Program-made: the position numbers and the translations under genes
In this document: positions 1-64,000 of the stretch, in pieces
Layout: each line of letters begins with the position of its first letter
How positions within the stretch are numbered: the stretch's first letter is position 1
DNA from: an uncultured Parafilimonas sp.
GTDB taxonomy: Bacteria > Bacteroidota > Bacteroidia > Chitinophagales > Chitinophagaceae
Direction of reading: 5' to 3'
NCBI GenBank assembly: GCA_903882935.1
Contig: CAIRZB010000100.1
Span: forward strand, 62,001-126,000
Length of the DNA stretch: 64,000 nt
Notes under the pieces: model-generated
What the model was told of the DNA's origin: nothing
The model's input: the letters and a program-made list of their open reading frames with translations, nothing else
The model's database searches: none

Positions 1-134
1 ACATCTTGGAAGAGTACTAAATAAGCAACCTTGCGGCATTTACCTTGCTTTTTACCAATTTTACATTGGTGGCACGCTTTTTAGCACTATTCAGTGAATG
101 AATTTCAAAAACGTTTCACCAAAAAATTAATCAA

Positions 135-200
135 ATGTATATTGGAATTGGTACCGTGATTTTAATTGTGATACTTATCCTGGTTTTCAGGCGAAGATAA
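135..200 (+). CDS. 21-aa single-pass membrane peptide
   Basis: This is an ATG-to-TAA frame of 22 codons. It starts MYIGIG, continues with an almost purely aliphatic stretch (about residues 5-18, all I, L, V, G or T, then F) and ends in three arginines. That is the layout of a tiny single-pass inner-membrane peptide with a positively charged cytoplasmic tail. A 14-bp-arm hairpin begins 8 nt after the stop, which would fit a transcript end, although no clear T-tract follows. I cannot name a family or function. An open frame of this size could arise by chance, but the hydrophobic core plus Arg tail argues against it. Confidence 0.45.
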   Translation: MYIGIGTVILIVILILVFRRR

Positions 201-207
201 TCCTGTT

Positions 208-257
208 ACATCCGTAGCTTCCCGCAGTGGGACAGTAACAAATGAAGCTACGGATGT
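208..257. repeat. Perfect 14-bp inverted repeat (hairpin)
   Basis: The arms are 208-221 (ACATCCGTAGCTTC) and 244-257, exact reverse complements separated by 22 nt. It starts 8 nt after the small membrane peptide. The following sequence is TCTCCTTAAAAAAA, so it is not a typical terminator on the plus strand. It may be a transcript-end structure or part of an interspersed repeat. Confidence 0.6.
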
Positions 258-658
258 TCTCCTTAAAAAAACTGCTTCTGGCGAGCGTTCACGGCTGTAA
301 AGTATAGGCGTGGTAAGCCACCTAGCTAATGACCCACTTTTCGCATGGGCACAAAGTGTTCTGGCCCTGTTCAAATCTACACAGCCAATTAAACGCAAGT
401 AACGGCCTGCCCTTTTTGATGTAGCTGGTGAAACAGACTCCCTGCACATCCTAGTGTCATAAAAAAACCTATAATATTTTTGAAACCTTACAGTTTACTC
501 AATGCTAAGCAGGGCATTGATTCCATAAAACACATCTATTTGCGCGGGTTTTGGGATACCAGCGGGGGATTTTTCATGGCATTCGTTGTTGTGTCACAAA
601 CCTTTCATCGGTTGGGGCATTGGGGAGCTGTGCGGATAGTTTGGGCCTGCGGCGGCAA
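258..658. other. Non-coding stretch, no gene seen
   Basis: Open frames on both strands here are short, unlike any family I know, and rich in Arg, Ser and Cys as expected of out-of-frame reading. I see no RNA gene I can name. The stretch lies between the hairpin at 208-257 and the first copy of the structured direct repeat. Confidence 0.5.
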
Positions 659-744
659 GTTCCAGACGGAGTCTCATTTTTAGAAGAACATCCAAAAAGC
701 GCTGCGCTAACAATGAGAAACGCAACACTCGTTTTGATTTACCC
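659..744 (+). repeat. Structured direct repeat, copy A
   Basis: This is the first of two diverged copies (the other is 899-988) that begin GTTCCAG, share TTTAG-AGAACA and GCAACACT and end TTTACCC. Near the 5' end is a small hairpin, AGAC-gga-GTCT. In copy B the same place reads CCAGTC-gga-GACTGG, so pairing is kept although bases differ. A second hairpin lies in the middle (AGCG-ctg-CGCT). Conservation of pairing over sequence suggests an RNA-level or cruciform structure; the strand of any transcript is unknown. Confidence 0.5.
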
Positions 745-898
745 GAACAATACGGCGAGTGGGGGTTAAAAAACACTACAATTATTTAAACTATACCAAA
801 CCACGCAATAAACCCGCAAGGCTTATACACCCAACGGCTATGCCAATACACCAACCTTTTATTTTTAACCACCTTTTGCTAACTGCCTGCGAATCCTT

Positions 899-988
899 GT
901 TCCAGTCGGAGACTGGCCTTTAGTAGAACAACCATAGAGCCGCGAAAGCGAACTTTATGGTTAGCAACACTGCTTTTTTAGTTTACCC
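899..988 (+). repeat. Structured direct repeat, copy B
   Basis: This is the second copy of the repeat at 659-744, offset by 240 bp. The hairpin near the 5' end is CCAGTC-gga-GACTGG. The central hairpin is longer than in copy A: CCATA pairs with TATGG around CGC-gaaa-GCG. No protein frame is conserved between the two copies. Confidence 0.5.
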
Positions 989-1079
989 AAATCTCCGGAT
1001 ATCGGAGCAGCATCTATCAGACAATTGAAATTCCTTCTCTGCAGAGTTTACTCAGCCGAGCCCAGTGGAAAGGGAGGCA

Positions 1080-1252
1080 CTCTGCGGCATGATTAGCACC
1101 AAAGCACAATGAAGGCTAGCTGCAAGCATCTTTTGTGCAGACAGTTTCCTAACCATTGCGCGCGAAATTACTGGCTTCATCGCTATAATGAGCTTTGGCA
1201 CAAAACATGCCGCAGCGTTCTCTTGCAAAGCCTTTTCGAGAAACGCTGCGGA
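1080..1252. other. Nested stem-loop element, possible structured RNA
   Basis: Several arms pair in nested order: CTGCGGCATG (1081-1090) with CATGCCGCAG (about 1206-1215), inside it CCAAAGC with GCTTTGG (about 1190-1200), and inside that ATGAAG with CTTCAT. An alternative or adjoining hairpin is 1210-1222 with 1238-1251 (CCGCAGCGTTCTC against GAGAAACGCTGCGG, one bulged A). The outer arm and this hairpin share bases 1210-1215, so the two folds compete. No protein frame is convincing here. I do not recognise a known RNA family (it does not look like 6S, RNase P or tmRNA). Confidence 0.4.
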
Positions 1253-1337
1253 GAATGAAAAATGAACCCAAACCTAAGCCTTACCTGCACCTGTATTTAC
1301 CAACCTGCCCTCTATATAAGTGATTGTTTTAGTCCCG

Positions 1338-1607
1338 CTGGCGCAGGTCTCCCGACCTGTGCCTAGACTTTACTTGTCACCACTTTTCAACAGGCTAAAG
1401 CCACCGGATTTACTGCCTTACAAAGGCAACATAAAAGTTAGCAGCAAGCCGTGTTTTACACAAGCAAAACTAAGCCTTACATTTGTTTGTCGAACGCACA
1501 CCGCTGTATTACGATACGCAAACGCAGGGCAAGCTGCTTTTTAATAACGCTGCCTACGCGGTCGCACACAAGTAAGTGCAAGGCACAGGTCGGGAGACCT
1601 GCGCCAG
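1338..1607. mobile_element. 270-bp MITE-like element with 27-bp inverted ends
   Basis: Positions 1338-1364 and 1581-1607 are perfect 27-nt inverted repeats. Each arm contains its own hairpin, CAGGTC-tccc-GACCTG. The 216 bp between them carries no convincing gene. Long perfect terminal inverted repeats around a short non-coding core suggest a non-autonomous mobile element or a dispersed palindromic repeat. I see no clear target duplication at the outer edges. Confidence 0.5.
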
Positions 1608-1669
1608 TGCGGCACAGCAGGGCTTTTTATTACATCTCCGTAGCGAAAGGCAACGGAAAGCGGTTACAC

Positions 1670-1740
1670 CTTTTGTTTTGCCATGCTACTGAGAGCATGA
1701 GAGAGCAACACGCTTTTGTTTTACCATGCTACCGAGAGCA
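1670..1740. repeat. 28-bp direct repeat, two copies
   Basis: Positions 1670-1697 and 1713-1740 match at 26 of 28 bases (CTTTTGTTTT-CCATGCTAC-GAGAGCA) with a period of 43 bp. Read on the minus strand, the second copy supplies the last codons of the 243-aa frame at 1686-2417, so the present C-terminus of that protein may be repeat-derived. Confidence 0.55.
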
Positions 1741-2417
1741 GGGGGTAATGGAATTTTAGGATTATCAGATGTCATTACCAACAGATAGACAGCTTGGTGG
1801 TGCTTTAAAAAAAATATATCCATAGGTGCCGTGGAAGAAATACCGAAGGCACCCTCTTTTCCAGTTACACAAATATCAACAGGGCTATTTTCCGCATATC
1901 TTATAGAGAAATTTTTACACAATAAATGGTAGCTTAATTCGCTATCATTTTTCGCTATAGTTTGAATTGAGTCCCCCGTTAAAGTAAAATAAATATTTGA
2001 AGCAGCTTTTGTTTGACCTGCTTGATAATTAAATTTAAAAAAATAGTCCATAGCAACAACCAAATATGTATATCCTGTTGAGATTTCCTCGTTCTTAATT
2101 TCTGTGTGAAAAATGTCTTTAAATGTCGTATCTTTAATAAGATCAATTTTGTAGATTAATAACTTGTATTTGTTATCAATGACTGCAACAGAAATTGGCT
2201 CCCGAACTTTACTATTGTGAACTTCTATTTTAGATAATTGTCCAAGGTGTTTTTTTGATATAAAATCAGAATCTTCCAGAGAAAATTGGTGAGTGGTCGG
2301 AAGATGCTCTTTCAGTCCACGTATATTATCGTTATAGGCAGAATGAATTGCTCTTGTTATTAAGATTAAAAATAATAAAACAAAAAAAACTACAATTATT
2401 TTTACATTTCTTTTCAT
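1686..2417 (-). CDS. Membrane-anchored hypothetical protein, candidate immunity protein
   Basis: The protein has 243 residues. It begins MKRNVK followed by one strongly hydrophobic segment (about residues 7-24), then a soluble domain of about 215 residues with mixed alpha/beta character and only two Cys. The shape is an N-terminal membrane anchor with an exported or cytoplasmic domain; there is no lipobox. It lies 26 bp downstream of the orphan Rhs tip (2444-3472) on the same strand, which is where the immunity gene of a polymorphic toxin normally sits, so I infer that role from position alone. The final residues (KQKRVALSCSQ) are encoded by a 28-bp repeat, so the true end may have been altered. 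I recognise no family. Confidence 0.6.
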   Translation of the reverse strand: MKRNVKIIVVFFVLLFLILITRAIHSAYNDNIRGLKEHLPTTHQFSLEDSDFISKKHLGQLSKIEVHNSKVREPISVAVIDNKYKLLIYKIDLIKDTTFKDIFHTEIKNEEISTGYTYLVVAMDYFFKFNYQAGQTKAASNIYFTLTGDSIQTIAKNDSELSYHLLCKNFSIRYAENSPVDICVTGKEGAFGISSTAPMDIFFLKHHQAVYLLVMTSDNPKIPLPPALGSMVKQKRVALSCSQ

Positions 2418-2443
2418 ATCATATTTTTTCTATTGCCCAAGCC

Positions 2444-3472
2444 TTAAAATGCAAGTATCGGAAGAAGTACAGTTGCAAGAACAGCGGCCGCCGCAGTACC
2501 TAAACCTGGCCGCACCGTAATATCGGTTCCGCCAATGTGTCCCTTGTCATCTGTATGGCTAAATCCCCCTGTAACCTCCCCTAAACCAACTCCGAGGCCA
2601 ACGCCAACATGAGCTTCATATCCAAAAGCACCAATTCCCAAAGACAATACTGGAGAACCATCATCAGTGCTACCATATACAGTGCATACTCCAGCTGAAA
2701 TTGAGCCTCCTTCAGGCTCTTTGTCCATACTGGAGCCATCCAAAGTAATAAGGCCTTCCTTTCCAGAAACCTGACCTTCAAATGAACTAATCTCAATTTT
2801 ATCGCCTAAAGTGGTGGGGATTAATTCCTGTTTGGCTGTTTCAAATTTATTTGTAGTTGTGTTACCAATTATGTTTAAGTCTTCTCCCTCGCCTTCGCCT
2901 TCGCCACCATCAAATGCAGCCCCTCCAGTGCCGGCAGAGGGTTCTCCCGAAGCTGGGTCATCTGTGGTCGTGCTTTGCTTAGATGCCCCCGCTGTTGTTT
3001 CGGTGCGTGTCCCATCAGCATTTAACTTCCATGTTTGGATACCATTTTGGTTAGAAGTCATCGTACCCTCTTTGCCTTTGTCAATTGCGGCACTGCCATA
3101 CTTTGCTTCTGCCTGCGACTGGTTGGTTACACTCGCATCGAATTTTGTTTGGGTTACCCCTTGTTCATCCTTGTATTGTACCCAATCTTCAGCAGCCATT
3201 CCATCCGGGTCAATAAACCTGATTGGGTTATCATAAGCATAATTGTAAGGTGTCCACCTCCGGGATTGGTCTGCCTTAGGGTCAACCACATCCCATCTCC
3301 CAATCTGCTGGTCGTACATCCTCGCGCCGTAGTCTTCCCATTCCAAGCCGCTACCGTCACTAAATTCCTTGTGCTGTATTTCCTTGCCGTTGTACTTAAG
3401 TTTATTCTCCAATTTCCCCGCCGCCTGGCTGGATATGCCCGCCATTGTTAGCCCGAACGGATAATAGTCAAC
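2444..3472 (-). pseudogene. Orphan Rhs C-terminal tip (truncated Rhs/polymorphic toxin)
   Basis: The frame reads VDYYPFGLT, then MAGISS from an ATG at 3445, through the Rhs-associated core (numbering from that Met: YNGKE at 18-22, [18 protein letters not shown] at 39-56, [16 protein letters not shown] at 67-82) and on into a variable tip of about 250 residues. Full Rhs proteins exceed 1000 residues, so only the end of one remains. The tip has a Gly/Glu-rich linker (about 175-190) and a Gly-rich segment ending in a hydrophobic stretch ([14 protein letters not shown]). I recognise no known toxin fold in it. The frame is open, without interruption, right back to the TAG stop of the neighbouring gene (3473-3475), in the same frame. 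It could be translated from 3445 as a 333-aa protein or be silent cassette DNA. Confidence 0.7.
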
Positions 3473-4291
3473 CTACTTCCTATTCCCAAACACAATGGCC
3501 ACATAGGCGTTCACAAACAGGTGCTTGTCGGGTATGTCTAACAAAATGCGCATGTCTTTGGTGTAGTATTCGGCATTAACGCCTACTTCTAACGCGGAGA
3601 GTATTTGGTTGTACCTGCCATAATCAAACCTTAAGGCACCGTGTGCATGCAGGCCCGGCACCACCGTGCCATGCCCCCAGCCCTTAAAAAAGCCTGCCGA
3701 ACCGTTTACCACCGTAAAATCGCGGTAAAGGCTGTCGGTAGCCGCACTGTACCGTATGGTTTCCTCTTGGTTGGTGGTGGGGTTTTGCACGTTTAAATAA
3801 TACGGCTTAAGGTAGCCAAAGGTTATGCCGCCGCCATATATGCCGGTAACGGCCACACCGTTTTTATTGCCCTTGCCGCCAATAAGCAGTTGCTGCCCCA
3901 GCCCCAGCTTTAAAAAGTAAAAATTATTTATTTTAAAAGGCACGTACGGGTTGCCAAACTGAAAGCCCGAAGCGTCAACCGGGGTTTGTTTGTCTTCCTT
4001 ATGGTTTCTGTGTTCGCCAAAGTCAAACCACCACAAGTTGGTTTTGGTAAGGGTTTTGTATTTGCCATGCTCATAAAAAGCCGTCCAGCCATCGGTATTA
4101 AATCTAAACCCGTAGGCGTTTTGTTTGGCGTACACCAGTGCGCCTTCCTCTTCTTCTTTTAGCAGCTTGTTAATGCGGTCTCTGCGTTCCTGTTTTTTTT
4201 GTTTCTTTGTACTCGTACCGCCTTGGGCCTGTGCTTGTGCCGAAATAAAAATGGATGCACAAACTAAGGTTACCAGATATATCTTGTTCAC
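3473..4291 (-). CDS. Secreted hypothetical protein
   Basis: The protein has 272 residues, read from a GTG at 4291. I chose this start because it gives a clean signal peptide (VNKIYLVTLVCASIFISAQAQA) and avoids overlap with osmC, which reads the other way from 4332. The signal is followed by a Lys/Glu-rich helix (about 27-50) and a beta-rich body with many aromatic residues and alternating strands, ending VFGNRK. That suggests an envelope protein, perhaps a small outer-membrane barrel, but I cannot name a family. The 40-bp gap to osmC would have to hold both divergent promoters. The Rhs tip begins immediately after its stop codon in the same frame. Confidence 0.75.
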   Translation of the reverse strand: MNKIYLVTLVCASIFISAQAQAQGGTSTKKQKKQERRDRINKLLKEEEEGALVYAKQNAYGFRFNTDGWTAFYEHGKYKTLTKTNLWWFDFGEHRNHKEDKQTPVDASGFQFGNPYVPFKINNFYFLKLGLGQQLLIGGKGNKNGVAVTGIYGGGITFGYLKPYYLNVQNPTTNQEETIRYSAATDSLYRDFTVVNGSAGFFKGWGHGTVVPGLHAHGALRFDYGRYNQILSALEVGVNAEYYTKDMRILLDIPDKHLFVNAYVAIVFGNRK

Positions 4292-4331
4292 AGCAAATGT
4301 TTTGTTAGTAAATTTATACAAAAATAGAGCA

Positions 4332-4736
4332 ATGACGTCACAAATAATATATAAAGGGTCGTTAAGAACAGAAGCCACCCACTTGCAGAGCGGCACCCTG
4401 ATTGAAACCGATGCACCCGTTGACAACCAAGGTAAAGGCGAGCGTTTTTCGCCCACCGACCTGCTGGCCACCAGCCTGGGCAACTGCATGCTTACCATAA
4501 TGGGCATTAAGGCCCGCGACATGCAGGTGCCGTTGGAAGGCACCACTATTGACATTACCAAAACCATGAAAGCCGACCCCAGAAGGGTGGGCGGTATAAA
4601 AGTTGTTTTCCATTTTCCCGCTACGTTAAAGGTTGACGACAAACAAAAAGAAATTCTTCAGCGCGCCGCACTTACCTGCCCCGTTGCCAAAAGCATACAC
4701 CCCGACATTGAGCAGGATATTAGCTTTATTTGGTAA
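4332..4736 (+). CDS. OsmC family peroxiredoxin-like protein
   Basis: The protein has 134 residues, the usual OsmC length. The two family cysteines are visible: C52 in LGNCMLTIMG and C116 in ALTCPVAKSIHP, together with the N-terminal FSPTDLLATSLG motif. OsmC/Ohr proteins reduce organic or fatty-acid hydroperoxides in the cytoplasm through this Cys pair. I chose ATG 4332 (MTSQIIYKG) rather than upstream codons because the longer frame runs antisense through the neighbouring signal peptide. The gene stands alone and diverges from the secreted protein gene 40 bp away. General OsmC cannot be separated from Ohr-like subfamilies by eye, but HPDI near the end and the short length favour the OsmC/YhfA-like branch. 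Confidence 0.9.
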   Translation: MTSQIIYKGSLRTEATHLQSGTLIETDAPVDNQGKGERFSPTDLLATSLGNCMLTIMGIKARDMQVPLEGTTIDITKTMKADPRRVGGIKVVFHFPATLKVDDKQKEILQRAALTCPVAKSIHPDIEQDISFIW

Positions 4737-4868
4737 GAATGATGCCTTTGGGGGCAGATTTTACCTTTGTGTTAAAGGCGCTGTTTAAAAAATAACCGCT
4801 CAGCTTAGGAACGATGTTTTTTTGCTTTTATTTTGTGGGGTCCATTAAGCGGGGGCAGTTTTTATAGA

Positions 4869-4897
4869 TTGTTGGCCGCTAAGTAAAAATAACTTTG
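4869..4897 (+). promoter_or_regulatory. Putative Bacteroidota-type promoter for the toxin-antitoxin pair
   Basis: TTG at 4869-4871 and TAACTTTG at 4890-4897, 18 nt apart, match the Bacteroidota -33 TTG and -7 TAnnTTTG elements. The -7 box ends 27 nt before the ATG at 4925. This is a motif match only. Confidence 0.4.
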
Positions 4898-4924
4898 TAT
4901 ATTGATAGGCCAAATGACTGGGCT

Positions 4925-5187
4925 ATGCAAGAAATAATTGCAGCAAAAACGAAAAAATTGGACTATACCCATCTTTACTAAGGCAAATTATAGATGAGGT
5001 AGATACCCTTAGTACTCGGGATCAGCAAGATTTATTGCGGCAAATTCGGCTGAAAAAATTAGACGCTGATTTCAAACTGCTTGATGAAAAGCTGAAGGCA
5101 AATGAAATAAACTTAACGGAAGAGGATTTAGCTGAATTAATAGGCGAGGATAGAAAACGGCGATATGAAGAGAAAATTCGTTCTTGA
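4925..5187 (+). pseudogene. Antitoxin of a PIN-type toxin-antitoxin pair, frameshifted
   Basis: From ATG 4925 the frame reads MQEIIAAKTKK and then stops at a TAA about 40 nt later. Moving by one base at the A6 run (4952-4957) opens a second frame that reads IGLYPSLLRQIIDEV and continues to TGA 5185-5187. The joined product would be about 88 residues, highly charged and helical (many Leu, Lys, Glu, Asp), a normal size and composition for an antitoxin. The break fits one missing A in the homopolymer. The reading frame overlaps the start of the toxin by 23 bp, the usual coupling of such pairs. Since the partner is also shifted, the pair is probably decayed, unless both breaks are sequencing errors. 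Confidence 0.6.
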
Positions 5188-5570
5188 CAGTTCGGTTTTT
5201 CTCATTTACGCATCATACAATAAGCTTTATAGGCTGTTAGATGCTGTTAAAACATATGGTTTGTGGATTTTATGTTAACGATGAATTGCTTGCTGAGATA
5301 CACAGGAATTGCCCTTTTGTTATAAAGGTTAAAGGAGTTACCCCAGAACAAATAGTGGAGGCGGTCAAAAATTTGTCAGAACGAGTTGATATAATCCCCG
5401 CCTTTAACAACAGCCCCGACCCAAAAGATAATTTTCTTTTTGACCTTGCTTTGCTAACAGGTAGCGAGGTGATTGTAAGCCAAGAAAAAGCATTGTTAAC
5501 TTTTGCCGAAAGTCCGGTTGCGATACTTGATTTAAAATGGTTTAAAGAAACCTACCCAGTTTCATTATGA
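5165..5570 (+). pseudogene. PIN-domain toxin, frameshifted
   Basis: ATG 5165 begins MKRKFVLDSSVFLIYASYNK, the beta-strand plus first Asp (D8) of a PIN-domain ribonuclease. This frame ends early at a TAA after about 37 codons. The second part of the domain is open in another frame from about 5241: GFYVNDELLAEIHRN, then PDPKDNFLFDLAL with the later acidic residues, then GSEVIVSQEKALL, through to TGA 5568-5570. Joined near 5255-5270 these give a complete PIN protein of about 134 residues of the putative PIN-family toxin group, which cleaves RNA. One extra base or two missing bases in that short stretch would explain the break. Confidence 0.65.
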
Positions 5571-5612
5571 TGTTTTTAAAAAATAACTTTTTTGCAACGC
5601 ACTCGCTATACC

Positions 5613-6890
5613 CTACCCCCTGCCCGGCAGTATCTTATTGCCCACTGCACAATCAAGGCAAAACTTTTTATCGCAATAATTCTTTTTAAGCTCAATCAAC
5701 GCTTGGGAATCGAGCGCGTTTTGGTTAAGCACCTCCTTTGCCTTCCATTGGCGGGTAATGTTGTTTTGCTCGGGCGGCAGTTGCAGCAGCCATTTAATGG
5801 GCAGGTCTTTAAACTTTTGCTCATTGTGGCTAACGCCATAGGCAAACAATACCGGTATAACACCGTTTATGAGCAGGGTGTTTACCATTTGCCTGCCCAG
5901 CTTTTTGGGGCTGTGAACGGCTGTTTCGTCGTCAAAGGTGTAATGGTAATGCCAGTAGTCGTTGGCGGTTACGTTCAGCAACGCTTGTACCTCCTGCACA
6001 GTGGCTGCATCCTTCATGCGGGCAAACAGGTGCGTTGATTGTTGTATTAAAGCCGCCAGTTGGGCCAACCTTACCGTGGGGAAGTTTGCAGGCCGCATGC
6101 GCAAAAAGTCGGGCAGTTTGTTTACCGGCTGTAACGAATATTTTTTAGCGAGGAACTGGTATTCCTTTTGCAACATGGCGGGGTAAGCATCGGTGAAACT
6201 ACCAGCCAGCAAACCGGCCTGGCCCAGCAGCAGTGCCTCCAACTGGTTGAGTTGGTTTTTATGCTTTGCGAGTATATTCACGGAAACTGATTGGGCGATG
6301 GCCTGGAAAACAGCCCCATTTACCGGCAAACCAAAATTTTTTGCCAGCACCCACCAAAACACCTCCTCCCAGTGGCCGTTGGACTGTTGCAGTAACGCCA
6401 ACACGTCTTTGGCCTTGCGCATCAGCCTTTCAATGGCCAGCCTTTCCTTCCACGAAAACCAGGCGATGCCGCTTAGCACGGGTAGGTAACTTTCGCAAGG
6501 TATAAAGCCCTGCGACTCCATCAGCTGTTTATACTTGTGCAGCAACATTACGGGTACGTACGGCTGTAACTCAAGCGTGGCTATATTTTGGCCATTTTGG
6601 TCGGATATTGCGGCATCGTTTTGCCAAACCACGTGCATTATAATGCTGTTGTAATTTTTATCGCCCGCATGCCCATGCTGGTGCCATGCCGAGGCGTTTA
6701 CATGCAGCTCAACATTACCAGCCCAAACGGTGCCGCCGATGTTAATTTTTGCCTCAGAAAAATCGGGGCCTTGGTTGGCGTTCAAAAAACCGGGGTGTAT
6801 TATTTGCAGGGCGAGGCCATCCACCGTGGCCAGGGCTTGTTTGTTAAAATACTGGAATTGCCAAATAAATTGCAGCAGGCGTTCGGTCAT
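5613..6890 (-). CDS. DUF2851 family protein
   Basis: The protein has 425 residues from ATG 6890 (MTERLLQFIWQF). The N-terminal part matches what I recall of DUF2851: LLQFIWQFQYFNK, then GPDFSEAKINIGG and WAGNVELHVNASAWHQHGH, then HVVWQND. The C-terminus carries the cysteine group CDKKFCLDCAVGNK typical of the family. The function of DUF2851 is not established. The G-D-F-x-A-K-I and V-E-L-H-V layout looks nuclease-like, but I would not assign an activity. It is cytoplasmic, with no signal peptide. An upstream in-frame Met five codons earlier gives a poorer start. Confidence 0.85.
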   Translation of the reverse strand: MTERLLQFIWQFQYFNKQALATVDGLALQIIHPGFLNANQGPDFSEAKINIGGTVWAGNVELHVNASAWHQHGHAGDKNYNSIIMHVVWQNDAAISDQNGQNIATLELQPYVPVMLLHKYKQLMESQGFIPCESYLPVLSGIAWFSWKERLAIERLMRKAKDVLALLQQSNGHWEEVFWWVLAKNFGLPVNGAVFQAIAQSVSVNILAKHKNQLNQLEALLLGQAGLLAGSFTDAYPAMLQKEYQFLAKKYSLQPVNKLPDFLRMRPANFPTVRLAQLAALIQQSTHLFARMKDAATVQEVQALLNVTANDYWHYHYTFDDETAVHSPKKLGRQMVNTLLINGVIPVLFAYGVSHNEQKFKDLPIKWLLQLPPEQNNITRQWKAKEVLNQNALDSQALIELKKNYCDKKFCLDCAVGNKILPGRG

Positions 6891-7324
6891 GGCGACAAAG
6901 TACAAAAAATAATTATTTGTGCTTATTCTTATTTTGTGGTGCTAATACCATTTGTAAAGTTTGCCCAGTCACCCCTATGGCTATGGCATGTTCTTTTTGT
7001 CTTGATACAAAACGAACCAAAAAAATCAAGGCAAAACCCGATCGCTCCGCGCGTTTTTGCCTTGCCTACGCCACCCCTTACACAACGGCGCACTTTTTTT
7101 GCAATCTTGTTGAGTGATACCTTTTTTGCGACCTGATTCAATTTTTTGGATGGCTTGCTTGCGCAATCTATTCGGGCTTACCGCTCAGAGATTTGGTTTC
7201 CATTATTTAGCATATGCTACATTGCAATTACCTACTATCAATATTGGAACGCAAAATACAACTATCATTATTTATTTTTTTTACTAAACCCCATTAGCTT
7301 TTTTTGTACCCTACCACCTTCCCA
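6891..7324. other. Intergenic region with two adjacent hairpins
   Basis: No supported gene lies here; frames on both strands look like chance. At about 6999-7064 there are two neighbouring hairpins: CTTGAT with ATCAAG, then the 10-bp arms 7027-7036 (CAAGGCAAAA) and 7055-7064. They may be an interspersed structured repeat. The remaining AT-rich part has no recognised signal. Confidence 0.45.
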
Positions 7325-8284
7325 TCACACCAAATTTTGGCTGTAAGCAGCTACGTTACCAGCAATCATATTCACCAAATTTTCAACAGCCAGTGTGCCC
7401 TGCCGTGCCACACTTTCAACCGTGCGGGAGCCGATATGCGGGGTTATAAGCACCTTGGGGTGGTTGTTCAAAGGGTAGTTTGCAGGCATAGGCTCCTCTT
7501 CCAACACATCGGCTAGGTAGCCGCCAAGCAACCCATTCTGCAAGCCTGCTAATACCGCGCTGGCTTCCACCAAACCGCCCCTTGCGGTGTTGATGAGGAT
7601 GGCACCCGGTTTACACACGCTTACCAAGCTATCATTCACCAATCCTCTTGTCGCCGGGGTTAAGGGTAGGTGTAGGGTAATAATGTCAGCCTTGGTGGCC
7701 AGCTCACTAACACTGGCACAAGCTGCGTAACCGTTTTGCTGCAAGTACAGCGATGGCGGGCGCGGTGTTGCAACCAATACTGGCATGCCAAAAGCTGCTG
7801 CCCGTTTAGCCACTTCGCGGCCGATGGCACCAAACCCTACGATCCCGATTGTTTTGCCGAAAATTTCAAAGCCCGTCATTTTTTGCCAGCCCCCTGCTTT
7901 GGTGATGTTGGTTTCGATGGGTATATGCCTGGCGAAAGACAGCAGCAGCGAAAATACAAGCTCTGCCACCGATACCTGGTTTACGCCGGGGCAGTTTGTT
8001 ACCAATATGCCCAGTTGATTGGCCATTGCAGTGTCAATCCTGTCAACGCCTACCCCATATTTTGAAATGTACTGTAGTTTGCCCTCCGCGCCTTTTTGCA
8101 GCACACCGGCTGTAATGTCATCGTCACCGCACAACAGGCCATCAAACCCGCCGATCATGTTTTCCAGTTCAGTTGCTGGCAACGGCCCTTTTGCAAAAGA
8201 GAGGGTATACCCTTGTTGCATCAACAACTGCATATGCGGGCCATGGGTGTCCTGAAACGATGCCGAGGTTACTAAAATCTTCAT
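7325..8284 (-). CDS. D-isomer-specific 2-hydroxyacid dehydrogenase
   Basis: The protein has about 319 residues, the normal family length. The NAD-binding loop GFGAIG is near residue 150, followed by the catalytic set Arg (INTARGG), Glu (DVLEEEPMP) and His (ITPHIGSR). These enzymes interconvert 2-keto acids and D-2-hydroxyacids with NAD(P)H in the cytoplasm. The substrate cannot be read from sequence. It resembles phosphoglycerate dehydrogenase-like members (VGVDRIDT, NCPGVNQVSVAE) but lacks an ACT domain. I prefer the Met at 8284 (MKILVTSA); a Met two codons earlier is equally possible. It is followed 133 bp away by a GH39 gene on the same strand, but I see no clear pathway link. Confidence 0.9.
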   Translation of the reverse strand: MKILVTSASFQDTHGPHMQLLMQQGYTLSFAKGPLPATELENMIGGFDGLLCGDDDITAGVLQKGAEGKLQYISKYGVGVDRIDTAMANQLGILVTNCPGVNQVSVAELVFSLLLSFARHIPIETNITKAGGWQKMTGFEIFGKTIGIVGFGAIGREVAKRAAAFGMPVLVATPRPPSLYLQQNGYAACASVSELATKADIITLHLPLTPATRGLVNDSLVSVCKPGAILINTARGGLVEASAVLAGLQNGLLGGYLADVLEEEPMPANYPLNNHPKVLITPHIGSRTVESVARQGTLAVENLVNMIAGNVAAYSQNLV

Positions 8285-8417
8285 AAGCATGGTGTTTGTT
8301 TGGGCAAGTTAAGCCAATATATGGCTGGAGGAAAGTTAATTGGCATAGGCCCCATGGCCAAACTTAACCGGTACAACTTGCTAAAAGCTAAACGTAATTT
8401 ATCACCTGCGGCTGGTA

Positions 8418-10106
8418 TTACCAGCTTATTTTCACTAGGGCGACGGCCCTGGGCCCCAATAATAACTGGTGCTTCATTTGCCCGTTAACAAGTGTTTTGC
8501 TTGATTGCGCAACTTGTTTTAAATGCCCCGCTTTTTCAAGCACATCAAATTGGGAGGCTGACACTTGCTGGGGCGAACCCATACCCTGCCATACCGTGTA
8601 GGCGTTGCTATTGGCCTCATCCACCAAGTATTCCTCCACTTGTACATTGTTGCTTGGTATTTGTTTTACCAGCAAAGTTACAAGAGCATCCGTAGTGGCG
8701 TTTTCATTGTCGTGGTAGTTCCAAGCCATTACACACAAGCTATGTACACCGGCGGCTGCAATGGCATTAACATCGGCGTTACTGCCACACACACTGCTGT
8801 CGACTACCTGTTGCAAGGGCAACAACCCGGGGTTGTCAACTGCTACCCTATCTCCCTGCATTTTTGCAAACATGCGGAAGATGTTTAATACCGGTTTGTC
8901 CACCCCGTTGGTGGCCAAGTCGCGGAAGCCTGCAAACCAAGGCTGGTCTTCAAACTCAAAACTCCAGCTAACCGCGCCCAGCAGGTTAATGTTGTATTTG
9001 GCGGCCAATGCGTATAGGCGCGCAAACGAAGCCGCCGTGTAACTGGAATACATGGTGCCGTTGCGGTAAGCATTTTGCGGGTTGAACTGCACCGAGCAGG
9101 CAGCACAGCCCTCGGGGTCAAACTCGCCGATAATCACAGGCAGGTTACGCACCTGCGGCACGGCGTTCATTACTTCAAAGCCTTTGGCCACGTCCTGCAA
9201 CTGCATTGCCATATTCATTTGTACATGCCCGCCAACCACTTTGGGGTCGCCCTTCGCATGAAAAGTAATATAGTCAAGCGGGGCACCGGTTTTGCCAGTC
9301 GCATAATTTTTACCGCCAACACAATGCTGCAAAAAAGCCTTTAAAAAATCGGCCGCTTTGTTCCACCGTGGCCCCGTGGTAGTTGGCCCGCCAACCCGGG
9401 CCTGCGGGCAGGCTGCCTTAACCGCATCGGCTGCATAATCGTACAGCATGAAATATTCTTCTTGCGTGCCTTTCCAGTAGCCAATGTTGGGTTCGTTCCA
9501 AACCTCCCAATACCAGCTGGCTACTTCGCTAACGCCATATTTCGCCACACAATGTTTTACCCAATTAAACACCAATGCCCGCCATTTAGTATAGTCAGCC
9601 GGAGGGTAAGCCCAACCGGTAAAAATAGAATCGTAACTGATGCCCGGCTTCCAATGGTGTTGGTAGGGTTGCGGCTTAACTGACAATGCTTCCGGCATAA
9701 AGCCGATTTCGGCAATGGGCTTCATACCGTTCTTAATAAATTCATCAAAAATAGCGTCCACCACCGTCCAATTATACAAAGGCTGGCCCTTGGTATCTTG
9801 GGTGTAGGCATTGGTGCTGCTCCATTTTAACCCGGCCTTACCATCGCCGCTGGTAAGCAGGTTGTGTACGCGCACATACTTTGGCCCATTGCCCAAAGTA
9901 CCCAACTCAGCCAGCAATTTTCGGCCATCTTTCATAGTGGTATAATTGGCTTCGTCGTAGCCAAAATAGCTCCATAAAGGGGTAAAAGCACCCAATTTTT
10001 TGTCAACATCAACCACCATGGTAACGGTGTCGGTTTGGGCAAACGCACAATGGGCATGGCAAACAATAACAGCAAACAAAACAAACAATCGGCTTAGCTT
10101 GGGCAT
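8418..10106 (-). CDS. Glycoside hydrolase family 39-like (beta-xylosidase type), secreted
   Basis: The protein has 562 residues from ATG 10106 (MPKLSRLFVLFAVIV), giving a signal peptide that ends near CAFAQ; the longer frame adds 15 residues that spoil the signal. The (beta/alpha)8 catalytic domain shows the clan GH-A pair: acid/base Glu in EVWNEPN (about residue 205) and nucleophile Glu in VIIGEFDPEG (about 328). A beta-sandwich follows, normal for GH39. Known GH39 members cleave beta-xylosides or alpha-L-iduronides with retention. Which sugar is attacked here is unknown. It probably acts in the periplasm or on the surface. The nearby alpha-galactosidase-like gene (11155-13218) on the same strand suggests a shared hemicellulose-type target. 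Confidence 0.85.
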   Translation of the reverse strand: MPKLSRLFVLFAVIVCHAHCAFAQTDTVTMVVDVDKKLGAFTPLWSYFGYDEANYTTMKDGRKLLAELGTLGNGPKYVRVHNLLTSGDGKAGLKWSSTNAYTQDTKGQPLYNWTVVDAIFDEFIKNGMKPIAEIGFMPEALSVKPQPYQHHWKPGISYDSIFTGWAYPPADYTKWRALVFNWVKHCVAKYGVSEVASWYWEVWNEPNIGYWKGTQEEYFMLYDYAADAVKAACPQARVGGPTTTGPRWNKAADFLKAFLQHCVGGKNYATGKTGAPLDYITFHAKGDPKVVGGHVQMNMAMQLQDVAKGFEVMNAVPQVRNLPVIIGEFDPEGCAACSVQFNPQNAYRNGTMYSSYTAASFARLYALAAKYNINLLGAVSWSFEFEDQPWFAGFRDLATNGVDKPVLNIFRMFAKMQGDRVAVDNPGLLPLQQVVDSSVCGSNADVNAIAAAGVHSLCVMAWNYHDNENATTDALVTLLVKQIPSNNVQVEEYLVDEANSNAYTVWQGMGSPQQVSASQFDVLEKAGHLKQVAQSSKTLVNGQMKHQLLLGPRAVALVKISW

Positions 10107-10273
10107 TGGCAAGTATTTACGCCAAATGTAAACAACCCACGGCCTATTCAAATGCTTTTACCCACGTATAATTTAGTTAGTCTAACGATTGCCTATCTCC
10201 CAGCTTTTGCTTTCGATTTTAATTTTGGCAGCCTTCTTAAATTTTATCAAATAACAATTTTAGCCTAAATTTT

Positions 10274-10468
10274 GTGTTCTTACATTACACTCAACTGATG
10301 AAACCATTTGCCGCGCAACAACAAATAACGTTGGTAGATATTGGGCTGGCCATGCTTGCGCCGGATGGCAATTTTTTGTGGGGCATGATGCTTGACTTTA
10401 CCCACCCTACTTACAAGGGGTACCAAGTTTGGGCCGATGCCATAAAAACGCTGGTAGATGCGCCTTAA
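10274..10468 (+). pseudogene. Remnant of an SGNH/GDSL hydrolase (C-terminal piece)
   Basis: The frame (GTG at 10274) encodes about 64 residues. The stretch LVDIGLAMLAPDGNF followed by MMLDFTHPTYKGYQVWADAI matches the end of SGNH/GDSL esterases, including the block with the catalytic Asp and His (DFTHP). The rest of the enzyme (GDSL block with Ser, Gly and Asn blocks) is not present upstream. This is therefore a 3' fragment of a gene lost by deletion, unlikely to be active. Confidence 0.6.
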
Positions 10469-10566
10469 ATATGGCCACGGCCCACTTGTTCTTACGACGA
10501 GGGGCAAAAAAACTGCATTACATGGTGATGCTAAGCTGTTAATACGCTAATTTGTTATCGTTTAGC

Positions 10567-10578
10567 AACAACGTTGTT
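10567..10578. promoter_or_regulatory. 12-bp perfect palindrome upstream of the DUF1304 gene
   Basis: AACAACGTTGTT lies 63 bp before the ATG at 10641. It is a possible operator for an unknown dimeric regulator. A palindrome this short can arise by chance. Confidence 0.25.
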
Positions 10579-10640
10579 TATTAAAAAGGGTTTGTGCTGT
10601 TTTCAAAACAACACCTAACATTCAAACAGAACGATTTTAT

Positions 10641-11009
10641 ATGAAAATGATTGCCGAAATACTCATTGCCCTAGTGGCCTTGGAACACCTGTATATAATG
10701 TGGATGGAAATGTTTGCTTGGGAAACCGCCGGCAAAAAAACATTTAAGGGAGCCTTGAAAGACGACATGTTTACGGCCACTAAAACGCTGGCGGCCAACC
10801 AAGGCTTGTACAATGGCTTTTTGGCAGCTGGGTTGGTTTGGACGTTTTTTATTGCTGACCCAGTTTGGAAACAACATGTTGCCGTGTATTTTTTAGGCTG
10901 CGTGGCGGTTGCCGGTATTTATGGTGCCTTTACCGCCAGTAAAAAAATATTTTTTGTGCAGGCATTGCCCGCTTTATTAGCATTGGCCTTTACCTTGTTG
11001 TTTTTGTAA
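10641..11009 (+). CDS. DUF1304 family membrane protein
   Basis: The protein has 122 residues with four predicted transmembrane segments. It matches DUF1304 as I recall it: EHLYIMWMEMFAW near the N-terminus, NQGLYNGFLAAGL in the middle, and GIYGAFTASKKIFFVQALPALLAL at the end. The function of this inner-membrane family is unknown. It is flanked by genes on the opposite strand, so it is probably a single-gene transcript. The short 12-bp palindrome upstream is the only regulatory hint. Confidence 0.9.
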   Translation: MKMIAEILIALVALEHLYIMWMEMFAWETAGKKTFKGALKDDMFTATKTLAANQGLYNGFLAAGLVWTFFIADPVWKQHVAVYFLGCVAVAGIYGAFTASKKIFFVQALPALLALAFTLLFL

Positions 11010-11154
11010 CCAATAGGTTGGTTAATAAATACCGTTATTGCTACCGATACTCGGCGGTACTTTCTCAGGCGCAGTAACAACGGTGCTGTTAAATGTGCCC
11101 CATTGCGGGTAAGGATGGCGCTACAGCAGCAAACGCCCAATAACATTACCGACG

Positions 11155-13218
11155 CTACTGGTACCCTAACGCCCAATTTACCACGCCCGCTTTACTGGGT
11201 GATAACGCAATTGTTCTAACATTGCCTGCCAGGTCATTTTTAACCACCGCTGCGCCTTCGCAGCTAATGGTTTCAAATACCAAGCCATCAGGTTCGTACA
11301 CATACACCACGTAATCATCACCAGCCACCACCTCACTGCTGCCAGAAAGCGTATTGTTTTGCCACTGCACATTTTTTACATCAAACGCCCCGCAGCTTAT
11401 ATGTCGGTTGGTTGCCAGTAATTGTGGGTGGTTTAGCTTTTCCCTGAAGCAAAACACTTGGCAATGGTAGTTGCTGTCTATCACGCCCGGCAAAAACTGT
11501 TTTGTAACAACACCTTCAAATTTTTTCGACCAAAACTCAAATACCAAATACTGCTTGTTATCATCCAATCCCAATTCGCCCAAGGGTATTGTTTTGTCCC
11601 TTTCGTCTAACCTGCCCAGCAGCATCCAGTTTTCAAACGGCTTATTTATTTCCAGCGCAAACAGGCCAGTGGTGGTGCTGCGGCCTGCGTCAAAAGGCCT
11701 GGGGCCGCTGCCACTCATTTCCACGGCGGCCATGTGTATCAGGGCCGATTTTGATGGGTCAACATCGTACACCTGCCCAGGTTGCGTGTACAATACCGGC
11801 ATGCTTTTTTTAGCCGCCTCTATCAACAGGGAGCCCTCATATTTTTCGGGTTTGTCGGTTAGCAAAAACGCAGAACCCGTTAACGATGTGGCTGTACAGC
11901 TGCGGTATGCTTCATTAGGGGTTAGCTCAATATGGTCGGGGTCGTTGCGCCAAACAATGTTGTTAAATGAGTTAAATTGTGCCAAACCCGCGTAGCTGTA
12001 TCCATCATCGCCTATGCGGCAGCCGTCAACCAGGCCCACTAATTCAGGGTGTATGCCCCAACAAGCCAATAGGTAATTTTCCTGGCCTATTTGCTTACGC
12101 ACATCTTTTACCACGTTGCGGTAAGCCTCGTCTCTGTTGTAGTGTTTGGCGGCAAAATAATCAGCGTATGTATTGTAGCCTTCGTACTTTAAATGGCGCA
12201 GTGCATCCATTTTAAAATATTGCCAGCCGTCTTTTTTAAGGCCGCTGTACACGGGGCTGAACAATTTTTGCACCGCCGCCGGATTAGATCCGTCCATTAC
12301 ATACCCCACCCAATTACCATATGCGGGCTGGCCTGCCGCGTTCTTTACAAAGTAGGCCTTGTTTTGGTAGGCGGCAGCCGAATCGGCAAACGAAACGTTC
12401 GTCCATATACCTGGCACTAGCCCTTTTGATTTGATATAGCCGGCAAGGTTTTCCAACCCCGAAGGGAATTTTGCATTTGCCTGCAACCACGTATCAGGTA
12501 TCCCTATCGGTACCTGCTGAAAGCCATCGTCAATTTGCAAGTACTCAAGCCCGTAAGGCTTTAGTTTTGCGCTTATCACATCCGCAGTCTTTTTTACATC
12601 GGCCTCTGTTATGCGGTTGTAATAGGCAAACCAACTGCACCAACCTACCACAGGTTTTTTCCAAACTGTATACTGTGTGGGGTTAAAATACGCAAGCCCC
12701 CTATGCTGTTTGTAATACTGCGGCCTAAAACGCATAACAATTTCACCGCCTTTGGCCTGCAGGCTGTATTGGTTGTTACCCTGGGGCTGTATGGTGATTG
12801 CTGGGCTGTTGTTATCAATTGACAATAGCCAGTCGCCATGGCGGTTATATACAGCATTGTTCAGCAAATTGTTGCTAGGGCCAACTACATGGCGTACCAC
12901 TTTAATACCATGGTCGCGGGGTTCACTTTCGCAGGCAATGCTTTCATCCTCCCCGTAAATGGTACCAGCCAGTGCCACCTCACGGCCCTTCCGGTCGTTA
13001 AAGGTTATTATTTGGTACAACTTGCCGCCAACGGTTTGCTGGGTTTGGTTAATGCGGTATTGCAAACCATTGCCGGGCAGTTTACCGGTAAAAATTAATT
13101 TACCCATGTACGTAATTGTAATAGCACCGTCGATGGTTTTGATGTTGGCATTTTGCGCTTGGGCGCAAACAAACGAGCAAGCAACCAGGCAGGCGAGCAA
13201 TATATTTTTCACTGGCAT
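11155..13218 (-). CDS. Clan GH-D alpha-galactosidase-like glycoside hydrolase (GH36/GH27 type), secreted
   Basis: The protein has 687 residues with a signal peptide (MPVKNILLACLVACSFVCAQAQ). After an N-terminal beta domain (about 25-180) comes the catalytic barrel: VGWCSWFAYY (191-200), LQIDDGFQ (227-234), the nucleophile Asp in YFKMDALRH (D338) and the likely acid/base Asp in CRIGDDGYS (D404 or D405). A C-terminal beta domain follows. Clan GH-D enzymes cleave alpha-galactosides, and related subfamilies act on other alpha-linked sugars or transfer galactose. The exact specificity is open. It acts outside the cytoplasm. It diverges from the FG-GAP gene at 13316 and is the third same-strand carbohydrate or redox gene in this stretch. 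Confidence 0.85.
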   Translation of the reverse strand: MPVKNILLACLVACSFVCAQAQNANIKTIDGAITITYMGKLIFTGKLPGNGLQYRINQTQQTVGGKLYQIITFNDRKGREVALAGTIYGEDESIACESEPRDHGIKVVRHVVGPSNNLLNNAVYNRHGDWLLSIDNNSPAITIQPQGNNQYSLQAKGGEIVMRFRPQYYKQHRGLAYFNPTQYTVWKKPVVGWCSWFAYYNRITEADVKKTADVISAKLKPYGLEYLQIDDGFQQVPIGIPDTWLQANAKFPSGLENLAGYIKSKGLVPGIWTNVSFADSAAAYQNKAYFVKNAAGQPAYGNWVGYVMDGSNPAAVQKLFSPVYSGLKKDGWQYFKMDALRHLKYEGYNTYADYFAAKHYNRDEAYRNVVKDVRKQIGQENYLLACWGIHPELVGLVDGCRIGDDGYSYAGLAQFNSFNNIVWRNDPDHIELTPNEAYRSCTATSLTGSAFLLTDKPEKYEGSLLIEAAKKSMPVLYTQPGQVYDVDPSKSALIHMAAVEMSGSGPRPFDAGRSTTTGLFALEINKPFENWMLLGRLDERDKTIPLGELGLDDNKQYLVFEFWSKKFEGVVTKQFLPGVIDSNYHCQVFCFREKLNHPQLLATNRHISCGAFDVKNVQWQNNTLSGSSEVVAGDDYVVYVYEPDGLVFETISCEGAAVVKNDLAGNVRTIALSPSKAGVVNWALGYQ

Positions 13219-13315
13219 TAGTTTACGGTAAAAATAAGCGGTTTTGCGGCATTTATTAACCGCAGGCCTTTAAGGGTATATATTTTCGTTACCTTGGTAA
13301 AAAATAGCCATTGCC

Positions 13316-14482
13316 ATGCTTGCTATACAAAAACCAATGTTTTTCGTTTTGTTTTTTATTGCAGTAACAGTCTCAACTTTTAATGCTGCCGCACAAAAAT
13401 TTGTAAAGCATGTGCTTACCACCGAGTTTTTAGCCGAGGGGTCGGCCGTGGCTGATATAAACCAAGATGGCAAGCCCGATATTGTGGCGGGTGCCTATTG
13501 GTTTGAGGCACCCAACTGGACCAAGCATGCAATTGCCAATGACGGCCCCTTCTCACCTTCAACAGGCTATAGCAAAACATTTTTAAATTTTGCCATGGAT
13601 GTTGACCAAGACGGCTGGATGGATGTAATACGCGTGGGCTGGCCTGGTGAGGAATTGGTTTGGTATGCCAACCCAAAAAACAAGCCCGGCCTTTGGGTAA
13701 TGCATACCATACAAGACCATGTGGGCAATGAATCGCCTGCGCTTGTTGACATTGACGGCGATGGGAGGCTAGACCTTTTATGCAACAGCCCCGAAGAAAA
13801 AGCCATGGTTTGGTTTAAAAGCCCCAGTAAAAAAGGCGATACCACGTGGACGAAATATATTATTGCCAAAGGGGACGATGTGGAAGGCACCTACCGCTAT
13901 ACCCATGGGTTGGGTTGGGCAGATTTAAATGGTGATGGTAGACCAGATGTGATTATTACCAAAGGCTGGTGGGAAAAACCGAAGGACCCCACCAAAACAA
14001 ACTGGGTTTTTCATGCAGTGGATTTTGGCCCCGAGTGTGCGCAGATGCATGTTTTTGATATAGACGGGGACGGGGATGTAGATATGGTATCCTCCTCGGC
14101 CCATAACTACGGCATTTGGTGGCATGAACAAGTAAAAGACGCACAAGGCAACACCACATGGAAACTGCATGATATTTACCATGGGTTTTCTGAATCGCAC
14201 TCACTTGCTTTGGCAGACATTAACGGCGACGGCCACCCCGACCTTGTTACCGGCAAACGGTACTTTGCCGAAAACGGCAGGGACACAGGGTCGTACGAGC
14301 CTTGCGTAATCTATTGGTTTGAATATAAACCGGGCAAAATACCCGTTTGGGTGCCACACCAAATTGACGACAACTCCGGCGTTGGCTTGCAAGTATTGGT
14401 AAAAGATTTGAATAAAGACGGGTTGGCCGACATAGTTGTATCTAATAAAAGGGGCGTGTATTGGTTTGAGCAAAAGCGGTAA
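13316..14482 (+). CDS. FG-GAP/VCBS repeat protein, likely seven-bladed propeller
   Basis: The protein has 388 residues with an N-terminal signal peptide (hydrophobic residues about 8-25, ending NAAAQ). I count seven calcium-binding loops of the D-x-[DN]-x-D-G-x-x-D type (DINQDGKPD, DVDQDGWMD, DIDGDGRLD, DLNGDGRPD, DIDGDGDVD, DINGDGHPD, DLNKDGLAD), regularly spaced, which predicts one seven-bladed beta-propeller. Such proteins are exported and usually bind partners or glycans; no catalytic residues are evident. It is read divergently from the alpha-galactosidase-like gene, with a 97-bp gap that would hold both promoters. Confidence 0.88.
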   Translation: MLAIQKPMFFVLFFIAVTVSTFNAAAQKFVKHVLTTEFLAEGSAVADINQDGKPDIVAGAYWFEAPNWTKHAIANDGPFSPSTGYSKTFLNFAMDVDQDGWMDVIRVGWPGEELVWYANPKNKPGLWVMHTIQDHVGNESPALVDIDGDGRLDLLCNSPEEKAMVWFKSPSKKGDTTWTKYIIAKGDDVEGTYRYTHGLGWADLNGDGRPDVIITKGWWEKPKDPTKTNWVFHAVDFGPECAQMHVFDIDGDGDVDMVSSSAHNYGIWWHEQVKDAQGNTTWKLHDIYHGFSESHSLALADINGDGHPDLVTGKRYFAENGRDTGSYEPCVIYWFEYKPGKIPVWVPHQIDDNSGVGLQVLVKDLNKDGLADIVVSNKRGVYWFEQKR

Positions 14483-14660
14483 AAAAGTCAATATCAATAA
14501 AAACAACAATCCCTTTAGCAATTTTTTCTGCCCAAAACTCCTATGCGTGAGCAAAATTACAGACTTCAAAAAATGACGAAAAAATAAGCAACCCGTCAAT
14601 AATTACATATACTATTTGGATAGATTTGAGCATTACTAGACCGTAGATTATTTTAAAAAA

Positions 14661-15644
14661 ATGAAGCGATTACTACCCGTTCTTATTATTGCCGTTGCTA
14701 TTTTAATTATTGCCTGCTATTTTATACCGATAAAGCAGGAGAAACAGGTGTTTATCGCAAACACCTTCCAAAACATTATAAACACGGTAAGCGTGCCCAA
14801 CAACTGGCTTAAATGGAACCAGGAAGCAATGGCCGCGTGGCAAAAAGATTCCGCCCACTGCGAAATTACCCGTGATTCAGCCCAACATATTTTCACAATA
14901 GCCCTACAAGATGGTAAAAACATTAAAGTTACCCAATTAAACGCGCTGCTATACCAAGTGGAGTGTTTAACCACCAAACAAACCACCGCTATTTTTGGCT
15001 TTACCATCGTGCCGTTTGTGGGCAACAACCAGCAGCAATCGCAACACAATTCAAGAATTGCGTATGCTTATACAGGCAACCTTTTTTATTACCTGCTGCC
15101 ATTTTTAGCGCCGCAATCTTTTGCCGATAAAACCATGGAAGACCTGCGAACTTATATGGAAAGCAACCTGCGTTTTTATGGCTATGAAATAACCCTAAAA
15201 CAAACAACAGATACCATTTTTGTTACACAAAATGAAAGCTGCAAAAGCGAAAATGTATTTAATAAACTACCCACGCTTTTTAACAACCTGCAAAACTTTG
15301 CGCAAAAAAAACAGCTATCTGTAACCGGCCTGAAAAACGTTGCATACACTTTTATAAACAACGATTCAGTTTACGTTGTTGCTGGCATCAATGTCAACAA
15401 ATTGGTAGAAGGGGAGTTTGTAACCAACATTATGCAATTTCCGCCTACACAAATACTGGCTGTGGGGCATTTTGAGGGGTTATATAAAAATAGGCTTGCA
15501 TTGTACAAAGCCATGCAAGCCTACCTGACGGACCACCAGTTGCAACTGATTGGTGCGTGTTATGAGCAGTATTTGTCGCCGCTGCCAACAAATGAAAACG
15601 ATTCCATAAAAATTGACCTTTGTTATCCGCTACGTCAATATTGA
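14661..15644 (+). CDS. SRPBCC plus GyrI-like effector-binding domain protein
   Basis: The protein has 327 residues. An N-terminal transmembrane helix (about 5-24, LLPVLIIAVAILIIACYF) is followed by a SRPBCC-like domain (about 30-160, NTFQNIINTVSVPNNWLKWN) and a C-terminal GyrI-like small-molecule-binding domain (about 170-327, ending IKIDLCYPL). This is a recurring architecture in Bacteroidota: a membrane-anchored pair of ligand-binding folds without a DNA-binding part. The ligand is unknown. The last 10 bp overlap the 3' end of the convergent FG-GAP gene. Confidence 0.7.
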   Translation: MKRLLPVLIIAVAILIIACYFIPIKQEKQVFIANTFQNIINTVSVPNNWLKWNQEAMAAWQKDSAHCEITRDSAQHIFTIALQDGKNIKVTQLNALLYQVECLTTKQTTAIFGFTIVPFVGNNQQQSQHNSRIAYAYTGNLFYYLLPFLAPQSFADKTMEDLRTYMESNLRFYGYEITLKQTTDTIFVTQNESCKSENVFNKLPTLFNNLQNFAQKKQLSVTGLKNVAYTFINNDSVYVVAGINVNKLVEGEFVTNIMQFPPTQILAVGHFEGLYKNRLALYKAMQAYLTDHQLQLIGACYEQYLSPLPTNENDSIKIDLCYPLRQY

Positions 15645-18600
15645 TATAGCCGCAGGGGGGCATTGTTAATACCCACAAGCATAGCCTTTTTACCGTTGGC
15701 TAGCTTTATGGGTTGCAGGCTGCGCACCTCGCCGCTTAATGTATCAAATGGCGGCATCAACGGCAATTGCTGGGTAAAACCACCCAAACCATTGCCCCTG
15801 TAAATAGACAAAGGCATTGCATCATACCGGCCCTCGTAGGGTATGGTACCGTAAAAATTACCACCGGCCAAAAAATCCAGTTTCCCATCGCCGTCGTAAT
15901 CTGCTGGGGCAAACGAAAAAACCTGTGTCCATTGTGCACCGGCGGGCAGCGGTGTTGCTTTAAAATGGCCTTTGCCATCGTTTATCAATTCTACCGAGGC
16001 CATGGTGGTTATTTTAAATTTGGCCATGTTGCCCAACTTGTCGCCAAATACCTCGTCCATTGTTTTGCCAGCCATTTTCTCGTAGCTCAAATATTCCTTT
16101 TTTAAATAGGGCAGGCTATGCTCCAAATTCTCTTTGTTTAAAAAGGGGTAGTATTGGCCGTTTTTTGCAACAGCTATAATCTGCTCCATGCGCTGGTTAC
16201 CCATTATATCGCCCACGTACATGTTTAATGGGTATGCCTGGCTTGCGGTTAATTTGCTGTTAAGCCCGTAATTGCCCAGCAAAATATCATCAAAGCCATC
16301 GCCGTTTATATCTGCTGATTTTATGGCACCCCAGCAGCCGTACAAATCATCATCCTTGTTCGTTAAATCAACCGCCGCAAAGTGGCCCTGGTTGTTTTTA
16401 TACAATATGGGCGGCAACCATTCGCCCACCACCAGCAAATCGGGCCATCCGTCTTTGTCAACATCCGTCCAAACTGCATCGGTTAGCATCCCAATATTTT
16501 CCATGCCGGGCATGTATTTGGTGGTAACAAGGGCAAAATTACCCTTGCCGTCGTTTTGCAATAAGTAGCTGGTGGGCGGCTTGCCATACACACCTGCCAC
16601 GGCCCTGCCGCCTACAAAAATATCCAAGTCGCCGTCACGGTCATAATCGGCCACCCGTACAAACGCCTTATTGCCAAACAAAGCAGGCAGTCCCGCAGAT
16701 TGCGTAAAATGCCCCTTGCCATCGTTTAGGTAAAGGCGGTCTTTCAAGGCCGGGTCGTTGCCAGCATCCTCGTTTCCACCGCTGGCCACATATAAATCGG
16801 GGTGGCCGTCGCCATTGGCATCAAAAAAAACCGCATCAACATCCTCGCAACCCCGGTCGGCCAAAAACACCGCCGAATCTGGCGAGGCGGCAAACTTGGC
16901 ATCGGGCAGCTGCAAAAAAAGGCTGCCACCCTGCCCTTTTGCCCCGCCTACAAAAAAATCCTGCCGCCCGTCGCCATTAACATCGGCCACGGCTATTTTA
17001 GGCCCTTGGGTGGATAGCTGGTGTGGAATGTACCACTGTTGCCCAAAGTCGTTAAAGCCTACATCTTCCTTGTGGGTATAACTGATGCCCGATTGCACTG
17101 TTATATCAATAAACCCGGAGGATGGCGGGGTATGCAAAATATTGTTTACAAATGCAAAATGGTTGGCAACGGTATCTGTACGTTTTCTGTCGTATGGCAA
17201 CACCAGTTTTTGGTTAGCCTTAATGTTGTACAGCCTTTGGCAGGTGTTATCGGGCCATAATACCACCATACTGTCTACTATGGCGTTTTCGCCAAGCCCA
17301 TAATGCAACAACGGCTCGCTGGAACTGATGAAGCCCCTAACCACCTGCAATTCTTGGTATTGCAGCTTGCCTGCCGCAAACAAAAACACTTTAGCGCCGA
17401 TACCGTTTGTGTTGGGCGCACGCCCCTTTAGCTGTAAGGTAAAGTAATGGGCTGTAATGTTTTGCTGCCGGGCATTGTTTCGGTAAATACCCGCTTCTTC
17501 GTTCATATTGTTGGTAACAAGGTCCAACGCACCATCGCCGTCTAGGTCGGCATAGGCCGAGCCTTGCGAAAGGGTTGCTTTGCCAAAGCCCCAGTTGGTA
17601 GATTCATCGGTAAATGTTAGGTCAGCATTGCCTTGGTAAATATAGTTGTGCCAATTGCCAAGGGGCAGATGGTTTAGTATTTCTTTGTCATGCACCCTTT
17701 TGCCCGAATCGGCATGGTGTTGTGGCAGGCCAGAAATAAACTTTATGTAATCAAGGTCGTTGGGCCGCTTTTTTATGCCGTTGGAAATAAAAATATCGTT
17801 GGTACCATCTAAATTAAAATCAGCGATCAGCGGGCCCCAGCTCCAGTCTGTGGCCGAAACACCACTGTACAAACCAACCTCCGAAAACTTATTGCCCCTG
17901 CCGGTGTTTAGCTGTAAGCAGTTGCGCACGCTTTGGTAATTAAACCCAAACGAGCGCTTGTATAGGTACAAACCCAAAGGGTCATCCACCAACGACGACT
18001 TCAACACCTTTTCATCCTGCGGTAACATATCTACCGTCATAATATCTAACCAGCCGTCGTGGTTGATGTCGGCCATGTCGTTGCCCATTGAAAATTTAGA
18101 CTCGTGGCCAAAAGCCTGCGCGTTCATCTCCTTAAACGTTCCGTTGCCTTGGTTAACATAGTAATAATCGTTCTCGTGAAAATCGTTACCCACGTAAATA
18201 TCATCATAGCCGTCGTGGTTCATATCACCCACACTCACACCCAAGCCGTAGCCCAAAGCACTGGCATAAATGCCCGAACCATTGGTAACATCTGTAAAAT
18301 GGCCGCCATCATTACGGTATAATTTACCACCGCTTTCTGCGCTGTATTTGCTCCTAAAAGACACGTCACCGTACGAATCGTTTTGGTGGGTTGACTGCTG
18401 CAGCAAAAACATGTCGAGGTCGCCGTCTTTATCGTAATCAAAAAAAACAGCTTGGTTATTATAACCCTCTATGCCCAGCCCATATTTTGAAGCACTCTCC
18501 GTAAACGTGTTGTTGCCATTGTTTATAAAAAGCTGGTTTTTTGCATGTGGAAAGTAAATATGGGTGCCGCCGTTATTGTCTCTCGGGTTGTAATTGCCTA

Positions 18601-19006
18601 CATAACATACATACATATCTAACAGCCCATCACCATTAACATCTGCCATGGTAACCCCGGTGGCCCAGCCGCCAAGCGGACCAGCCACGCCGGCCTTTGC
18701 TGTAATATCCTCAAATACAAAACCGCCTTTGTTTAAGTATAGTTTATTGCCGCCCGTGTTGGAGGTAAAATACACATCGGGCAACCCGTCGTTATTAATA
18801 TCGCCAGTGGCTACACCCCCGCCGTTATAAAAATACAGGTAATCCAATATGCTTAAGCTGTCCCGGTCTTCGTTATGGTTTACAAAGCCCACCCCTGTTT
18901 GCTTACTCGAAAGTGGGGTAAACATTGGCGCTGTTTGGCTAAGGCAGCCCAACAATGCCATTGCACAGGCTAGCAATGCCAGTGATAATATATTATTCTT
19001 TCGCAT
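15635..19006 (-). CDS. Giant FG-GAP/ASPIC-UnbV lipoprotein (CRTAC1-like)
   Basis: The protein has 1123 residues from ATG 19006 (MRKNNILSLALLACAMALLGC); the lipobox ALLGC marks an outer-membrane lipoprotein. An upstream Met adds 25 residues and hides this signal, so I reject it. I count 13 calcium loops of the D-x-[DN]-x-D-G-x-x-D type, seven before and six after a central ASPIC/UnbV domain (about 535-600, NGIGAKVFLF then VVLWPDN). Two propellers therefore flank the ASPIC module. In Bacteroidota such proteins are common next to SusCD genes and are thought to act on the cell surface in glycan or protein binding. It is 500 bp downstream of susD on the same strand and may belong to the same locus. 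Confidence 0.88.
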   Translation of the reverse strand: MRKNNILSLALLACAMALLGCLSQTAPMFTPLSSKQTGVGFVNHNEDRDSLSILDYLYFYNGGGVATGDINNDGLPDVYFTSNTGGNKLYLNKGGFVFEDITAKAGVAGPLGGWATGVTMADVNGDGLLDMYVCYVGNYNPRDNNGGTHIYFPHAKNQLFINNGNNTFTESASKYGLGIEGYNNQAVFFDYDKDGDLDMFLLQQSTHQNDSYGDVSFRSKYSAESGGKLYRNDGGHFTDVTNGSGIYASALGYGLGVSVGDMNHDGYDDIYVGNDFHENDYYYVNQGNGTFKEMNAQAFGHESKFSMGNDMADINHDGWLDIMTVDMLPQDEKVLKSSLVDDPLGLYLYKRSFGFNYQSVRNCLQLNTGRGNKFSEVGLYSGVSATDWSWGPLIADFNLDGTNDIFISNGIKKRPNDLDYIKFISGLPQHHADSGKRVHDKEILNHLPLGNWHNYIYQGNADLTFTDESTNWGFGKATLSQGSAYADLDGDGALDLVTNNMNEEAGIYRNNARQQNITAHYFTLQLKGRAPNTNGIGAKVFLFAAGKLQYQELQVVRGFISSSEPLLHYGLGENAIVDSMVVLWPDNTCQRLYNIKANQKLVLPYDRKRTDTVANHFAFVNNILHTPPSSGFIDITVQSGISYTHKEDVGFNDFGQQWYIPHQLSTQGPKIAVADVNGDGRQDFFVGGAKGQGGSLFLQLPDAKFAASPDSAVFLADRGCEDVDAVFFDANGDGHPDLYVASGGNEDAGNDPALKDRLYLNDGKGHFTQSAGLPALFGNKAFVRVADYDRDGDLDIFVGGRAVAGVYGKPPTSYLLQNDGKGNFALVTTKYMPGMENIGMLTDAVWTDVDKDGWPDLLVVGEWLPPILYKNNQGHFAAVDLTNKDDDLYGCWGAIKSADINGDGFDDILLGNYGLNSKLTASQAYPLNMYVGDIMGNQRMEQIIAVAKNGQYYPFLNKENLEHSLPYLKKEYLSYEKMAGKTMDEVFGDKLGNMAKFKITTMASVELINDGKGHFKATPLPAGAQWTQVFSFAPADYDGDGKLDFLAGGNFYGTIPYEGRYDAMPLSIYRGNGLGGFTQQLPLMPPFDTLSGEVRSLQPIKLANGKKAMLVGINNAPLRLYQY

Positions 19007-19120
19007 GTACGCCTGTTTGTTTTTGCAAATAACGCTTATTTCTACTTTTACAAGTTTAATATGCGCCGTAAGAAACTTCAAATGTTATGGGATTTTATTT
19101 ACGCACTTGGCGGCTTGGTG

Positions 19121-19197
19121 CCTTTGCGCGAAATCTAACTCCGCCCTTGGCGGAGCTAGCGTTGTTTTATCGCGCAAAGACGCAAAGTCGCTAAGCA
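19121..19197. repeat. Inverted repeat pair of the GxxExxY-flanking type, no gene inside
   Basis: CTTTGCGCGA (19122-19131) and TCGCGCAAAG (19170-19179) are inverted copies of the motif that bounds the GxxExxY gene at 29391-29920. Each continues outward with related GC-AAG repeats. Between them is a hairpin, CTCCGCC-ctt-GGCGGAG (19139-19155). It looks like a short or deleted version of the same repeat element. Confidence 0.55.
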
Positions 19198-19210
19198 AAA
19201 AGAAAATATC

Positions 19211-19404
19211 ATAAAATAACTAATGACTATCCGCAATTTGGTTTAAGCGTAAAAAAATTCCCGTTTACTGGATTTGTGGAGACACAAATCCGGGCGAACG
19301 CCCCCGGTTGTGTCCCCACAACCGTATTATGGGCTTGACCATACAGCATTGGTTTTTTTCAAAAAAATCAGCTAAACCAAATTGCGGATAGTTATAAAAT
19401 AACT
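19211..19404. mobile_element. MITE-like element with perfect 20-bp inverted ends
   Basis: The ends are ACTATCCGCAATTTGGTTTA (19226-19245) and its exact reverse complement (19373-19392). The core holds three hairpins in a row: GGATTTGTG with CACAAATCC (19270-19291), GGGCG with CGCCC (19292-19303) and CGGTTGTG with CACAACCG (19305-19324). ATAAAATAACT occurs just outside both ends (19211-19221 and 19394-19404), as expected of a target-site duplication, although 4 nt and 1 nt lie between it and the ends. No gene is inside. Confidence 0.65.
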
Positions 19405-19509
19405 TACCAAAAAAGAATTATGCAGCCGTATAAAAACAACAGGGGCAGTTGCCCCCGTTGTTTTGTAAAAATTTCCCGCAATGCGGTGTATGCTAAATAT
19501 CAAAATCCG

Positions 19510-21234
19510 TTAGTAGCCCGGGTTTTGCTTTAGGTTCTTGTTGGTATTTAACTGGTTAACAGGTATCGGCAACAAGATGGTGTGGTCGTCTGGATCAGCC
19601 GGTTTAGGTGGGTAGTTCTGGGCCTTGGTGTACAAACCAAACCTTACAAGGTCTGTCCTGCGCACGTTTTCATAGGCCAGTTCCCTACCCCTTTCTGCCA
19701 ATATGTTGGCACCGGTAAGGTCAGATGCCTTCCAGTTGTACGCGGTGCTGCCATTGTAAGCACGGGTACGCACAATATTCACATCGTCCAAGGCTGGGCC
19801 AGTCATGCCAAGGTTGTACTCGGCCTCGGCCCGCATCAGGTATATGTCTGCTAACCTAAAAACCACATAGGCGTTACTCATGGCACCGTTTGAAGGGCCA
19901 GGCTGCGGCCAGTATTTAACGTTGCGCACACCGGCATGCCTAAAGTAGCCTGCAGGGTTGCTAAACTGGTTCATGGTATCATAAATAACCACCGGCGTAT
20001 AAATACCATTGTAAAAATCGCCAATTTGGGTTGTATTACTTACCGATGTGTCTCCATTGTAAGTGCAGCAATAATCGCTGGTTGCAACAACCCAGTTTTT
20101 ATCTGGCGGGTAATTTGTTATGCCATCACCCTGAAACTGCTGGCCTATCAGCCACTGGCCGGTTCTTTGGTCGTTAAACGTTCTCAACATGCGGGTAACC
20201 TTGCGGCCGTTAATGGTAGCCACATCCCATGCATAGGTAGACGCGGTATCGTACAGCGAGTAAAAATCGTGGGTGGTAGAAGAACCGTTGTTACCAAACC
20301 CACAGCAAGGTATGCCAAACGTGAGGGCTGAGTTAAACTCAATGTTGGCCTGTATTTGTCCGTTACCTGCAATCAAGCCATTGGATGATTCGGGTACAAC
20401 AAATATGTTTTCCCTAGTGTTGGTGTTGTTAGCGCCATAAAAGGGGTTGTAATAGCTTGCATCCAAAGCATAGCTGCCTGAGCTGATGATGGCATCGCAC
20501 ATGGCTTTACAATCCGCCGAGCGGTCTTTACCAGTGTACACTTTAGCGTTCAAGTACATACGTGCAAGCAAGCTGTAGGCAAAGTATTTAGTTACCTTAC
20601 CATAAGTAGAAACATCTACATTGGTTGGTAGGTAAGGTATCACGGCTTTAAGGTTTGTTTCAATTGAATCAAACACTTGGGCCCTAGGCAGGTTAGTAAC
20701 CGTTGATGGGTCAACCTTAAAGTTGGTAACATACGGTATGTTACCCCACAAATCCATGGCGAGATAGTAATAATACGAACGTAACGCAACCATTTCAGCC
20801 AAATCTGCCTGTAGGGTCGGGTCTGGCGTAGTTAAGTTATTTAACGTGTATATTACAAAATTACAGTTGCCTGCGCCAGAGAAAAGCGAACTCCAAACAC
20901 CGTTTAGGTTGCCGTCTACATCGCTGGGCAGGTATGTATGGAAGTAAATACGGCCCCACTGGCCACCATCGTACCAGTCGCTGCCCCTTGTTGGGTAAAC
21001 CTGCTCGTCAGAACTAATTTCAACCTCGTTACCGTAGCCGTTATGGCCCACCACCTGGGCCAACTGGGCATATGCAGGTGCCTTACCTTCGGCAATCTCA
21101 GTAGGGTTTTGCCAAAAAGTGCTGCTGGGTATAACGCTATACGTTTTTACATCAAGCTTTGTACACGATGTACCGCCGAGCCAAAACAGCGTGGCTGCAG
21201 TGGCCCATATTTTTAATTTATTCAGCTTCTTCAT
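19510..21234 (-). CDS. susD: SusD/RagB family outer-membrane lipoprotein
   Basis: The protein has 574 residues. The N-terminus MKKLNKLKIWATAATLFWLGGTSC gives a lipoprotein signal with Cys at 24. The body shows SusD-like features: a TPR-rich helical core, WGNIPYVTNF in the middle and a C-terminal ADIYLMRAEAEYNLG, then ERGRELAYENVRRTDLVRFG. SusD proteins sit on the cell surface over the SusC pore and bind oligosaccharides or peptides for import. The gene follows susC (21266-24313) by 31 bp on the same strand, so the two form an operon. The glycan is not known. The fucose catabolic genes nearby and the LacI-type sites upstream suggest a sugar substrate. Confidence 0.95.
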   Translation of the reverse strand: MKKLNKLKIWATAATLFWLGGTSCTKLDVKTYSVIPSSTFWQNPTEIAEGKAPAYAQLAQVVGHNGYGNEVEISSDEQVYPTRGSDWYDGGQWGRIYFHTYLPSDVDGNLNGVWSSLFSGAGNCNFVIYTLNNLTTPDPTLQADLAEMVALRSYYYYLAMDLWGNIPYVTNFKVDPSTVTNLPRAQVFDSIETNLKAVIPYLPTNVDVSTYGKVTKYFAYSLLARMYLNAKVYTGKDRSADCKAMCDAIISSGSYALDASYYNPFYGANNTNTRENIFVVPESSNGLIAGNGQIQANIEFNSALTFGIPCCGFGNNGSSTTHDFYSLYDTASTYAWDVATINGRKVTRMLRTFNDQRTGQWLIGQQFQGDGITNYPPDKNWVVATSDYCCTYNGDTSVSNTTQIGDFYNGIYTPVVIYDTMNQFSNPAGYFRHAGVRNVKYWPQPGPSNGAMSNAYVVFRLADIYLMRAEAEYNLGMTGPALDDVNIVRTRAYNGSTAYNWKASDLTGANILAERGRELAYENVRRTDLVRFGLYTKAQNYPPKPADPDDHTILLPIPVNQLNTNKNLKQNPGY

Positions 21235-21265
21235 TTTATTAATTATTTTATTTCTACCGACTCAA

Positions 21266-24200
21266 TTATTTAACTGATATTGAAACACCCACGGTAAAAG
21301 TGCGCGCCCTTGGGTAAAAGCCACCGCCGCTATAGTTGTTGTCAATATAGGCCTGCCCAGTGCCGCCACCACCAACGCCACCAAAAGTACCCGACAAATT
21401 GTTTGACAATGAATTGCCGATTGCAGCCCTGCCGCCACCCGCATTTGACACTGGTGACACCTCAGGGTCAAGGCCCTTGTAACTAGTTATTACAAACAAA
21501 TTGTTACCGGTTACATACATCCGCAAGTTTTGGATGCCTGCCAGTTTGGGAAATGTATAAGCGAGCGTTAGATTGCTTAACCTTAAGTATGACGCTTTTT
21601 CCAACCAAAAATCACTGGAGTTTGGTGCATCTGTAAGGCCGTTGGTAAAGGTTTCCTTCAACACATTCAAACCCGGGAAGCGTGGGTAGTTTGCAAGGTT
21701 AAGCCTTGCATTGTCGTAAATTTTTTGGCCTGCATTGCCGTACAATGCTGCTGACAGCGACCAATGCTTATAACGGAATGAGGTATTGATGCCGTACGTA
21801 AATTTGGGCGTGGGGTCAATGTAGTAATATGATGGGTTACCGCTGATGTTGACGCCTTTTGCGCCTGCTGAGTCAAGCAATTGGTTGCCTGCATCATCAT
21901 GGCCAACATAGTGTGGCAGGTAAAATACCACCGAAGAGTAGCCTACCTTAAGAAAGGTAAGTGGGTTTGAGCTTAGGCCCTGGCCACCTGCGCTACCAAG
22001 TTGTATTTGGTCGGTGGCAACAGCATTGCCGTCCCAACTGCCCGAAAGGCTGGTAACTTTAGTATGCACAGTGGTGATTTGCCCCCCTATGGACCAACCA
22101 ATGTCTTTTTTACGTACCACATCAAAGTTTAAGCCCAATTCCACACCTTTGTTTGTTAGGCTGCCCACGTTGGCCAGCACGGTGCTAACATAGTTTGGCG
22201 GTGTTTGCACACCATAGTTATACAACAGGTTGTTTGTTTTGTCGTTAAACACAGACAATGAACCCGAAATACGGCTTTTTAGGAATGAAAATTCCAAGCC
22301 TAGGTTCTGCCCTATCCTTTGCTCCCATCTAAGGTCGGGGTTAGGGTTTTGGTTTGCTGTATAGCCAACTGGGTAAGGGTTTAACGAGCTGGTGGGGTCG
22401 TAAGTACGCACCGAGCCAGACAATAACAACTGCGTGTTGTAGTCGCCAATGGCATCGGCGTTACCTGTAACACCATACCCGGCATTTAATTTCAGTTCAT
22501 CTATCCAAGTAACATCCTGCAAAAATTTCTCTTTGCTAATGCGCCAACCGGCAGATACCGATGGGAAATAACCCCACTGGTTATTGGTACCAAATTTTGA
22601 AGAACCGTCCCTGCGCAGGCTGGCCGCAAAATAATACCTGTTGTCGTAGTTGTAGGTAACCCTGGCCAAAAAGGAGATTAGCTTATTTTCTTCTTTGTAT
22701 GAAGCAACCTTGTTATAACTGGGTATCCCCGCGCCCAAAGCATTTTCTTGGTTTATATCCAAGGGAAAACCGCTTGCCGTGGTGCTGTAATAATCATCCT
22801 CATAGTAGTTATACTCATAAACACCGGTTGCAGTAAAATTATGTTTCCCTGTGTTTAGGTTATAGTTAATGTGTATATCACCTTTATCTGAATTGGTGTT
22901 GCTGTTATACTTACCAGCTTCGTTCAATATACCGCCGTTGGCGCCCGGTATGTTTGGCAGGTAATAATTGTATTGGGTGTTAAGCCTGTTTATGTTACCG
23001 CCTGCGCCAACTTTAAGGCCGTTTATCAACTCATAGTTAAACACCACATTGCCCTGCTTCAACCCATCGGTTGATTTTCTTACCTCGTTGTTTTGCATCC
23101 AAACCGGGTTTACGTAGTTGTAGTTGTATATCGGGTTGTCGGTACCATTTATTTTCTCCGGTATAACGGGTGCTATGTTGTAAGCCCAGTAAAATATATT
23201 GCTGTTAACGTTGTTGTGTTTGGTTTCACTCAACAATATGTTGTAGTTAATGGTAAGTTTATTGTTCAGCGCTTTTTGTTCGGCGTTTAAACGAAGCCCT
23301 GCAAGTTGCCTGCTTGTATTTATTACAATACCGGTTTGGTCTTGGTAGCTTAAACTACCGTGGTACACAAACTTATCAGTACCGCCAGATATGCCCAACA
23401 AGTGGTTTTGGCTGTAACCGGTTTGTGTAATTTGCTTCTGCCAGTCGGTTGAGGTACCACGGCCGCCTTGGTTGTCTATGGAAGCTGTGTCATACCCAAG
23501 CTTTTGTGCCTGCGCCAAAAAGCCGTGTGCATCTAACAAGTCAAAATATTTTGCATCTTTTGAAACAGCCACAGAACCCGTGTAATCAACTTGGGTGGCA
23601 CCGGCTTTGCCTTTTACCGTTGTTATAAGTACCACACCGTTAGAACCGCGGGCACCATATATAGACGTTGCGGAAGCATCTTTCAAAAAGTCGTAGGAAA
23701 CGATATCGCCCGGGGGGATGGAGGAAAGTACTTCGTAGTTATCTAAAATGACACCATCTACCACAAGCAAAGGGCTTTGGTTGCCAAGCAACGATGTTTG
23801 GCCCCTTAACCGGATAACAGGGTTTGAGTTGGGGTCGCCATCGGGCTTGGTAATCACCAAGCCTGGCACCTTGCCCTGCACCTGGTCCATGGGGGTAACA
23901 ATATCGCCGCCGTTAAAGTCTTTTGCCGAGATGCTTGACACTGCACCCGTAACATCTTTTCTTTTTGCGGTACCGTAACCTACTACCACCACGTCATTCA
24001 GGGTGGCGTTGGCGGGCGTAAGCGCCACGGTAAAATTGGTGCCTGTGGTAATGTCTACGTCCAAGCTTTGAAAACCTACCGAAGAAACCACCAAAACTTT
24101 GGCAGAAACCGGCACAGCGATAGAAAAAGCCCCGATTTCATCGGTGGCTTTACCGATTTTTGTACCCTTAACAACCACCGCGCCAGACAAAGGCTGCCCC

Positions 24201-24313
24201 TTGTCGTCGGTTACCTTACCGGTTACGGTTTTTGTTTGTGCCGTTGCACATTGAAACAGTAACAATAACCCCATGGTGGTAAGCCACAGTTTTTTGTTTA
24301 CGATTTTTGACAT
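21266..24313 (-). CDS. susC: SusC/RagA family TonB-dependent transporter
   Basis: The protein has 1015 residues, the usual SusC length. It has a signal peptide (ending CATAQ), a carboxypeptidase regulatory-like domain (about 28-105, VTGKVTDDKGQPLSGAVVVKGT), the plug domain with GKVPGLVI and RLRGQTSLLGNQSPLLVVDG, then a 22-strand-type outer-membrane barrel ending in the aromatic/valine-rich VGVSISVK. No extra N-terminal signalling domain is seen, so it probably does not drive an anti-sigma switch. It imports a glycan or glycopeptide together with SusD using TonB energy. Two copies of a 15-bp LacI-type site lie 186 and 231 bp upstream, between it and the divergent LacI gene. Confidence 0.95.
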   Translation of the reverse strand: MSKIVNKKLWLTTMGLLLLFQCATAQTKTVTGKVTDDKGQPLSGAVVVKGTKIGKATDEIGAFSIAVPVSAKVLVVSSVGFQSLDVDITTGTNFTVALTPANATLNDVVVVGYGTAKRKDVTGAVSSISAKDFNGGDIVTPMDQVQGKVPGLVITKPDGDPNSNPVIRLRGQTSLLGNQSPLLVVDGVILDNYEVLSSIPPGDIVSYDFLKDASATSIYGARGSNGVVLITTVKGKAGATQVDYTGSVAVSKDAKYFDLLDAHGFLAQAQKLGYDTASIDNQGGRGTSTDWQKQITQTGYSQNHLLGISGGTDKFVYHGSLSYQDQTGIVINTSRQLAGLRLNAEQKALNNKLTINYNILLSETKHNNVNSNIFYWAYNIAPVIPEKINGTDNPIYNYNYVNPVWMQNNEVRKSTDGLKQGNVVFNYELINGLKVGAGGNINRLNTQYNYYLPNIPGANGGILNEAGKYNSNTNSDKGDIHINYNLNTGKHNFTATGVYEYNYYEDDYYSTTASGFPLDINQENALGAGIPSYNKVASYKEENKLISFLARVTYNYDNRYYFAASLRRDGSSKFGTNNQWGYFPSVSAGWRISKEKFLQDVTWIDELKLNAGYGVTGNADAIGDYNTQLLLSGSVRTYDPTSSLNPYPVGYTANQNPNPDLRWEQRIGQNLGLEFSFLKSRISGSLSVFNDKTNNLLYNYGVQTPPNYVSTVLANVGSLTNKGVELGLNFDVVRKKDIGWSIGGQITTVHTKVTSLSGSWDGNAVATDQIQLGSAGGQGLSSNPLTFLKVGYSSVVFYLPHYVGHDDAGNQLLDSAGAKGVNISGNPSYYYIDPTPKFTYGINTSFRYKHWSLSAALYGNAGQKIYDNARLNLANYPRFPGLNVLKETFTNGLTDAPNSSDFWLEKASYLRLSNLTLAYTFPKLAGIQNLRMYVTGNNLFVITSYKGLDPEVSPVSNAGGGRAAIGNSLSNNLSGTFGGVGGGGTGQAYIDNNYSGGGFYPRARTFTVGVSISVK

Positions 24314-24498
24314 AAGTAGACGTTTTGGAATTTTGTTAGTTTAATTGCTGATTGCGCGCTTGAAATTACGCAACCAACAGTAGCTTTATCAACCTACCAG
24401 ACAGCCCACTTTGTTGCAAAAAGTATATATGATATTATAAATACATATTATTTGATACTATTCAACGTTTTATAAGAAATGAAACAAAAGTTGCCGCC

Positions 24499-24513
24499 TT
24501 ACGCAAACGGTTG
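24499..24513. promoter_or_regulatory. Candidate LacI-family operator 1
   Basis: TTACGCAAACGGTTG contains the LacI-type central core CAAACGGTTG, a near-palindrome with central CG. An identical copy starts 45 bp further on. The pair lies between susC and the LacI-type gene. Confidence 0.5.
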
Positions 24514-24543
24514 TGTGAAATGTATTAAATTTTTGTTACCCAA

Positions 24544-24558
24544 TTACGCAAACGGTTG
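24544..24558. promoter_or_regulatory. Candidate LacI-family operator 2
   Basis: This is an exact second copy of TTACGCAAACGGTTG, with 45 bp between start points (about four helical turns), suitable for cooperative binding of the LacI-type protein encoded from 24856. Confidence 0.5.
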
Positions 24559-24855
24559 ATTTTTTTAACATCAAATTTTTTATGATATTATCAGACTTCT
24601 TTATATGGCCACGTATTGAATTTTCAGGCTTTGTTGCCGCAAAAAAGCCGCCGGTTTTACCACCATGCCAGCGGGTGTAAGGTTAACTAGAACACTTTTT
24701 TTGTAACCAAATTAGGTTCGTTCGGTAACTGTGAACGTAAAATTTTGTAGCCAAAAAAAAGTTTAAGCCGCTTTACCATTTGTTTACCCTTTGTTAACTT
24801 TTAGACTATTGAATATTGCCCAATATTCCCTATTTTTACGCAAAGCATATAATCT

Positions 24856-25884
24856 CTGTCCAATCCAACCACGATAAAAGAAATTGCTAAACGCCTTAAT
24901 ATTTCGCCTTCAAGCGTTTCTAGGGCATTGCACGAACATCCTAGTATCGGGTTGGGCACTACCATGAAGGTTAAGAAGCTGGCCCTTGAGTTAAACTACG
25001 AACCCAACCAACGGGCAATCTCGTTCCAGCAAAAAAAATCATTTTCTATTGGTGTGATATTGCCTGAATTGTCAGAGGCTTTTTTTTCGGCCGCCATCAG
25101 CGGTATTGAAGACATGGCAGGCAAGCACAATTATTCCGTACTTTTAGGGCAATCTCACGATGATGAAAAGCGGGAAAAGCAAATAGCCGAAAATATGAAG
25201 AAGCACCCAGTTGACGGACTGATTGTTTCGATTGCCAAAAACACAGAAAACTACCAACACTTCGATATTTTTAAAAGGCTCAATATACCGGTGCTTTTTT
25301 TTGACCGGATACCCAATTTGGAAGACATACACTCGGTTAGCTGCAATATGGAAGCCGGCACTGTGCAGGCCGTAAATTTTTTGCTGGATAATAAGCACTT
25401 GGTAATTGGGATGATTAACGGGCCTGAAAAACTTTTTGCCAGCCAGCAACGGCGGGAGGGTTACGCCAAAGCGATGATAGCCCGCAATAAACAGTTTGAC
25501 CAGGAATTGGTAGTACCATCTGACCTTACTAAAGAAGGCACCCAGCTTGCCATGGCTAAATTACTTGCACTGCCCAATAAACCAACCGCAGTAATTGTGT
25601 TTAATGATTATGTGGCATTAGATGCCATACAGTATGCAAGGCAGAAAAACATTAGGATTAATGAGGATATTACATTTGTAAGTTTTGCCAACCTGCCCTT
25701 GTGTTCCTACATGGATTTTGCCCCCCTTGCGTCAATCGAACAGTTCCCTTACGAACAGGGGCAGAATGCCGCTGCCACCATTTTTAGCCTTCTTAACAGC
25801 AGCCACCAAACCACCGAAACTATCGTGTACCAAACCATACGTATGGAAACAAAATTGGTGCTAAACAACAAGGTTATTGATTAG
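24856..25884 (+). CDS. LacI/GalR family transcriptional regulator with apparent CTG start
   Basis: The protein has 342 residues if read from CTG 24856 (xSNPTTIKEIAKRL). The helix-turn-helix is complete only from there: TIKEIAKRLNISPSSVSRAL, then HEHPSIG, the hinge helix KVKKLALELNYEPNQRA, then the periplasmic-binding-like effector domain (IGVILPELSEAFF, NIPVLFFDRIP, FNDYVALDA). A TAA at 24850-24852 blocks any earlier start, and no ATG, GTG or TTG lies between it and the helix-turn-helix. The next possible start, TTG 24928, would delete most of the DNA-binding domain. The protein should bind DNA in the absence or presence of a sugar ligand, probably at the two upstream sites. It sits head-to-head with susCD, so it most likely controls that pair and perhaps the fucose genes. 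Confidence 0.88.
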   Translation: MSNPTTIKEIAKRLNISPSSVSRALHEHPSIGLGTTMKVKKLALELNYEPNQRAISFQQKKSFSIGVILPELSEAFFSAAISGIEDMAGKHNYSVLLGQSHDDEKREKQIAENMKKHPVDGLIVSIAKNTENYQHFDIFKRLNIPVLFFDRIPNLEDIHSVSCNMEAGTVQAVNFLLDNKHLVIGMINGPEKLFASQQRREGYAKAMIARNKQFDQELVVPSDLTKEGTQLAMAKLLALPNKPTAVIVFNDYVALDAIQYARQKNIRINEDITFVSFANLPLCSYMDFAPLASIEQFPYEQGQNAAATIFSLLNSSHQTTETIVYQTIRMETKLVLNNKVID

Positions 25885-25915
25885 CACCAATCAAGAAAAT
25901 ATTTAGCCAATCCAG

Positions 25916-26557
25916 CTATGTTTTTCCATTAATCATCCGTGAAACTATGCCACCATATTTGGTTAAATCGGCCCGTATAACACCGGCAATATGAAAAACC
26001 ATGTATGCATATAAGCCCCATTGTACAAGGCTGTGTATTTTTTTGGCTATATCATGCACCGGGTCAAGCCATTGCCAGTCCTCAAAAGCCAACACCAGGC
26101 CCGTTAACGCCATCAAAAAGAATAGGGCATAAAAAACAACATAGGCGTATTGTACGGTAAGAAAATGTTTTTTTTCTGCACCGCCCTGTGGAAAGTTTGT
26201 GGCCGTGCGTATACGTGTGGAAAGCTTCTTTTGTTTGCCAATGGCAACTTCAATCAATATGCGCCACAACATTAATAACGACAGGCCAAAACCAATATAC
26301 TTATGCAGCATCCAAAATTTATCGCTGTACTCATGGGCAACGTTTCGCGCCTGCTCTGGCGTAACCGATCCGCCGCGTTCCTTTACTAAGTCTTGCACCA
26401 TGGCAATGTTATCCTTTGTCCTGAACAGTGTAGAGGCGAATATCACCGTGGTTACTGAAGCCAAAAAGAAAATAAATACCAGCCAATGCCATAAACGCAC
26501 AGAGGCGGGCTTTGCTTCTTTAAAAAAAGGCGTGGATAGTTGCTCATTTAAAGCCAT
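25916..26557 (-). CDS. Cytochrome b561/b6-like membrane protein
   Basis: The protein has 213 residues with four main transmembrane helices (about 23-42, 84-100, 135-155 and 178-200). His residues lie in suitable places for haem: RLWHW near the start, LHKYIG in the second segment, KIHSLVQWG and VFHIAGV at the end. This is the cytochrome b561/b-type cytochrome family that moves electrons across or within the inner membrane. It has a long loop after helix one (RTKDNIAMVQ through HEYSDKF). It is convergent with the LacI gene and 147 bp downstream of the first SDR. Whether it has any link to fucose oxidation is unknown. Confidence 0.75.
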   Translation of the reverse strand: MALNEQLSTPFFKEAKPASVRLWHWLVFIFFLASVTTVIFASTLFRTKDNIAMVQDLVKERGGSVTPEQARNVAHEYSDKFWMLHKYIGFGLSLLMLWRILIEVAIGKQKKLSTRIRTATNFPQGGAEKKHFLTVQYAYVVFYALFFLMALTGLVLAFEDWQWLDPVHDIAKKIHSLVQWGLYAYMVFHIAGVIRADLTKYGGIVSRMINGKT

Positions 26558-26704
26558 ATACTTTCATTTTTTGTTTTATTTATGTCCTAAATGTAAGCGA
26601 TTGTAGCATTACACCACCTATAGCCTAGCCAGTAGTGCAAAAAATAATCATTTGGCAATGTTCCAATGCAAACTGGCTAACAAATCTTTGCATATTATTC
26701 CAAA

Positions 26705-27493
26705 TCACGCATTTGCCAAAGCCCTGTCTAAATGCACATAACCGCCGTCAACATGTATTAGCTGGCCGGTGGTATGGCTAGACGCAGTGGAAAGTAAAAA
26801 TGCGGTGGTGTTGGCAATTTCCTCCGATGTGGTCATCCGGTTTTCCAACGGAATTTTTGCCTCTATCTCCTTCAGTTTTTCAGCAGGGTTGGGCAGTGTT
26901 TTTATCCAGGTTTCATACAAAGGTGTCCAGCATTCGGCCACCACAATGGCATTTACGCGTATCCCGTATTTTAATAATTCCACCGCCCATTCTCTTGTTA
27001 AGGCATTGCGTCCGCCGTTAGCCGCGGCATAGGCAGAAGTGCCGCCCTGGCCTGTTTCCGCCGTTTTGGAGGTAATGTTTACAATGGCCCCTTTAGATAG
27101 TTTTAAGGCAGGCAACGCATAGTGTGCCATCAGGTAATAGTGCACCACATTTTTATGCAAGGATGCCATAAATTTTTCGTAGGTGCCGTTCTCCAAACCA
27201 ACACCATCGTTCACGCCTGCGTTGTTTACCAGCCCATCAATATGACCAAATTTTTCCAATACCAACTTTACAGCCTTTTCACATTCCTGCGGCTGGGTAA
27301 GCTCGGCCACCACTTGGTATGCGTTGCCGCCTGCGGCTTGCACTGCGTGTAATGTTTTAAGGTTATCGGCCTCGCTCCTGCCCACAATCACGGGTATTGC
27401 ACCTTCTGCTGCCAATACTTTTACTATCCCTTCACCAATGCCTTTGGCACCCCCGGTTACTATTATTACTTTATCCTGTAGTTGTAAGTTCAT
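26705..27493 (-). CDS. SDR family oxidoreductase, probable L-fucose dehydrogenase with Asn at the catalytic Lys position
   Basis: The protein has 262 residues. The NAD(P) loop TGGAKGIG is at 13-20, NNAG at 87-90, the catalytic Ser at about 139 (NITSKTA) and Tyr at 152. The usual YxxxK reads YAAAN here, so Lys is replaced by Asn156. The rest of the fold is complete. In this position within a lactonase/FAH/mutarotase/FucP cluster, the likely reaction is oxidation of L-fucose (or a related sugar) to the lactone. It is the last gene of the cluster, 72 bp after the lactonase. It could instead be the 2-keto-3-deoxy-fuconate dehydrogenase, but the SDR at 29941-30705 fits that better. Confidence 0.75.
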   Translation of the reverse strand: MNLQLQDKVIIVTGGAKGIGEGIVKVLAAEGAIPVIVGRSEADNLKTLHAVQAAGGNAYQVVAELTQPQECEKAVKLVLEKFGHIDGLVNNAGVNDGVGLENGTYEKFMASLHKNVVHYYLMAHYALPALKLSKGAIVNITSKTAETGQGGTSAYAAANGGRNALTREWAVELLKYGIRVNAIVVAECWTPLYETWIKTLPNPAEKLKEIEAKIPLENRMTTSEEIANTTAFLLSTASSHTTGQLIHVDGGYVHLDRALANA

Positions 27494-27565
27494 AAAAACT
27501 TTTTTGTGTTGTTTTGTTCAATTGCCTAGGGTATGACACTACCCACCCATCAGCTAATCCGTACC

Positions 27566-28519
27566 TTATAAATGATAGAACCGCGTTGCGTTGCAGCCAA
27601 AAAAATCAGCCTGTTCGTTTGTTGTAAAACTTGCAAAATAAGCCTTTAGCAAATCAATCCATTGCTTGTACGAGGCCGCAACCAGGCATACTGGCCAGTC
27701 TGACCCAAACATGATGCGCTTTGTACCGAATGCTTCCACCACCGCATCTATGTACGGCAACAGGTCTTCTTTTTTCCATAGCCTCCAGTCGGCTTCCGTT
27801 ACAATGCCCGAAATTTTACAATACACATTTTCGCATTGGGCAATGTCGTGTATGGCCTTTTGCCAATCGGCGATGTGCCCTATTTTTATGCCCGGCTTAG
27901 CGACATGGTCAATAACAAAACGCTGGTTGGGAAACGCTTTAACCAGCTCAAGTGAATAACCCAGCTGGTCAGGAAAAATAAGTATATCGTACGTAAACCC
28001 GTATTGCTCCAAAAGGCTAATACCCCTTTTAAAGGCTGGCTTTAGCATTAACGCACGGTTGGTTTCGCCTTGTAGCACATGCCTAAAGCCTTTCATTTTG
28101 GCAAAGCCGCTGTAATACTGCAAACGCTCCTCCACGTGTTCGGCCTGCAAATCAACCCAGCCCACAACACCCTTAACAAAGTCAGCCGAAGCCGCGTTTG
28201 CCAATTGAAATGCGTTTTCTTCCTCGCTTTGGTCACTTTGCACAATCACTGTGCCGCTTACACCGTTTTGCTGTAATAGCGGGTACAGGTTCTCAGGCAG
28301 AAAGTCTTTTTGAATCACGCGCATGTCGTCGTTTATCCAACTGTCACGCACAGGGTCAAACTGCCAAAAATGCTGGTGGGAATCAATAACCTCAATGTCC
28401 CCATACCCCCCGAAGGATTCTTCTGTACCTAAGGGGTGGTAATACATTGGCGGTTCACTATTTGAAGCTGCTCCATTATCTAATACTATTGGCACTTTAT
28501 AGTGTTTAAGTGTTGTCAA
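27566..28519 (-). CDS. Amidohydrolase_2 family, probable L-fuconolactonase
   Basis: The frame encodes 317 residues. The metal-binding motif DSHQHFWQF is near residue 46, with FVIDHVAKP and MFGSDWPVC further on: the amidohydrolase_2 fold of L-fuconolactone/L-rhamnonolactone hydrolases (usually about 275-285 residues). It would open L-fucono-lactone to L-fuconate in the cytoplasm. The frame begins one base after the FAH stop, and the first 40 residues (TTLKHYKVPIVLDN, then PLGTEESFGGYGD) do not look like family sequence. They resemble translated intergenic repeat, so the real start may be nearer IEVIDSHQ, although no ATG, GTG or TTG is there. Confidence 0.8.
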   Translation of the reverse strand: MTTLKHYKVPIVLDNGAASNSEPPMYYHPLGTEESFGGYGDIEVIDSHQHFWQFDPVRDSWINDDMRVIQKDFLPENLYPLLQQNGVSGTVIVQSDQSEEENAFQLANAASADFVKGVVGWVDLQAEHVEERLQYYSGFAKMKGFRHVLQGETNRALMLKPAFKRGISLLEQYGFTYDILIFPDQLGYSLELVKAFPNQRFVIDHVAKPGIKIGHIADWQKAIHDIAQCENVYCKISGIVTEADWRLWKKEDLLPYIDAVVEAFGTKRIMFGSDWPVCLVAASYKQWIDLLKAYFASFTTNEQADFFGCNATRFYHL

Positions 28520-28520
28520 A

Positions 28521-29375
28521 TTACTTATGGTAAGCCACTACATGCTGTTTTGATGTTCCCAAACCGTCAATGCCCAACTCTACCACATCGCCGGGTTGCA
28601 AATATACCTGTGGGTTCATGCCTAAGCCAACCCCAGCAGGCGTACCGGTGGAAATAACATCGCCCGGCAATAACGTCATAAACCGGCTTACATAGGCAAT
28701 TACAAAAGGCACGTTGAATATAAAATTGGCCGTCGTACCGTTTTGCATGGTTTTGCCGTTTACCGTTAGCCAAAGGTGCAGGTTGTTAACATCTGCTACC
28801 TCATCCGGCGTTACCAGCCAAGGGCCCAATGGCGCGAAGGTGTCGCAGCCCTTGCCTTTGTCCCAGGTGCCGGCGCGTTCCAATTGAAACTCGCGCTCGC
28901 TAACATCATTGTGCAAAGCATACCCAGCCACATAATCCAACGCTTCACCTTCTTCCACATAACTGGCTTTTTTGCCAATCACCACCGCCAACTCCACTTC
29001 CCAATCGGTTTTTTTTGAATCCTTGGGCACCATAATGTTATCGTTCGGCCCTACCAGCGAGGTGGTTGACTTCATGAATATCACTGGTTCCGGGGGCGGC
29101 GTGGCACCGGTCTCCCTGGCATGGTCGGCATAGTTTAGGCCGATGCATACAATTTTAGACGGCCGCGCTACGGGGCTGCCAAGCCTGGTACCTGCGGGCA
29201 CTTCGGGAAGCGAGGATTGGTTAGCGTCAACAAAAGCCGCCAACCTGGCTATGCCGTCATTTGCAAAAAAATGCTCATTGTAATCTTCGCCAAAAGCCGA
29301 TGTATCATACAATACACCGCCAATCGCAATGCCTGTTTTTTCGTCTCCAATAGAACCAAATCTTATTAATTTCAT
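28521..29375 (-). CDS. Fumarylacetoacetate hydrolase family, probable 2,4-diketo-3-deoxy-L-fuconate hydrolase
   Basis: The protein has 284 residues, normal for the short FAH family. The signature IVCIGLNYADHARETG is at about 75-90, followed by PVIFMKSTTSLVGPND, the metal ligands in DWEVELAVVIG and later Asp residues, and DVISTGTPAGVGLG near the C-terminus. In the non-phosphorylative L-fucose pathway an enzyme of this family splits 2,4-diketo-3-deoxy-L-fuconate into pyruvate and L-lactate. It lies one base upstream of the lactonase gene and was probably continuous with the SDR at 29941 before the GxxExxY element was inserted. Confidence 0.85.
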   Translation of the reverse strand: MKLIRFGSIGDEKTGIAIGGVLYDTSAFGEDYNEHFFANDGIARLAAFVDANQSSLPEVPAGTRLGSPVARPSKIVCIGLNYADHARETGATPPPEPVIFMKSTTSLVGPNDNIMVPKDSKKTDWEVELAVVIGKKASYVEEGEALDYVAGYALHNDVSEREFQLERAGTWDKGKGCDTFAPLGPWLVTPDEVADVNNLHLWLTVNGKTMQNGTTANFIFNVPFVIAYVSRFMTLLPGDVISTGTPAGVGLGMNPQVYLQPGDVVELGIDGLGTSKQHVVAYHK

Positions 29376-29390
29376 GTAGGTATTTTTTTA

Positions 29391-29920
29391 TCGCGCAAAG
29401 ACGCTAAGACACAAAGATTTGCCCCGTAATCTTTTTTGCTTTACTTATTTCTCGATTAGCGCAAATTTCGTTTTTTGTTACAAATCATTTACTAGCCTCT
29501 TGATCCCGTCCTTAATAAGCGCGCTGTTAAAATTCACTAGTAATCCCAGCTTTATACCAGTAAGCCTCAAATAGGTGATTACCTGTTTGGCATGAACGGG
29601 GGTTATGATTTCAATTGATTTAATTTCAACAATTAATTTTTCAGCAACAATAATATCAGCCCTAAATCCAATGTCCATTTTCACGTCATCATACGTAACT
29701 GATATTCCAACTTGCCTCTTGAATGTCAAGCCTTCTTTTGCCAATTCATATGCCAAAACTTCCTCATAGACCGATTCCAATAAGCCTGGGCCAAGTCTTT
29801 TGTGTATCTTGTAACAAAAGTTAACGACTATTTTAGAAAGCTCATTTTCATCCATTATTTAGCGTGTAGGTGTTTATGGTAGGCCTTGGTTTTTATTTGC
29901 GGCTTAGCGTCTTTGCGCGA
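29391..29920. mobile_element. Inverted-repeat-bounded segment carrying a GxxExxY gene
   Basis: TCGCGCAAAGACGCTAAG (29391-29408) is exactly repeated in inverse orientation at 29903-29920. Between the two arms lies only the GxxExxY gene (29478-29855). The segment sits between two catabolic genes of the same strand. The same arm motif recurs as a gene-less inverted pair at 19121-19197. No transposase is present. Confidence 0.6.
29478..29855 (-). CDS. GxxExxY protein
   Basis: The protein has 125 residues, the usual size. The name-giving motif reads GLLESVYEEVL at 24-34. A PD-(D/E)xK nuclease-like core follows: DIGFRADIIVAEKLIVEIKSI, with Asp, Glu and Lys in order, then ITYLRLTGIKLGLLVNFN. The function of this family is unknown. 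A nuclease activity has been suggested from the fold only. The gene is enclosed by 18-bp perfect inverted repeats and interrupts the fucose cluster, so it behaves as a passenger of a repeat element. It is on the same strand as its neighbours, so operon read-through remains possible. Confidence 0.9.
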   Translation of the reverse strand: MDENELSKIVVNFCYKIHKRLGPGLLESVYEEVLAYELAKEGLTFKRQVGISVTYDDVKMDIGFRADIIVAEKLIVEIKSIEIITPVHAKQVITYLRLTGIKLGLLVNFNSALIKDGIKRLVNDL

Positions 29921-29940
29921 AACCTGCCACAACGTACGCC

Positions 29941-30705
29941 CTACGTATTCAACTTTAAAAAACCACCGTCAATAGGGTAATCCGTGCCGGTGATGAAGGA
30001 GGCTTCCTCACTGCATAAGAACAACGCCAGCGTTGCTATTTCATCGGGCCTGCCCATGCGGCCGATGGGCTGCGTTTTAGAAAGTTTTTCAAACATTTCC
30101 TGTTCCCTGCCTGGGTAGGTTTTTTTCAAAAAACCGTCCACAAAAGGTGTGTGCACCCTACCGGGCGATATGGAATTGCAGCGTATTTTTTCGCCCAAAT
30201 AGTCTTTGGCAACACTAAGCGTCATGCTGTATACCGCGCCCTTACTCATGCTATATGCAAAGCGGTCGCTGAGGCCCGCCAAGGCGGCAACGGAGCAAAT
30301 ATTTACAATGGCACCGCCACCACTTACCTTCATAATGGGTATTGCCACATGCAAACTGTTATAAACGCCCTTTACGTTAACGTGGTAAATGCGGTCAAAA
30401 TCAGCCTCGGCCGTGGTGTCGGCCTTACCGATGTGCGATATGCCGGCGCTATTAACCAAAACATCAATTTGTTTAATCTGGCTAAACACTTCCGCCACCT
30501 CGTATTGCTTTGTTATGTCGCAGGGGTAAGCAAATGCCAAACCGTTTTGCGCTATAATTTCACCTGCCGTGGCTTTCGCGTTTTCGCCATGAATGTCCAC
30601 TACATGCACCACCGCGCCCTGTGCACCAAACAACAGCGATATGGCTTTGCCTATACCGCTGCCTCCGCCCGTTATAACCGCATGTTTATTTTGTAAAGAA
30701 AACAT
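29941..30705 (-). CDS. SDR family oxidoreductase, probable 2-keto-3-deoxy-L-fuconate dehydrogenase
   Basis: The protein has 254 residues. The cofactor loop TGGGSGIG is at 12-19, NSAG at 85-88, catalytic Ser138 (NICSVAA), Tyr151 and Lys155 (YSMSK). The Asp in VVDIHG (about 37) favours NAD over NADP. The C-terminus GTDYPIDGG is typical. The substrate loop RVHTPFVDGFLKKTYPG resembles the 2-keto-3-deoxy-L-fuconate dehydrogenase group. It would oxidise the 4-hydroxyl to the 2,4-diketo acid used by the FAH-family enzyme. The gene is part of the same-strand cluster from fucP (32519) to the first SDR. Confidence 0.8.
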   Translation of the reverse strand: MFSLQNKHAVITGGGSGIGKAISLLFGAQGAVVHVVDIHGENAKATAGEIIAQNGLAFAYPCDITKQYEVAEVFSQIKQIDVLVNSAGISHIGKADTTAEADFDRIYHVNVKGVYNSLHVAIPIMKVSGGGAIVNICSVAALAGLSDRFAYSMSKGAVYSMTLSVAKDYLGEKIRCNSISPGRVHTPFVDGFLKKTYPGREQEMFEKLSKTQPIGRMGRPDEIATLALFLCSEEASFITGTDYPIDGGFLKLNT

Positions 30706-30855
30706 AACCCCCCTCCGACCCCCTAAAGGGGCACTTTAATAGCATGAATAATTTAATTTTCGCCCACCGTTGCTGCTAGAATACCTGTAGGTCCTCGCTA
30801 CCCAACATTTTCAAATTTTCTCTAAATGAGTCCTTTCGGACAAATTAGCTCATTT

Positions 30856-31191
30856 TCAAATTGGAAGGGCAAATATCTGCTTCATCACTACCCACTTTTC
30901 ACCCGGCTTTGCGGCGGGTATGGCCTGTTGGTATTTCCACATCAGAGCCTCCCATTCCTGCACTTTGGGGTTGGCGGCGTCCATCGCGCTTTTTCTGCCA
31001 AAATCAAAATCATCCTCCGTTTCCATGATCATGAAAAGCCTGTTGCCTGCCCGGTAAATATCCATCACATGTATACCGGCATCGCGAATGCTTTTCATTA
31101 TCTCTGGGCGTGGGCGCTGGTGGTAATCTTCGTATTCGCTTATCAACTGTTCATCATCCACAAGGTCTAGCGCAAGGCAGTATCGTAACAT
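30856..31191 (-). CDS. L-rhamnose/L-fucose mutarotase (RhaM/FucU-like)
   Basis: The protein has 111 residues, the normal length of the L-rhamnose mutarotase family. Visible family features are YCLALDLVDDEQLISEYEDYH (Tyr and His of the active site), IMKSIRDAGIHVMDIYRAGNRLFMIMET and the C-terminal EWEALMWKYQ. It interconverts alpha and beta anomers of a 6-deoxyhexose, feeding the dehydrogenase. It is located 41 bp downstream of fucP. The same family serves L-fucose, L-rhamnose and L-galactose pathways, so it does not settle the sugar by itself. Confidence 0.88.
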   Translation of the reverse strand: MLRYCLALDLVDDEQLISEYEDYHQRPRPEIMKSIRDAGIHVMDIYRAGNRLFMIMETEDDFDFGRKSAMDAANPKVQEWEALMWKYQQAIPAAKPGEKWVVMKQIFALPI

Positions 31192-31232
31192 ATAATTTTT
31201 TGAATTAATGTAGCTGTTAATATATTAAACCA

Positions 31233-32519
31233 TTACTCAAATACAGGCACCTTGCCATCGTTTTGCAAGCCGGCATATTCCTGGTTCGACATTTTAATTT
31301 GATGCCCTTTCAAGCCAAAATAAAGAATCACCGCAAAACAAAGCAGGGGCACGATATATGCGTTTTGCATACTGCCTGTCATATCTGAGATATAGGCCAT
31401 AATAACCGGAATACATGCCCCGCCAATAATTGACATGATAAGGAAAGAAGATCCTATTTTAGCCTCAGCACCAAGGTCCTTAATACCCAATGCGAAAATA
31501 GTAGGGAACATTATGGACATAAAGAATGGGGTTACTGCCGCAGCATACACCGCAACTGAACCTTTAAAAGTTAGCGCAACTACCAACAACAATATATTTA
31601 TAACGGCGTACAAACTCAGCAGTTTCGCAGGTTTAATGTACCGCATAAAAAAGGTGCCTGCAAACCTGCCCACCATAAAACCACCCAATGCAGTGCCCCA
31701 CAAATAACCCGACTGTTGTTCAGGAAAATCTGCCACAAATTTTGAATACCGTATAAAAAAACTACCCACACCTACTTGGGCACCCACATAACAAAACTCC
31801 GCAATGACGGCCCACTTAAGGTGGCTGTTTTTAAATACGCTCAAAGAGAACTTGGTTGAATGCCCCTCATCAGTGACTTCAGGCAGTTTGGTAAGCACAA
31901 ATAATATAGTTACAAAAACAACTACCAAACCCATTACCAAATAAGGTGCTTTAACAGTCGATGCTTCAAAATTTAGGTAACTTGTTAAATCAGCCGCAGA
32001 CATTTTATGTAGTTCGTCCGAAGAATGCTCAATACCTGAAAAAATAAATTTGCTGCCAATAATAGGTGCCAGCATGGCGCCGAGGCCGTTGAACGATTGC
32101 GCAAAATTTAAACGCTGCTCAGATGTATCCCTGCTGCCCAAAACGGTCACATAAGGGTTGGCAACCGTTTCCAAAAAAGTAGCCCCGCTACCCATTATAA
32201 ATAAAGCGACCAGGAAGAAGTAATACTCCCTTACCATGGCTGCAGGTATAAACAATAATGCACCGAATGCATACAGTGAAAGGCCAAACAAGATACCCTT
32301 TTTATAGTTATATTTCTGCACAAATAACCCAGCAGGTATGGCAATGGTAAAATAAGCCAAGTAGATGGCTATGTCAATAAACGACGACTGGGTGTCGCTC
32401 AACTGGCATGCTTTTTTTAAATGCGGTATGAGTATTGGGTTAAGGTTATGCAGGAAAGCCCACAAGAAGAACAATGAACACACTAAAATAAAGGGGACAA
32501 GAAAATTGTTTTTTGGCAT
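31233..32519 (-). CDS. fucP: L-fucose:H+ symporter-like MFS permease
   Basis: The protein has 428 residues and 12 predicted transmembrane helices of the FucP type. The segment FFLWAFLHNLNPILIPHLKKACQL near the start, with Asn and His in the first helix, and GATFLETVANPYVTVLG with the helix-4 Glu, agree with the FucP family (Glu and Asp residues are used in proton-coupled L-fucose transport). It would bring L-fucose or a related sugar through the inner membrane. It is the first gene of the cluster (32519 to 26705), upstream of the mutarotase. A stretch of 431 bp without genes lies upstream. Confidence 0.85.
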   Translation of the reverse strand: MPKNNFLVPFILVCSLFFLWAFLHNLNPILIPHLKKACQLSDTQSSFIDIAIYLAYFTIAIPAGLFVQKYNYKKGILFGLSLYAFGALLFIPAAMVREYYFFLVALFIMGSGATFLETVANPYVTVLGSRDTSEQRLNFAQSFNGLGAMLAPIIGSKFIFSGIEHSSDELHKMSAADLTSYLNFEASTVKAPYLVMGLVVVFVTILFVLTKLPEVTDEGHSTKFSLSVFKNSHLKWAVIAEFCYVGAQVGVGSFFIRYSKFVADFPEQQSGYLWGTALGGFMVGRFAGTFFMRYIKPAKLLSLYAVINILLLVVALTFKGSVAVYAAAVTPFFMSIMFPTIFALGIKDLGAEAKIGSSFLIMSIIGGACIPVIMAYISDMTGSMQNAYIVPLLCFAVILYFGLKGHQIKMSNQEYAGLQNDGKVPVFE

Positions 32520-32950
32520 GGCAACGGTTATTTACGCTTTTTCGTTAGTTATGGAAAACATTACACCCGGTTTGTTTTGTACGCTATAAAATTGAAACAG
32601 TCTATCACTAAAACAAAATAAAAATAGGGAACAAAAACTATTGCGCAAATATTAGATAATAAAAACGAATGAATGGTTAAGGATGAACAATTTGGCAAAA
32701 AATAGCACCAAAGCGTTTAAGTGTATGATTTACACGGGAATTGCAAGTGCTAAAAACGTCTAAAAATCCAAGGCGCTTACAACCAAACCTACCAGGTTAC
32801 CGGCCGAAGTATAACCTAGCCAACGGATACAAAAAAGCCCCGCAACTTCGGCCTGTTTGTTAACATGCGCCGCTGCTGCGGGGTTAGTATAAGTTTAGTA
32901 TTGCATTTTTTGCGCCATGCGGCGCAAATATCAAATCATAATAGGTGGTC
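32520..32950. other. Intergenic region: fucP promoter side and efflux-operon terminator
   Basis: There is no gene. The right part carries the terminator of the efflux operon (32831-32885). The left part must hold the fucP promoter. No copy of the 15-bp LacI-type site is seen here. Confidence 0.6.
32831..32885 (-). terminator. Rho-independent terminator of the efflux operon
   Basis: On the minus strand, TGCGGGG (32877-32883) and CCCCGCA (32838-32844) form the stem, followed by a run of T (six A at 32831-32836 on the plus strand). The long loop has internal pairing. It lies 66 bp after the outer-membrane channel gene. Confidence 0.7.
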
Positions 32951-34381
32951 TTACTTCCAGCCGCCGCCCAGTGCCTTATACAGGCTTACCGTGGCCCCCA
33001 ACTGCTGGCGTTGTATGCTGGCTAAGTTTAACTGGGCCTGCAAGGCACTGGCTTGGACCGTCAGCACCTCAATATAGGTGGCCATGTTACTTTTAAACAA
33101 CAACTGCGCATTTTTAACGGCGGCGTGCAACGTGTCAACCTGTGCCACGGCAATCTGCTGCTGCAACAATAGCTTGTTCTGTTGTATCAGCGCATCCGAC
33201 ACCTCCCCCACAGCATTCAGCACCGTTTGCCTAAATTGTATTACCGCCTGCTCCCTTTGTATTTTGGCCACTTCGTACTGGGTTTTAAGCTGCCTGCCGT
33301 TAAACACCGGCTGGGCTATACCGCCAGTTACTATACCAAACAACGAGGCGGGCAAATTAAACCAGTTGCTTGCCTTAAAGGCATCCACGCCGCCGTTGGC
33401 CGTTATGGTTAGCGACGGGTACATGGCAGCCTGCGCTATGCCCGCTTGCGCATTGGCAGCCACGATGGCGTTTTCGGCGGCACGCACATCCGGCCTAAGC
33501 CGTAAAATTTCGGCCGGCAAACCAGTGGCTAGGTTTTGCTGCACGCCCATGGTATCCAATATGGCGGAACGCTGTACGTTACCTGGCAGTTGGCCTGTTA
33601 ATATTTGCAGGGCATCTTCTTGCAAACCAATGCTTTGTTCCAGTTGCGGCACCAATAGTTGGGTAGATTGCAGCTGGGTCTCGGCCTGCTGCACGGCGAG
33701 AGAAGTGACTTCACCAGCCGCCCTTAATAATTTCGTAACCCTTAAAATACTGTCACTCAACAAAAGGTTTTTCTGGGTTATAACCAGTTGTTTATCCAAC
33801 ATCTGCAGGTTATAATACCCTTGGGCTATGTTGCCTACAAACTGGGTTTGCACCGCTTTTTTGGCTTCATTGGTTTGCAGATAGGTGGCCAACGCAGCTT
33901 CCTTTTGCCGACTTATCTTGCCCCATATATCCGCCTCCCACGAGGCTGTTAGCCCCGTGGTGTAATCCTCAATATGGTCTGAACCCAAAAAGCTGCCCGT
34001 GCTTAAACCGCTCAGGCTGTTTTTTGAAGGGTAATTAAACTGCACGGCCAATTGCGCGTTCACTTGGGGCAGCAAAGCCAGCTTTGCCTTCCTTAGCTGT
34101 TGTTGGGCCACACCAATGCGTGTTACCGCCAATTGCAGGTCGAAATTATTGGCTATACCGGTTTCTATCAGCCCCTGTAAACCGGCATCTGTAAAAAATA
34201 TTTTCCATCCAATGTCGCCGATGCTGCTGGTGTCGGTGTTGGCATTGTTGTTATACTGCTGGGGCAAGTTAATGGTGGGGCGTTTGTATGCCTGCCCAGT
34301 TTTACAACCGGTAATATGGCGTACCATTAACAGCATCAACAACCAATATATTATTTTAACCCTCTTTTTCATAGTATTCAT
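32951..34381 (-). CDS. RND efflux outer-membrane channel (TolC/OprM/NodT type)
   Basis: The protein has 476 residues. The N-terminus gives a lipoprotein-type signal (LLMLLMVRHITGC). The body has the two repeated helical/strand halves of the family: KRPTINLPQQY, then WKIFFTDAGLQGLIETGIANNFDLQLAVTRIG and the second half LRPDVRAAENAIVAANAQAGIAQAAMYPSLTI, ending LGGGW. It forms the trimeric exit duct for the pump. It is the last gene of the three-gene efflux operon; 219 bp of degenerate repeats separate it from the pump gene, and a terminator follows it. Confidence 0.92.
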   Translation of the reverse strand: MNTMKKRVKIIYWLLMLLMVRHITGCKTGQAYKRPTINLPQQYNNNANTDTSSIGDIGWKIFFTDAGLQGLIETGIANNFDLQLAVTRIGVAQQQLRKAKLALLPQVNAQLAVQFNYPSKNSLSGLSTGSFLGSDHIEDYTTGLTASWEADIWGKISRQKEAALATYLQTNEAKKAVQTQFVGNIAQGYYNLQMLDKQLVITQKNLLLSDSILRVTKLLRAAGEVTSLAVQQAETQLQSTQLLVPQLEQSIGLQEDALQILTGQLPGNVQRSAILDTMGVQQNLATGLPAEILRLRPDVRAAENAIVAANAQAGIAQAAMYPSLTITANGGVDAFKASNWFNLPASLFGIVTGGIAQPVFNGRQLKTQYEVAKIQREQAVIQFRQTVLNAVGEVSDALIQQNKLLLQQQIAVAQVDTLHAAVKNAQLLFKSNMATYIEVLTVQASALQAQLNLASIQRQQLGATVSLYKALGGGWK

Positions 34382-34387
34382 TTAATG

Positions 34388-34612
34388 TTTTAAAGCAAAA
34401 GGTGTAAAGCGTAAGGTGAAAGGTGAAAGGTATAAGGTATTCGCTTGACGATTCAGGTCTCACGATTGCCGTTTCACGTTTCACCACTCACGTTTCACCA
34501 CTCACGTTTCACGTTTCCCGTTTTACGATTGCCGTTTCACGTTTCCCGTTTCACGATTTACGATTGCCATTTCACGTTTTCACCATTCACGATTCCCGTT
34601 TCACGATTCCCG
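34388..34612. repeat. Degenerate heptamer repeat array between pump and channel genes
   Basis: About 225 bp are built of variations on TTTCACG, CGTTTC and ACGATTGCC. The left edge carries the complementary GGTGAAA repeats (34418-34432), so a long imperfect hairpin can form with the TTTCACC copies on the right. The last copies enter the 3' end of the pump gene. The units are too short and irregular for CRISPR. Confidence 0.6.
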
Positions 34613-37600
34613 CACCACATCCTCCCTTTCATACAAGGGCAGGTAGCTGCCCGAAAGTTTCTCCTGCAAATGTTGGAAGATGACAAAGAGCACCGGTATT
34701 ACAAACAGCCCTAACAATATACCCGTGAGCATGCCGCCGACAGCACCTGTGCCGATTGAGCGGTTGCCTAACGCTGATGCCCCGTTGGCGCGTACAAGCG
34801 GCAGCAACCCTGCAATAAAGGCAAAACTTGTCATCAATATCGGCCGTAGCCTTAAAGTGGCTGCTTCCAAAGCCGCTTCTACCAACGGCATGCCGGCCCT
34901 GCGCCGTTGCACGGCATATTCCACTATCAATATGGAGTTTTTGGCCAATAAACCAATCAGCATTATCAAGCCAACCTGCACGTATATATTGTTTTCAATA
35001 CCAGTAAAACCAATTAGCATAAACACGCCCAGCAAACCTGTTGGCACCGATAAAATAACCGCAAAAGGCAAAATGTAGCTTTCGTATTGTGCCGCAAGCA
35101 AAAAGTACACAAATATTACGCTCAGTATAAATATCAGGCTTATCTGTGTGCCTGCATTGTTTTCCTCACGGGTAATGCCGCTCCATTCTATAGCAAACCC
35201 ACGGGGCAGGTACTGGTCGGCCGTTTCCTGTATCGCCTTAATGGCATCGCCGCTGCTATAGCCTGGTTTTGGCACACCGTTTATGGTTACTGCGTTAAAC
35301 AGGTTGTTGCGCACCACTGTTTCTGGGCCGTAAACGCGCTTCAGCGTAAGGATGGAATTTACCGGCACCATGGCACCACCAGCATTTTTCACAAAAACAT
35401 TGTTTAATGATGCGGGGTCGGCGCGGTACTGCGCATCTGCCTGCACAATTACGCGGTAATACTTGCCAAAACGGTTAAAGTCAGAGGCAAAGCTGCTGCC
35501 ATAATATACCTGCATGGTTTGCAGCAGGTCGCTTACGGTAACGCCCAACTGCTTGGCCTTAGCCTCATCCACATCCAGCATGTACTGGGGGTTAGCCGTG
35601 TTAAAGGTGGTAAAGGTATAGCCAATCTCCTTGCGCCGCATCAACGCGCCTATGAAGCTGTTGGCGGTGGCACCCATTTTATCCAAGGGGCCGCCATTGC
35701 GGTCCTGCAACACAAATTCAAAACCACTGGTATTGCCAAAACCTTGCACCGTTGGCGGGGTGAACAGGAACACGCTTGCCTCCTTTACAGCCGACAGTTT
35801 TTGGTTAATGATGCCAACGATGGCGTTGATATTGTTTACCGCACCGCGTTTGCCAAAAGGCTTTAGGTGAAGGAAACCTACCGCATAAGCCGAGCTATTG
35901 GCACCGGCCACAATGTTTAAGCCTGTTACCACGCCTCGCCTTTCAATGGCTTCAACCCCTTGCAGTATTTTGTCCATTTTGTCGGTAACCTGCTGGGTCC
36001 TGTCTAAGGAGGAACCCGGCGGCAGGCTTACTGAGTATATGATAAAGCTTTGGTCTTCCACCGGTATAAACCCGGTTGGAGTTTTGGCTACAAGCCCCGC
36101 TGTTACGACAGTTACAATCACCAGGCCGCCAATGGCTATCCATTTGCGCTTGATTAAAAATTGCAAACTCTGCTTGTACCTGTTTGTGGTTGAGGTAAAG
36201 CCAACATTAAACGCTTGGAAAAAACGCTTACCAAAGCCTTTTTTGCTATTATGCCCTTCCCCATGGTGCTGATTTTTTAGAAACAGCGCACACAACGCCG
36301 GGCTTAGGGTTAAAGCATTAAGTGCCGAAATTAGGATGGCCACTGCCAACGTAAAGGCAAACTGGCGGTAAAACACACCCGCTGGCCCCTGCATAAAGCC
36401 CACCGGCACAAACACCGCAGCCATTACCAGGGTGATGGAAATGATGGCTCCCGATATTTCATTCATTGACTCTATCGTGGCGCGCCTTGCCGGTGCATTG
36501 GTACGCTCCATTTTTGAGTGTACGGCTTCCACCACTACAATGGCATCATCCACCACGATGCCGATGGCTAATATTAAGGCGAACAGGGTTAGCAGGTTGA
36601 TGGTAAAGCCAAACAGCTGCATAAAAAAGAAGGTACCTATAATGGCCACTGGAACTGCGATGGCTGGGATGAGGGTGGACCGAAAATCTTGCAGGAAGAT
36701 AAACACCACGATGAACACGAGTATAAACGCCTCAATCAGCGTCTCCTTCACTTGGTCAATCGACTCATCCAAAAAGTCTTTGGCACTGTACATGTTAAAG
36801 TAAGTAATGCCTTTGGGGAAAGAGAGCTGTGCTTTCTTCATCACCTTGTCAACGGCAATCAAGATGTCGTTGGCATTAGAACCCGCCGTTTGAAAGATGG
36901 CCAAACCGGTGCCTGCCTTACCCATCACTTTTGTGCTTGCGCTGTAGGTGTATGCGCCAAACTCAACCCGCGCAACATCTTTTAGCTTAAGGGAGGAACC
37001 GTCGGCATTTCCTTTAAGGATGATGTTTTCATAATCCGCGCCCTGCGAAAACTTGCCCTTGTATTTTAGGATATACTCAAACGACTGCGTGCTGCCCTCA
37101 CCAAACCTGCCAGGCGCCGCCTCTAAGTTTTGCTGCTTAATGGCATCCAGCACGTCTTGTGTCGAAAGGCCGTTTGCAGCCAAGCGGTCGGGCTTCAGCC
37201 ATATACGCATGGAATAATCCTTGGCCCCAAACACGGATGCCTGCCCTACGCCGGGCACACGCTGAATTTCAGGGATGATGTTTATCTTGGTGTAATTCTG
37301 TAAAAACGTTTCGTCATAAGTACTGTCGGTGCTGTACAACAACGGTACCATTATCATGCTGTTTTGCTGTTTTTGGGTAGATATGCCGGCCTGCACCACT
37401 TCTGTGGGTATTTGGCTAACGGCTTTTGACACCCTGTTTTGCACATTTACGGCGGCCAAGTCGGGGTTGGTACCCAGTTTAAAAAACACGTTCAGTGTCA
37501 TGGTTCCGTCGTTGCTACTGGTGGAGGTCATGTACGTCATGTTCTCCACCCCATTAACGGCCTCTTCAATGGGCGTTGCAACCGCACGGGCCACCACTTC

Positions 37601-37762
37601 GGCGTTGGCACCGGGGTACACCGCCGTTACCTGCACTGTGGGCGGCGCAATATCAGGAAACTGCGTTATGGGCAATGAGAACAAAGACAACAGCCCGAGC
37701 AACGTTAATATGATGGATATAACCGTTGATAAAACCGGCCTTTGGATAAATGTTTTTAGCAT
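34601..37762 (-). CDS. RND efflux transporter, hydrophobe/amphiphile (HAE1) family
   Basis: The protein has 1053 residues from ATG 37762 (MLKTFIQRPVLSTV), preferred to a Met six codons earlier. It has the HAE1 layout: first helix, a periplasmic porter domain, a helix block with the proton-relay GIVVDDAIVVVEAV (paired Asp), a second porter domain, and the final block ending VFMLIGFTGI, then LPLVRANGASALGNRSIGTGAVGGM. It exports drugs, dyes or detergents by proton antiport as a trimer. It lies between the adaptor gene (38025-39212) and the channel gene. The extreme C-terminus (EREDVVRES) runs into the repeat array, so the end may have been altered. Confidence 0.94.
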   Translation of the reverse strand: MLKTFIQRPVLSTVISIILTLLGLLSLFSLPITQFPDIAPPTVQVTAVYPGANAEVVARAVATPIEEAVNGVENMTYMTSTSSNDGTMTLNVFFKLGTNPDLAAVNVQNRVSKAVSQIPTEVVQAGISTQKQQNSMIMVPLLYSTDSTYDETFLQNYTKINIIPEIQRVPGVGQASVFGAKDYSMRIWLKPDRLAANGLSTQDVLDAIKQQNLEAAPGRFGEGSTQSFEYILKYKGKFSQGADYENIILKGNADGSSLKLKDVARVEFGAYTYSASTKVMGKAGTGLAIFQTAGSNANDILIAVDKVMKKAQLSFPKGITYFNMYSAKDFLDESIDQVKETLIEAFILVFIVVFIFLQDFRSTLIPAIAVPVAIIGTFFFMQLFGFTINLLTLFALILAIGIVVDDAIVVVEAVHSKMERTNAPARRATIESMNEISGAIISITLVMAAVFVPVGFMQGPAGVFYRQFAFTLAVAILISALNALTLSPALCALFLKNQHHGEGHNSKKGFGKRFFQAFNVGFTSTTNRYKQSLQFLIKRKWIAIGGLVIVTVVTAGLVAKTPTGFIPVEDQSFIIYSVSLPPGSSLDRTQQVTDKMDKILQGVEAIERRGVVTGLNIVAGANSSAYAVGFLHLKPFGKRGAVNNINAIVGIINQKLSAVKEASVFLFTPPTVQGFGNTSGFEFVLQDRNGGPLDKMGATANSFIGALMRRKEIGYTFTTFNTANPQYMLDVDEAKAKQLGVTVSDLLQTMQVYYGSSFASDFNRFGKYYRVIVQADAQYRADPASLNNVFVKNAGGAMVPVNSILTLKRVYGPETVVRNNLFNAVTINGVPKPGYSSGDAIKAIQETADQYLPRGFAIEWSGITREENNAGTQISLIFILSVIFVYFLLAAQYESYILPFAVILSVPTGLLGVFMLIGFTGIENNIYVQVGLIMLIGLLAKNSILIVEYAVQRRRAGMPLVEAALEAATLRLRPILMTSFAFIAGLLPLVRANGASALGNRSIGTGAVGGMLTGILLGLFVIPVLFVIFQHLQEKLSGSYLPLYEREDVVRES

Positions 37763-38024
37763 AGTATATATGTTTTGCACACTGGCATTATTAATTGCCC
37801 GCTATGCGTTTTATTGTAAATAATACGCAACAAGTGATTTATGCCACATAGAATTAGTGGAAAGGTTGGTAACACCTAGCTATTTTTCCGCCGTTATGGG
37901 TGTATGCACCAATAACGCTTTCAACCCAGGCATTCGCTAACGCTTATCATTGTTGTGGCAGAAAACACCAACCCTGGCGAAAATTGAACGCTATAATACC
38001 TTTTCACCTATGTGGTAATACCCC

Positions 38025-39212
38025 TTAAAACGGTGTTGATTTAAGCAGGCTGTCGGCCGAAATGGTTTCAGGCACAATAACCATCCCGTCTTTTAAGGTA
38101 CCCACGCCTGAATACACTATTTTGTCACCTGCTTGCAAACCCTTGTCAACCATGTAATAGTTGGCTGTTTTTCCTAAAAAGGTGAATGGCTTGCTCACCA
38201 CCTTGTTACTGTCTTGCAAAAGAAACACAAACACTTTGTCCTGTATTTCAAAAGTGGCATTTTGCGGTACCATCAATGCTTGGCTGAACAATTTAGGGAT
38301 GCGTATTTTACCTGTATTGCCCGTGCGAAGTATGCCGCCAGGGTTGCTGAAGGTTGCCCTAAAGCTAATGGCACCTGTTGTTTTGTCAAACTGGCCTTCT
38401 ACCAAGCCTATCTTGCCTTTTTGCCCAAATACCGTATTGTCGGCCAACACCAACTCCACGGGTGGAGTATTGCGCAATTTTTCTTCAATGGTATTGCCCT
38501 CAAATTGGTTTTTAAAGGCAATGTAATCGGGTTCACTCATGGCGAAGTAGGCATACATTTGGCTTACGTCAGACAATACTGTTAGCGGCAAAACCTCACC
38601 GCTGCCCACCAAGCTGCCAGCTTTGTAGGGTATTTTACCTATGTATCCGTTAGCCGGCGCGGTAATGGATGTATAGCCCACATTAATTTGGGCATTGGCC
38701 ACAATGGCCTTTGCCTGTTCCGCCGATGCTTTTGCTGCTTCAAATTCCGATTTTGCGGTTTTTAGCTGCACATCGGCTATTACATTGTTCTGCACCAACG
38801 GCGTTAAGCGGTCAACCTCAATTTGTGCTTTCAACATATTGGCTTGGGCGGCCAACAAGCTAGACTGTGCGCTGGCCAATTGCTGGGTATAAACATGGTC
38901 GTTTATTTTAAACAACAACTGCCCTTTGGTAACATAAGCGCCTTCGTCAACAAAAATCTTTTCCAAATAACCGGCCACCTGCGGGCGCACATCCACATTC
39001 ACCTGGCCCTCCAGCGAGGCCGTAAATTCCTTGTAGGTGGTAACGGGGGATGTTGTTACGGCCACCACAGGCAGCTGTGGTGGCGGCATGGCACCGTACC
39101 CGCCGCCAGCTTGCGATGGGCCACACCCATATTGCAGGCTAAATGTGGCAATTAGCAGTACATATAACATACTGCCCCCTAAAGAAGCATCTTTAAAACA
39201 TTTCATCATCAA
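38025..39212 (-). CDS. RND efflux periplasmic adaptor (membrane fusion protein)
   Basis: The protein has 395 residues. It is a lipoprotein (VLLIATFSLQYGC), then TASLEGQVNVDVRPQVAGYLEKIFVDEGAYVTKGQLLFKIND, the lipoyl half, an alpha-hairpin (about 105-170, QLASAQSSLLAAQANMLKAQIEV), then the second lipoyl half (ITAPANGYIGKI) and the beta-barrel and membrane-proximal domains. It links pump to channel. First gene of the efflux operon, with 262 bp to the pump gene. An AraC-family regulator lies 158 bp upstream on the same strand and may control it. Confidence 0.92.
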   Translation of the reverse strand: MMMKCFKDASLGGSMLYVLLIATFSLQYGCGPSQAGGGYGAMPPPQLPVVAVTTSPVTTYKEFTASLEGQVNVDVRPQVAGYLEKIFVDEGAYVTKGQLLFKINDHVYTQQLASAQSSLLAAQANMLKAQIEVDRLTPLVQNNVIADVQLKTAKSEFEAAKASAEQAKAIVANAQINVGYTSITAPANGYIGKIPYKAGSLVGSGEVLPLTVLSDVSQMYAYFAMSEPDYIAFKNQFEGNTIEEKLRNTPPVELVLADNTVFGQKGKIGLVEGQFDKTTGAISFRATFSNPGGILRTGNTGKIRIPKLFSQALMVPQNATFEIQDKVFVFLLQDSNKVVSKPFTFLGKTANYYMVDKGLQAGDKIVYSGVGTLKDGMVIVPETISADSLLKSTPF

Positions 39213-39369
39213 TAATTTAAGTGTAACTCAATAAAACTTTCCCGTAGGCAGGCCAATCGAATAATCATTGCCCAAGCAGTAGCTGGCAATGTGTGAGAAC
39301 TTATGCTGCAAATAAAACAGCGCGGCGTATTTATATTTTCATACTGTAAAATTAACGCCACTTTGTTTC

Positions 39370-40263
39370 TTAAACATTTACCTTATCAGGGTATTCATTG
39401 TACTTTTCACGGGAATGTTTAAGAAACAATGCGGGTGTTTGCCCGGTATGTTTTTTAAAGAAACGGTTAAAATAGGCATCATCCTCAAAATTAAGGTGGC
39501 TGGCTATTTCCTTGGCCGAGTGCTTACCCCAAAACAACAGGCGTTTTGCTTCCATGATGCGTTTTTCGTCAATTATTTGTTTGGCGGTGCGCCCGGTGGC
39601 CATTTTGATCAAGTCGTTCAAATGGCCGGGGGTAACGTACAGCATATCAGCATATTGCGATACCTGCGTATGCTCTAAAAAGTGTTCGTCTGTTAGGTTA
39701 TTAAACTGTTTTACAATTTTATTTTGGGTAGAATCCATTTGCAGCAAACTGGTTTCGCCCGCGCCTTGCCTTGCTGCAGCAATAATAAAAGCGTTTAATA
39801 AATTTTTAGCAACCAAGTGCCTTTGGGGCCTGCGGTGCAAGTACTCTTGCTCTATCAAGTAGGCATACGTCTCCAGCTCTCTCAAGGCCGTTTTACTTTT
39901 TACCGGCAATACAACTTGGCCAAACAAACACTGCCAGCACGACATGATGCCCTCGGCCTCCGAAAGCAAAAAATCTTTATAAAACTGAATATGCACCATC
40001 TTGTGCCAAATGTTGCCAGTGTGCTGAAAAACTTGGCCTGGGGATAAAAAAAGTAAAGCGGGGGCTTTAACCGTGTATTCTTTAAAATCGGTGTAATTGC
40101 TTACTTCACCCTCTAACAACAAACAAATTTTAAATGCTGTATGCCGGTGTGGGCGCAACATTGCTTCAAACACTTGGCTGCCTTCAAATGTTTTTATAAT
40201 AAAATCGGTGCCTGGCACACAATCTTTTAAATCAAAAATGGGTATGCTCAAATTGTTCTTCAT
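39370..40263 (-). CDS. AraC family transcriptional regulator
   Basis: The protein has 297 residues. The N-terminal cupin-like domain (about 30-170, HRHTAFKICLLLEGEV, then APALLFLSPGQVF) probably senses a small ligand. The C-terminal AraC helix-turn-helix pair covers about 190-290: QVSQYADMLYVTPGHLNDLIKMATG, then AKEIASHLNFEDDAYFNRFFKKHTGQTPALF. It lies directly upstream of the RND adaptor gene in the same direction, so regulation of the efflux operon is a reasonable inference. No operator is recognised. The effector is unknown. Confidence 0.9.
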   Translation of the reverse strand: MKNNLSIPIFDLKDCVPGTDFIIKTFEGSQVFEAMLRPHRHTAFKICLLLEGEVSNYTDFKEYTVKAPALLFLSPGQVFQHTGNIWHKMVHIQFYKDFLLSEAEGIMSCWQCLFGQVVLPVKSKTALRELETYAYLIEQEYLHRRPQRHLVAKNLLNAFIIAAARQGAGETSLLQMDSTQNKIVKQFNNLTDEHFLEHTQVSQYADMLYVTPGHLNDLIKMATGRTAKQIIDEKRIMEAKRLLFWGKHSAKEIASHLNFEDDAYFNRFFKKHTGQTPALFLKHSREKYNEYPDKVNV

Positions 40264-40438
40264 AGTCTTTGCCCTTCTTACTCGTTGAGACGGTAAAAAT
40301 AAGGAAAAGATGCAAGGGCTTGCACCCCCACTGAATGAATAAACCGATAAATTATATAAATGGTTACGGCTGCCTGCCTAAACAAAAAAGGTTAAATTCA
40401 TAGGTTAACATTGGGTAAATACCTAAAAGCTTTATATG

Positions 40439-41428
40439 CTACGGTTGCTCCATCACCCACTCCGAACTCCAAGCGTCTGGTTGCAATTTTGTACTCTGCA
40501 AACTACCGTACTCTATGTTAAGGTATGTGTTGTTGGCCAAATTTCTAAACCTTACGGTGGTGTTGTCAACTGGCTCAACAATCCACATAGAACCTCTTGA
40601 CTGGTAGTTAACCGACAGCATACTAGCAGGGTCCTCCGTACTTATGTACACATCTTTCCAGCGGTTTTTTATGTTGTAAAAATTGGTTCCGTTCACTGGT
40701 ATTACCTGCCACTGTGCGCTCCACCAGCCCTGATCAATCGGCGTGCAAGTGGCCGGACCAAGCTCATTGTTGAGGTACGTATTTTTCCAAAAATTTTTAA
40801 GCTTTACGTATGGTGGCCCATTAAACGCGGGCTGCTGCGGAATGCCTTGGTTTACAGGCGCGTTAAAGGCATTGCCCACCAGCCTGGCTGTGTTGAAAAC
40901 CGGCGTAACAACCATGCTGGGGTACTCGTTCAGCGGTACAATCATTATTGCATCCGTATGTATTGTTTGGCCAGCTTTTACCCAATAGCCGATTTGTACA
41001 AAACGGTTGTTTTGCTGCGTTTTATTGGTAGCGCAATCTTTGTCCTCCACGTTGGCTAACACGTTGCAAGCTTCGGCCGTTAGGGTTACTTGTTTATTAG
41101 TAAAACGTGCGCCAGTGGCATTTAAACAATCAAACCGGGCAACATCGTGCGACAGGTCGTTTAACAACGTAAAGCCCTGTGGGAATAGCAATATTTTAGC
41201 TTCGCCAGTGGTATTGGTTACATAAAACCGGAGTGAGTACCGGCTAAAATTGCCTTTGTTACCCACCTCTTTTTCACTTTGCTTTAAAATTGAAAACCCC
41301 ATTTGCAGGCCGTTAAAAACAGCCGGGGTAGTGTCAGTTACCTTAAAGGCCTGTGGTTGCTGTTGGCCCCGTACGGTGCCAAGCATTGCTAAGCCCAAAA
41401 GTAGCAGAACGTATGGTATTTTATGCAT
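40439..41428 (-). CDS. Secreted protein with C-terminal beta-trefoil-like repeats
   Basis: The protein has 329 residues from ATG 41428 (MHKIPYVLLLLGLAMLGTVRGQ), which gives a clean signal peptide; the longer frame adds 7 residues. The first 190 residues form an unrecognised beta-rich domain with four Cys. The last 120 residues contain three similar units: YLNNELG with WWSAQWQVIPV, YISTEDP with MWIVEPV, and YLNIEYG with WSSEWVMEQ. This three-fold pattern is that of a beta-trefoil (ricin-B/fascin-like) carbohydrate- or protein-binding module. It lies 43 bp downstream of the OmpA-like gene on the same strand, so the two may be co-transcribed. Confidence 0.65.
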   Translation of the reverse strand: MHKIPYVLLLLGLAMLGTVRGQQQPQAFKVTDTTPAVFNGLQMGFSILKQSEKEVGNKGNFSRYSLRFYVTNTTGEAKILLFPQGFTLLNDLSHDVARFDCLNATGARFTNKQVTLTAEACNVLANVEDKDCATNKTQQNNRFVQIGYWVKAGQTIHTDAIMIVPLNEYPSMVVTPVFNTARLVGNAFNAPVNQGIPQQPAFNGPPYVKLKNFWKNTYLNNELGPATCTPIDQGWWSAQWQVIPVNGTNFYNIKNRWKDVYISTEDPASMLSVNYQSRGSMWIVEPVDNTTVRFRNLANNTYLNIEYGSLQSTKLQPDAWSSEWVMEQP

Positions 41429-41471
41429 AATATATGTATTTGGATGCAATAATGGATGCTAAATATAATAT

Positions 41472-42701
41472 TTAATGCTTTACAAATTCTACCCTCCTGT
41501 TGTTTGCCTTGCCTTCCATGGTAACGTTATCGCTAATGGGTTTGGTGTCGCCGAAACCTTTTGCCATAAGGCGGGAGGCATCTACCCCCATGGTTACCAA
41601 TTGCGCCATTACTGCGGCTGCCCGTTGTTGGGAGAGTGTTAAGTTGTGCGCAGGCGTACCCGAGTTATCAGTATGCCCATCAACTTCAAACTTAAGTTCG
41701 GGGTTATCCTTAAGCACTTGTATAACCATATTTAATGTGCCCATGCTTTCTGGCTTAATCGTGGCTTTATCAACATCAAAGTTTATGCCATGGGTAACTA
41801 TCTTGGCGTTGGTAAATTTTTTGCCCAACATGTTCATGCCCCCGCCTTTAGCAATGCGAAAATTCCTAAAAATTACCGGGTTTGTTTGGTCGCCGATTGA
41901 TTCGATATCCAAGTGCGATGGTGCAAAGGATGCCCTTGGCACTACCAGTACCCTAAATTGGTCAACATAAATTTTTAACTGTTGTTTTTTATAGGCAACC
42001 GCAATGTGGTGCCATTTATTTTTAAAATTGTCTTCCCTTATGTCCTCAGGTAGGTCACCTTTTAAAAACCCATCGTACGAATTGTATTGGCATTCGCTTG
42101 GTGCGACCTTTATATTAAAATTTTCATCACCAAATTCGTTTGGTTGCTTATAAAAATATAATATCAATGGGTATGCCTCATTGGCATATATGTCGTACTC
42201 AACAGTAAAATTATCAGTTAAGTATGATGGCGATTTAATAAGCGGCATCACTTTGCAGTAATTGCCGTCAGTTAATAAAAAGGCTAATTCATTATTAACC
42301 TTGTTCAACACCGCCTGGCCACCTTTTAGGTCCCAGTGGCTCGGAAACTCCCCTTCCTGGTCGTCGGCAAAATGGTCTTCAAACAACACAGTGTCGCCGG
42401 GCACAAAATCATAATTGTTATACGCTTTAATGGTAGTATCAAAATATAACGGGTCACCGTCCTCCGTTGAGGCAGCCCCGGCTTGTAGGCCAAGGCTGCT
42501 TTGGAAAACGGAAGAATCCCCCCCAGGATATAATTCATTATGAATTTCAAATTGTTGTAGGCCCTTATCTACGTCTGCTGGCTGGCCTAATTTCGTAGTA
42601 TTTTTTGGGCTGTATTTGCCCGCTGTAGCTTGGCCGGCAACTGGCTGCATATTAAAGTAACATGCCATAATGGTGAATGAAACAATCGCTAACTTTTTCA
42701 T
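41472..42701 (-). CDS. OmpA-family protein with LamG/concanavalin-like domain
   Basis: The protein has 409 residues. There is a signal peptide (ending PVAGQ) and a linker, then a beta-sandwich that resembles LamG/concanavalin-like domains (about 105-275: VLFEDHFADDQEGEFPSHWD, then WHHIAVAYKKQQLKIYVDQFR). The C-terminal OmpA domain (about 300-409) shows the peptidoglycan-binding pattern: INFDVDKATIKPES, then VDGHTDNSGTPAHNLTLSQQRAAAV and NRRVEF. It is therefore a periplasmic, peptidoglycan-anchored protein with a binding module. The pairing with the trefoil protein downstream hints at an envelope complex. Confidence 0.88.
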   Translation of the reverse strand: MKKLAIVSFTIMACYFNMQPVAGQATAGKYSPKNTTKLGQPADVDKGLQQFEIHNELYPGGDSSVFQSSLGLQAGAASTEDGDPLYFDTTIKAYNNYDFVPGDTVLFEDHFADDQEGEFPSHWDLKGGQAVLNKVNNELAFLLTDGNYCKVMPLIKSPSYLTDNFTVEYDIYANEAYPLILYFYKQPNEFGDENFNIKVAPSECQYNSYDGFLKGDLPEDIREDNFKNKWHHIAVAYKKQQLKIYVDQFRVLVVPRASFAPSHLDIESIGDQTNPVIFRNFRIAKGGGMNMLGKKFTNAKIVTHGINFDVDKATIKPESMGTLNMVIQVLKDNPELKFEVDGHTDNSGTPAHNLTLSQQRAAAVMAQLVTMGVDASRLMAKGFGDTKPISDNVTMEGKANNRRVEFVKH

Positions 42702-42880
42702 AGGGCACCTTTTAATTTTTTACTAAGTAATCAGTTTTTCCATATGGAGGAATAGTATGCATGCTCACTTAAAAAACACATACATAAACAAAGCAACATA
42801 TTAACCAACCTATGGTGCTAAACAATTGGTAAATGGCAGCATTTAACAAGCAAATGGGCGATACTGGTTAATGGACGGCA

Positions 42881-43114
42881 TTATAGTGTTATTTTTTTTT
42901 TCACGTTTTGGCCTTGGATATGAAGTTTAAGTGTGTAGTCGCCTTGTGTTAACCGTTGTACGTCAATGGTTAATGTTGGCTGCATTAGCTTATTGCCGGT
43001 TACTATCAACTTGCCTTGGCTGTTGCGCAGCTCGTATTGCAGCGGATGAGGGGTTTCAATTACCAGCCCATCCCTCGATTGGTTAATATATATACCAATC
43101 ACCAGCATATTCAA
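42881..43114 (-). CDS. Orphan T9SS sorting-domain-like ORF
   Basis: The frame encodes 77 residues. The sequence LQYELRNSQGKLIVTGN, then TIDVQRLTQGDYTLKLHIQG and KKKITL, has the pattern of type A C-terminal sorting domains used by the type IX secretion system (x-N-x-x-G, I-D-V-x-x-L-x-x-G-x-Y, final K-K-x-x-L). Normally this forms the last 70-80 residues of a large exported protein. Here it stands alone and has no signal peptide. It is either the remnant of a lost gene or a small protein that I cannot name. It lies 196 bp after the LytTR gene on the same strand. Confidence 0.45.
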   Translation of the reverse strand: MNMLVIGIYINQSRDGLVIETPHPLQYELRNSQGKLIVTGNKLMQPTLTIDVQRLTQGDYTLKLHIQGQNVKKKITL

Positions 43115-43310
43115 ATATTATTTTGAGGGTTCAAGCAATCAAAATAAATGCAATGCCCCAAAAAAATTTCACGTGCTTTACAATCGGTAGGTTTTATTGG
43201 TTAAACAGTGGCTTTGGGTTAATATGTGGTAATCGTAAATTATCGGCTTTTACCCAAAACGGCCATAAGACTGGCAAGTAATCTACTTGCTTTGCCTTCG
43301 AACAAGGGTG

Positions 43311-44057
43311 CTATTTATTAATGGCTTCCAAAAATGCATCCTTCCTTCGTTTGGATACAAACACTTCATCCCCATTACTCATGATGACTGACCCGCCCTC
43401 ACCTTTTATATATTTTTTTACCTCGTTTAAATTAACCAAGTAAGAATTATGTATCCTAAAAAATTGAAATTCACCCAACAACTCATCGTATTCCTTTAGC
43501 GTTTTGGAGATGGTAAGCTTTTCGCCATTTTTTAAATAAAAAAAAGTGTAGCTGCCGGACGCCTCACAATACAAAATCTCGTTCACATGCAATACCACCA
43601 GCCCGTCCTGGGTTGAAAGGGTAATGCGCGAAAAACCATGGCCAGGTGTTTTAATGTTATTCACCAGAATGTCAATCGGTAATGGGGCATCTTTTAAATT
43701 TTTTCTTCCTTCAAGCCGGCCAAGTGCGTTTTTAAGTTCGTCCAAATCAATAGGCTTAAGCAAATAATCCAACGCGCTAAACCTAATGGCCTTTATTGCA
43801 TAGTGGTTGTAAGCCGTTGTAAAAATTACTTTAAAATTAATCTCGGCAAGGCTGGCCAATAATTCAAACCCGGTTTTATCAGGCATTTCAATATCTAAAA
43901 ACACCAAATCGGGCTTCGCCTGTTTTATTAATAGTAACCCTTGTTCTGCATTTTCGGCCGTGCCCACCACGTTAACCAAAGGGCAGTGGTTGTAAATGAG
44001 GTGCTGTAGCAGCGATATACATTTTTTCTCGTCGTCAATAATAATTGCGCTTACCAT
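43311..44057 (-). CDS. LytTR family response regulator
   Basis: The protein has 248 residues. The receiver domain (1-120) has the acidic pair IIIDDE, the phospho-acceptor Asp55 in LVFLDIEMPDKTG, and the switch Thr/Lys in TTAYNHYAIKA and LLKPID. The LytTR DNA-binding domain (about 145-248) shows LCV-type features: ILYCEASGSYTFFYLKNGEKLTISKTLKEYDELL, then FFRIHNSYLVNLNEV. It lies 6 bp downstream of the kinase gene and is clearly its partner. Targets are unknown. Regulators of this class in Bacteroidota often act on envelope or carbohydrate genes. Confidence 0.94.
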   Translation of the reverse strand: MVSAIIIDDEKKCISLLQHLIYNHCPLVNVVGTAENAEQGLLLIKQAKPDLVFLDIEMPDKTGFELLASLAEINFKVIFTTAYNHYAIKAIRFSALDYLLKPIDLDELKNALGRLEGRKNLKDAPLPIDILVNNIKTPGHGFSRITLSTQDGLVVLHVNEILYCEASGSYTFFYLKNGEKLTISKTLKEYDELLGEFQFFRIHNSYLVNLNEVKKYIKGEGGSVIMSNGDEVFVSKRRKDAFLEAINK

Positions 44058-44063
44058 AACTGG

Positions 44064-47000
44064 CTATTTTTCTATAGGTAAAATTAGCTTAACACGTGTT
44101 CCGGCGGGGTTGCCCTGCTCATCAAGCAAATCAGTAAATATAATTGCTCGGCCATCGCTGTAGGTAGGGTTTGCCAGCCGTAGCCGTTCTTCGGTAAGGC
44201 GAACCCCCATGGAATGATGCGGTTTTCGCTCGGGCGAGACTACTTCGGTTGCCTTGGGCCTTCCTGTGCCGTTGTCTTCCACCAACACCGTTAAACTGCC
44301 CTTGCCCCATTGTATGTCAATTTTCAATTGTTTGTCACCTATTTTTTTGGCAAAACCGTGTATAAGTGCATTTTCTACAAACGGCTGGATGATCATGGAA
44401 GGTATCATCATTTGTTCATCATCTATTGCAGGGTCTATGGAAAAAACATAGGTGAAGTTTTCAAACCTAAACGACTCAAGCTCGAGATACAATGTAAGCG
44501 ACGCTATCTCCGATTTAACGGAAATGAATTGCTTGCCTGAATTTTCCAAAATCAGCCTTATTAACTTAGAAAATTTGGATAAATATTTTGACGCCGCGTC
44601 AGTATTACCGGTAACAATGCTTGCTTGGATGGAACTTAGTGAATTGAAAATAAAATGCGGGTTCATTTGGGCACGCAAAGCCTTCATTTCCAATTGTGCC
44701 ATTTGCTTTGCTATGTTGGCTTTGGCAGTTTCAGCATTACGCACAGCCCCAACCCGCCACTTAAAAACAACATACGTGGCTCCTGCTAAAATGGCTATTG
44801 CCAACACCAAAAACCACCAAGTTTGCCAAAAAGGTGGCCTAATAAAAATATCGAGTTTAACCACGTTGCTCCATAACTGGGCATAATTAGCGGCCTTTAC
44901 TTCAAAAACGTAATGGCCTGGCAAAAGGTTGGCAAATGTTATGCTATTTTCGGGTGTAATTATCCAGCCGGTGTCAATGTCTTTTAACCGGTAAGCAAAC
45001 ATATTTTGCTCAGGCTTTGAATAACTTATGCAAGCAAAATCAACCTGCAGCCGGTTTTCACCGTGGCGCAAAACTAAACCACCAGCCATAGGTAGCGCAT
45101 TTACTGAATTGTCATTAACCCGCAGGCTGGTAATTTGTGCATATGTCGGTGCCTGAATTGGCGCATTAAACGGGGCTTTAAAAACAACCAATTTGTTTTC
45201 CTGACCAATCAATAACTGGCGTTTGCCTAAGTATAAGAGGCTGTACAACCCATCGCCCACGTCAAGGCCGTCTTCCTTGTCATAAATGGTAAAGCTTCGT
45301 TTGGCAAAATCGTAATATACCAGCGCTGCGTCAGTTATAAACCAAACATTATCACGCTCGTCCAGTGCCACAGCGTTAACAGGTACATTTTTTTCCAATA
45401 GAGGCGATCTAATATATTTATATTCATGGGTGTTACTGTTAAATAAAACCAGCCCGTTTTCGCATCCCAAAATATAAGTGCCGTCTTTTTTTTGGGCCAT
45501 CGCGTATGGCTTGTATTGGGCACTGTCTCTCGAAAAAAAATAGGGTACAAAAACATCTTTTGCCTTGCTGTATTTATATAGGTAGGCATTACCCAACAAC
45601 CACGTGTCGCCAAGCCTGTCGCAGTAAAAACGCCATACCAAATCTTCCCGTAAGCCATAATTTTCCTGCAGGCTGTAATGCTTAAGCCGCTTGAATCGGA
45701 TATTAAAAAGGTCTATTCCATTTTTGTAGGATGCCACCCAAACACTGTCGCCATTCACAATGGCATAATTTATTTTTTCCCTTGTCAACGTATCAGGCCC
45801 GTGCGTGGCATGGTTGAGCGTTTTTACAACCTGCAGGTTTTTATCCAATATCGTTAACCCTTTCCACGAAGCTACCCAAACCCTGTTAAATTTGTCGGTA
45901 GAGACCGAGGCAATATCTACCGCGTCCGGCCCGGAGGCTGCTGGCAGCCGGGCGAAACGTTTAACTTCCCGAAGGCTGTCGTCCAAAAGCTTAAGCCCCG
46001 TTTTGTTATGCCAAGTACAAATGGCATAGTATCTTTTGCCTGAAATATTTACTGTGTCCATCGAAAAAACAAAACCGGCATGCTGCACCGCTAAGCTATT
46101 AAACATGGGTTCGGCAACCTGTATTCTGGCAACACCAATGTCGCCATCGCAACCCGCCCACAAAGTGCCCTCATCATCATGTAAAAACCCCGTGATTGAA
46201 CCAACCATTATTGACGCGTCGTCGCCCGGGATGTTTTGGTATGCCGTAAGGCTTTTTCTATCTGGGGTATAACCGTTTGCCAAAAGCCCAATTTTCAACA
46301 ACCCGCCAACAGTACCAACATACAAATAAGCCTTTCCGCCCGAATTGACCTTGATAACATCGTTTACAATATTATCAACATTGTTGGGCGCGTCTACCTC
46401 CCATTTTATGCCCTCAAAAACCCCCGTCTTTTGATTCAAATGCAGCAACCCCTCCCCCCATGTACCGGCCCACAGCTCGTGATGGTCGTCAACATACACT
46501 TTTGAAACCAATACATCCGCGCCATTAGCCAACACCGGCAGCCTCCTGCTTACAAAATTTTTTTTATTAATAAACACAATGCCTGCTTGGGTACCAGCCA
46601 CAAGCTCCTCGTTGTTGTAGGTTGTAATGCTCAGCAAGGTATACTTATAATGGGGATCATTTTGCTTAGGTTGCCAAACATACCGGAAGCCGTTTTTTTG
46701 GGTATCAAATTTTTGTAACCCGCCGTCACAGGCGGCCCAAATATTATCGTCGCCATCAATATAAAATTTTAATTTATAACCCAAACCGTGCCCGTTAATG
46801 TCGGTTAGCTGGGTACATTTAAAGGTAGTGGCGTCCATACGGCAAGCACCCAATGTAGTGCCTATCCAAAGGTTACCTTTTTTATCCTCTGCCATTGACA
46901 CAATGTTGTTGCCAATTAAACTAAGGCTGTCGTCAATTTTATGGCTCAGGTAAACAACGTTGGTTCCGTCAAACCTAAAAAGGCCGTTGCCTGTGCCAAA

Positions 47001-47180
47001 CCATAAAAAATGCCTGCTGTCTTTAAAAATGCAATTCACCCATTTTACGCCGGCTTTTTGCAACAGGGGAAATTTGCTAATGGATAGCGATGGCTGGTTT
47101 GCAGTAAATGGAACCCTTACAGATTGTGCATGGGTAACACAACACCAGGCAAGAAATATGGCAAGCAAAAAAAATTTCAT
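44064..47180 (-). CDS. Two-component-propeller sensor histidine kinase
   Basis: The protein has 1038 residues. There is a signal peptide (ending THAQS), then two-component-regulator propeller repeats (about 40-650; many xxxDxxGxLWxGTxxG-type units such as DKKGNLWIGTTLG and DDEGTLWAGCDGD), a Y_Y_Y domain (about 690-760: SKPEQNMFAYRLKDIDTGWI, then GHYVFEVKAAN), one transmembrane helix (about 770-790: WWFLVLAIAILAGATYVVF), a His_kinase domain with phospho-acceptor His in LRAQMNPHFIFNSLSSIQA and an ATPase domain (VENALIHGF, then VEDNGTGRP). It senses an extracytoplasmic ligand, perhaps a glycan, and passes phosphate to the LytTR regulator. Confidence 0.94.
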   Translation of the reverse strand: MKFFLLAIFLAWCCVTHAQSVRVPFTANQPSLSISKFPLLQKAGVKWVNCIFKDSRHFLWFGTGNGLFRFDGTNVVYLSHKIDDSLSLIGNNIVSMAEDKKGNLWIGTTLGACRMDATTFKCTQLTDINGHGLGYKLKFYIDGDDNIWAACDGGLQKFDTQKNGFRYVWQPKQNDPHYKYTLLSITTYNNEELVAGTQAGIVFINKKNFVSRRLPVLANGADVLVSKVYVDDHHELWAGTWGEGLLHLNQKTGVFEGIKWEVDAPNNVDNIVNDVIKVNSGGKAYLYVGTVGGLLKIGLLANGYTPDRKSLTAYQNIPGDDASIMVGSITGFLHDDEGTLWAGCDGDIGVARIQVAEPMFNSLAVQHAGFVFSMDTVNISGKRYYAICTWHNKTGLKLLDDSLREVKRFARLPAASGPDAVDIASVSTDKFNRVWVASWKGLTILDKNLQVVKTLNHATHGPDTLTREKINYAIVNGDSVWVASYKNGIDLFNIRFKRLKHYSLQENYGLREDLVWRFYCDRLGDTWLLGNAYLYKYSKAKDVFVPYFFSRDSAQYKPYAMAQKKDGTYILGCENGLVLFNSNTHEYKYIRSPLLEKNVPVNAVALDERDNVWFITDAALVYYDFAKRSFTIYDKEDGLDVGDGLYSLLYLGKRQLLIGQENKLVVFKAPFNAPIQAPTYAQITSLRVNDNSVNALPMAGGLVLRHGENRLQVDFACISYSKPEQNMFAYRLKDIDTGWIITPENSITFANLLPGHYVFEVKAANYAQLWSNVVKLDIFIRPPFWQTWWFLVLAIAILAGATYVVFKWRVGAVRNAETAKANIAKQMAQLEMKALRAQMNPHFIFNSLSSIQASIVTGNTDAASKYLSKFSKLIRLILENSGKQFISVKSEIASLTLYLELESFRFENFTYVFSIDPAIDDEQMMIPSMIIQPFVENALIHGFAKKIGDKQLKIDIQWGKGSLTVLVEDNGTGRPKATEVVSPERKPHHSMGVRLTEERLRLANPTYSDGRAIIFTDLLDEQGNPAGTRVKLILPIEK

Positions 47181-47314
47181 GTTATTGGTAACGAATGTAC
47201 TATAAAAATCAACACGGCTATTTTTAGGCAGCCATGCATTTTAGCCAAGGCATTGGTGGCAAAAAAATGCCCGCAGTTATGCAGGCAGTTTTGAAAATTA
47301 CTATGGTTGGCCGG

Positions 47315-47692
47315 TTATTTTTTTATAATCGCCGGTTTTAACGTTAGCCAGCCCAATACGGGGAAAAAATGCATAGGTACTGTAAGTCCGGGGAACAATT
47401 CAGGCGACTCAACGCTAACAGGCAGCTTTGCAGCAAACGGCCCCAATATGGTTACAAAGCTGAGGATGGCGAATATTAGGTTAAATGCCAGGTCTGCCTT
47501 CCCCTTCATCCATTTGTCCAGCAGCCAGTAACCCAAAGAAGCCAGCAAGCAGCCCACCACGCTGGACATGAAAACTGCTATGGGCGTGAAAACTTTGGAA
47601 AAATCGGCCTCCAAGGCACCGATATACACTTTTTGATAAATAAATGATGCCAGCCCGGCCAACAAACCGAGCAACAATGATTTTTTAAGCAT
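47315..47692 (-). CDS. Small membrane protein
   Basis: The protein has 125 residues with three to four predicted transmembrane helices (about 3-22, 38-60, 70-90 and 105-120). No family is recognised. It follows the two YceI genes by 7 bp on the same strand, so it is probably co-transcribed with them. A role in an envelope stress or lipid-binding pathway together with YceI is possible but not shown. Confidence 0.75.
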   Translation of the reverse strand: MLKKSLLLGLLAGLASFIYQKVYIGALEADFSKVFTPIAVFMSSVVGCLLASLGYWLLDKWMKGKADLAFNLIFAILSFVTILGPFAAKLPVSVESPELFPGLTVPMHFFPVLGWLTLKPAIIKK

Positions 47693-47699
47693 ATGTTTT

Positions 47700-48233
47700 T
47701 TATTTTTTAACTACCGGCACACTGAGGTCAATTTTTATTACCTCTCCCACATCGCCGCCAGGTTTGCCTATATGGTAATCGTTTCGGTTAACACTAAAGC
47801 TTCCGGTAAAGGTTAAGCCCGTACCGCTTTTTTGTAGGCTGAAAGGAATAGTTAACTCTTTTGATACGCCATGCAATTGCAAGCTGCCGATTGCTTGGTA
47901 GCCTGCGCCAGCCTGTATAATTTTTGATGATACAAATTTTATAGCAGGGTATTTGGCAACATCAAACCATTCATCGCTTTTGGCATGTTTGTTTTGCAAA
48001 CCGTTACCCGTGTTGATGGATGCCGCGTCTATCGTTACATCAAACACAGAAGCCCCTAGGTTTTTTTCGTCAAAAACAATATTACCGGTAAACGTTTTAA
48101 AAATGCCTGACGCGTCATCGCTGGTAAAATTAATACTGTACTTGTCAATTATTTGCCAAGCCTGCACGGCTGTAAAAGCAAACACTGCCACCAGCAGCAG
48201 CAGTGTTGCCATTGAAAAAAAAAATTTCTTCAT
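47700..48233 (-). CDS. YceI family periplasmic protein (first of two)
   Basis: The protein has 177 residues, with a signal peptide (about 1-25) and a YceI-like lipocalin-type barrel: WQIIDKYSINFTSDDASGIFKTFTG, then DVTIDAASINTGNGLQNKHAKSDEWFDVAKYPAIKFVSSKI, GSLQLHGVSKELTIPF and GSFSVNRNDYHIG. YceI proteins bind isoprenoid or lipid-like molecules in the periplasm. It is 8 bp after the second YceI gene and 7 bp before the membrane protein, a tight operon. Confidence 0.92.
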   Translation of the reverse strand: MKKFFFSMATLLLLVAVFAFTAVQAWQIIDKYSINFTSDDASGIFKTFTGNIVFDEKNLGASVFDVTIDAASINTGNGLQNKHAKSDEWFDVAKYPAIKFVSSKIIQAGAGYQAIGSLQLHGVSKELTIPFSLQKSGTGLTFTGSFSVNRNDYHIGKPGGDVGEVIKIDLSVPVVKK

Positions 48234-48241
48234 AGTTTGTT

Positions 48242-48811
48242 TTAACCTTTTACAAATTCTGTGTTGGCAATAAGGTAAACTTCATCGCTTACCACTGCAG
48301 ATGGAAATGAAGTGGCGATACCAAAATCAGAACGTTTGATAACACCGCTAATTTTAAAGCCAGCTATTGTTTTTTTGCTCATTGGGTTGGTAGTGGTGCC
48401 ATTCAACACAACATCTAACACTACTGCTTTAGTAACGCCATGCAGTGTTAAATCACCTGCAAGCTTGTATTGTTTGTCGCCAGCTTTTTTAAATGAGGTG
48501 CTTTTAAAACTAAGTGTTGAAAATTTGGCCGCGTCAAAAAAATCCGGGCTCTTCAAGTGGTTGTCACGTTGTTCGTTATCCGTATTGATGCTGCTAACAT
48601 CAGCAGACAATTCAATTACCGCATCAGAAAAATCATCCTTAGACGCCGTAATTTTTGAATCGAAGCTTTTGAAAGAACCGTCAATTTCAGAAATGGTTAA
48701 ATGGGTAACGCCAAAACCCAGCCTTGAGTGCGCTTTGTCTGTACTCCATGTTTGCGAAAAAGCTGTTGCTGTTAATACTAAAGCTGTTGCCAATAGAGAA
48801 ATCCTTTTCAT
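48242..48811 (-). CDS. YceI family periplasmic protein (second of two)
   Basis: The protein has 189 residues with a signal peptide ending near TAFSQ. It shares the YceI pattern with its neighbour: WSTDKAHSRLGFGVTHLTISEIDGSFKSFD, then VSSINTDNEQRDNHLKSPDFFDAAKFSTLSFKSTSF, GDLTLHGVTKAVVLDV and ISGVIKRSDFGI. The two are paralogues of moderate similarity. It lies 114 bp downstream of the FrnE/DsbA-like gene on the same strand, so all four may form one unit under the divergent HxlR regulator. Confidence 0.93.
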   Translation of the reverse strand: MKRISLLATALVLTATAFSQTWSTDKAHSRLGFGVTHLTISEIDGSFKSFDSKITASKDDFSDAVIELSADVSSINTDNEQRDNHLKSPDFFDAAKFSTLSFKSTSFKKAGDKQYKLAGDLTLHGVTKAVVLDVVLNGTTTNPMSKKTIAGFKISGVIKRSDFGIATSFPSAVVSDEVYLIANTEFVKG

Positions 48812-48925
48812 AATTGCTGTTTGTTTTACTTTTTGTGATTATAAAAAACGTGTACATACATTGATTATTTTGAAAAAAATTGGTACGCTGGTGTCAAATA
48901 CCAATTGGTTTTAATACCTGCCACG

Positions 48926-49636
48926 CTATCCGCATACATTGCCTGGGGTACAAACTTCGCCGCTGGTTTGTGTAACCTGCTCCCTAAACGGGTTCTGGCG
49001 CCTCCATTCATCAAATGATTTTTCCAGTGCTGACAAAAAAACATCCACAGGTTGGGCACCTGAAACAGCATATTGCCTGTTTAAAACAAAAAAAGGCACC
49101 CCGCTTACACCTATCGCCTCTGCTTCCGCTAAATCATTCTTCACATTGCCTACATAATCCCCCGCGGCAAGTGCCTTTTTTATCAAAAACCCATCCAAAC
49201 CAATCTCCTCGCCTAACTGCGCCAAGGTTTCTTGGTCTGCAATATTTTCACCCTTTGTAAAGTATGCTTCAAACAATGCCTCTTCTGCCTGGTTACCAAA
49301 GCCCCGTTCTTTGGCAAAACTGGCAAAGCGATGTGCATCAAATGAATTGGCAACCACAGCTTTGTCAAAATTGTACACAAGCCCTTCGTCGGCCGCCATA
49401 TTGGTTACATGGGCGTTCATCTGTTGCGCTTGCGTAAGCGACCAACCCTTCCGTTCGGCTAAGTATTGGTTAATATTCTTGCCCGGCTGTGTTTGCATAT
49501 TGGGGTCAAGCTGAAAACTTTTCCACTCCACAACAATATCATCAGCATGGGCAAACCGTTGCAATGCCTGCTCAAAACGGCGTTTGCCTATATAACAAAA
49601 CGGACACATTACATCGCTCCAAATCTCTACTTTCAT
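48926..49636 (-). CDS. FrnE/DsbA-like thioredoxin-fold oxidoreductase
   Basis: The protein has 236 residues. There is no signal peptide. The thioredoxin-fold motif CPFC is at 11-14 (WSDVMCPFCYIGKRRFEQAL), with a long helical insert and the cis-Pro region GVSGVPFFVLNRQYAVSGAQP. It belongs to the DsbA/FrnE/2-hydroxychromene-2-carboxylate isomerase group found in the cytoplasm of many bacteria. A C-terminal pair of Cys (EVCTPGNVCG) is an extra, as in FrnE-like oxidoreductases of the stress response. It starts 152 bp from the divergent hxlR gene. Confidence 0.9.
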   Translation of the reverse strand: MKVEIWSDVMCPFCYIGKRRFEQALQRFAHADDIVVEWKSFQLDPNMQTQPGKNINQYLAERKGWSLTQAQQMNAHVTNMAADEGLVYNFDKAVVANSFDAHRFASFAKERGFGNQAEEALFEAYFTKGENIADQETLAQLGEEIGLDGFLIKKALAAGDYVGNVKNDLAEAEAIGVSGVPFFVLNRQYAVSGAQPVDVFLSALEKSFDEWRRQNPFREQVTQTSGEVCTPGNVCG

Positions 49637-49722
49637 TCAATTGCTGCTTTACCTTGTTTGCAAAACCTTACCTGCGTGCTACATGGTTGGTAATTTTTTG
49701 CAATACAAAATTACATACCTTT

Positions 49723-49774
49723 ACTATACATAAGTAACTACTATACTAATGTATATCGGTATACTAGAGTATAG
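49723..49774. promoter_or_regulatory. Candidate HxlR operator cluster
   Basis: ACTATAC occurs at 49723-49729 and 49740-49746 and a near-perfect palindrome GTATACT-AG-AGTATAG at 49759-49774, all between the FrnE-like gene and the divergent HxlR gene. The layout suggests self-regulation and control of both directions. Confidence 0.45.
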
Positions 49775-49788
49775 CAAAAACAAATAAT

Positions 49789-50169
49789 ATGATACCTATA
49801 AAACAAGGGCAGGGAGAACACCATGTTTGCTCGGCAGAGTTTGCTATGGCGGTGAGGGATACGCTGGACGTAATTTCAGGAAAATGGAAGCTGCCGATAC
49901 TGGGTTCGCTCATTAATGGGAAAAAGCGTTTTAAGGAGTTGCAAAAAGACATCCCTAGAATAACTGCCCGGATGCTTAGTAAGGAATTGCGTGAGCTTGA
50001 AATGAACCAGCTAGTGAAGCGTACGGTATACGATACCATACCAGCCACGATTGAGTACGAAAAAACACCGTATGGCTGCTCCCTTGACAAGGTGTTATTT
50101 GAAATGAAAGAATGGGGCACCCAGCACAGAAAGCGCATTATACACAAAGGCAAATTAAAGGCTGAGTAA
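49789..50169 (+). CDS. HxlR family winged-helix regulator
   Basis: The protein has 126 residues. The HxlR pattern is clear: CSAEFAMAVRDTLDVISGKWKLPILGSLINGKKRFKELQKDIPRITARMLSKELRELEMNQLVKRTVYDTIPATIEYEKTPYGCSLDKVLFEMKEWG in outline, with the conserved N-terminal Cys at about 14 that can sense quinones, aldehydes or thiol stress in this family. It is transcribed away from the FrnE/YceI genes, with a TATAC-rich palindromic cluster in the gap. I infer that it controls those genes, as redox-responsive HxlR proteins often do with divergent neighbours. Confidence 0.92.
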   Translation: MIPIKQGQGEHHVCSAEFAMAVRDTLDVISGKWKLPILGSLINGKKRFKELQKDIPRITARMLSKELRELEMNQLVKRTVYDTIPATIEYEKTPYGCSLDKVLFEMKEWGTQHRKRIIHKGKLKAE

Positions 50170-50194
50170 GGCGATACATTGTGGTTGCAAGTAC

Positions 50195-52141
50195 TTATTT
50201 TGCGCCTACCGTCTTTTTAAAAGCCTCAAAATCCACCTCCGCTTGGCTAACTTTAACTTTAAGCACTGCTGCCTGCTTTTTAAGGATGGCCTGTTTGTTA
50301 ACAATGCTTTGCTTTATATATTGGAACGATTGAAAGCCAGTGCGTATGGCATTTTCAAGCCGTTTCCGCTCGTCTTCAATAGACGCATTCATAATCGCAT
50401 ATTCCCTTTGAAGAAGGTCATTATCTGGCCGGTAAACAAACGTTGAGCCCAATTGGCGTTGCCAAGAAAACAATATCTGCATGTAGGCGGGGCCTATGCC
50501 TTGTACCTTGGTGTTGTTAAGTTTTGAAATATCTGCTGCATTCAATACCCCTCCGCTATACAGTAATTTTTTTCTAGCCTCCCCGAAGGAAGGTATTTTA
50601 TGCTCCTGCACGTAAAACCGGCTTAAAAAAACATGCAATTGCAGGTTGTACAACCGTTCCTCTAGTGCTTTTTGGCGTGCCATTAACTCTTTGGGCAGGT
50701 TGCGGAACTGTTCAATCAACGCCAGCATTTTTTGGCTGCTTTCTCCGTAGGCATCAAATTCAGCCGGCCGGTTGTGCTGCTCAATGGCTGCGTGCAAACG
50801 CGTTTGCAGGTTGGTGAATTCGGCTTTTCGCGCAGCAAGTTCATTTTGTATTGCCCGCCGCCATGGAAGCATGGGTACTATACAAACAGTGGCAATACCC
50901 CCCAGCAAACTATACCAACCATTAACATAACCAAGGGCTAGGCTGCAAACAAGGCCGCCTAACAGGGCAGCCTGTTGGTATTTATTATACTGGGTAAACT
51001 TTTTATCTATTGGGGCGGGTGACGGGCTTGTGACGGGCAATGAGGAGGCTTCTATTTTATTTAACTGAATTTTATCCACCCTAAAGCCGTTCACAAACTT
51101 GTCAATATCCTGCAGCAATTGGCTGTTTTGCAAATATGTATCGTCAAAAAAATACAATATGTTGCGCTTTTCCTTAAACGCGCACCATATACACTCGGTT
51201 AATTTTCCCGGGTAGGTATGCAGTTTTGTATTGCGGCAGGTTACCATGCCCTTTAAAAAAACATCCAACTCTTTTATCCATTCCCTAGGCAGAGGCCTGT
51301 TAACGCTTTTCTCAAATGCATCGTGGAACAAAGCAGCCAGCCCTTCGCCTAAATAGGTTAGGCTCAAGCTGTCGTTTGGGGGCGACAGCTTGTTGTTTTT
51401 ATTGCGCAACGAGAAGGCAAAATAATGTTGTTTGATGGCCGTTTCCTCGTCAATGTCTTCATTGGTGCTGTTTTTACCGGCAAATGGGTGCCTGCCTAAA
51501 AAAAGTAGCTGGAAGATAAGGATGGCCATCGAAAAACTGTCGGTGTTGGCAGTACGCATTACATTGGCGAAACTGGTGTTTGCCAACAGTTCAGGCGGGG
51601 TATAGCGCGGCACCCCCACCTCGCAAAAATGGTAGCCGTCGCCGTCTTTTAGTTGAAAGGAGTCACAGTCAATAAACGCTACCATGCCCCTTGCATTTAC
51701 CAATATGTTGCCCTCGTTTACGTCGCCCACCACTAGGCCAGCACTGTGCAGCGACTGGAATGCAGCGGCAAGGTTGCGTGCCACATGCACCAAAAAATTA
51801 TACCCCTTGTCAGGAAAAATCTTTTTCCGGTCCATGGGGCTAAATAACATGTGCAAAGGGTAATAGTCAACCAGCTTCTTCATTACAAAGCCTGCAACCA
51901 TGTTTCGGTTGTCGGTAACTACATCGGCCGGCCAAGCGGCATATTCTTCAATATGGCTGTTGTACATTGCCGCCATAATGCCAAGCTTGCGTGCTTTTTT
52001 TTCTGCCAAGGGCTCGGTGTATACCTTTAGCACCTGGCTGGCGTTGCCTGCAAGTTCGTACACGGTGCCTTCGCCGCCTTTGCCCAGCTCGCGCAAAACC
52101 GTGTAATTGTTTGTTTGCCCCTTGTAAAACAGGTTACTCAT
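50195..52141 (-). CDS. TerY-P triad protein kinase with HhH domain
   Basis: The protein has 648 residues. The kinase fold covers about 10-300: P-loop LGKGGEGTVYEL (19-30), Lys39 in VLKVY, the catalytic loop as VVGDVNEGNILV (Asp140, Asn145; HRD is altered), and DCDSF in place of DFG (Asp158). There follow a small Cys/His group (CRNTKLHTYPGKLTECIWC in outline), two transmembrane helices (about 390-430), a coiled coil (about 430-520) and a helix-hairpin-helix segment (LNNTKVQGIGPAYMQIL). This architecture is known from the kinase of the TerY-P triad. It overlaps the PP2C gene by 8 bp, so the operon is translationally coupled. The substrates are unknown. Confidence 0.88.
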   Translation of the reverse strand: MSNLFYKGQTNNYTVLRELGKGGEGTVYELAGNASQVLKVYTEPLAEKKARKLGIMAAMYNSHIEEYAAWPADVVTDNRNMVAGFVMKKLVDYYPLHMLFSPMDRKKIFPDKGYNFLVHVARNLAAAFQSLHSAGLVVGDVNEGNILVNARGMVAFIDCDSFQLKDGDGYHFCEVGVPRYTPPELLANTSFANVMRTANTDSFSMAILIFQLLFLGRHPFAGKNSTNEDIDEETAIKQHYFAFSLRNKNNKLSPPNDSLSLTYLGEGLAALFHDAFEKSVNRPLPREWIKELDVFLKGMVTCRNTKLHTYPGKLTECIWCAFKEKRNILYFFDDTYLQNSQLLQDIDKFVNGFRVDKIQLNKIEASSLPVTSPSPAPIDKKFTQYNKYQQAALLGGLVCSLALGYVNGWYSLLGGIATVCIVPMLPWRRAIQNELAARKAEFTNLQTRLHAAIEQHNRPAEFDAYGESSQKMLALIEQFRNLPKELMARQKALEERLYNLQLHVFLSRFYVQEHKIPSFGEARKKLLYSGGVLNAADISKLNNTKVQGIGPAYMQILFSWQRQLGSTFVYRPDNDLLQREYAIMNASIEDERKRLENAIRTGFQSFQYIKQSIVNKQAILKKQAAVLKVKVSQAEVDFEAFKKTVGAK

Positions 52142-52904
52142 GCATCAGTCGTGTTGCAAGCAATAGGGTTTTGTCATCATCCGTACGGCCGTTAATTAAA
52201 TCGCCCGCCAAAAAATCGGCCAGTTTTTTATCCAATATATTGGTATCATCCTGTGTTTTTGCCTTTCTTAGCCATTTAAACATGCTTGTAAAAAAGGGCT
52301 GGTGTACAGTCATGGTATCGTAATTAAGTGCTAGCATCTGTAGGCCGTCGGTAAATATACCTACCTCAGCCACAGGCTGGTTGATAAACTGCATTTTAAC
52401 ATTGGCAAAAGCTGCATCGTCAATAAAAAAATGGGTTGTGTTGCTGTATTCGCCGTTTTGCGGCCACCATACCGTTACATAACCCCCATTGGCGTCGTCT
52501 CGGATGATGGCACCATCGCCTATTTGAAAAAAAGCAGCCTTCCCTTCATACAAAACGCAGCCCAACAGCGTACACGAGAATTCATTCAACGGTTCTCCGG
52601 CCTGGTTTGCCTTTTCCACAAACGCATCGTACACCTGCTCAAACATGCCAAGCAGCGCAGCCACATCAACTTCATCACCAGCATTTATTGCCGCACAAAG
52701 CAAGCCTATCATTTGACATGTGAGGAATGCAGACGCGTCGGCAGCAAATTTTGCACTGCCGGCGCCATCGCTGCCGCAACAAACCAAAGCTTCGCCGCCG
52801 TCAGGCTGCATAGCAATGGTGTATCGCACGGCATCCTCGCAGGTTTTACCTGTTTGCAGGTGCGATGTGCCGGCAACACTTTGGCCGATTGTTTTCCAGG
52901 TCAT
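52134..52904 (-). CDS. PP2C-family protein phosphatase of the TerY-P triad
   Basis: The protein has 256 residues. The PP2C metal sites are recognisable: CEDAVRYT near the start, GSDGAGSAKFAADASAF (the DG pair) and FTDGLQMLALN further on, with the final DDKTLLLA matching the last Asp motif. It would remove phosphate from Ser/Thr placed by the kinase. The start codon overlaps the vWA stop by 4 bp and its stop overlaps the kinase start by 8 bp. No secretion signal is present, so it acts in the cytoplasm. Confidence 0.88.
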   Translation of the reverse strand: MTWKTIGQSVAGTSHLQTGKTCEDAVRYTIAMQPDGGEALVCCGSDGAGSAKFAADASAFLTCQMIGLLCAAINAGDEVDVAALLGMFEQVYDAFVEKANQAGEPLNEFSCTLLGCVLYEGKAAFFQIGDGAIIRDDANGGYVTVWWPQNGEYSNTTHFFIDDAAFANVKMQFINQPVAEVGIFTDGLQMLALNYDTMTVHQPFFTSMFKWLRKAKTQDDTNILDKKLADFLAGDLINGRTDDDKTLLLATRLMHE

Positions 52905-53578
52905 AACTCAGACCATCCGCTTGGTGGGGGTAAACTAATATTGGAACCCGGGTTTTTGCTAGACACCATCTTCATGGATGCCGATAGCCATAAAAAGAAC
53001 TCCCGAAACATCAGGCCACGCAATTTTAGGGGTTCCCTTACCGAAAGCTCGCGCAGCACTTCAAAATTGGCACCCTCAATGCCGATGGCAAAAAAAGCGA
53101 ACGACTTCCGTTCCTCTCCTTCCCTAATTTGTTTGGCCGCCTGCCGCCAACTGTCAGTAGGGGCACCGTCTGTTATCAGTATAATCCAAGGTTTGTAATA
53201 AGCAATACCGTGCTCCTTATACTCCTGTTTCCGTTGGTTAACCAAATCTATGCCCGTGGCAACAGCGGCGCCAAGGGGGGTATCGCCCGTAGTATGCAGT
53301 GTGCGGGGTATAAAATTAGCCACCGTTTGAAAGTTAGTTTCTATACTCACCGGGCCAAAGGTAACAATAGCAACTTCTACCCTTTTGGTGGCCAGGTGGT
53401 CGCCCATCAGTTCTTGCTTAAAGGCCTGTATGCCGTCATTCAATTCGCGTATCGGTTTGCCGGCCATAGAGCCAGACGTATCTAGCAACAGCACGCAGGG
53501 GCATCGTGGCTCGGGGTTGTCAGCAAAGCTCTCGCTGCCAAAAGGCACTTGCTCAAATGAAATATATTCGTCTACCAT
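52901..53578 (-). CDS. terY: TerY-like von Willebrand factor A domain protein
   Basis: The protein has 225 residues. The vWA fold covers about 28-215. The MIDAS metal site is intact: DTSGSM (33-38), Thr100 in TTGDTPLGAA and Asp137 in ITDGAPTD. After the domain is a short tail ending LPPPSGWSEL. It is first in the kinase/PP2C/vWA operon. TerY-like vWA proteins are proposed to bind a metal-dependent ligand and to work with the phosphatase and kinase in a stress response linked to tellurite-resistance (Ter) genes. No terB, terC, terD or terZ gene is seen in this window. Confidence 0.9.
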   Translation of the reverse strand: MVDEYISFEQVPFGSESFADNPEPRCPCVLLLDTSGSMAGKPIRELNDGIQAFKQELMGDHLATKRVEVAIVTFGPVSIETNFQTVANFIPRTLHTTGDTPLGAAVATGIDLVNQRKQEYKEHGIAYYKPWIILITDGAPTDSWRQAAKQIREGEERKSFAFFAIGIEGANFEVLRELSVREPLKLRGLMFREFFLWLSASMKMVSSKNPGSNISLPPPSGWSEL

Positions 53579-53938
53579 TAAGAATTACTTTAAAAAATTA
53601 GCTGCAATATTAATAAAAGTACTGTTTGTGTGCGAAACGGCAAACTTCACCATGGGTTGCACATGGCCAAACAAATCGCAGGAAAACAATCATTTCACCC
53701 TCAAAATTAATTGTAAACACCAAATAAAAGGGTTGGACAAAAACAAGTATTGTCACCAGCCAAGCCATTATGGGTATATGCCACGCTTGTTTTTAGCCCA
53801 ACAACACCGCAAAAAAGCCCCTTAAATAGGGGGAAATTTATACCAGCTTTTACACTTTTTTTTCATTAACCAATTTTTAATTTTCTGCTACGTTCTTCAT
53901 AACATACCTTAGGGTTACATATAAACAAAAATCCTCTT
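53579..53938. other. Intergenic region between triad and kinase gene
   Basis: The 360 bp are free of a convincing gene. They must hold the promoter of the triad (minus) and of the kinase at 53939 (plus). A short CCCC-ttaaata-GGGG hairpin is at 53818-53832. I see no recognised operator. Confidence 0.5.
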
Positions 53939-55810
53939 TTGATTAGGGCCAATATCATTATCATCTTCTTTTTTTTAGCCGCGCTTCAACCAGTGCGCGG
54001 GCAGGTAGAAAATATACGCAAAATCCAGCAGTCACTTTCATCTATTAGCGACAGCCTGCGGTATGTGGATGCCATCAACACCGTTTCGCTGCTTTTGTAT
54101 GAGCAAAACGTTGACAGCTCCCTTTACTATGCCAACATTGCAAGGGCAATCTCCCGCCGCTTAGGGTATGCAAAAGGCATAGCTGACGCAACAAACAACA
54201 TAGGTATTGTTTTTGACATAAAAGGAAACACCCAGTTTGCGCTACGATACTACAACGATGCGTTTAACGAATACTCATCCATCCATGATTCCTCCAATAT
54301 GGTTCAAACCATCATGAATATAGCGATGGTGTATAACCTTAGTGGCAACAACGCAAAAGCCATAGCAAACTTTAAACATGCATTGGCAATTGGCGAGGGC
54401 ATTTCCCACGATTCCATCATGTCGCTGGCCATTTATAATTTTATGCTGGACTACCCAGGCGAATTTACAGCCAGCTCAGCAAACGCATACATCCAAAAGG
54501 CCTTGGCTATTGCCTTAAAATACCATGACGTAAGAATTTTAGTAGCTATAAAACAATTAAAGGCAAACGAATTAATAAAAATTGGCAACAAGGATGAAGG
54601 CATAAAATTATTGCGTGAAACCGTGGACACGGCCTTACATATGAACCTTTACTTTCTTAGCTTGGACCCTTTGATAGAACTTGGCGACCTGCTGATTAAC
54701 AATGATACTGCCAAAGCCCTTGCCTATTACAAACACGCGTTGGCTATAACAGAACAGAACGAGTTTCACAGTTACTCGAAAATGGTTATCAAAAAGTTGT
54801 ACGATTTTTATGTAGCCAAAAACAATATAACCCTTGCCTACTATTATAGCAGGAAACTGCTTACCGCTTACGAGAATGAGCAAAACAACAACGACACCGC
54901 AGGTATTGACTACATTGAATATGCGCTGAAAGACCAACAACTTGAAGCAGCACAAATAAAATCGGCCTATAGCTCCAGGCTCCTTTGGCTGGTTGGGGCC
55001 ATTTGCGCATTGGCGATCACCATCATCATAATTCAATTAGGCAACCGCAGGCGTTCACAAAAAACACATACCGTTTTACAACATAATTTTGCCCAGTTGG
55101 AGTCTGCTACCAACTCCTTGGAACAAGGCAATAAAAATTATGCGCGCCTTATACGCATTGTTGCCCACGACCTGCGCAACCCCATTGGCGCGATAAACAG
55201 CATTTGTACCTTGCTGCTAAGCGATAATAAATTAGGCCCGGCCGAACAGGATTGGATAAAGCTTATTCACAAGTCGAGCCAAAGCTGCTTGCAATTGATA
55301 AGCGAACTTTTGCAGACAGACTTTATGTTAAAAGAAGATTCGCTGAATAAAGAAAACATTGACTTGTCGGCCCTGTTACAACAAACGGTAAAACTGCTAA
55401 ACTTTAGGGCCATAGAAAAAAAACAGCCAATCATTTTACAGGAAACAACCAGCGGTGAAATTTTTGGTGATTACAATAAGCTTTCCCGCGTAATGAATAA
55501 TCTTATTGTAAACGCCATTAAATTTAGCAAAGAAGGGGGAACAATATGGGTAAACGCTGAAAAGAAACCCGAAGGCATTTTACTTACGGTAAAAGATACA
55601 GGCATCGGTATACCTGCCACTATTGCAAACCAGCTTTTTAACCCCTTTAGCAACGCCAAGCGGCAAGGCACAGCCGGCGAACCTTCTTTTGGTTTGGGGC
55701 TGTACATCAGCAAACAAATAATAGACGCGCACCGCGGCCGCATTTGGTTTGAAAGCGAGCCAGGCAAAGGCACCACGTTTTATATTTTATTGCCTGAAAA
55801 AACAGAATAA
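53939..55810 (+). CDS. TPR-containing sensor histidine kinase
   Basis: The protein has 623 residues. The frame opens with a TTG at 53939 (MIRANIIIIFFFLAAL...), as no ATG is in frame between there and the last stop. A signal peptide (about 1-21) is followed by tetratricopeptide repeats (about 50-320), a transmembrane helix (about 345-365), a coiled coil, and HisKA/ATPase domains: the phospho-acceptor His in IVAHDLRNPIG (about 412), NNLIVNAIKFS, VKDTGIGIP and FGLGLYISKQI. It is a hybrid-less kinase, without a receiver domain. No response regulator gene is adjacent, so it is an orphan in this window. The TPR part probably binds an extracytoplasmic signal. Confidence 0.88.
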   Translation: MIRANIIIIFFFLAALQPVRGQVENIRKIQQSLSSISDSLRYVDAINTVSLLLYEQNVDSSLYYANIARAISRRLGYAKGIADATNNIGIVFDIKGNTQFALRYYNDAFNEYSSIHDSSNMVQTIMNIAMVYNLSGNNAKAIANFKHALAIGEGISHDSIMSLAIYNFMLDYPGEFTASSANAYIQKALAIALKYHDVRILVAIKQLKANELIKIGNKDEGIKLLRETVDTALHMNLYFLSLDPLIELGDLLINNDTAKALAYYKHALAITEQNEFHSYSKMVIKKLYDFYVAKNNITLAYYYSRKLLTAYENEQNNNDTAGIDYIEYALKDQQLEAAQIKSAYSSRLLWLVGAICALAITIIIIQLGNRRRSQKTHTVLQHNFAQLESATNSLEQGNKNYARLIRIVAHDLRNPIGAINSICTLLLSDNKLGPAEQDWIKLIHKSSQSCLQLISELLQTDFMLKEDSLNKENIDLSALLQQTVKLLNFRAIEKKQPIILQETTSGEIFGDYNKLSRVMNNLIVNAIKFSKEGGTIWVNAEKKPEGILLTVKDTGIGIPATIANQLFNPFSNAKRQGTAGEPSFGLGLYISKQIIDAHRGRIWFESEPGKGTTFYILLPEKTE

Positions 55811-55997
55811 AAATGCCGTTGCCCGCACGCCAGGTTTACGAAAGATTGGTGCCGTACCCCATTTTAGATAGTGGTGAAACACACGGTTCATCAACCTAAG
55901 CCTTTCGTGCAATAAAACCGTGCAATACCCTCTTTAAACAAATACGTCCAAATTTGTTTTCTCTATCTTTAACACCCCAAACAAATTGAAAAATCAC

Positions 55998-57134
55998 ATG
56001 AATTACAAACAAAGTATATTAGTAATTGTAGGAATTATTTTACTACAGTGCTGTACAAATACACCCAAGCCTGCTACCAACCCCAATAATAAAAGCGCGG
56101 CTTTTTACTCCTTAGAGGATTTTAAAAAAGTGCCCAAAATTGACGCCCATGTGCACGTAAACACCATGGCGGCAGATTTTGTGCAGCAAGCCGAAACAGA
56201 TAGTTTTAAGCTAATCACCATAAATTTAGATGATGTAAACGAGCCGCCCCCCATGGAGGCACAGCAGCTGTTTGCCTTACACCAAACACGTACATTCCCC
56301 AGCCGTATTTCGTATGCCACCACTTTTTCCATCAGGTATTTTAACGATACCGGCTGGCTGCGTCAACAGCTTGAATACCTAAAAAAATCATTTGCCCAAG
56401 GCGCTGTGGCAGTGAAAATATATAAGGTAATCGGTATGAGCCTAAAAGATAAAACCGGCAAATTTGTAATGATTGATGACCCAAGGTTTGCACCCCTGCT
56501 TGACTTTATTGAAAAAAGCAATATTACCGTGCTTGGCCATTTAGGCGAGCCCAGAAATTGCTGGCTGCCGGTGCAACAAATGACGGTTAACGGTGACAAA
56601 ACCTATTTTACCAGCAACCCGGAATACCACATGTACCGGCACCCTAAGTACCCTAGCTACGAAGACCAAATAAATGCCCGGGACAATATGGTTAAACAGC
56701 ACCCGAAGCTAAGGTTTGTTGGCGCGCACTTAGGCAGCCTTGAATGGAATGTAGATTCGTTGGCCATGCGGCTGGATGAATATCCCAACATGGCGGTTGA
56801 TATGGCCGCACGCATTAGCCACCTACAATACCAAACAGCCAAAAATTGGCAGAAGGTGCATGATTTTATGGTTAAATACCAAGACCGTTTGTTATATGCC
56901 ACCGACCTAGGAGCAGAAGTTACCAGCAACCCTGCCGAAACAAGCAAACACGCACACGAAACCCACTTAAGCGATTGGCAATATTTTGTAACCAATGACA
57001 CTATGCATGTTAGAGACTTTGACGGCAGCTTTAAAGGGCTGCAACTACCGAAGGAAGTGATTGACAAGATTTACCGTACAAATGCAGAAAAATGGTTTCC
57101 CGGTTTGTTTGGGGAGAAACTTAGACAACAATAA
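55998..57134 (+). CDS. Amidohydrolase_2 family lipoprotein
   Basis: The protein has 378 residues from ATG 55998 (MNYKQSILVIVGIILLQCC), a lipoprotein signal with Cys at about 18-19. A TTG four codons upstream is a weaker start. The body shows the metal-dependent hydrolase pattern: KIDAHVHVN, VLGHLGEPRN, VGAHLGSLEWN and LYATDLGAE. It is anchored in the periplasm and hydrolyses an unknown C-O or C-N bond, or a decarboxylase-type substrate. It precedes the archaemetzincin gene by 1 bp, so the two are co-transcribed and act in the same compartment. Confidence 0.8.
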   Translation: MNYKQSILVIVGIILLQCCTNTPKPATNPNNKSAAFYSLEDFKKVPKIDAHVHVNTMAADFVQQAETDSFKLITINLDDVNEPPPMEAQQLFALHQTRTFPSRISYATTFSIRYFNDTGWLRQQLEYLKKSFAQGAVAVKIYKVIGMSLKDKTGKFVMIDDPRFAPLLDFIEKSNITVLGHLGEPRNCWLPVQQMTVNGDKTYFTSNPEYHMYRHPKYPSYEDQINARDNMVKQHPKLRFVGAHLGSLEWNVDSLAMRLDEYPNMAVDMAARISHLQYQTAKNWQKVHDFMVKYQDRLLYATDLGAEVTSNPAETSKHAHETHLSDWQYFVTNDTMHVRDFDGSFKGLQLPKEVIDKIYRTNAEKWFPGLFGEKLRQQ

Positions 57135-57135
57135 T

Positions 57136-58044
57136 ATGCGGCAGCCATCGAAATATCTTGTTTCTACAATACTTCTTTTTAGTAGTTATACTGGCTGCCG
57201 CGAAACAGACCCAGTAATTGCTGAACAGGCAAATTTTTTTAAGGTGATTGAAACTAATGACTTACAATTGGATACGCCGAGGGAGGGGGAATGGCGGTTT
57301 GACCATGACGAGCATGAGCAAACCTTTGAGCAGTACAAAAATTCTAATCCGGTCCGCCCTTCTGGTAAACAACGGCTGATTTATATAGAGCCATTTGGCA
57401 GCTTTTCGGCAGGGGAACAAAAGGTGTTAGCAGGCATGGCTGAATACCTATCAATTTTTTACCAACTTCCAGTTCGATTTCTACCGCCTGCTAATGAAAA
57501 TATAATACCTATAACAGCCAGAAGAATTAGAAGTGACGGCGGAGAGCAACTGCTTGCAACGTATTTTATTGACACGCTACTTAAAATAAACAAGCCAACA
57601 GATGCCGCAGTTGTGATAGCCGTTACAGCAAAAGACCTTTATCCAAAACCTAGCTGGAATTTTATATTCGGCCTTGCTTCCTATCGCGAAAGGATTGCAG
57701 TTTGCTCCATCAAACGGCTTTATAAAGACCTAAACAACACTGATGACTTAAACAAGTGTTTTTCAAGGCTAATCAATATCAGTTCTCATGAAACCGGACA
57801 TATGTTTGGCCTCCATCATTGTGTTACAGCCAGTTGTGTTATGAATGGGAGTAACAGCCTTACCGAAACTGATTTGCAACCCAACAGGCTTTGCGCACGA
57901 TGCCTTAAAAAACTATATTGGAATTGTAGGTTTAACAATAGAACCCGCCTAAAAGCTTTGCAAGACTTTTTTTATAATCACAGGCTTGCGCGCGGCTACA
58001 TTACGGCAAAAAAGGATTATGACAAAACATCCACATCTAGATAA
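57136..58044 (+). CDS. Archaemetzincin-type zinc protease, lipoprotein
   Basis: The protein has 302 residues from ATG 57136; earlier Met codons overlap the upstream gene. A lipobox near residue 21 (LLFSSYTGC) marks a lipoprotein. The archaemetzincin signature is complete: His218-Glu219 and His222 in SHETGHMFGLHH, third His228, Cys229 and Cys234, Met236, then Cys253 and Cys256 (HExxHxxGxxHCx4CxMx16CxxC). The Glu and three His form the zinc site and the Cys set the second zinc. Archaemetzincins are usually cytoplasmic in archaea and eukaryotes, so a membrane-anchored periplasmic form is less usual. The substrate is unknown. Confidence 0.88.
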   Translation: MRQPSKYLVSTILLFSSYTGCRETDPVIAEQANFFKVIETNDLQLDTPREGEWRFDHDEHEQTFEQYKNSNPVRPSGKQRLIYIEPFGSFSAGEQKVLAGMAEYLSIFYQLPVRFLPPANENIIPITARRIRSDGGEQLLATYFIDTLLKINKPTDAAVVIAVTAKDLYPKPSWNFIFGLASYRERIAVCSIKRLYKDLNNTDDLNKCFSRLINISSHETGHMFGLHHCVTASCVMNGSNSLTETDLQPNRLCARCLKKLYWNCRFNNRTRLKALQDFFYNHRLARGYITAKKDYDKTSTSR

Positions 58045-58145
58045 ACTATCGATTATTTTTTACTAAATATTTTCATAAATAGCACTAACAGCAGTTAGTT
58101 CTTTTAAAATACCTGCCACCTACCTTGTGCTTTAAATACTAACAT

Positions 58146-59186
58146 ATGAAAGCACTTGTTTACCATGGCCCTGACAACAAAGCTTGGGAAGAAAAACCCA
58201 AACCACACATCAGCCAGCCGACGGATGCGGTTGTGAAAATTTACAAGACTACTATTTGCGGAACCGACCTGCACATTATGAAAGGAGACGTACCCACCGT
58301 TACTGATGGGCGGATACTTGGACACGAAGGTGTTGGTGTGATTGAGGAAGCCGGCAGTGCAGTGACTAATTTTAAAAAAGGCGACCACGTATTAATTTCC
58401 TGTATCACCTCCTGCGGTAAATGTGAATACTGCAAAAAAGGCATGTACTCCCATTGCGCGAACGGTGGCTGGATATTGGGCAACACTATTGACGGCACCC
58501 AAGCCGAGTACGTGCGCATACCTTACGCCGACAACAGCCTTTACCCTATACCTGCCGGTGCAGATGAAGAAGCCTTGGTGATGTTGAGCGATATTTTACC
58601 AACCGGCTTTGAGTGCGGCGTACTGAATGGCCAAGTTAAACCGGGCGACATTGTGGCCATTGTTGGCTCTGGACCAGTTGGCTTGGCAGCCTTGCTTACA
58701 GCACAATTTTTTACACCTGCGGAGATCATCATGGTTGATTTGGATGACAACCGCCTGGCTGTGGCAAAAACATTTGGTGCCAACCAAACAGTCAATAGTG
58801 GGCATGGCCACGCCATTGAAGAAATAATGAGGCTCACAGGCAACAAAGGCGTTGATGTGGCCATTGAAGCAGTTGGTATACCGGCAACATTTGAGCTTTG
58901 CGAAAAAATAATAGCCCCCGGCGGCCACCTAGCTAACGTAGGCGTGCACGGCAAAAGTGTTGAACTGCACTTAGAAACACTATGGGCACAAAACATTACC
59001 ATTACAACACGGTTGGTTGATACAGTAACCACACCCATGCTATTAAAGGTTATACAATCCAATAAATTGAAAGCCAATCAATTAATCACCCATCATTTTA
59101 AACTAGCTGATATTATTGCCGCGTATGATACATTTAAACATGCCGATAGAGAAAAGGCTTTGAAGGTAATTATGACCAACGAATAA
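58146..59186 (+). CDS. Zinc-dependent alcohol dehydrogenase
   Basis: The protein has 346 residues, the usual medium-chain dehydrogenase length. Catalytic zinc ligands are Cys38 (TTICGTD) and His60-Glu61 (GHEGVG); the structural zinc Cys are at 90, 93, 96 and 104. The Rossmann loop GSGPVGLAA is near 172 and the Asp in MVDLDDNRL favours NAD. It oxidises alcohols or reduces aldehydes. Similar proteins are often annotated as zinc-dependent ADH, including groups acting on iso-propanol and simple alcohols. A strong terminator follows 36 bp downstream of the stop. Confidence 0.92.
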   Translation: MKALVYHGPDNKAWEEKPKPHISQPTDAVVKIYKTTICGTDLHIMKGDVPTVTDGRILGHEGVGVIEEAGSAVTNFKKGDHVLISCITSCGKCEYCKKGMYSHCANGGWILGNTIDGTQAEYVRIPYADNSLYPIPAGADEEALVMLSDILPTGFECGVLNGQVKPGDIVAIVGSGPVGLAALLTAQFFTPAEIIMVDLDDNRLAVAKTFGANQTVNSGHGHAIEEIMRLTGNKGVDVAIEAVGIPATFELCEKIIAPGGHLANVGVHGKSVELHLETLWAQNITITTRLVDTVTTPMLLKVIQSNKLKANQLITHHFKLADIIAAYDTFKHADREKALKVIMTNE

Positions 59187-59222
59187 TATACTTCGTTTCT
59201 GTTGACGTCAACTTGGTGCGAC

Positions 59223-59271
59223 AAAGGCTTTACGAAGGTATTTTTAAATACAACTTTGTAAAGCCTTTTTT
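59223..59271 (+). terminator. Rho-independent terminator after the zinc alcohol dehydrogenase
   Basis: AAAGGCTTTAC (59223-59233) pairs perfectly with GTAAAGCCTTT (59258-59268) and is followed by more T. It is between convergent genes and serves at least the plus-strand gene. Confidence 0.75.
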
Positions 59272-59287
59272 AATTACCGCATCAGCA

Positions 59288-59728
59288 CTATATGTTGATG
59301 GCCAGCTTCTTTTGTTTAACACCCTGCGCAACTGTGGTGCCGTTTTCCAGTTGCATAACACTACCACTATTATTGTAGGTTACGATATATGTTACGAACA
59401 GTTTTTCCTTTCGGTCAAATATGTTTTTTACGTTTACGGTTTGGCAAAACGCGTTTGCGCTGGTAGGATAGTTTTTCAATTGCAGGGTGTCAAACATCCT
59501 CTCCCACAATACCACTTGTTTTTTATCCTTCACTTTAAAAATAATAACGTGCACGCTGGCGCATGCCATGTCGTAAGCCTTTGCATCATAATTATTGTCT
59601 CTCGCAATGGAAAAACTAATTTGCTTGTTAACTGCTTTTTCAGCTGAAAAAATAACGGGTAACAGCGTATGAAATACTGCAGTTGGCAGTAGTAACCCCA
59701 TCATTATCTCCAGTAAAATCTTTTTCAT
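59288..59728 (-). CDS. Small exported hypothetical protein
   Basis: The protein has 146 residues from ATG 59728 (MKKILLEIMMGLLLPTAVF), where a signal peptide or membrane anchor begins; the longer frame adds 18 residues without signal character. The rest is a mixed beta domain (FSIARDNNYDAK, then VKDKKQVVLWERMFDTLQL, and VTYIVTYNNSGSVMQLENGT) with no family I recognise. It is convergent with the alcohol dehydrogenase across a terminator. Confidence 0.65.
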   Translation of the reverse strand: MKKILLEIMMGLLLPTAVFHTLLPVIFSAEKAVNKQISFSIARDNNYDAKAYDMACASVHVIIFKVKDKKQVVLWERMFDTLQLKNYPTSANAFCQTVNVKNIFDRKEKLFVTYIVTYNNSGSVMQLENGTTVAQGVKQKKLAINI

Positions 59729-60103
59729 TTTTACATTTTTGATGGTAAAGCAATTTTGATTTGGCGAATGTTTTTTCCTCATTCACAAAACAAAACTAAT
59801 GCAGGCGGCAAGCTATAAAAATGGCTGATAGGCGGCCATGTTGGTTACGTGGGTAAGTATCGGGGTAACGTCGGCGAACAATTCACCAACAAATAAAATG
59901 ATCGGTAAATGAAGCTTACCGGTGGGTAAAAGCAAATTGGCATGGCAAATTATAATAGCCTTTAGGGGTATTGCATACAGGCACTAAAAAGCGGCTGCCC
60001 CACACATTGGAGACAGCCGCCATTGTTAAACTCAGGTTATAAACTGGTATTAATTTAAAAAAAACGATTTCTGGGTAGCCTTTTAAAACACCACTGCAAA
60101 CTT
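59729..60103. other. Intergenic region with terminator
   Basis: There is no gene in these 375 bp. The terminator of the metallo-beta-lactamase-fold gene lies at 59986-60020. Elsewhere nothing is recognised. Confidence 0.5.
59986..60020 (-). terminator. Rho-independent terminator of the metallo-beta-lactamase-fold gene
   Basis: GCGGCTG (59991-59997) pairs with CAGCCGC (60014-60020). On the minus strand the stem is followed by five T (59986-59990). It lies 84 bp after the stop of the 60104-60868 gene. Confidence 0.7.
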
Positions 60104-60868
60104 TTACATTGCTTGGCCTGGGTACCACTTGCGCAACCTAACCTCAATGCCTTTATTACCGGCATCAACCAATTTTTTAAACGTATTTACATCACTAAAG
60201 CCACCTTGGCCGCGGTAGTGGTAGGGGTAAACAATCTTAGGTTTAAATTCCAGCACTGCATCAGCCGCCTCATTTACAGTCATCGTGTAGGGCAGGTTCA
60301 TGCATACAAAAGCCAAATCAATGTTTTTTAGTGCGCGCATCTCGGGGATGCCTTGGGTATCACCGGCTATATAAAGCCTTTTGCCGCCAATACTAAGCAC
60401 ATAACCGTTGCCGCGGCCTTTGGTATGCATGGCTGTTGCGCTTTCGGGCAGGTTATACATGGGTATCGCTTCAATGGCAATGCCAGCTTGCGTGGTGCTT
60501 TCGCCGTTTTTCAACACCACAAGGTGGGCTTTATCTGCCTCCGACATTTTGTCTGCCACCGCCTGAGGAGCCACTATAATAGTGTTCGCGCCTTTCACAG
60601 AATCCAATGTTTTTTCATCAAAATGGTCGCCATGTATATCAGTAATGATAATAACACCTGGTGTCGCCAAGCCTTTAAAAAGAGCCGTTCCACCAGAAGG
60701 GTCAACGTACACTGTTACACCGTGCACCGTAAGCACTAAGGTGGCGTGTTGTACCGGTTGGATGGTAAGCGGGCCAATTTTTGTTTGGAAAACATCGGGC
60801 GCGCCCAACTGCGCGTTTGCGCCGTAAAACGCACAAAACAATACTGCTGCAATAATTGTGGATTTCAT
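60104..60868 (-). CDS. Metallo-beta-lactamase-fold (UlaG/L-ascorbate lactonase-like) exported protein
   Basis: The protein has 254 residues from ATG 60868 (MKSTIIAAVLFCAFYGANAQ), with a signal peptide; the longer frame adds 14 residues without use. The fold motifs are QHATLVLTVHG, YVDPSGG, TDIHGDHFD (altered HxHxDH: only His-Gly-Asp-His), YIAGDTQGIPE and YPYHYRG (last His). This is the UPF0173/UlaG-like subfamily with two metals. It probably hydrolyses a lactone or a nucleotide-like ester in the periplasm. The first motif reads DIHGDHFD rather than THxHxDH, but this is normal for the subfamily. Confidence 0.82.
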   Translation of the reverse strand: MKSTIIAAVLFCAFYGANAQLGAPDVFQTKIGPLTIQPVQHATLVLTVHGVTVYVDPSGGTALFKGLATPGVIIITDIHGDHFDEKTLDSVKGANTIIVAPQAVADKMSEADKAHLVVLKNGESTTQAGIAIEAIPMYNLPESATAMHTKGRGNGYVLSIGGKRLYIAGDTQGIPEMRALKNIDLAFVCMNLPYTMTVNEAADAVLEFKPKIVYPYHYRGQGGFSDVNTFKKLVDAGNKGIEVRLRKWYPGQAM

Positions 60869-61131
60869 ATTTTCATTAATTTCTGGTACAAAAATAGGCA
60901 AAAGCCCCACGCGGGGTTGGCCTTACTAACAACGCGGCTTTAAAAATAAAGCGTTCAAGTTACGTTATCCTAGTATGGTGTCGGTTATGAGCAGCATAAA
61001 TCTAGTTATTGTTTTGCCCCTATGCAGTTAAAGTATTAAATTTTTAAACAACTTGTGGCAGTTGTTTGCAAGATTTAACTACATTTAGCACCGTTTTATA
61101 CAAATTTTATATAAAAGATAACTTATTGCCA

Positions 61132-61740
61132 GTGAAATTTCCAGCCTGTTTGCTAACAATGGCCGTTTTGTTAACCCACTTCGTCGGTTTTGCCCAACAG
61201 CAGCCAACCGTTTCAAAAAAAGCAATAGCAAAATGGGTAAACAAAAAAGAATGGGCAAACGGCCTGCAATTAGGCCTGCACCCGAGTGTTAACCAAGATT
61301 CCTTTTATGTAGCTTATCACCGAAATAAAAAACTGTGGGATGCGGCTTTTTTATTTTTAAAAACCGAAGACCTTGCCGCCTTAACAGCCGGCAAACACCC
61401 CATAGTTGGCGAGGCGGTATTTGCCAATGTAACAGATGCACCATCAAAAAACCTGGAAGACGTTAAATGGGAATCGCACAAAAACTATGTTGACCTTCAA
61501 TATATCATCAGGGGCAAGGAAATGATTGGCGTGGCCGACACTTCCACCGCAGTTATTACCCAACCTTATGCCGCAGATGTGATTAATTATACCGCAAAGG
61601 GAGTGTATTACACGACCGACGCTAGCCATTTTTTTCTATTTTTCCCCAATAATGCCCATCGACCAACTATTAAAGTAGAAGGCTATGATGTGGTTAAAAA
61701 GGTTGTGATTAAAATACAAACAGCACCTGCGGAACAGTGA
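61132..61740 (+). CDS. YhcH/YjgK/YiaL family protein, exported
   Basis: The protein has 202 residues from GTG 61132 (VKFPACLLTMAVLLTHFVGFAQQ), which gives a signal peptide. A TTG at 61066 or an ATG at 61159 are alternatives. The domain (about 40-195) fits the YhcH family, a cupin-like barrel: WESHKNYVDLQYIIRGKEMIGVADTS, then FFLFFPNNAHRPTIKVEG. The Glu-Ser-His and His residues fit the metal site. In sialic-acid pathways a YhcH-type enzyme (NanQ) speeds anomer conversion. Here it is exported, and it is followed 58 bp later by the DapA/NanA-type gene, so a joint periplasmic step on an acidic sugar is conceivable. Confidence 0.82.
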   Translation: MKFPACLLTMAVLLTHFVGFAQQQPTVSKKAIAKWVNKKEWANGLQLGLHPSVNQDSFYVAYHRNKKLWDAAFLFLKTEDLAALTAGKHPIVGEAVFANVTDAPSKNLEDVKWESHKNYVDLQYIIRGKEMIGVADTSTAVITQPYAADVINYTAKGVYYTTDASHFFLFFPNNAHRPTIKVEGYDVVKKVVIKIQTAPAEQ

Positions 61741-61798
61741 TAAAACATTTTTAAAATAACTAGTACAAGCAGTTACTACCCATAAAAATAATTCGGTC

Positions 61799-62881
61799 AT
61801 GCAACAACCAACAACATCATCACGCCGTTCGTTTTTAGAAAAAATTGCTGCCGGAACCATTGGCGCAACCCTTGCCACAGGCATGGGTGCCAAGGTGTTT
61901 GCTGCAAAACCAAGCACCTATAATCACACCCACCCAAGCAACGATGCATTTGTAAGCGGCAAAAAATTTGTGCCCGTGATGGTTACCCCTTACAAACAAA
62001 ACGGCCAAATTGATTACGACGGGGTTTCCCGCCTGATGGATTTTTACACTGCTGCCGGCGTAAAAGGTTTTTTTGCCAACTGTGCCAGCAGTGAAATGTA
62101 CAGTTTAACCGAGGACGAAAGGCTATCCCTAACCCGGCACGTGGTAAAGCGCGTAAACGGGTCAGTTTCTGTGGTGGCAACGGGTTCTTTTGGCGAAACA
62201 TTGGAAGATAAGGCTGAGTTTGCCAAACGTATATACCATACCGGCATAAACGCCGTGATAATGATTACCAGCCACTTTGCAAAAAGTGATGAAAGCGATG
62301 ATGTGTTGATAAAGAATTTTGAAAAGTTCTTCAACCTTACTGACAACATACCCATGGGCACCTATGAATGCCCCTCGCCTTACAAACGCATTCTTACACC
62401 ATATTCCTTCAAGTTTTTGTTAGACAGCCAACGGATGGTGTACCACAAGGATACCACGATTGATTTTGACAAAGTAAAAGCCAAAATTGAGATGGCAAAA
62501 AATAACCGGCTTGAGTTTTACGATGCCTGTGTGGCCAACACAATGTATTCCCTACAGGCAGGCGCAAAAGGCATGTCGGCCATCTCTGGAAATTTTTACC
62601 CGGATATTTTGGTATGGATGTGTAACAATTCCACCAACCCAGACAAACAGGAAGACGTAAAATACATTCAGGCACAGTTAACCAAAACCGAGGATATTAT
62701 CGGGCAAAACTACCCTTTGAGCGCAAAGTATTTTTTACAAAAAAGAGGCGTGCCTATTGAAGTAAAGAGCCGGGTATCCACTTCCCCTTTAAGCACCCAA
62801 CAGAAGCAGGCACTTGACGATACCTACAAAACAATGCTGGGCTGGTGCGAACGGCTAGGGATTGAGCCCGCCAAGTTGTAA
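61799..62881 (+). CDS. DapA/NanA-family aldolase with Tat-type signal
   Basis: The protein has 360 residues. The N-terminus carries a twin-arginine signal (SSRRSFLEKIAAGTIGATLA), then a DHDPS/N-acetylneuraminate lyase barrel from about 55: KFVPVMVTPYKQNGQIDYDG, then ANCASSEMYSLTEDER, YECPSPYKR with the catalytic Tyr at about 189, and the Schiff-base Lys at about 217 in MVYHKDTT. The family splits or forms 2-keto acids such as sialic acid or 2-keto-3-deoxy sugars through a Lys imine. It is probably folded in the cytoplasm and exported to the periplasm, which is unusual. It is preceded by a YhcH gene and followed by a terminator. Confidence 0.88.
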   Translation: MQQPTTSSRRSFLEKIAAGTIGATLATGMGAKVFAAKPSTYNHTHPSNDAFVSGKKFVPVMVTPYKQNGQIDYDGVSRLMDFYTAAGVKGFFANCASSEMYSLTEDERLSLTRHVVKRVNGSVSVVATGSFGETLEDKAEFAKRIYHTGINAVIMITSHFAKSDESDDVLIKNFEKFFNLTDNIPMGTYECPSPYKRILTPYSFKFLLDSQRMVYHKDTTIDFDKVKAKIEMAKNNRLEFYDACVANTMYSLQAGAKGMSAISGNFYPDILVWMCNNSTNPDKQEDVKYIQAQLTKTEDIIGQNYPLSAKYFLQKRGVPIEVKSRVSTSPLSTQQKQALDDTYKTMLGWCERLGIEPAKL

Positions 62882-62916
62882 TATAAATTTAGCCAGACAG
62901 TGTTTTTCCAAAAAAA

Positions 62917-62955
62917 ACTACCGGTAGTATAACCTTACTGCCGGTAATTTTTTTG
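62917..62955 (+). terminator. Rho-independent terminator after the DapA-family gene
   Basis: ACCGGTAGT (62920-62928) pairs with ACTGCCGGT (62937-62945, one G-U pair), followed by AATTTTTTTT. It lies 36 bp after the stop. Confidence 0.7.
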
Positions 62956-63114
62956 TGCATATACCACACCAATCTGTTGTTAAAACTACACTGCAAAACA
63001 AAAAATTAGCATGTGCATCATCATTTTTTTTGCAGAGAATTATGCGCAATTGCCAAAGTACATCTTTAAACAAAGCATGGTATTTTTCGTTGCCACCCGC
63101 CCGCCCAAATCACC

Positions 63115-63134
63115 ACCAGCAACATGTTGCTGGT
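63115..63134. promoter_or_regulatory. 20-bp perfect palindrome upstream of susC-like gene
   Basis: ACCAGCAACATGTTGCTGGT lies 247 bp before the ATG at 63381. The perfect symmetry suggests an operator for a dimeric regulator, or a small hairpin. Confidence 0.4.
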
Positions 63135-63380
63135 CTTAATCTGTACAGTATATAAAACAATGGCCAACCCATCCATTTCGCAAGTGGTTTTTTACGCCCG
63201 CAAGGCCCGCTGGTTTCACATTTAAAAAATTATTGTTAACTATTTTTCCCTTAAATTCACCAATAGATGGTTTTTAAAAAGCACCGCTTAACCAATGTTA
63301 AAATAAAGCCATTATCGGCCAAATTTAACAGGCATATTAACCATGTTTTTAAGTATAACCTTAACGGCTAAAATTTAGTT

Positions 63381-64000
63381 ATGAGAAAAAAAATCCCGCT
63401 ACTTAAAACCCATACTAGGGTAAAAAGCCTACTGTTACAGGTTGTAACAATGTTATGTTTAGGCACCGCTGTATTTGCCCAGCCCTCCAACCAAGGCAAT
63501 GTGGTAAGGGGCCGGGTTATTGACAGTATAACTGCCCAGCTAATAACGGGCGCCACAGCAAAAGTAAAAGGCACAAATGTTGCTGTAAAAACCAATGCCA
63601 ATGGCGAATATGCCATTATTGCCCCGCAAGGTGCCACTTTGGTGTTTAGTTTTATTGGGTATAAAACAGTGGAGGTTGCCGTAGGCCGCCAAAGCGTAAT
63701 TGATGTTAGCCTGCAGCAAGTTACCGAGCAGTTGAAAGATGTTGTTGTTACTGCCCTTAACATAACGCGGGAACGCCGTTCAGTGGGCTATTCGGTAAGC
63801 GAAATAAAGGGTTCCACCCTAACCGAAGCCCGTGAAAACAGCTTTGTAAATAGCTTAGAGGGCAAGGTGGCAGGCGTTAATGTTAGCGGTGTTGCAACAG
63901 GGCCCAACGGTGCCACCAATGTGGTAATACGCGGCATAACTAACATGACAGGTAACAACCAGCCTTTGTACGTGGTAAACGGCGTACCCTTAGTTAATAA
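63381..64000 (+). CDS. susC: SusC/RagA family TonB-dependent transporter, truncated by window end
   Basis: The first 206 codons are visible. There is a signal peptide (ending AVFAQ), then a carboxypeptidase regulatory-like domain (about 43-120, VRGRVIDSITAQLITGATAKVKGT, then VLFSFIGYKTVEV-like), and the beginning of the plug with LEGKVAGVNV, IRGITNMTGNNQPLYVVNGVPL, the SusC signature. A full protein is about 1000 residues, so some 800 codons lie beyond the window. The upstream neighbours (YhcH, DapA/NanA family) may belong to the same utilisation locus, although a terminator separates them. Whether a SusD gene follows cannot be seen. Confidence 0.9.
   Translation, partial: MRKKIPLLKTHTRVKSLLLQVVTMLCLGTAVFAQPSNQGNVVRGRVIDSITAQLITGATAKVKGTNVAVKTNANGEYAIIAPQGATLVFSFIGYKTVEVAVGRQSVIDVSLQQVTEQLKDVVVTALNITRERRSVGYSVSEIKGSTLTEARENSFVNSLEGKVAGVNVSGVATGPNGATNVVIRGITNMTGNNQPLYVVNGVPLVN

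Follow-up and report, generated by a model that had tools for sequence, protein, structure and literature searches.

C-terminal displacement was reportedly described by Jackson in 2009, and orphan tips themselves are already known. In Escherichia coli EC93, an orphan cdiA-CT/cdiI module is transcribed and its immunity protein is made while the toxin fragment apparently is not, and in another E. coli comparison homology starts at the VENN-coding sequence (PMC3150448, available part). Standalone polymorphic-toxin cassettes, in which a toxin gene is followed by an immunity gene, reportedly recombine with full toxins and take the place of their 3′ tip (Zhang et al. 2012, PMC3482391); in the available text of that paper neither a leader nor a boxA motif nor an adjacent recombinase is described for such cassettes, and the words “orphan” and “Chitinophaga” do not appear there, the end of the paper aside. 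In Salmonella, an orphan Rhs toxin-antitoxin module lies apart from the delivery part and is expressed, and promoters are situated in the conserved gene region (PMC7043789, available part). How the tips of polymorphic toxin genes are changed is still an open question, and the locus described here, through comparison with detached tips in related genomes, led to a sharp cassette border.

The locus lies in a stretch of 64,000 nucleotides (hereafter the window; positions 62001-126000 of contig C100 in genome G000) of a draft assembly of 5.5 Mb in 114 contigs with a completeness of 99.4%. As in the orphan cdiA-CT/cdiI and rhs-CT/rhsI modules, a detached tip is accompanied by a candidate immunity gene and has a conserved 5′ border; the tips of those modules have no clear translation start, and the first ATG of the window tip stands at 3445. 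Whereas the border of those modules is VENN, that of the window is YYPFG, at which the RHS-associated core begins, and the cassette sits behind an unrelated conserved gene with no adjacent rhs gene (PMC3150448, as far as its available part describes them). The order of toxin and immunity gene is that of the standalone cassettes, and the separation of the tip from its delivery part is that of the Salmonella module, from which the window differs in having no identifiable promoter of its own. We consider it reasonably probable, if far from assured, that positions 3472-1686 on the minus strand constitute an orphan Rhs toxin-immunity cassette, silent and stranded without a delivery gene, which would serve as immunity and reserve and not as an active weapon. 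As discussed below, it has the appearance of a stray from a system of toxin-tip cassettes that is widespread in the family.

The junction and its conserved neighborhood

On the minus strand, a complete gene for a secreted, apparently outer-membrane-like protein (4291-3473; 271 residues counted from 4288, with a likely GTG start at 4291-4289) ends in ...AYVAIVFGNRK and a TAG stop codon at 3475-3473. A 342-codon frame opens at the codon right after this TAG in the same register and runs from 3472 to a stop at 2446-2444; this detached Rhs tip frame (3472-2444, minus strand) has no ATG before the one at 3445-3443. The NCBIfam model of the RHS-associated core, TIGR03696, covers residues 3-92 of the frame from its first to its last position (1-76 of 76) with a score of 51.9 bits against a cut-off of 32.5, and its position 1 at residue 3 marks the conserved 5′ border that is characteristic of orphan modules. 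The core (3466-3197, minus strand) is 62-79% identical to ten relatives, and in a PDB search it matched YenC2 residues 610-698 (E 1.3e-5) as well as TcdB2-TccC3 entries and two salivary gland surface proteins, with no match to the tip frame past approximately residue 98. The Rhs part begins at YYPFG, two codons past the TAG, and the V-D codons in between are assignable to neither side. No RHS repeats stand upstream of the core; in place of an RHS repeat shell with an N-terminal export signal there is the 342-codon frame alone, such that the window holds core plus tip with the delivery part absent, as in an orphan module. A first-pass annotation had placed an Rhs frame directly behind this TAG and in its register, and had reported that full Rhs sequence is absent; the coordinates and the full-length model match confirm the observation. 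A shared frame by itself has a one-in-three chance, but a complete core model abutting a conserved stop is not a chance open frame.

It might be argued that two unrelated stretches were joined at 3472 by the assembly, which is after all a draft of 114 contigs. Yet the junction lies at approximately position 65,473 of a 190,871-base contig, distant from its ends and with conserved neighbors on both sides, the tip sequence beyond the core occurs a single time in the assembly, and none of the repeats of at least 25 nt detected in the region falls on the junction. The single-copy tip and the repeat-free junction leave a misassembly unsupported, and we regard it as very improbable. An intact rhs gene elsewhere in the assembly that ends in the window tip, which the first-pass annotation had named as the sign of such an artefact, was looked for and not found.

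The upstream protein belongs to no family that Pfam or NCBIfam would recognize at E≤0.1 and is matched at E≤0.001 in 269 of the 294 genomes of the family sample, its own genome counted. The gene had no match in the remaining two genomes of the genus, which are 63% and 69% complete, so that no empty site could be obtained within the genus. Among the 29 best relatives of the protein, the last residues are FG-x-RK in 28 and FGKRN in the other, the stop codon at the place of the window's TAG is TAA, TGA or TAG, and in all 29 lipA lies on the same strand and begins approximately 18-238 bp past this stop (with the start extrapolated from the alignment). In the window genome, lipA is found on the same contig and strand, outside the window at about C100:58833-59846, and the gap between the surface-protein gene and lipA measures 5717 bp. 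This difference in spacing places the tip in an island of approximately 5.7 kb between conserved neighbors, of which positions 1-3472 belong to the window. An OsmC-family gene on the plus strand (4332-4736; PF02566, E 9.5e-13) is a further conserved neighbor that fixes the locus, and by eye an OsmC-like frame occupies the same place among the relatives listed. Also by eye, an element resembling TAnnTTTG or TAnnnTTTG immediately follows the stop of the surface-protein gene in 27 of the 29 relatives and may be the promoter of lipA. The window instead has GTTGAC after the stop and then the tip, and the element is no longer at that place, which puts the join within approximately six bases of the stop.

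The comparison with relatives that had been proposed as a check for an empty version of the locus thus yielded a site without the tip in 29 of the 29 examined. The core model at the very start of the frame and the lipA spacing in the relatives both argue for an orphan cassette, as does the minus strand from 3802 down to 1200, where no terminator-like site was flagged. Conversely, the island presumably also carries a rubrerythrin-like gene and a gene for a small membrane protein; the tip may have come along with these other genes, which speaks against a cassette moved as such.

Several repeats were observed in and around the island. A 40-nt inverted repeat (1338-1377 and 1568-1607) is 90% complementary, similar copies of other island sequences adjoin an Rhs fragment on contig C38, and near lipA on C100 (L004 3267-3750) a 161-nt unit occurs three times in tandem with 71-100% identity. 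Elsewhere in the window, what we take to be a PIN-like toxin gene (5166-5570), seemingly broken by a frame change near 5240, is preceded by a frame that we assume to be a possible antitoxin.

The variable tip, its candidate immunity gene and other Rhs pieces

Beyond the core, the frame continues as a variable tip (3196-2447, minus strand), the C-terminal part of which is the presumed toxin domain (C-terminal 128 aa, 2830-2447). When these 128 residues were searched against 395 genomes of a phylum sample, one relative was found, a 50% identical sequence in G071 that is a detached tip too, and nothing in the other 393, the window's own genome aside. A candidate immunity gene of 243 aa (2417-1686, minus strand) starts 26 nt behind the tip stop, and homologues of it were found in G071, where the related tip precedes it (43% over 228 aa), and in the same-genus genome G001, where it follows an rhs frame of 1353 aa (28% over 212 aa). 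By virtue of these homologues, 2417-1686 would represent the downstream cognate immunity gene that marks an orphan module, and the related pair in G071 and the immunity-gene homologue in G001 support a candidate toxin-immunity pair. For the tip and the candidate immunity protein no Pfam family was found at E≤0.01 and NCBIfam names neither a toxin nor an immunity protein; the candidate immunity protein has no match in the PDB at E≤1, and an Rfam search over window positions 1-7000 gave a single match, at chance level.

If these parts form an orphan cassette, it would comprise approximately 270 nt of conserved Rhs core, the variable toxin tip and the immunity gene, and would be transcribed together with the upstream surface-protein gene. 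The tip would be translated little or not at all because there is no start at its beginning, while the candidate immunity protein would be made from the co-transcript; the precedent for a co-transcribed, silent toxin of this kind is the orphan cdiA-CT/cdiI module of EC93 (PMC3150448, available part). The core piece would likely act as a homology arm for loading the tip onto an rhs gene, and the cassette would be stranded insofar as the longest rhs piece found in the genome, an 846-codon frame on C38, is 5′-truncated. With the N-terminal 700 aa of the G001 rhs frame as query, one place in the genome was recovered, again on C38, and there only query residues 633-700 were matched. No intact rhs gene was found in the 114-contig assembly, and one that is missing from the assembly may still be present in the genome.

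A second detached tip of the same genome, on C97 (G000:C97:59469; L009 1-1456, L277 7777-12393), also lies directly behind the TAG of another secreted-protein gene. Its host gene is a 1210-aa frame ending in KGSVVLVR, with the TAG 15 nt before the border and the tip in frame; the core of this tip contains a stop codon and scores 30.1 bits, under the TIGR03696 cut-off of 32.5. At the edge of contig C3 (L006 1-478), an Rhs tip fragment is joined to non-Rhs sequence that by eye resembles an insertion-sequence end.

The lack of an intact rhs gene in the assembly, the stop codon in the C97 core and the repeats in the island would also fit a decaying remnant, that is, a tip left behind by recombination and kept by nothing. 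Since the frames of the tip and of the candidate immunity gene are open over their full length and have counterparts in other genomes, we hold decay to be possible, if unlikely. Quite improbable, in our view, is a toxin-antitoxin-like module whose tip would be translated in the cell from an internal start, for example ATG 3445, and restrained by the immunity protein. Such a module would accord with Salmonella, where main and orphan Rhs tips show internal transcription and low translation (PMC7043789, available part), and with the predominance of ATG as the commonest codon at the place of 3445 in longer copies (61 of 112 rows, a part of which are misaligned); that ATG 3445-3443 could start the tip without a delivery part weighs against a silent cassette. 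Standing in its way are the want of an own promoter or leader identified in the window and the sequence before the ATG, which is core-coding and from which initiation would be poor. A scan for sigma-70-type promoters, the consensus of which differs from that of Bacteroidota, returned two minus-strand sites at approximately 3489-3444 with 9 of 12 matches, and 11 sites in the region overall against 5.6 expected.

Detached tips across the family sample

Among the matches listed, which were drawn by similarity to the window core, 221 distinct core sites were distinguished, 202 of them with at least 200 nt upstream. Tips with fewer than 50 open codons upstream were classed as detached (85 sites among the matches listed), including two, L145 (-3) and L220 (-8), that lie at locus edges and whose upstream sequence is invalid. 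The sites are related and some come from one genome, and the upstream stops considered below belong to mechanically found frames of at least 80 aa and not to proven genes. The border falls at residues 195-204 (YYP = 201) in 52 of these 85 detached tips and at residue 192 or later in 64 (both among the matches listed); L145 and L220 are included in the 64 sharp-border tips, scored as having neither motif nor stop. The border in the window is therefore the usual one, and this shared border, together with the related pair in G071 and the immunity-gene homologue in G001, favors an orphan cassette.

The detached tips show two arrangements that nearly exclude each other, namely a short leader with GTTCTTTGA or a close co-directional stop, and either would give transcription. 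A motif of the form [GA][TC]TCTTTGA lies at most 110 nt upstream of 36 of the 64 sharp-border tips and is absent in 28, and a co-directional stop within 45 nt of the border accompanies one of the 36 tips with the motif vs 17 of the 28 without it (among the matches listed, a few core remnants being taken in; Fisher p 2e-7, or 6e-8 with the 26 valid upstream sequences, 17/26). With its stop 6 nt from the border, the window is the tightest of the close-stop tips. The rule of two arrangements is incomplete, as motif and close stop are both missing from 11 of the 64 (including the two with invalid upstream sequence), which counts against the interpretation of the window as an orphan cassette. In 11 of the 17 close-stop tips another Rhs core lies 1.1-2.3 kb upstream, as expected for tip-immunity arrays; none lies there at the window, where the upstream gene is non-Rhs and the usual position downstream of a main rhs or cdi locus is not found, and this departure from the 11 comparable cases is a further point against that interpretation. 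In a second set of 23 new detached sites, 15 of them with a sharp border and with genomes partly common to the first set, the motif precedes nine of the 15 and GATCTTTGA another two; none of the nine tips with the motif and one of the six without it were found to lie within 45 nt of a stop, that one being the C97 tip, known beforehand.

Tips situated at most 45 nt behind a stop are in frame with it in 10 of 17 cases, or 11 of 18 when C97 is included, against one-third expected (one-sided p 0.027 and 0.014, uncorrected), which as a pointer to read-through is a weak hint at most. The first-pass annotation had supposed that reading through the stop would produce an exported protein fused to the tip, and that recombination had brought in a spare tip cassette. 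Programmed or frequent read-through of TAG 3475-3473 would draw on the shared frame with its single intervening stop, on C97 as a second such junction in the genome and on the in-frame tips just mentioned; the fusion would be without an Rhs shell, however, the junction occurs in none of the 29 relatives examined, and the upstream protein, which is whole and ends as its relatives do, is conserved with no tip attached. A read-through fusion, rejected on account of the complete upstream gene and of lipA behind the stop in 29/29 relatives, is scarcely credible to us. The exported fusion is accordingly given up, while the idea of a recombination-borne spare tip is supported by the border common to detached tips of the family and by the 29 relatives without a tip.

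In four tip pairs, DNA identity amounts to 68-87% at 280-600 nt behind YYP and to 48-60% at -300 to -20 (46-53% when shuffled), and the point at which identity changes varies between about -20 and +280 nt. The pattern in these pairs, the unequal distribution of close stops and the array-like setting of most close-stop tips are consistent with an orphan cassette at the window. A fixed YYPFG crossover for tip exchange was considered and rejected on the scatter of the identity steps, which ordinary homologous recombination within the core would explain no less well.

A nine-base motif and a tyrosine recombinase

Comparison of the locus with its counterparts also led to a nine-base signal present in coding and non-coding copies, and to a recombinase family at some array borders. 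The nine bases GTTCTTTGA occur 74 times in 937,156 nt (both strands, L069-L128) and, in 32 of the 64 tips with a sharp border, are found no more than 150 nt upstream, where approximately 0.7 would be expected (among the matches listed); with evident core remnants set aside, 29 of these 32 tips are left. In 12 of the 29, a sequence like the promoter element TAnnTTTG is found at most 38 nt upstream, compared with 2.8 on average and never more than 7 over 500 mononucleotide shuffles. Over 13 aligned sites the leader is approximately 130 nt long and consists of CAATTGAAA, TATTTTGG or similar, GTTCTTTGA and then some 57 nt; loci with a conserved leader upstream of detached tips are L047, L056, L070, L088, L097, L104, L145, L163, L193, L199 and L201. 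Single folds are suggestive of a conserved leader hairpin, for which we make no claim, and Rfam at its gathering score returned no family in 12 Rhs-tip loci. The leader motif was searched for in the window and is absent, a result that goes against the view of the window tip as an orphan cassette.

A boxA at CRISPR arrays has reportedly been described in an eLife paper. All 14 16S rRNA leaders found (in 8 of 14 genomes searched) carry a motif similar to GTTCTTTGA 121-172 nt before the gene, in the form GTTCTTTGAAAG in eight (three genomes) and GATCTTTGAAAG in six (five genomes), and the motif of the tips is identical to that of the rRNA leaders for only 8 of the 14. By its position and by the gamma-proteobacterial boxA consensus, GYTCTTTAANA (PMC5725501, available part), GTTCTTTGA may be boxA-like. 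Two observations argue against a plain boxA reading. First, in G161, G101, G238 and G173 the 16S leaders have GATCTTTGA while the detached tips mostly have GTTCTTTGA. Second, boxA is present upstream of suhB and of a ParE-like toxin, and at suhB the Nus factors repress translation and thereby promote Rho-dependent termination, whereas in reporter constructs they prevent it (PMC5725501, available part); a boxA near the suhB start thus promotes termination by Rho. A boxA-like motif might accordingly serve transcription through an untranslated tip, or else silence the tip. If the boxA reading is true, it would explain the expression of immunity genes behind silent toxins.

Longer-core rhs copies hold the nine bases of GTTCTTTGA within coding sequence, at -58 from YYPFG (e.g. 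L125, L049, L051). They are present there in 49 of 112 such copies, and in 49 of the 50 that encode Phe-Phe-Asp at this place; the first Phe codon is TTC in 50/50 of these and the neighboring codons mostly vary, against a codon background of TTC-TTT in 91 of 267 Phe pairs and GTG in 1717 of 6574 Val codons. Copies with other residues at -58 do not have the nine bases, 17 of them encoding Y, I or V followed by F and by D or E. The border Tyr is biased as well (TAT in 65 of 68), and in the second set the nine bases occur in 8 of 13 longer-core copies, which is less clear than 49 of 50. Kinship contributes to this conservation, yet would not alone be expected to fix one codon amid varying neighbors.

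The tip relative in G071 lies 98 nt behind a tyrosine recombinase gene, and a recombinase of this kind was found at nine distinct sites among the Rhs-core loci (a 24%-identical match excluded), in seven directly before the tip and on the same strand, with L198 divergent and L085 convergent. At E≤1e-40 the family is represented by one copy each in 16 of the 294 genomes and was not found in G000. An Rhs core start follows 87-114 nt behind eight of the 16 copies, seven of these eight with the motif, and no Rhs core start was found behind seven others; one copy is cut by a contig end. The eight include a copy in G002, of the window's genus, and one in G009 that was added by eye and reads YYPGG.

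A recombinase before tips looks like an integron platform, and the comparison with integrons rests on the succession of a tyrosine recombinase gene and an Rhs tip start at these 8 of 16 sites, with the recombinase mostly in the orientation of the tips (7 of 9 distinct sites) and not found in the window genome. It is tentatively conceivable, though on balance unlikely, that Chitinophagaceae-like bacteria maintain their Rhs tips in an integron-like manner, that a dedicated recombinase cuts at the YYPFG site, that cassettes with a boxA-like GTTCTTTGA leader are stored or loaded onto rhs genes, and that the window and C97 tips are strays. Each tip-immunity cassette would then start at the YYPFG cut and could either be kept in an array or be joined in frame to an rhs gene; the GTTCTTTGA leader would let RNA polymerase pass the untranslated tip such that the immunity gene is expressed; the nine bases within rhs coding sequence, 58 nt before the border, would signal antitermination or recombination; and the window and C97 tips would have strayed behind the stops of unrelated secreted-protein genes. 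The scattered identity steps of the tip pairs count against such a process. If the recombinase reading is true, tip switching would be site-specific and integron-like. In a non-exhaustive search of the open-access literature, neither a boxA leader nor a recombinase dedicated to Rhs tips was found described. The loci at which the recombinase stands before a tip are L294-L296, L298-L301 and L308; PF00589 is shown for two copies of the recombinase, and to the left of several copies lie what we take to be ordinary genes.
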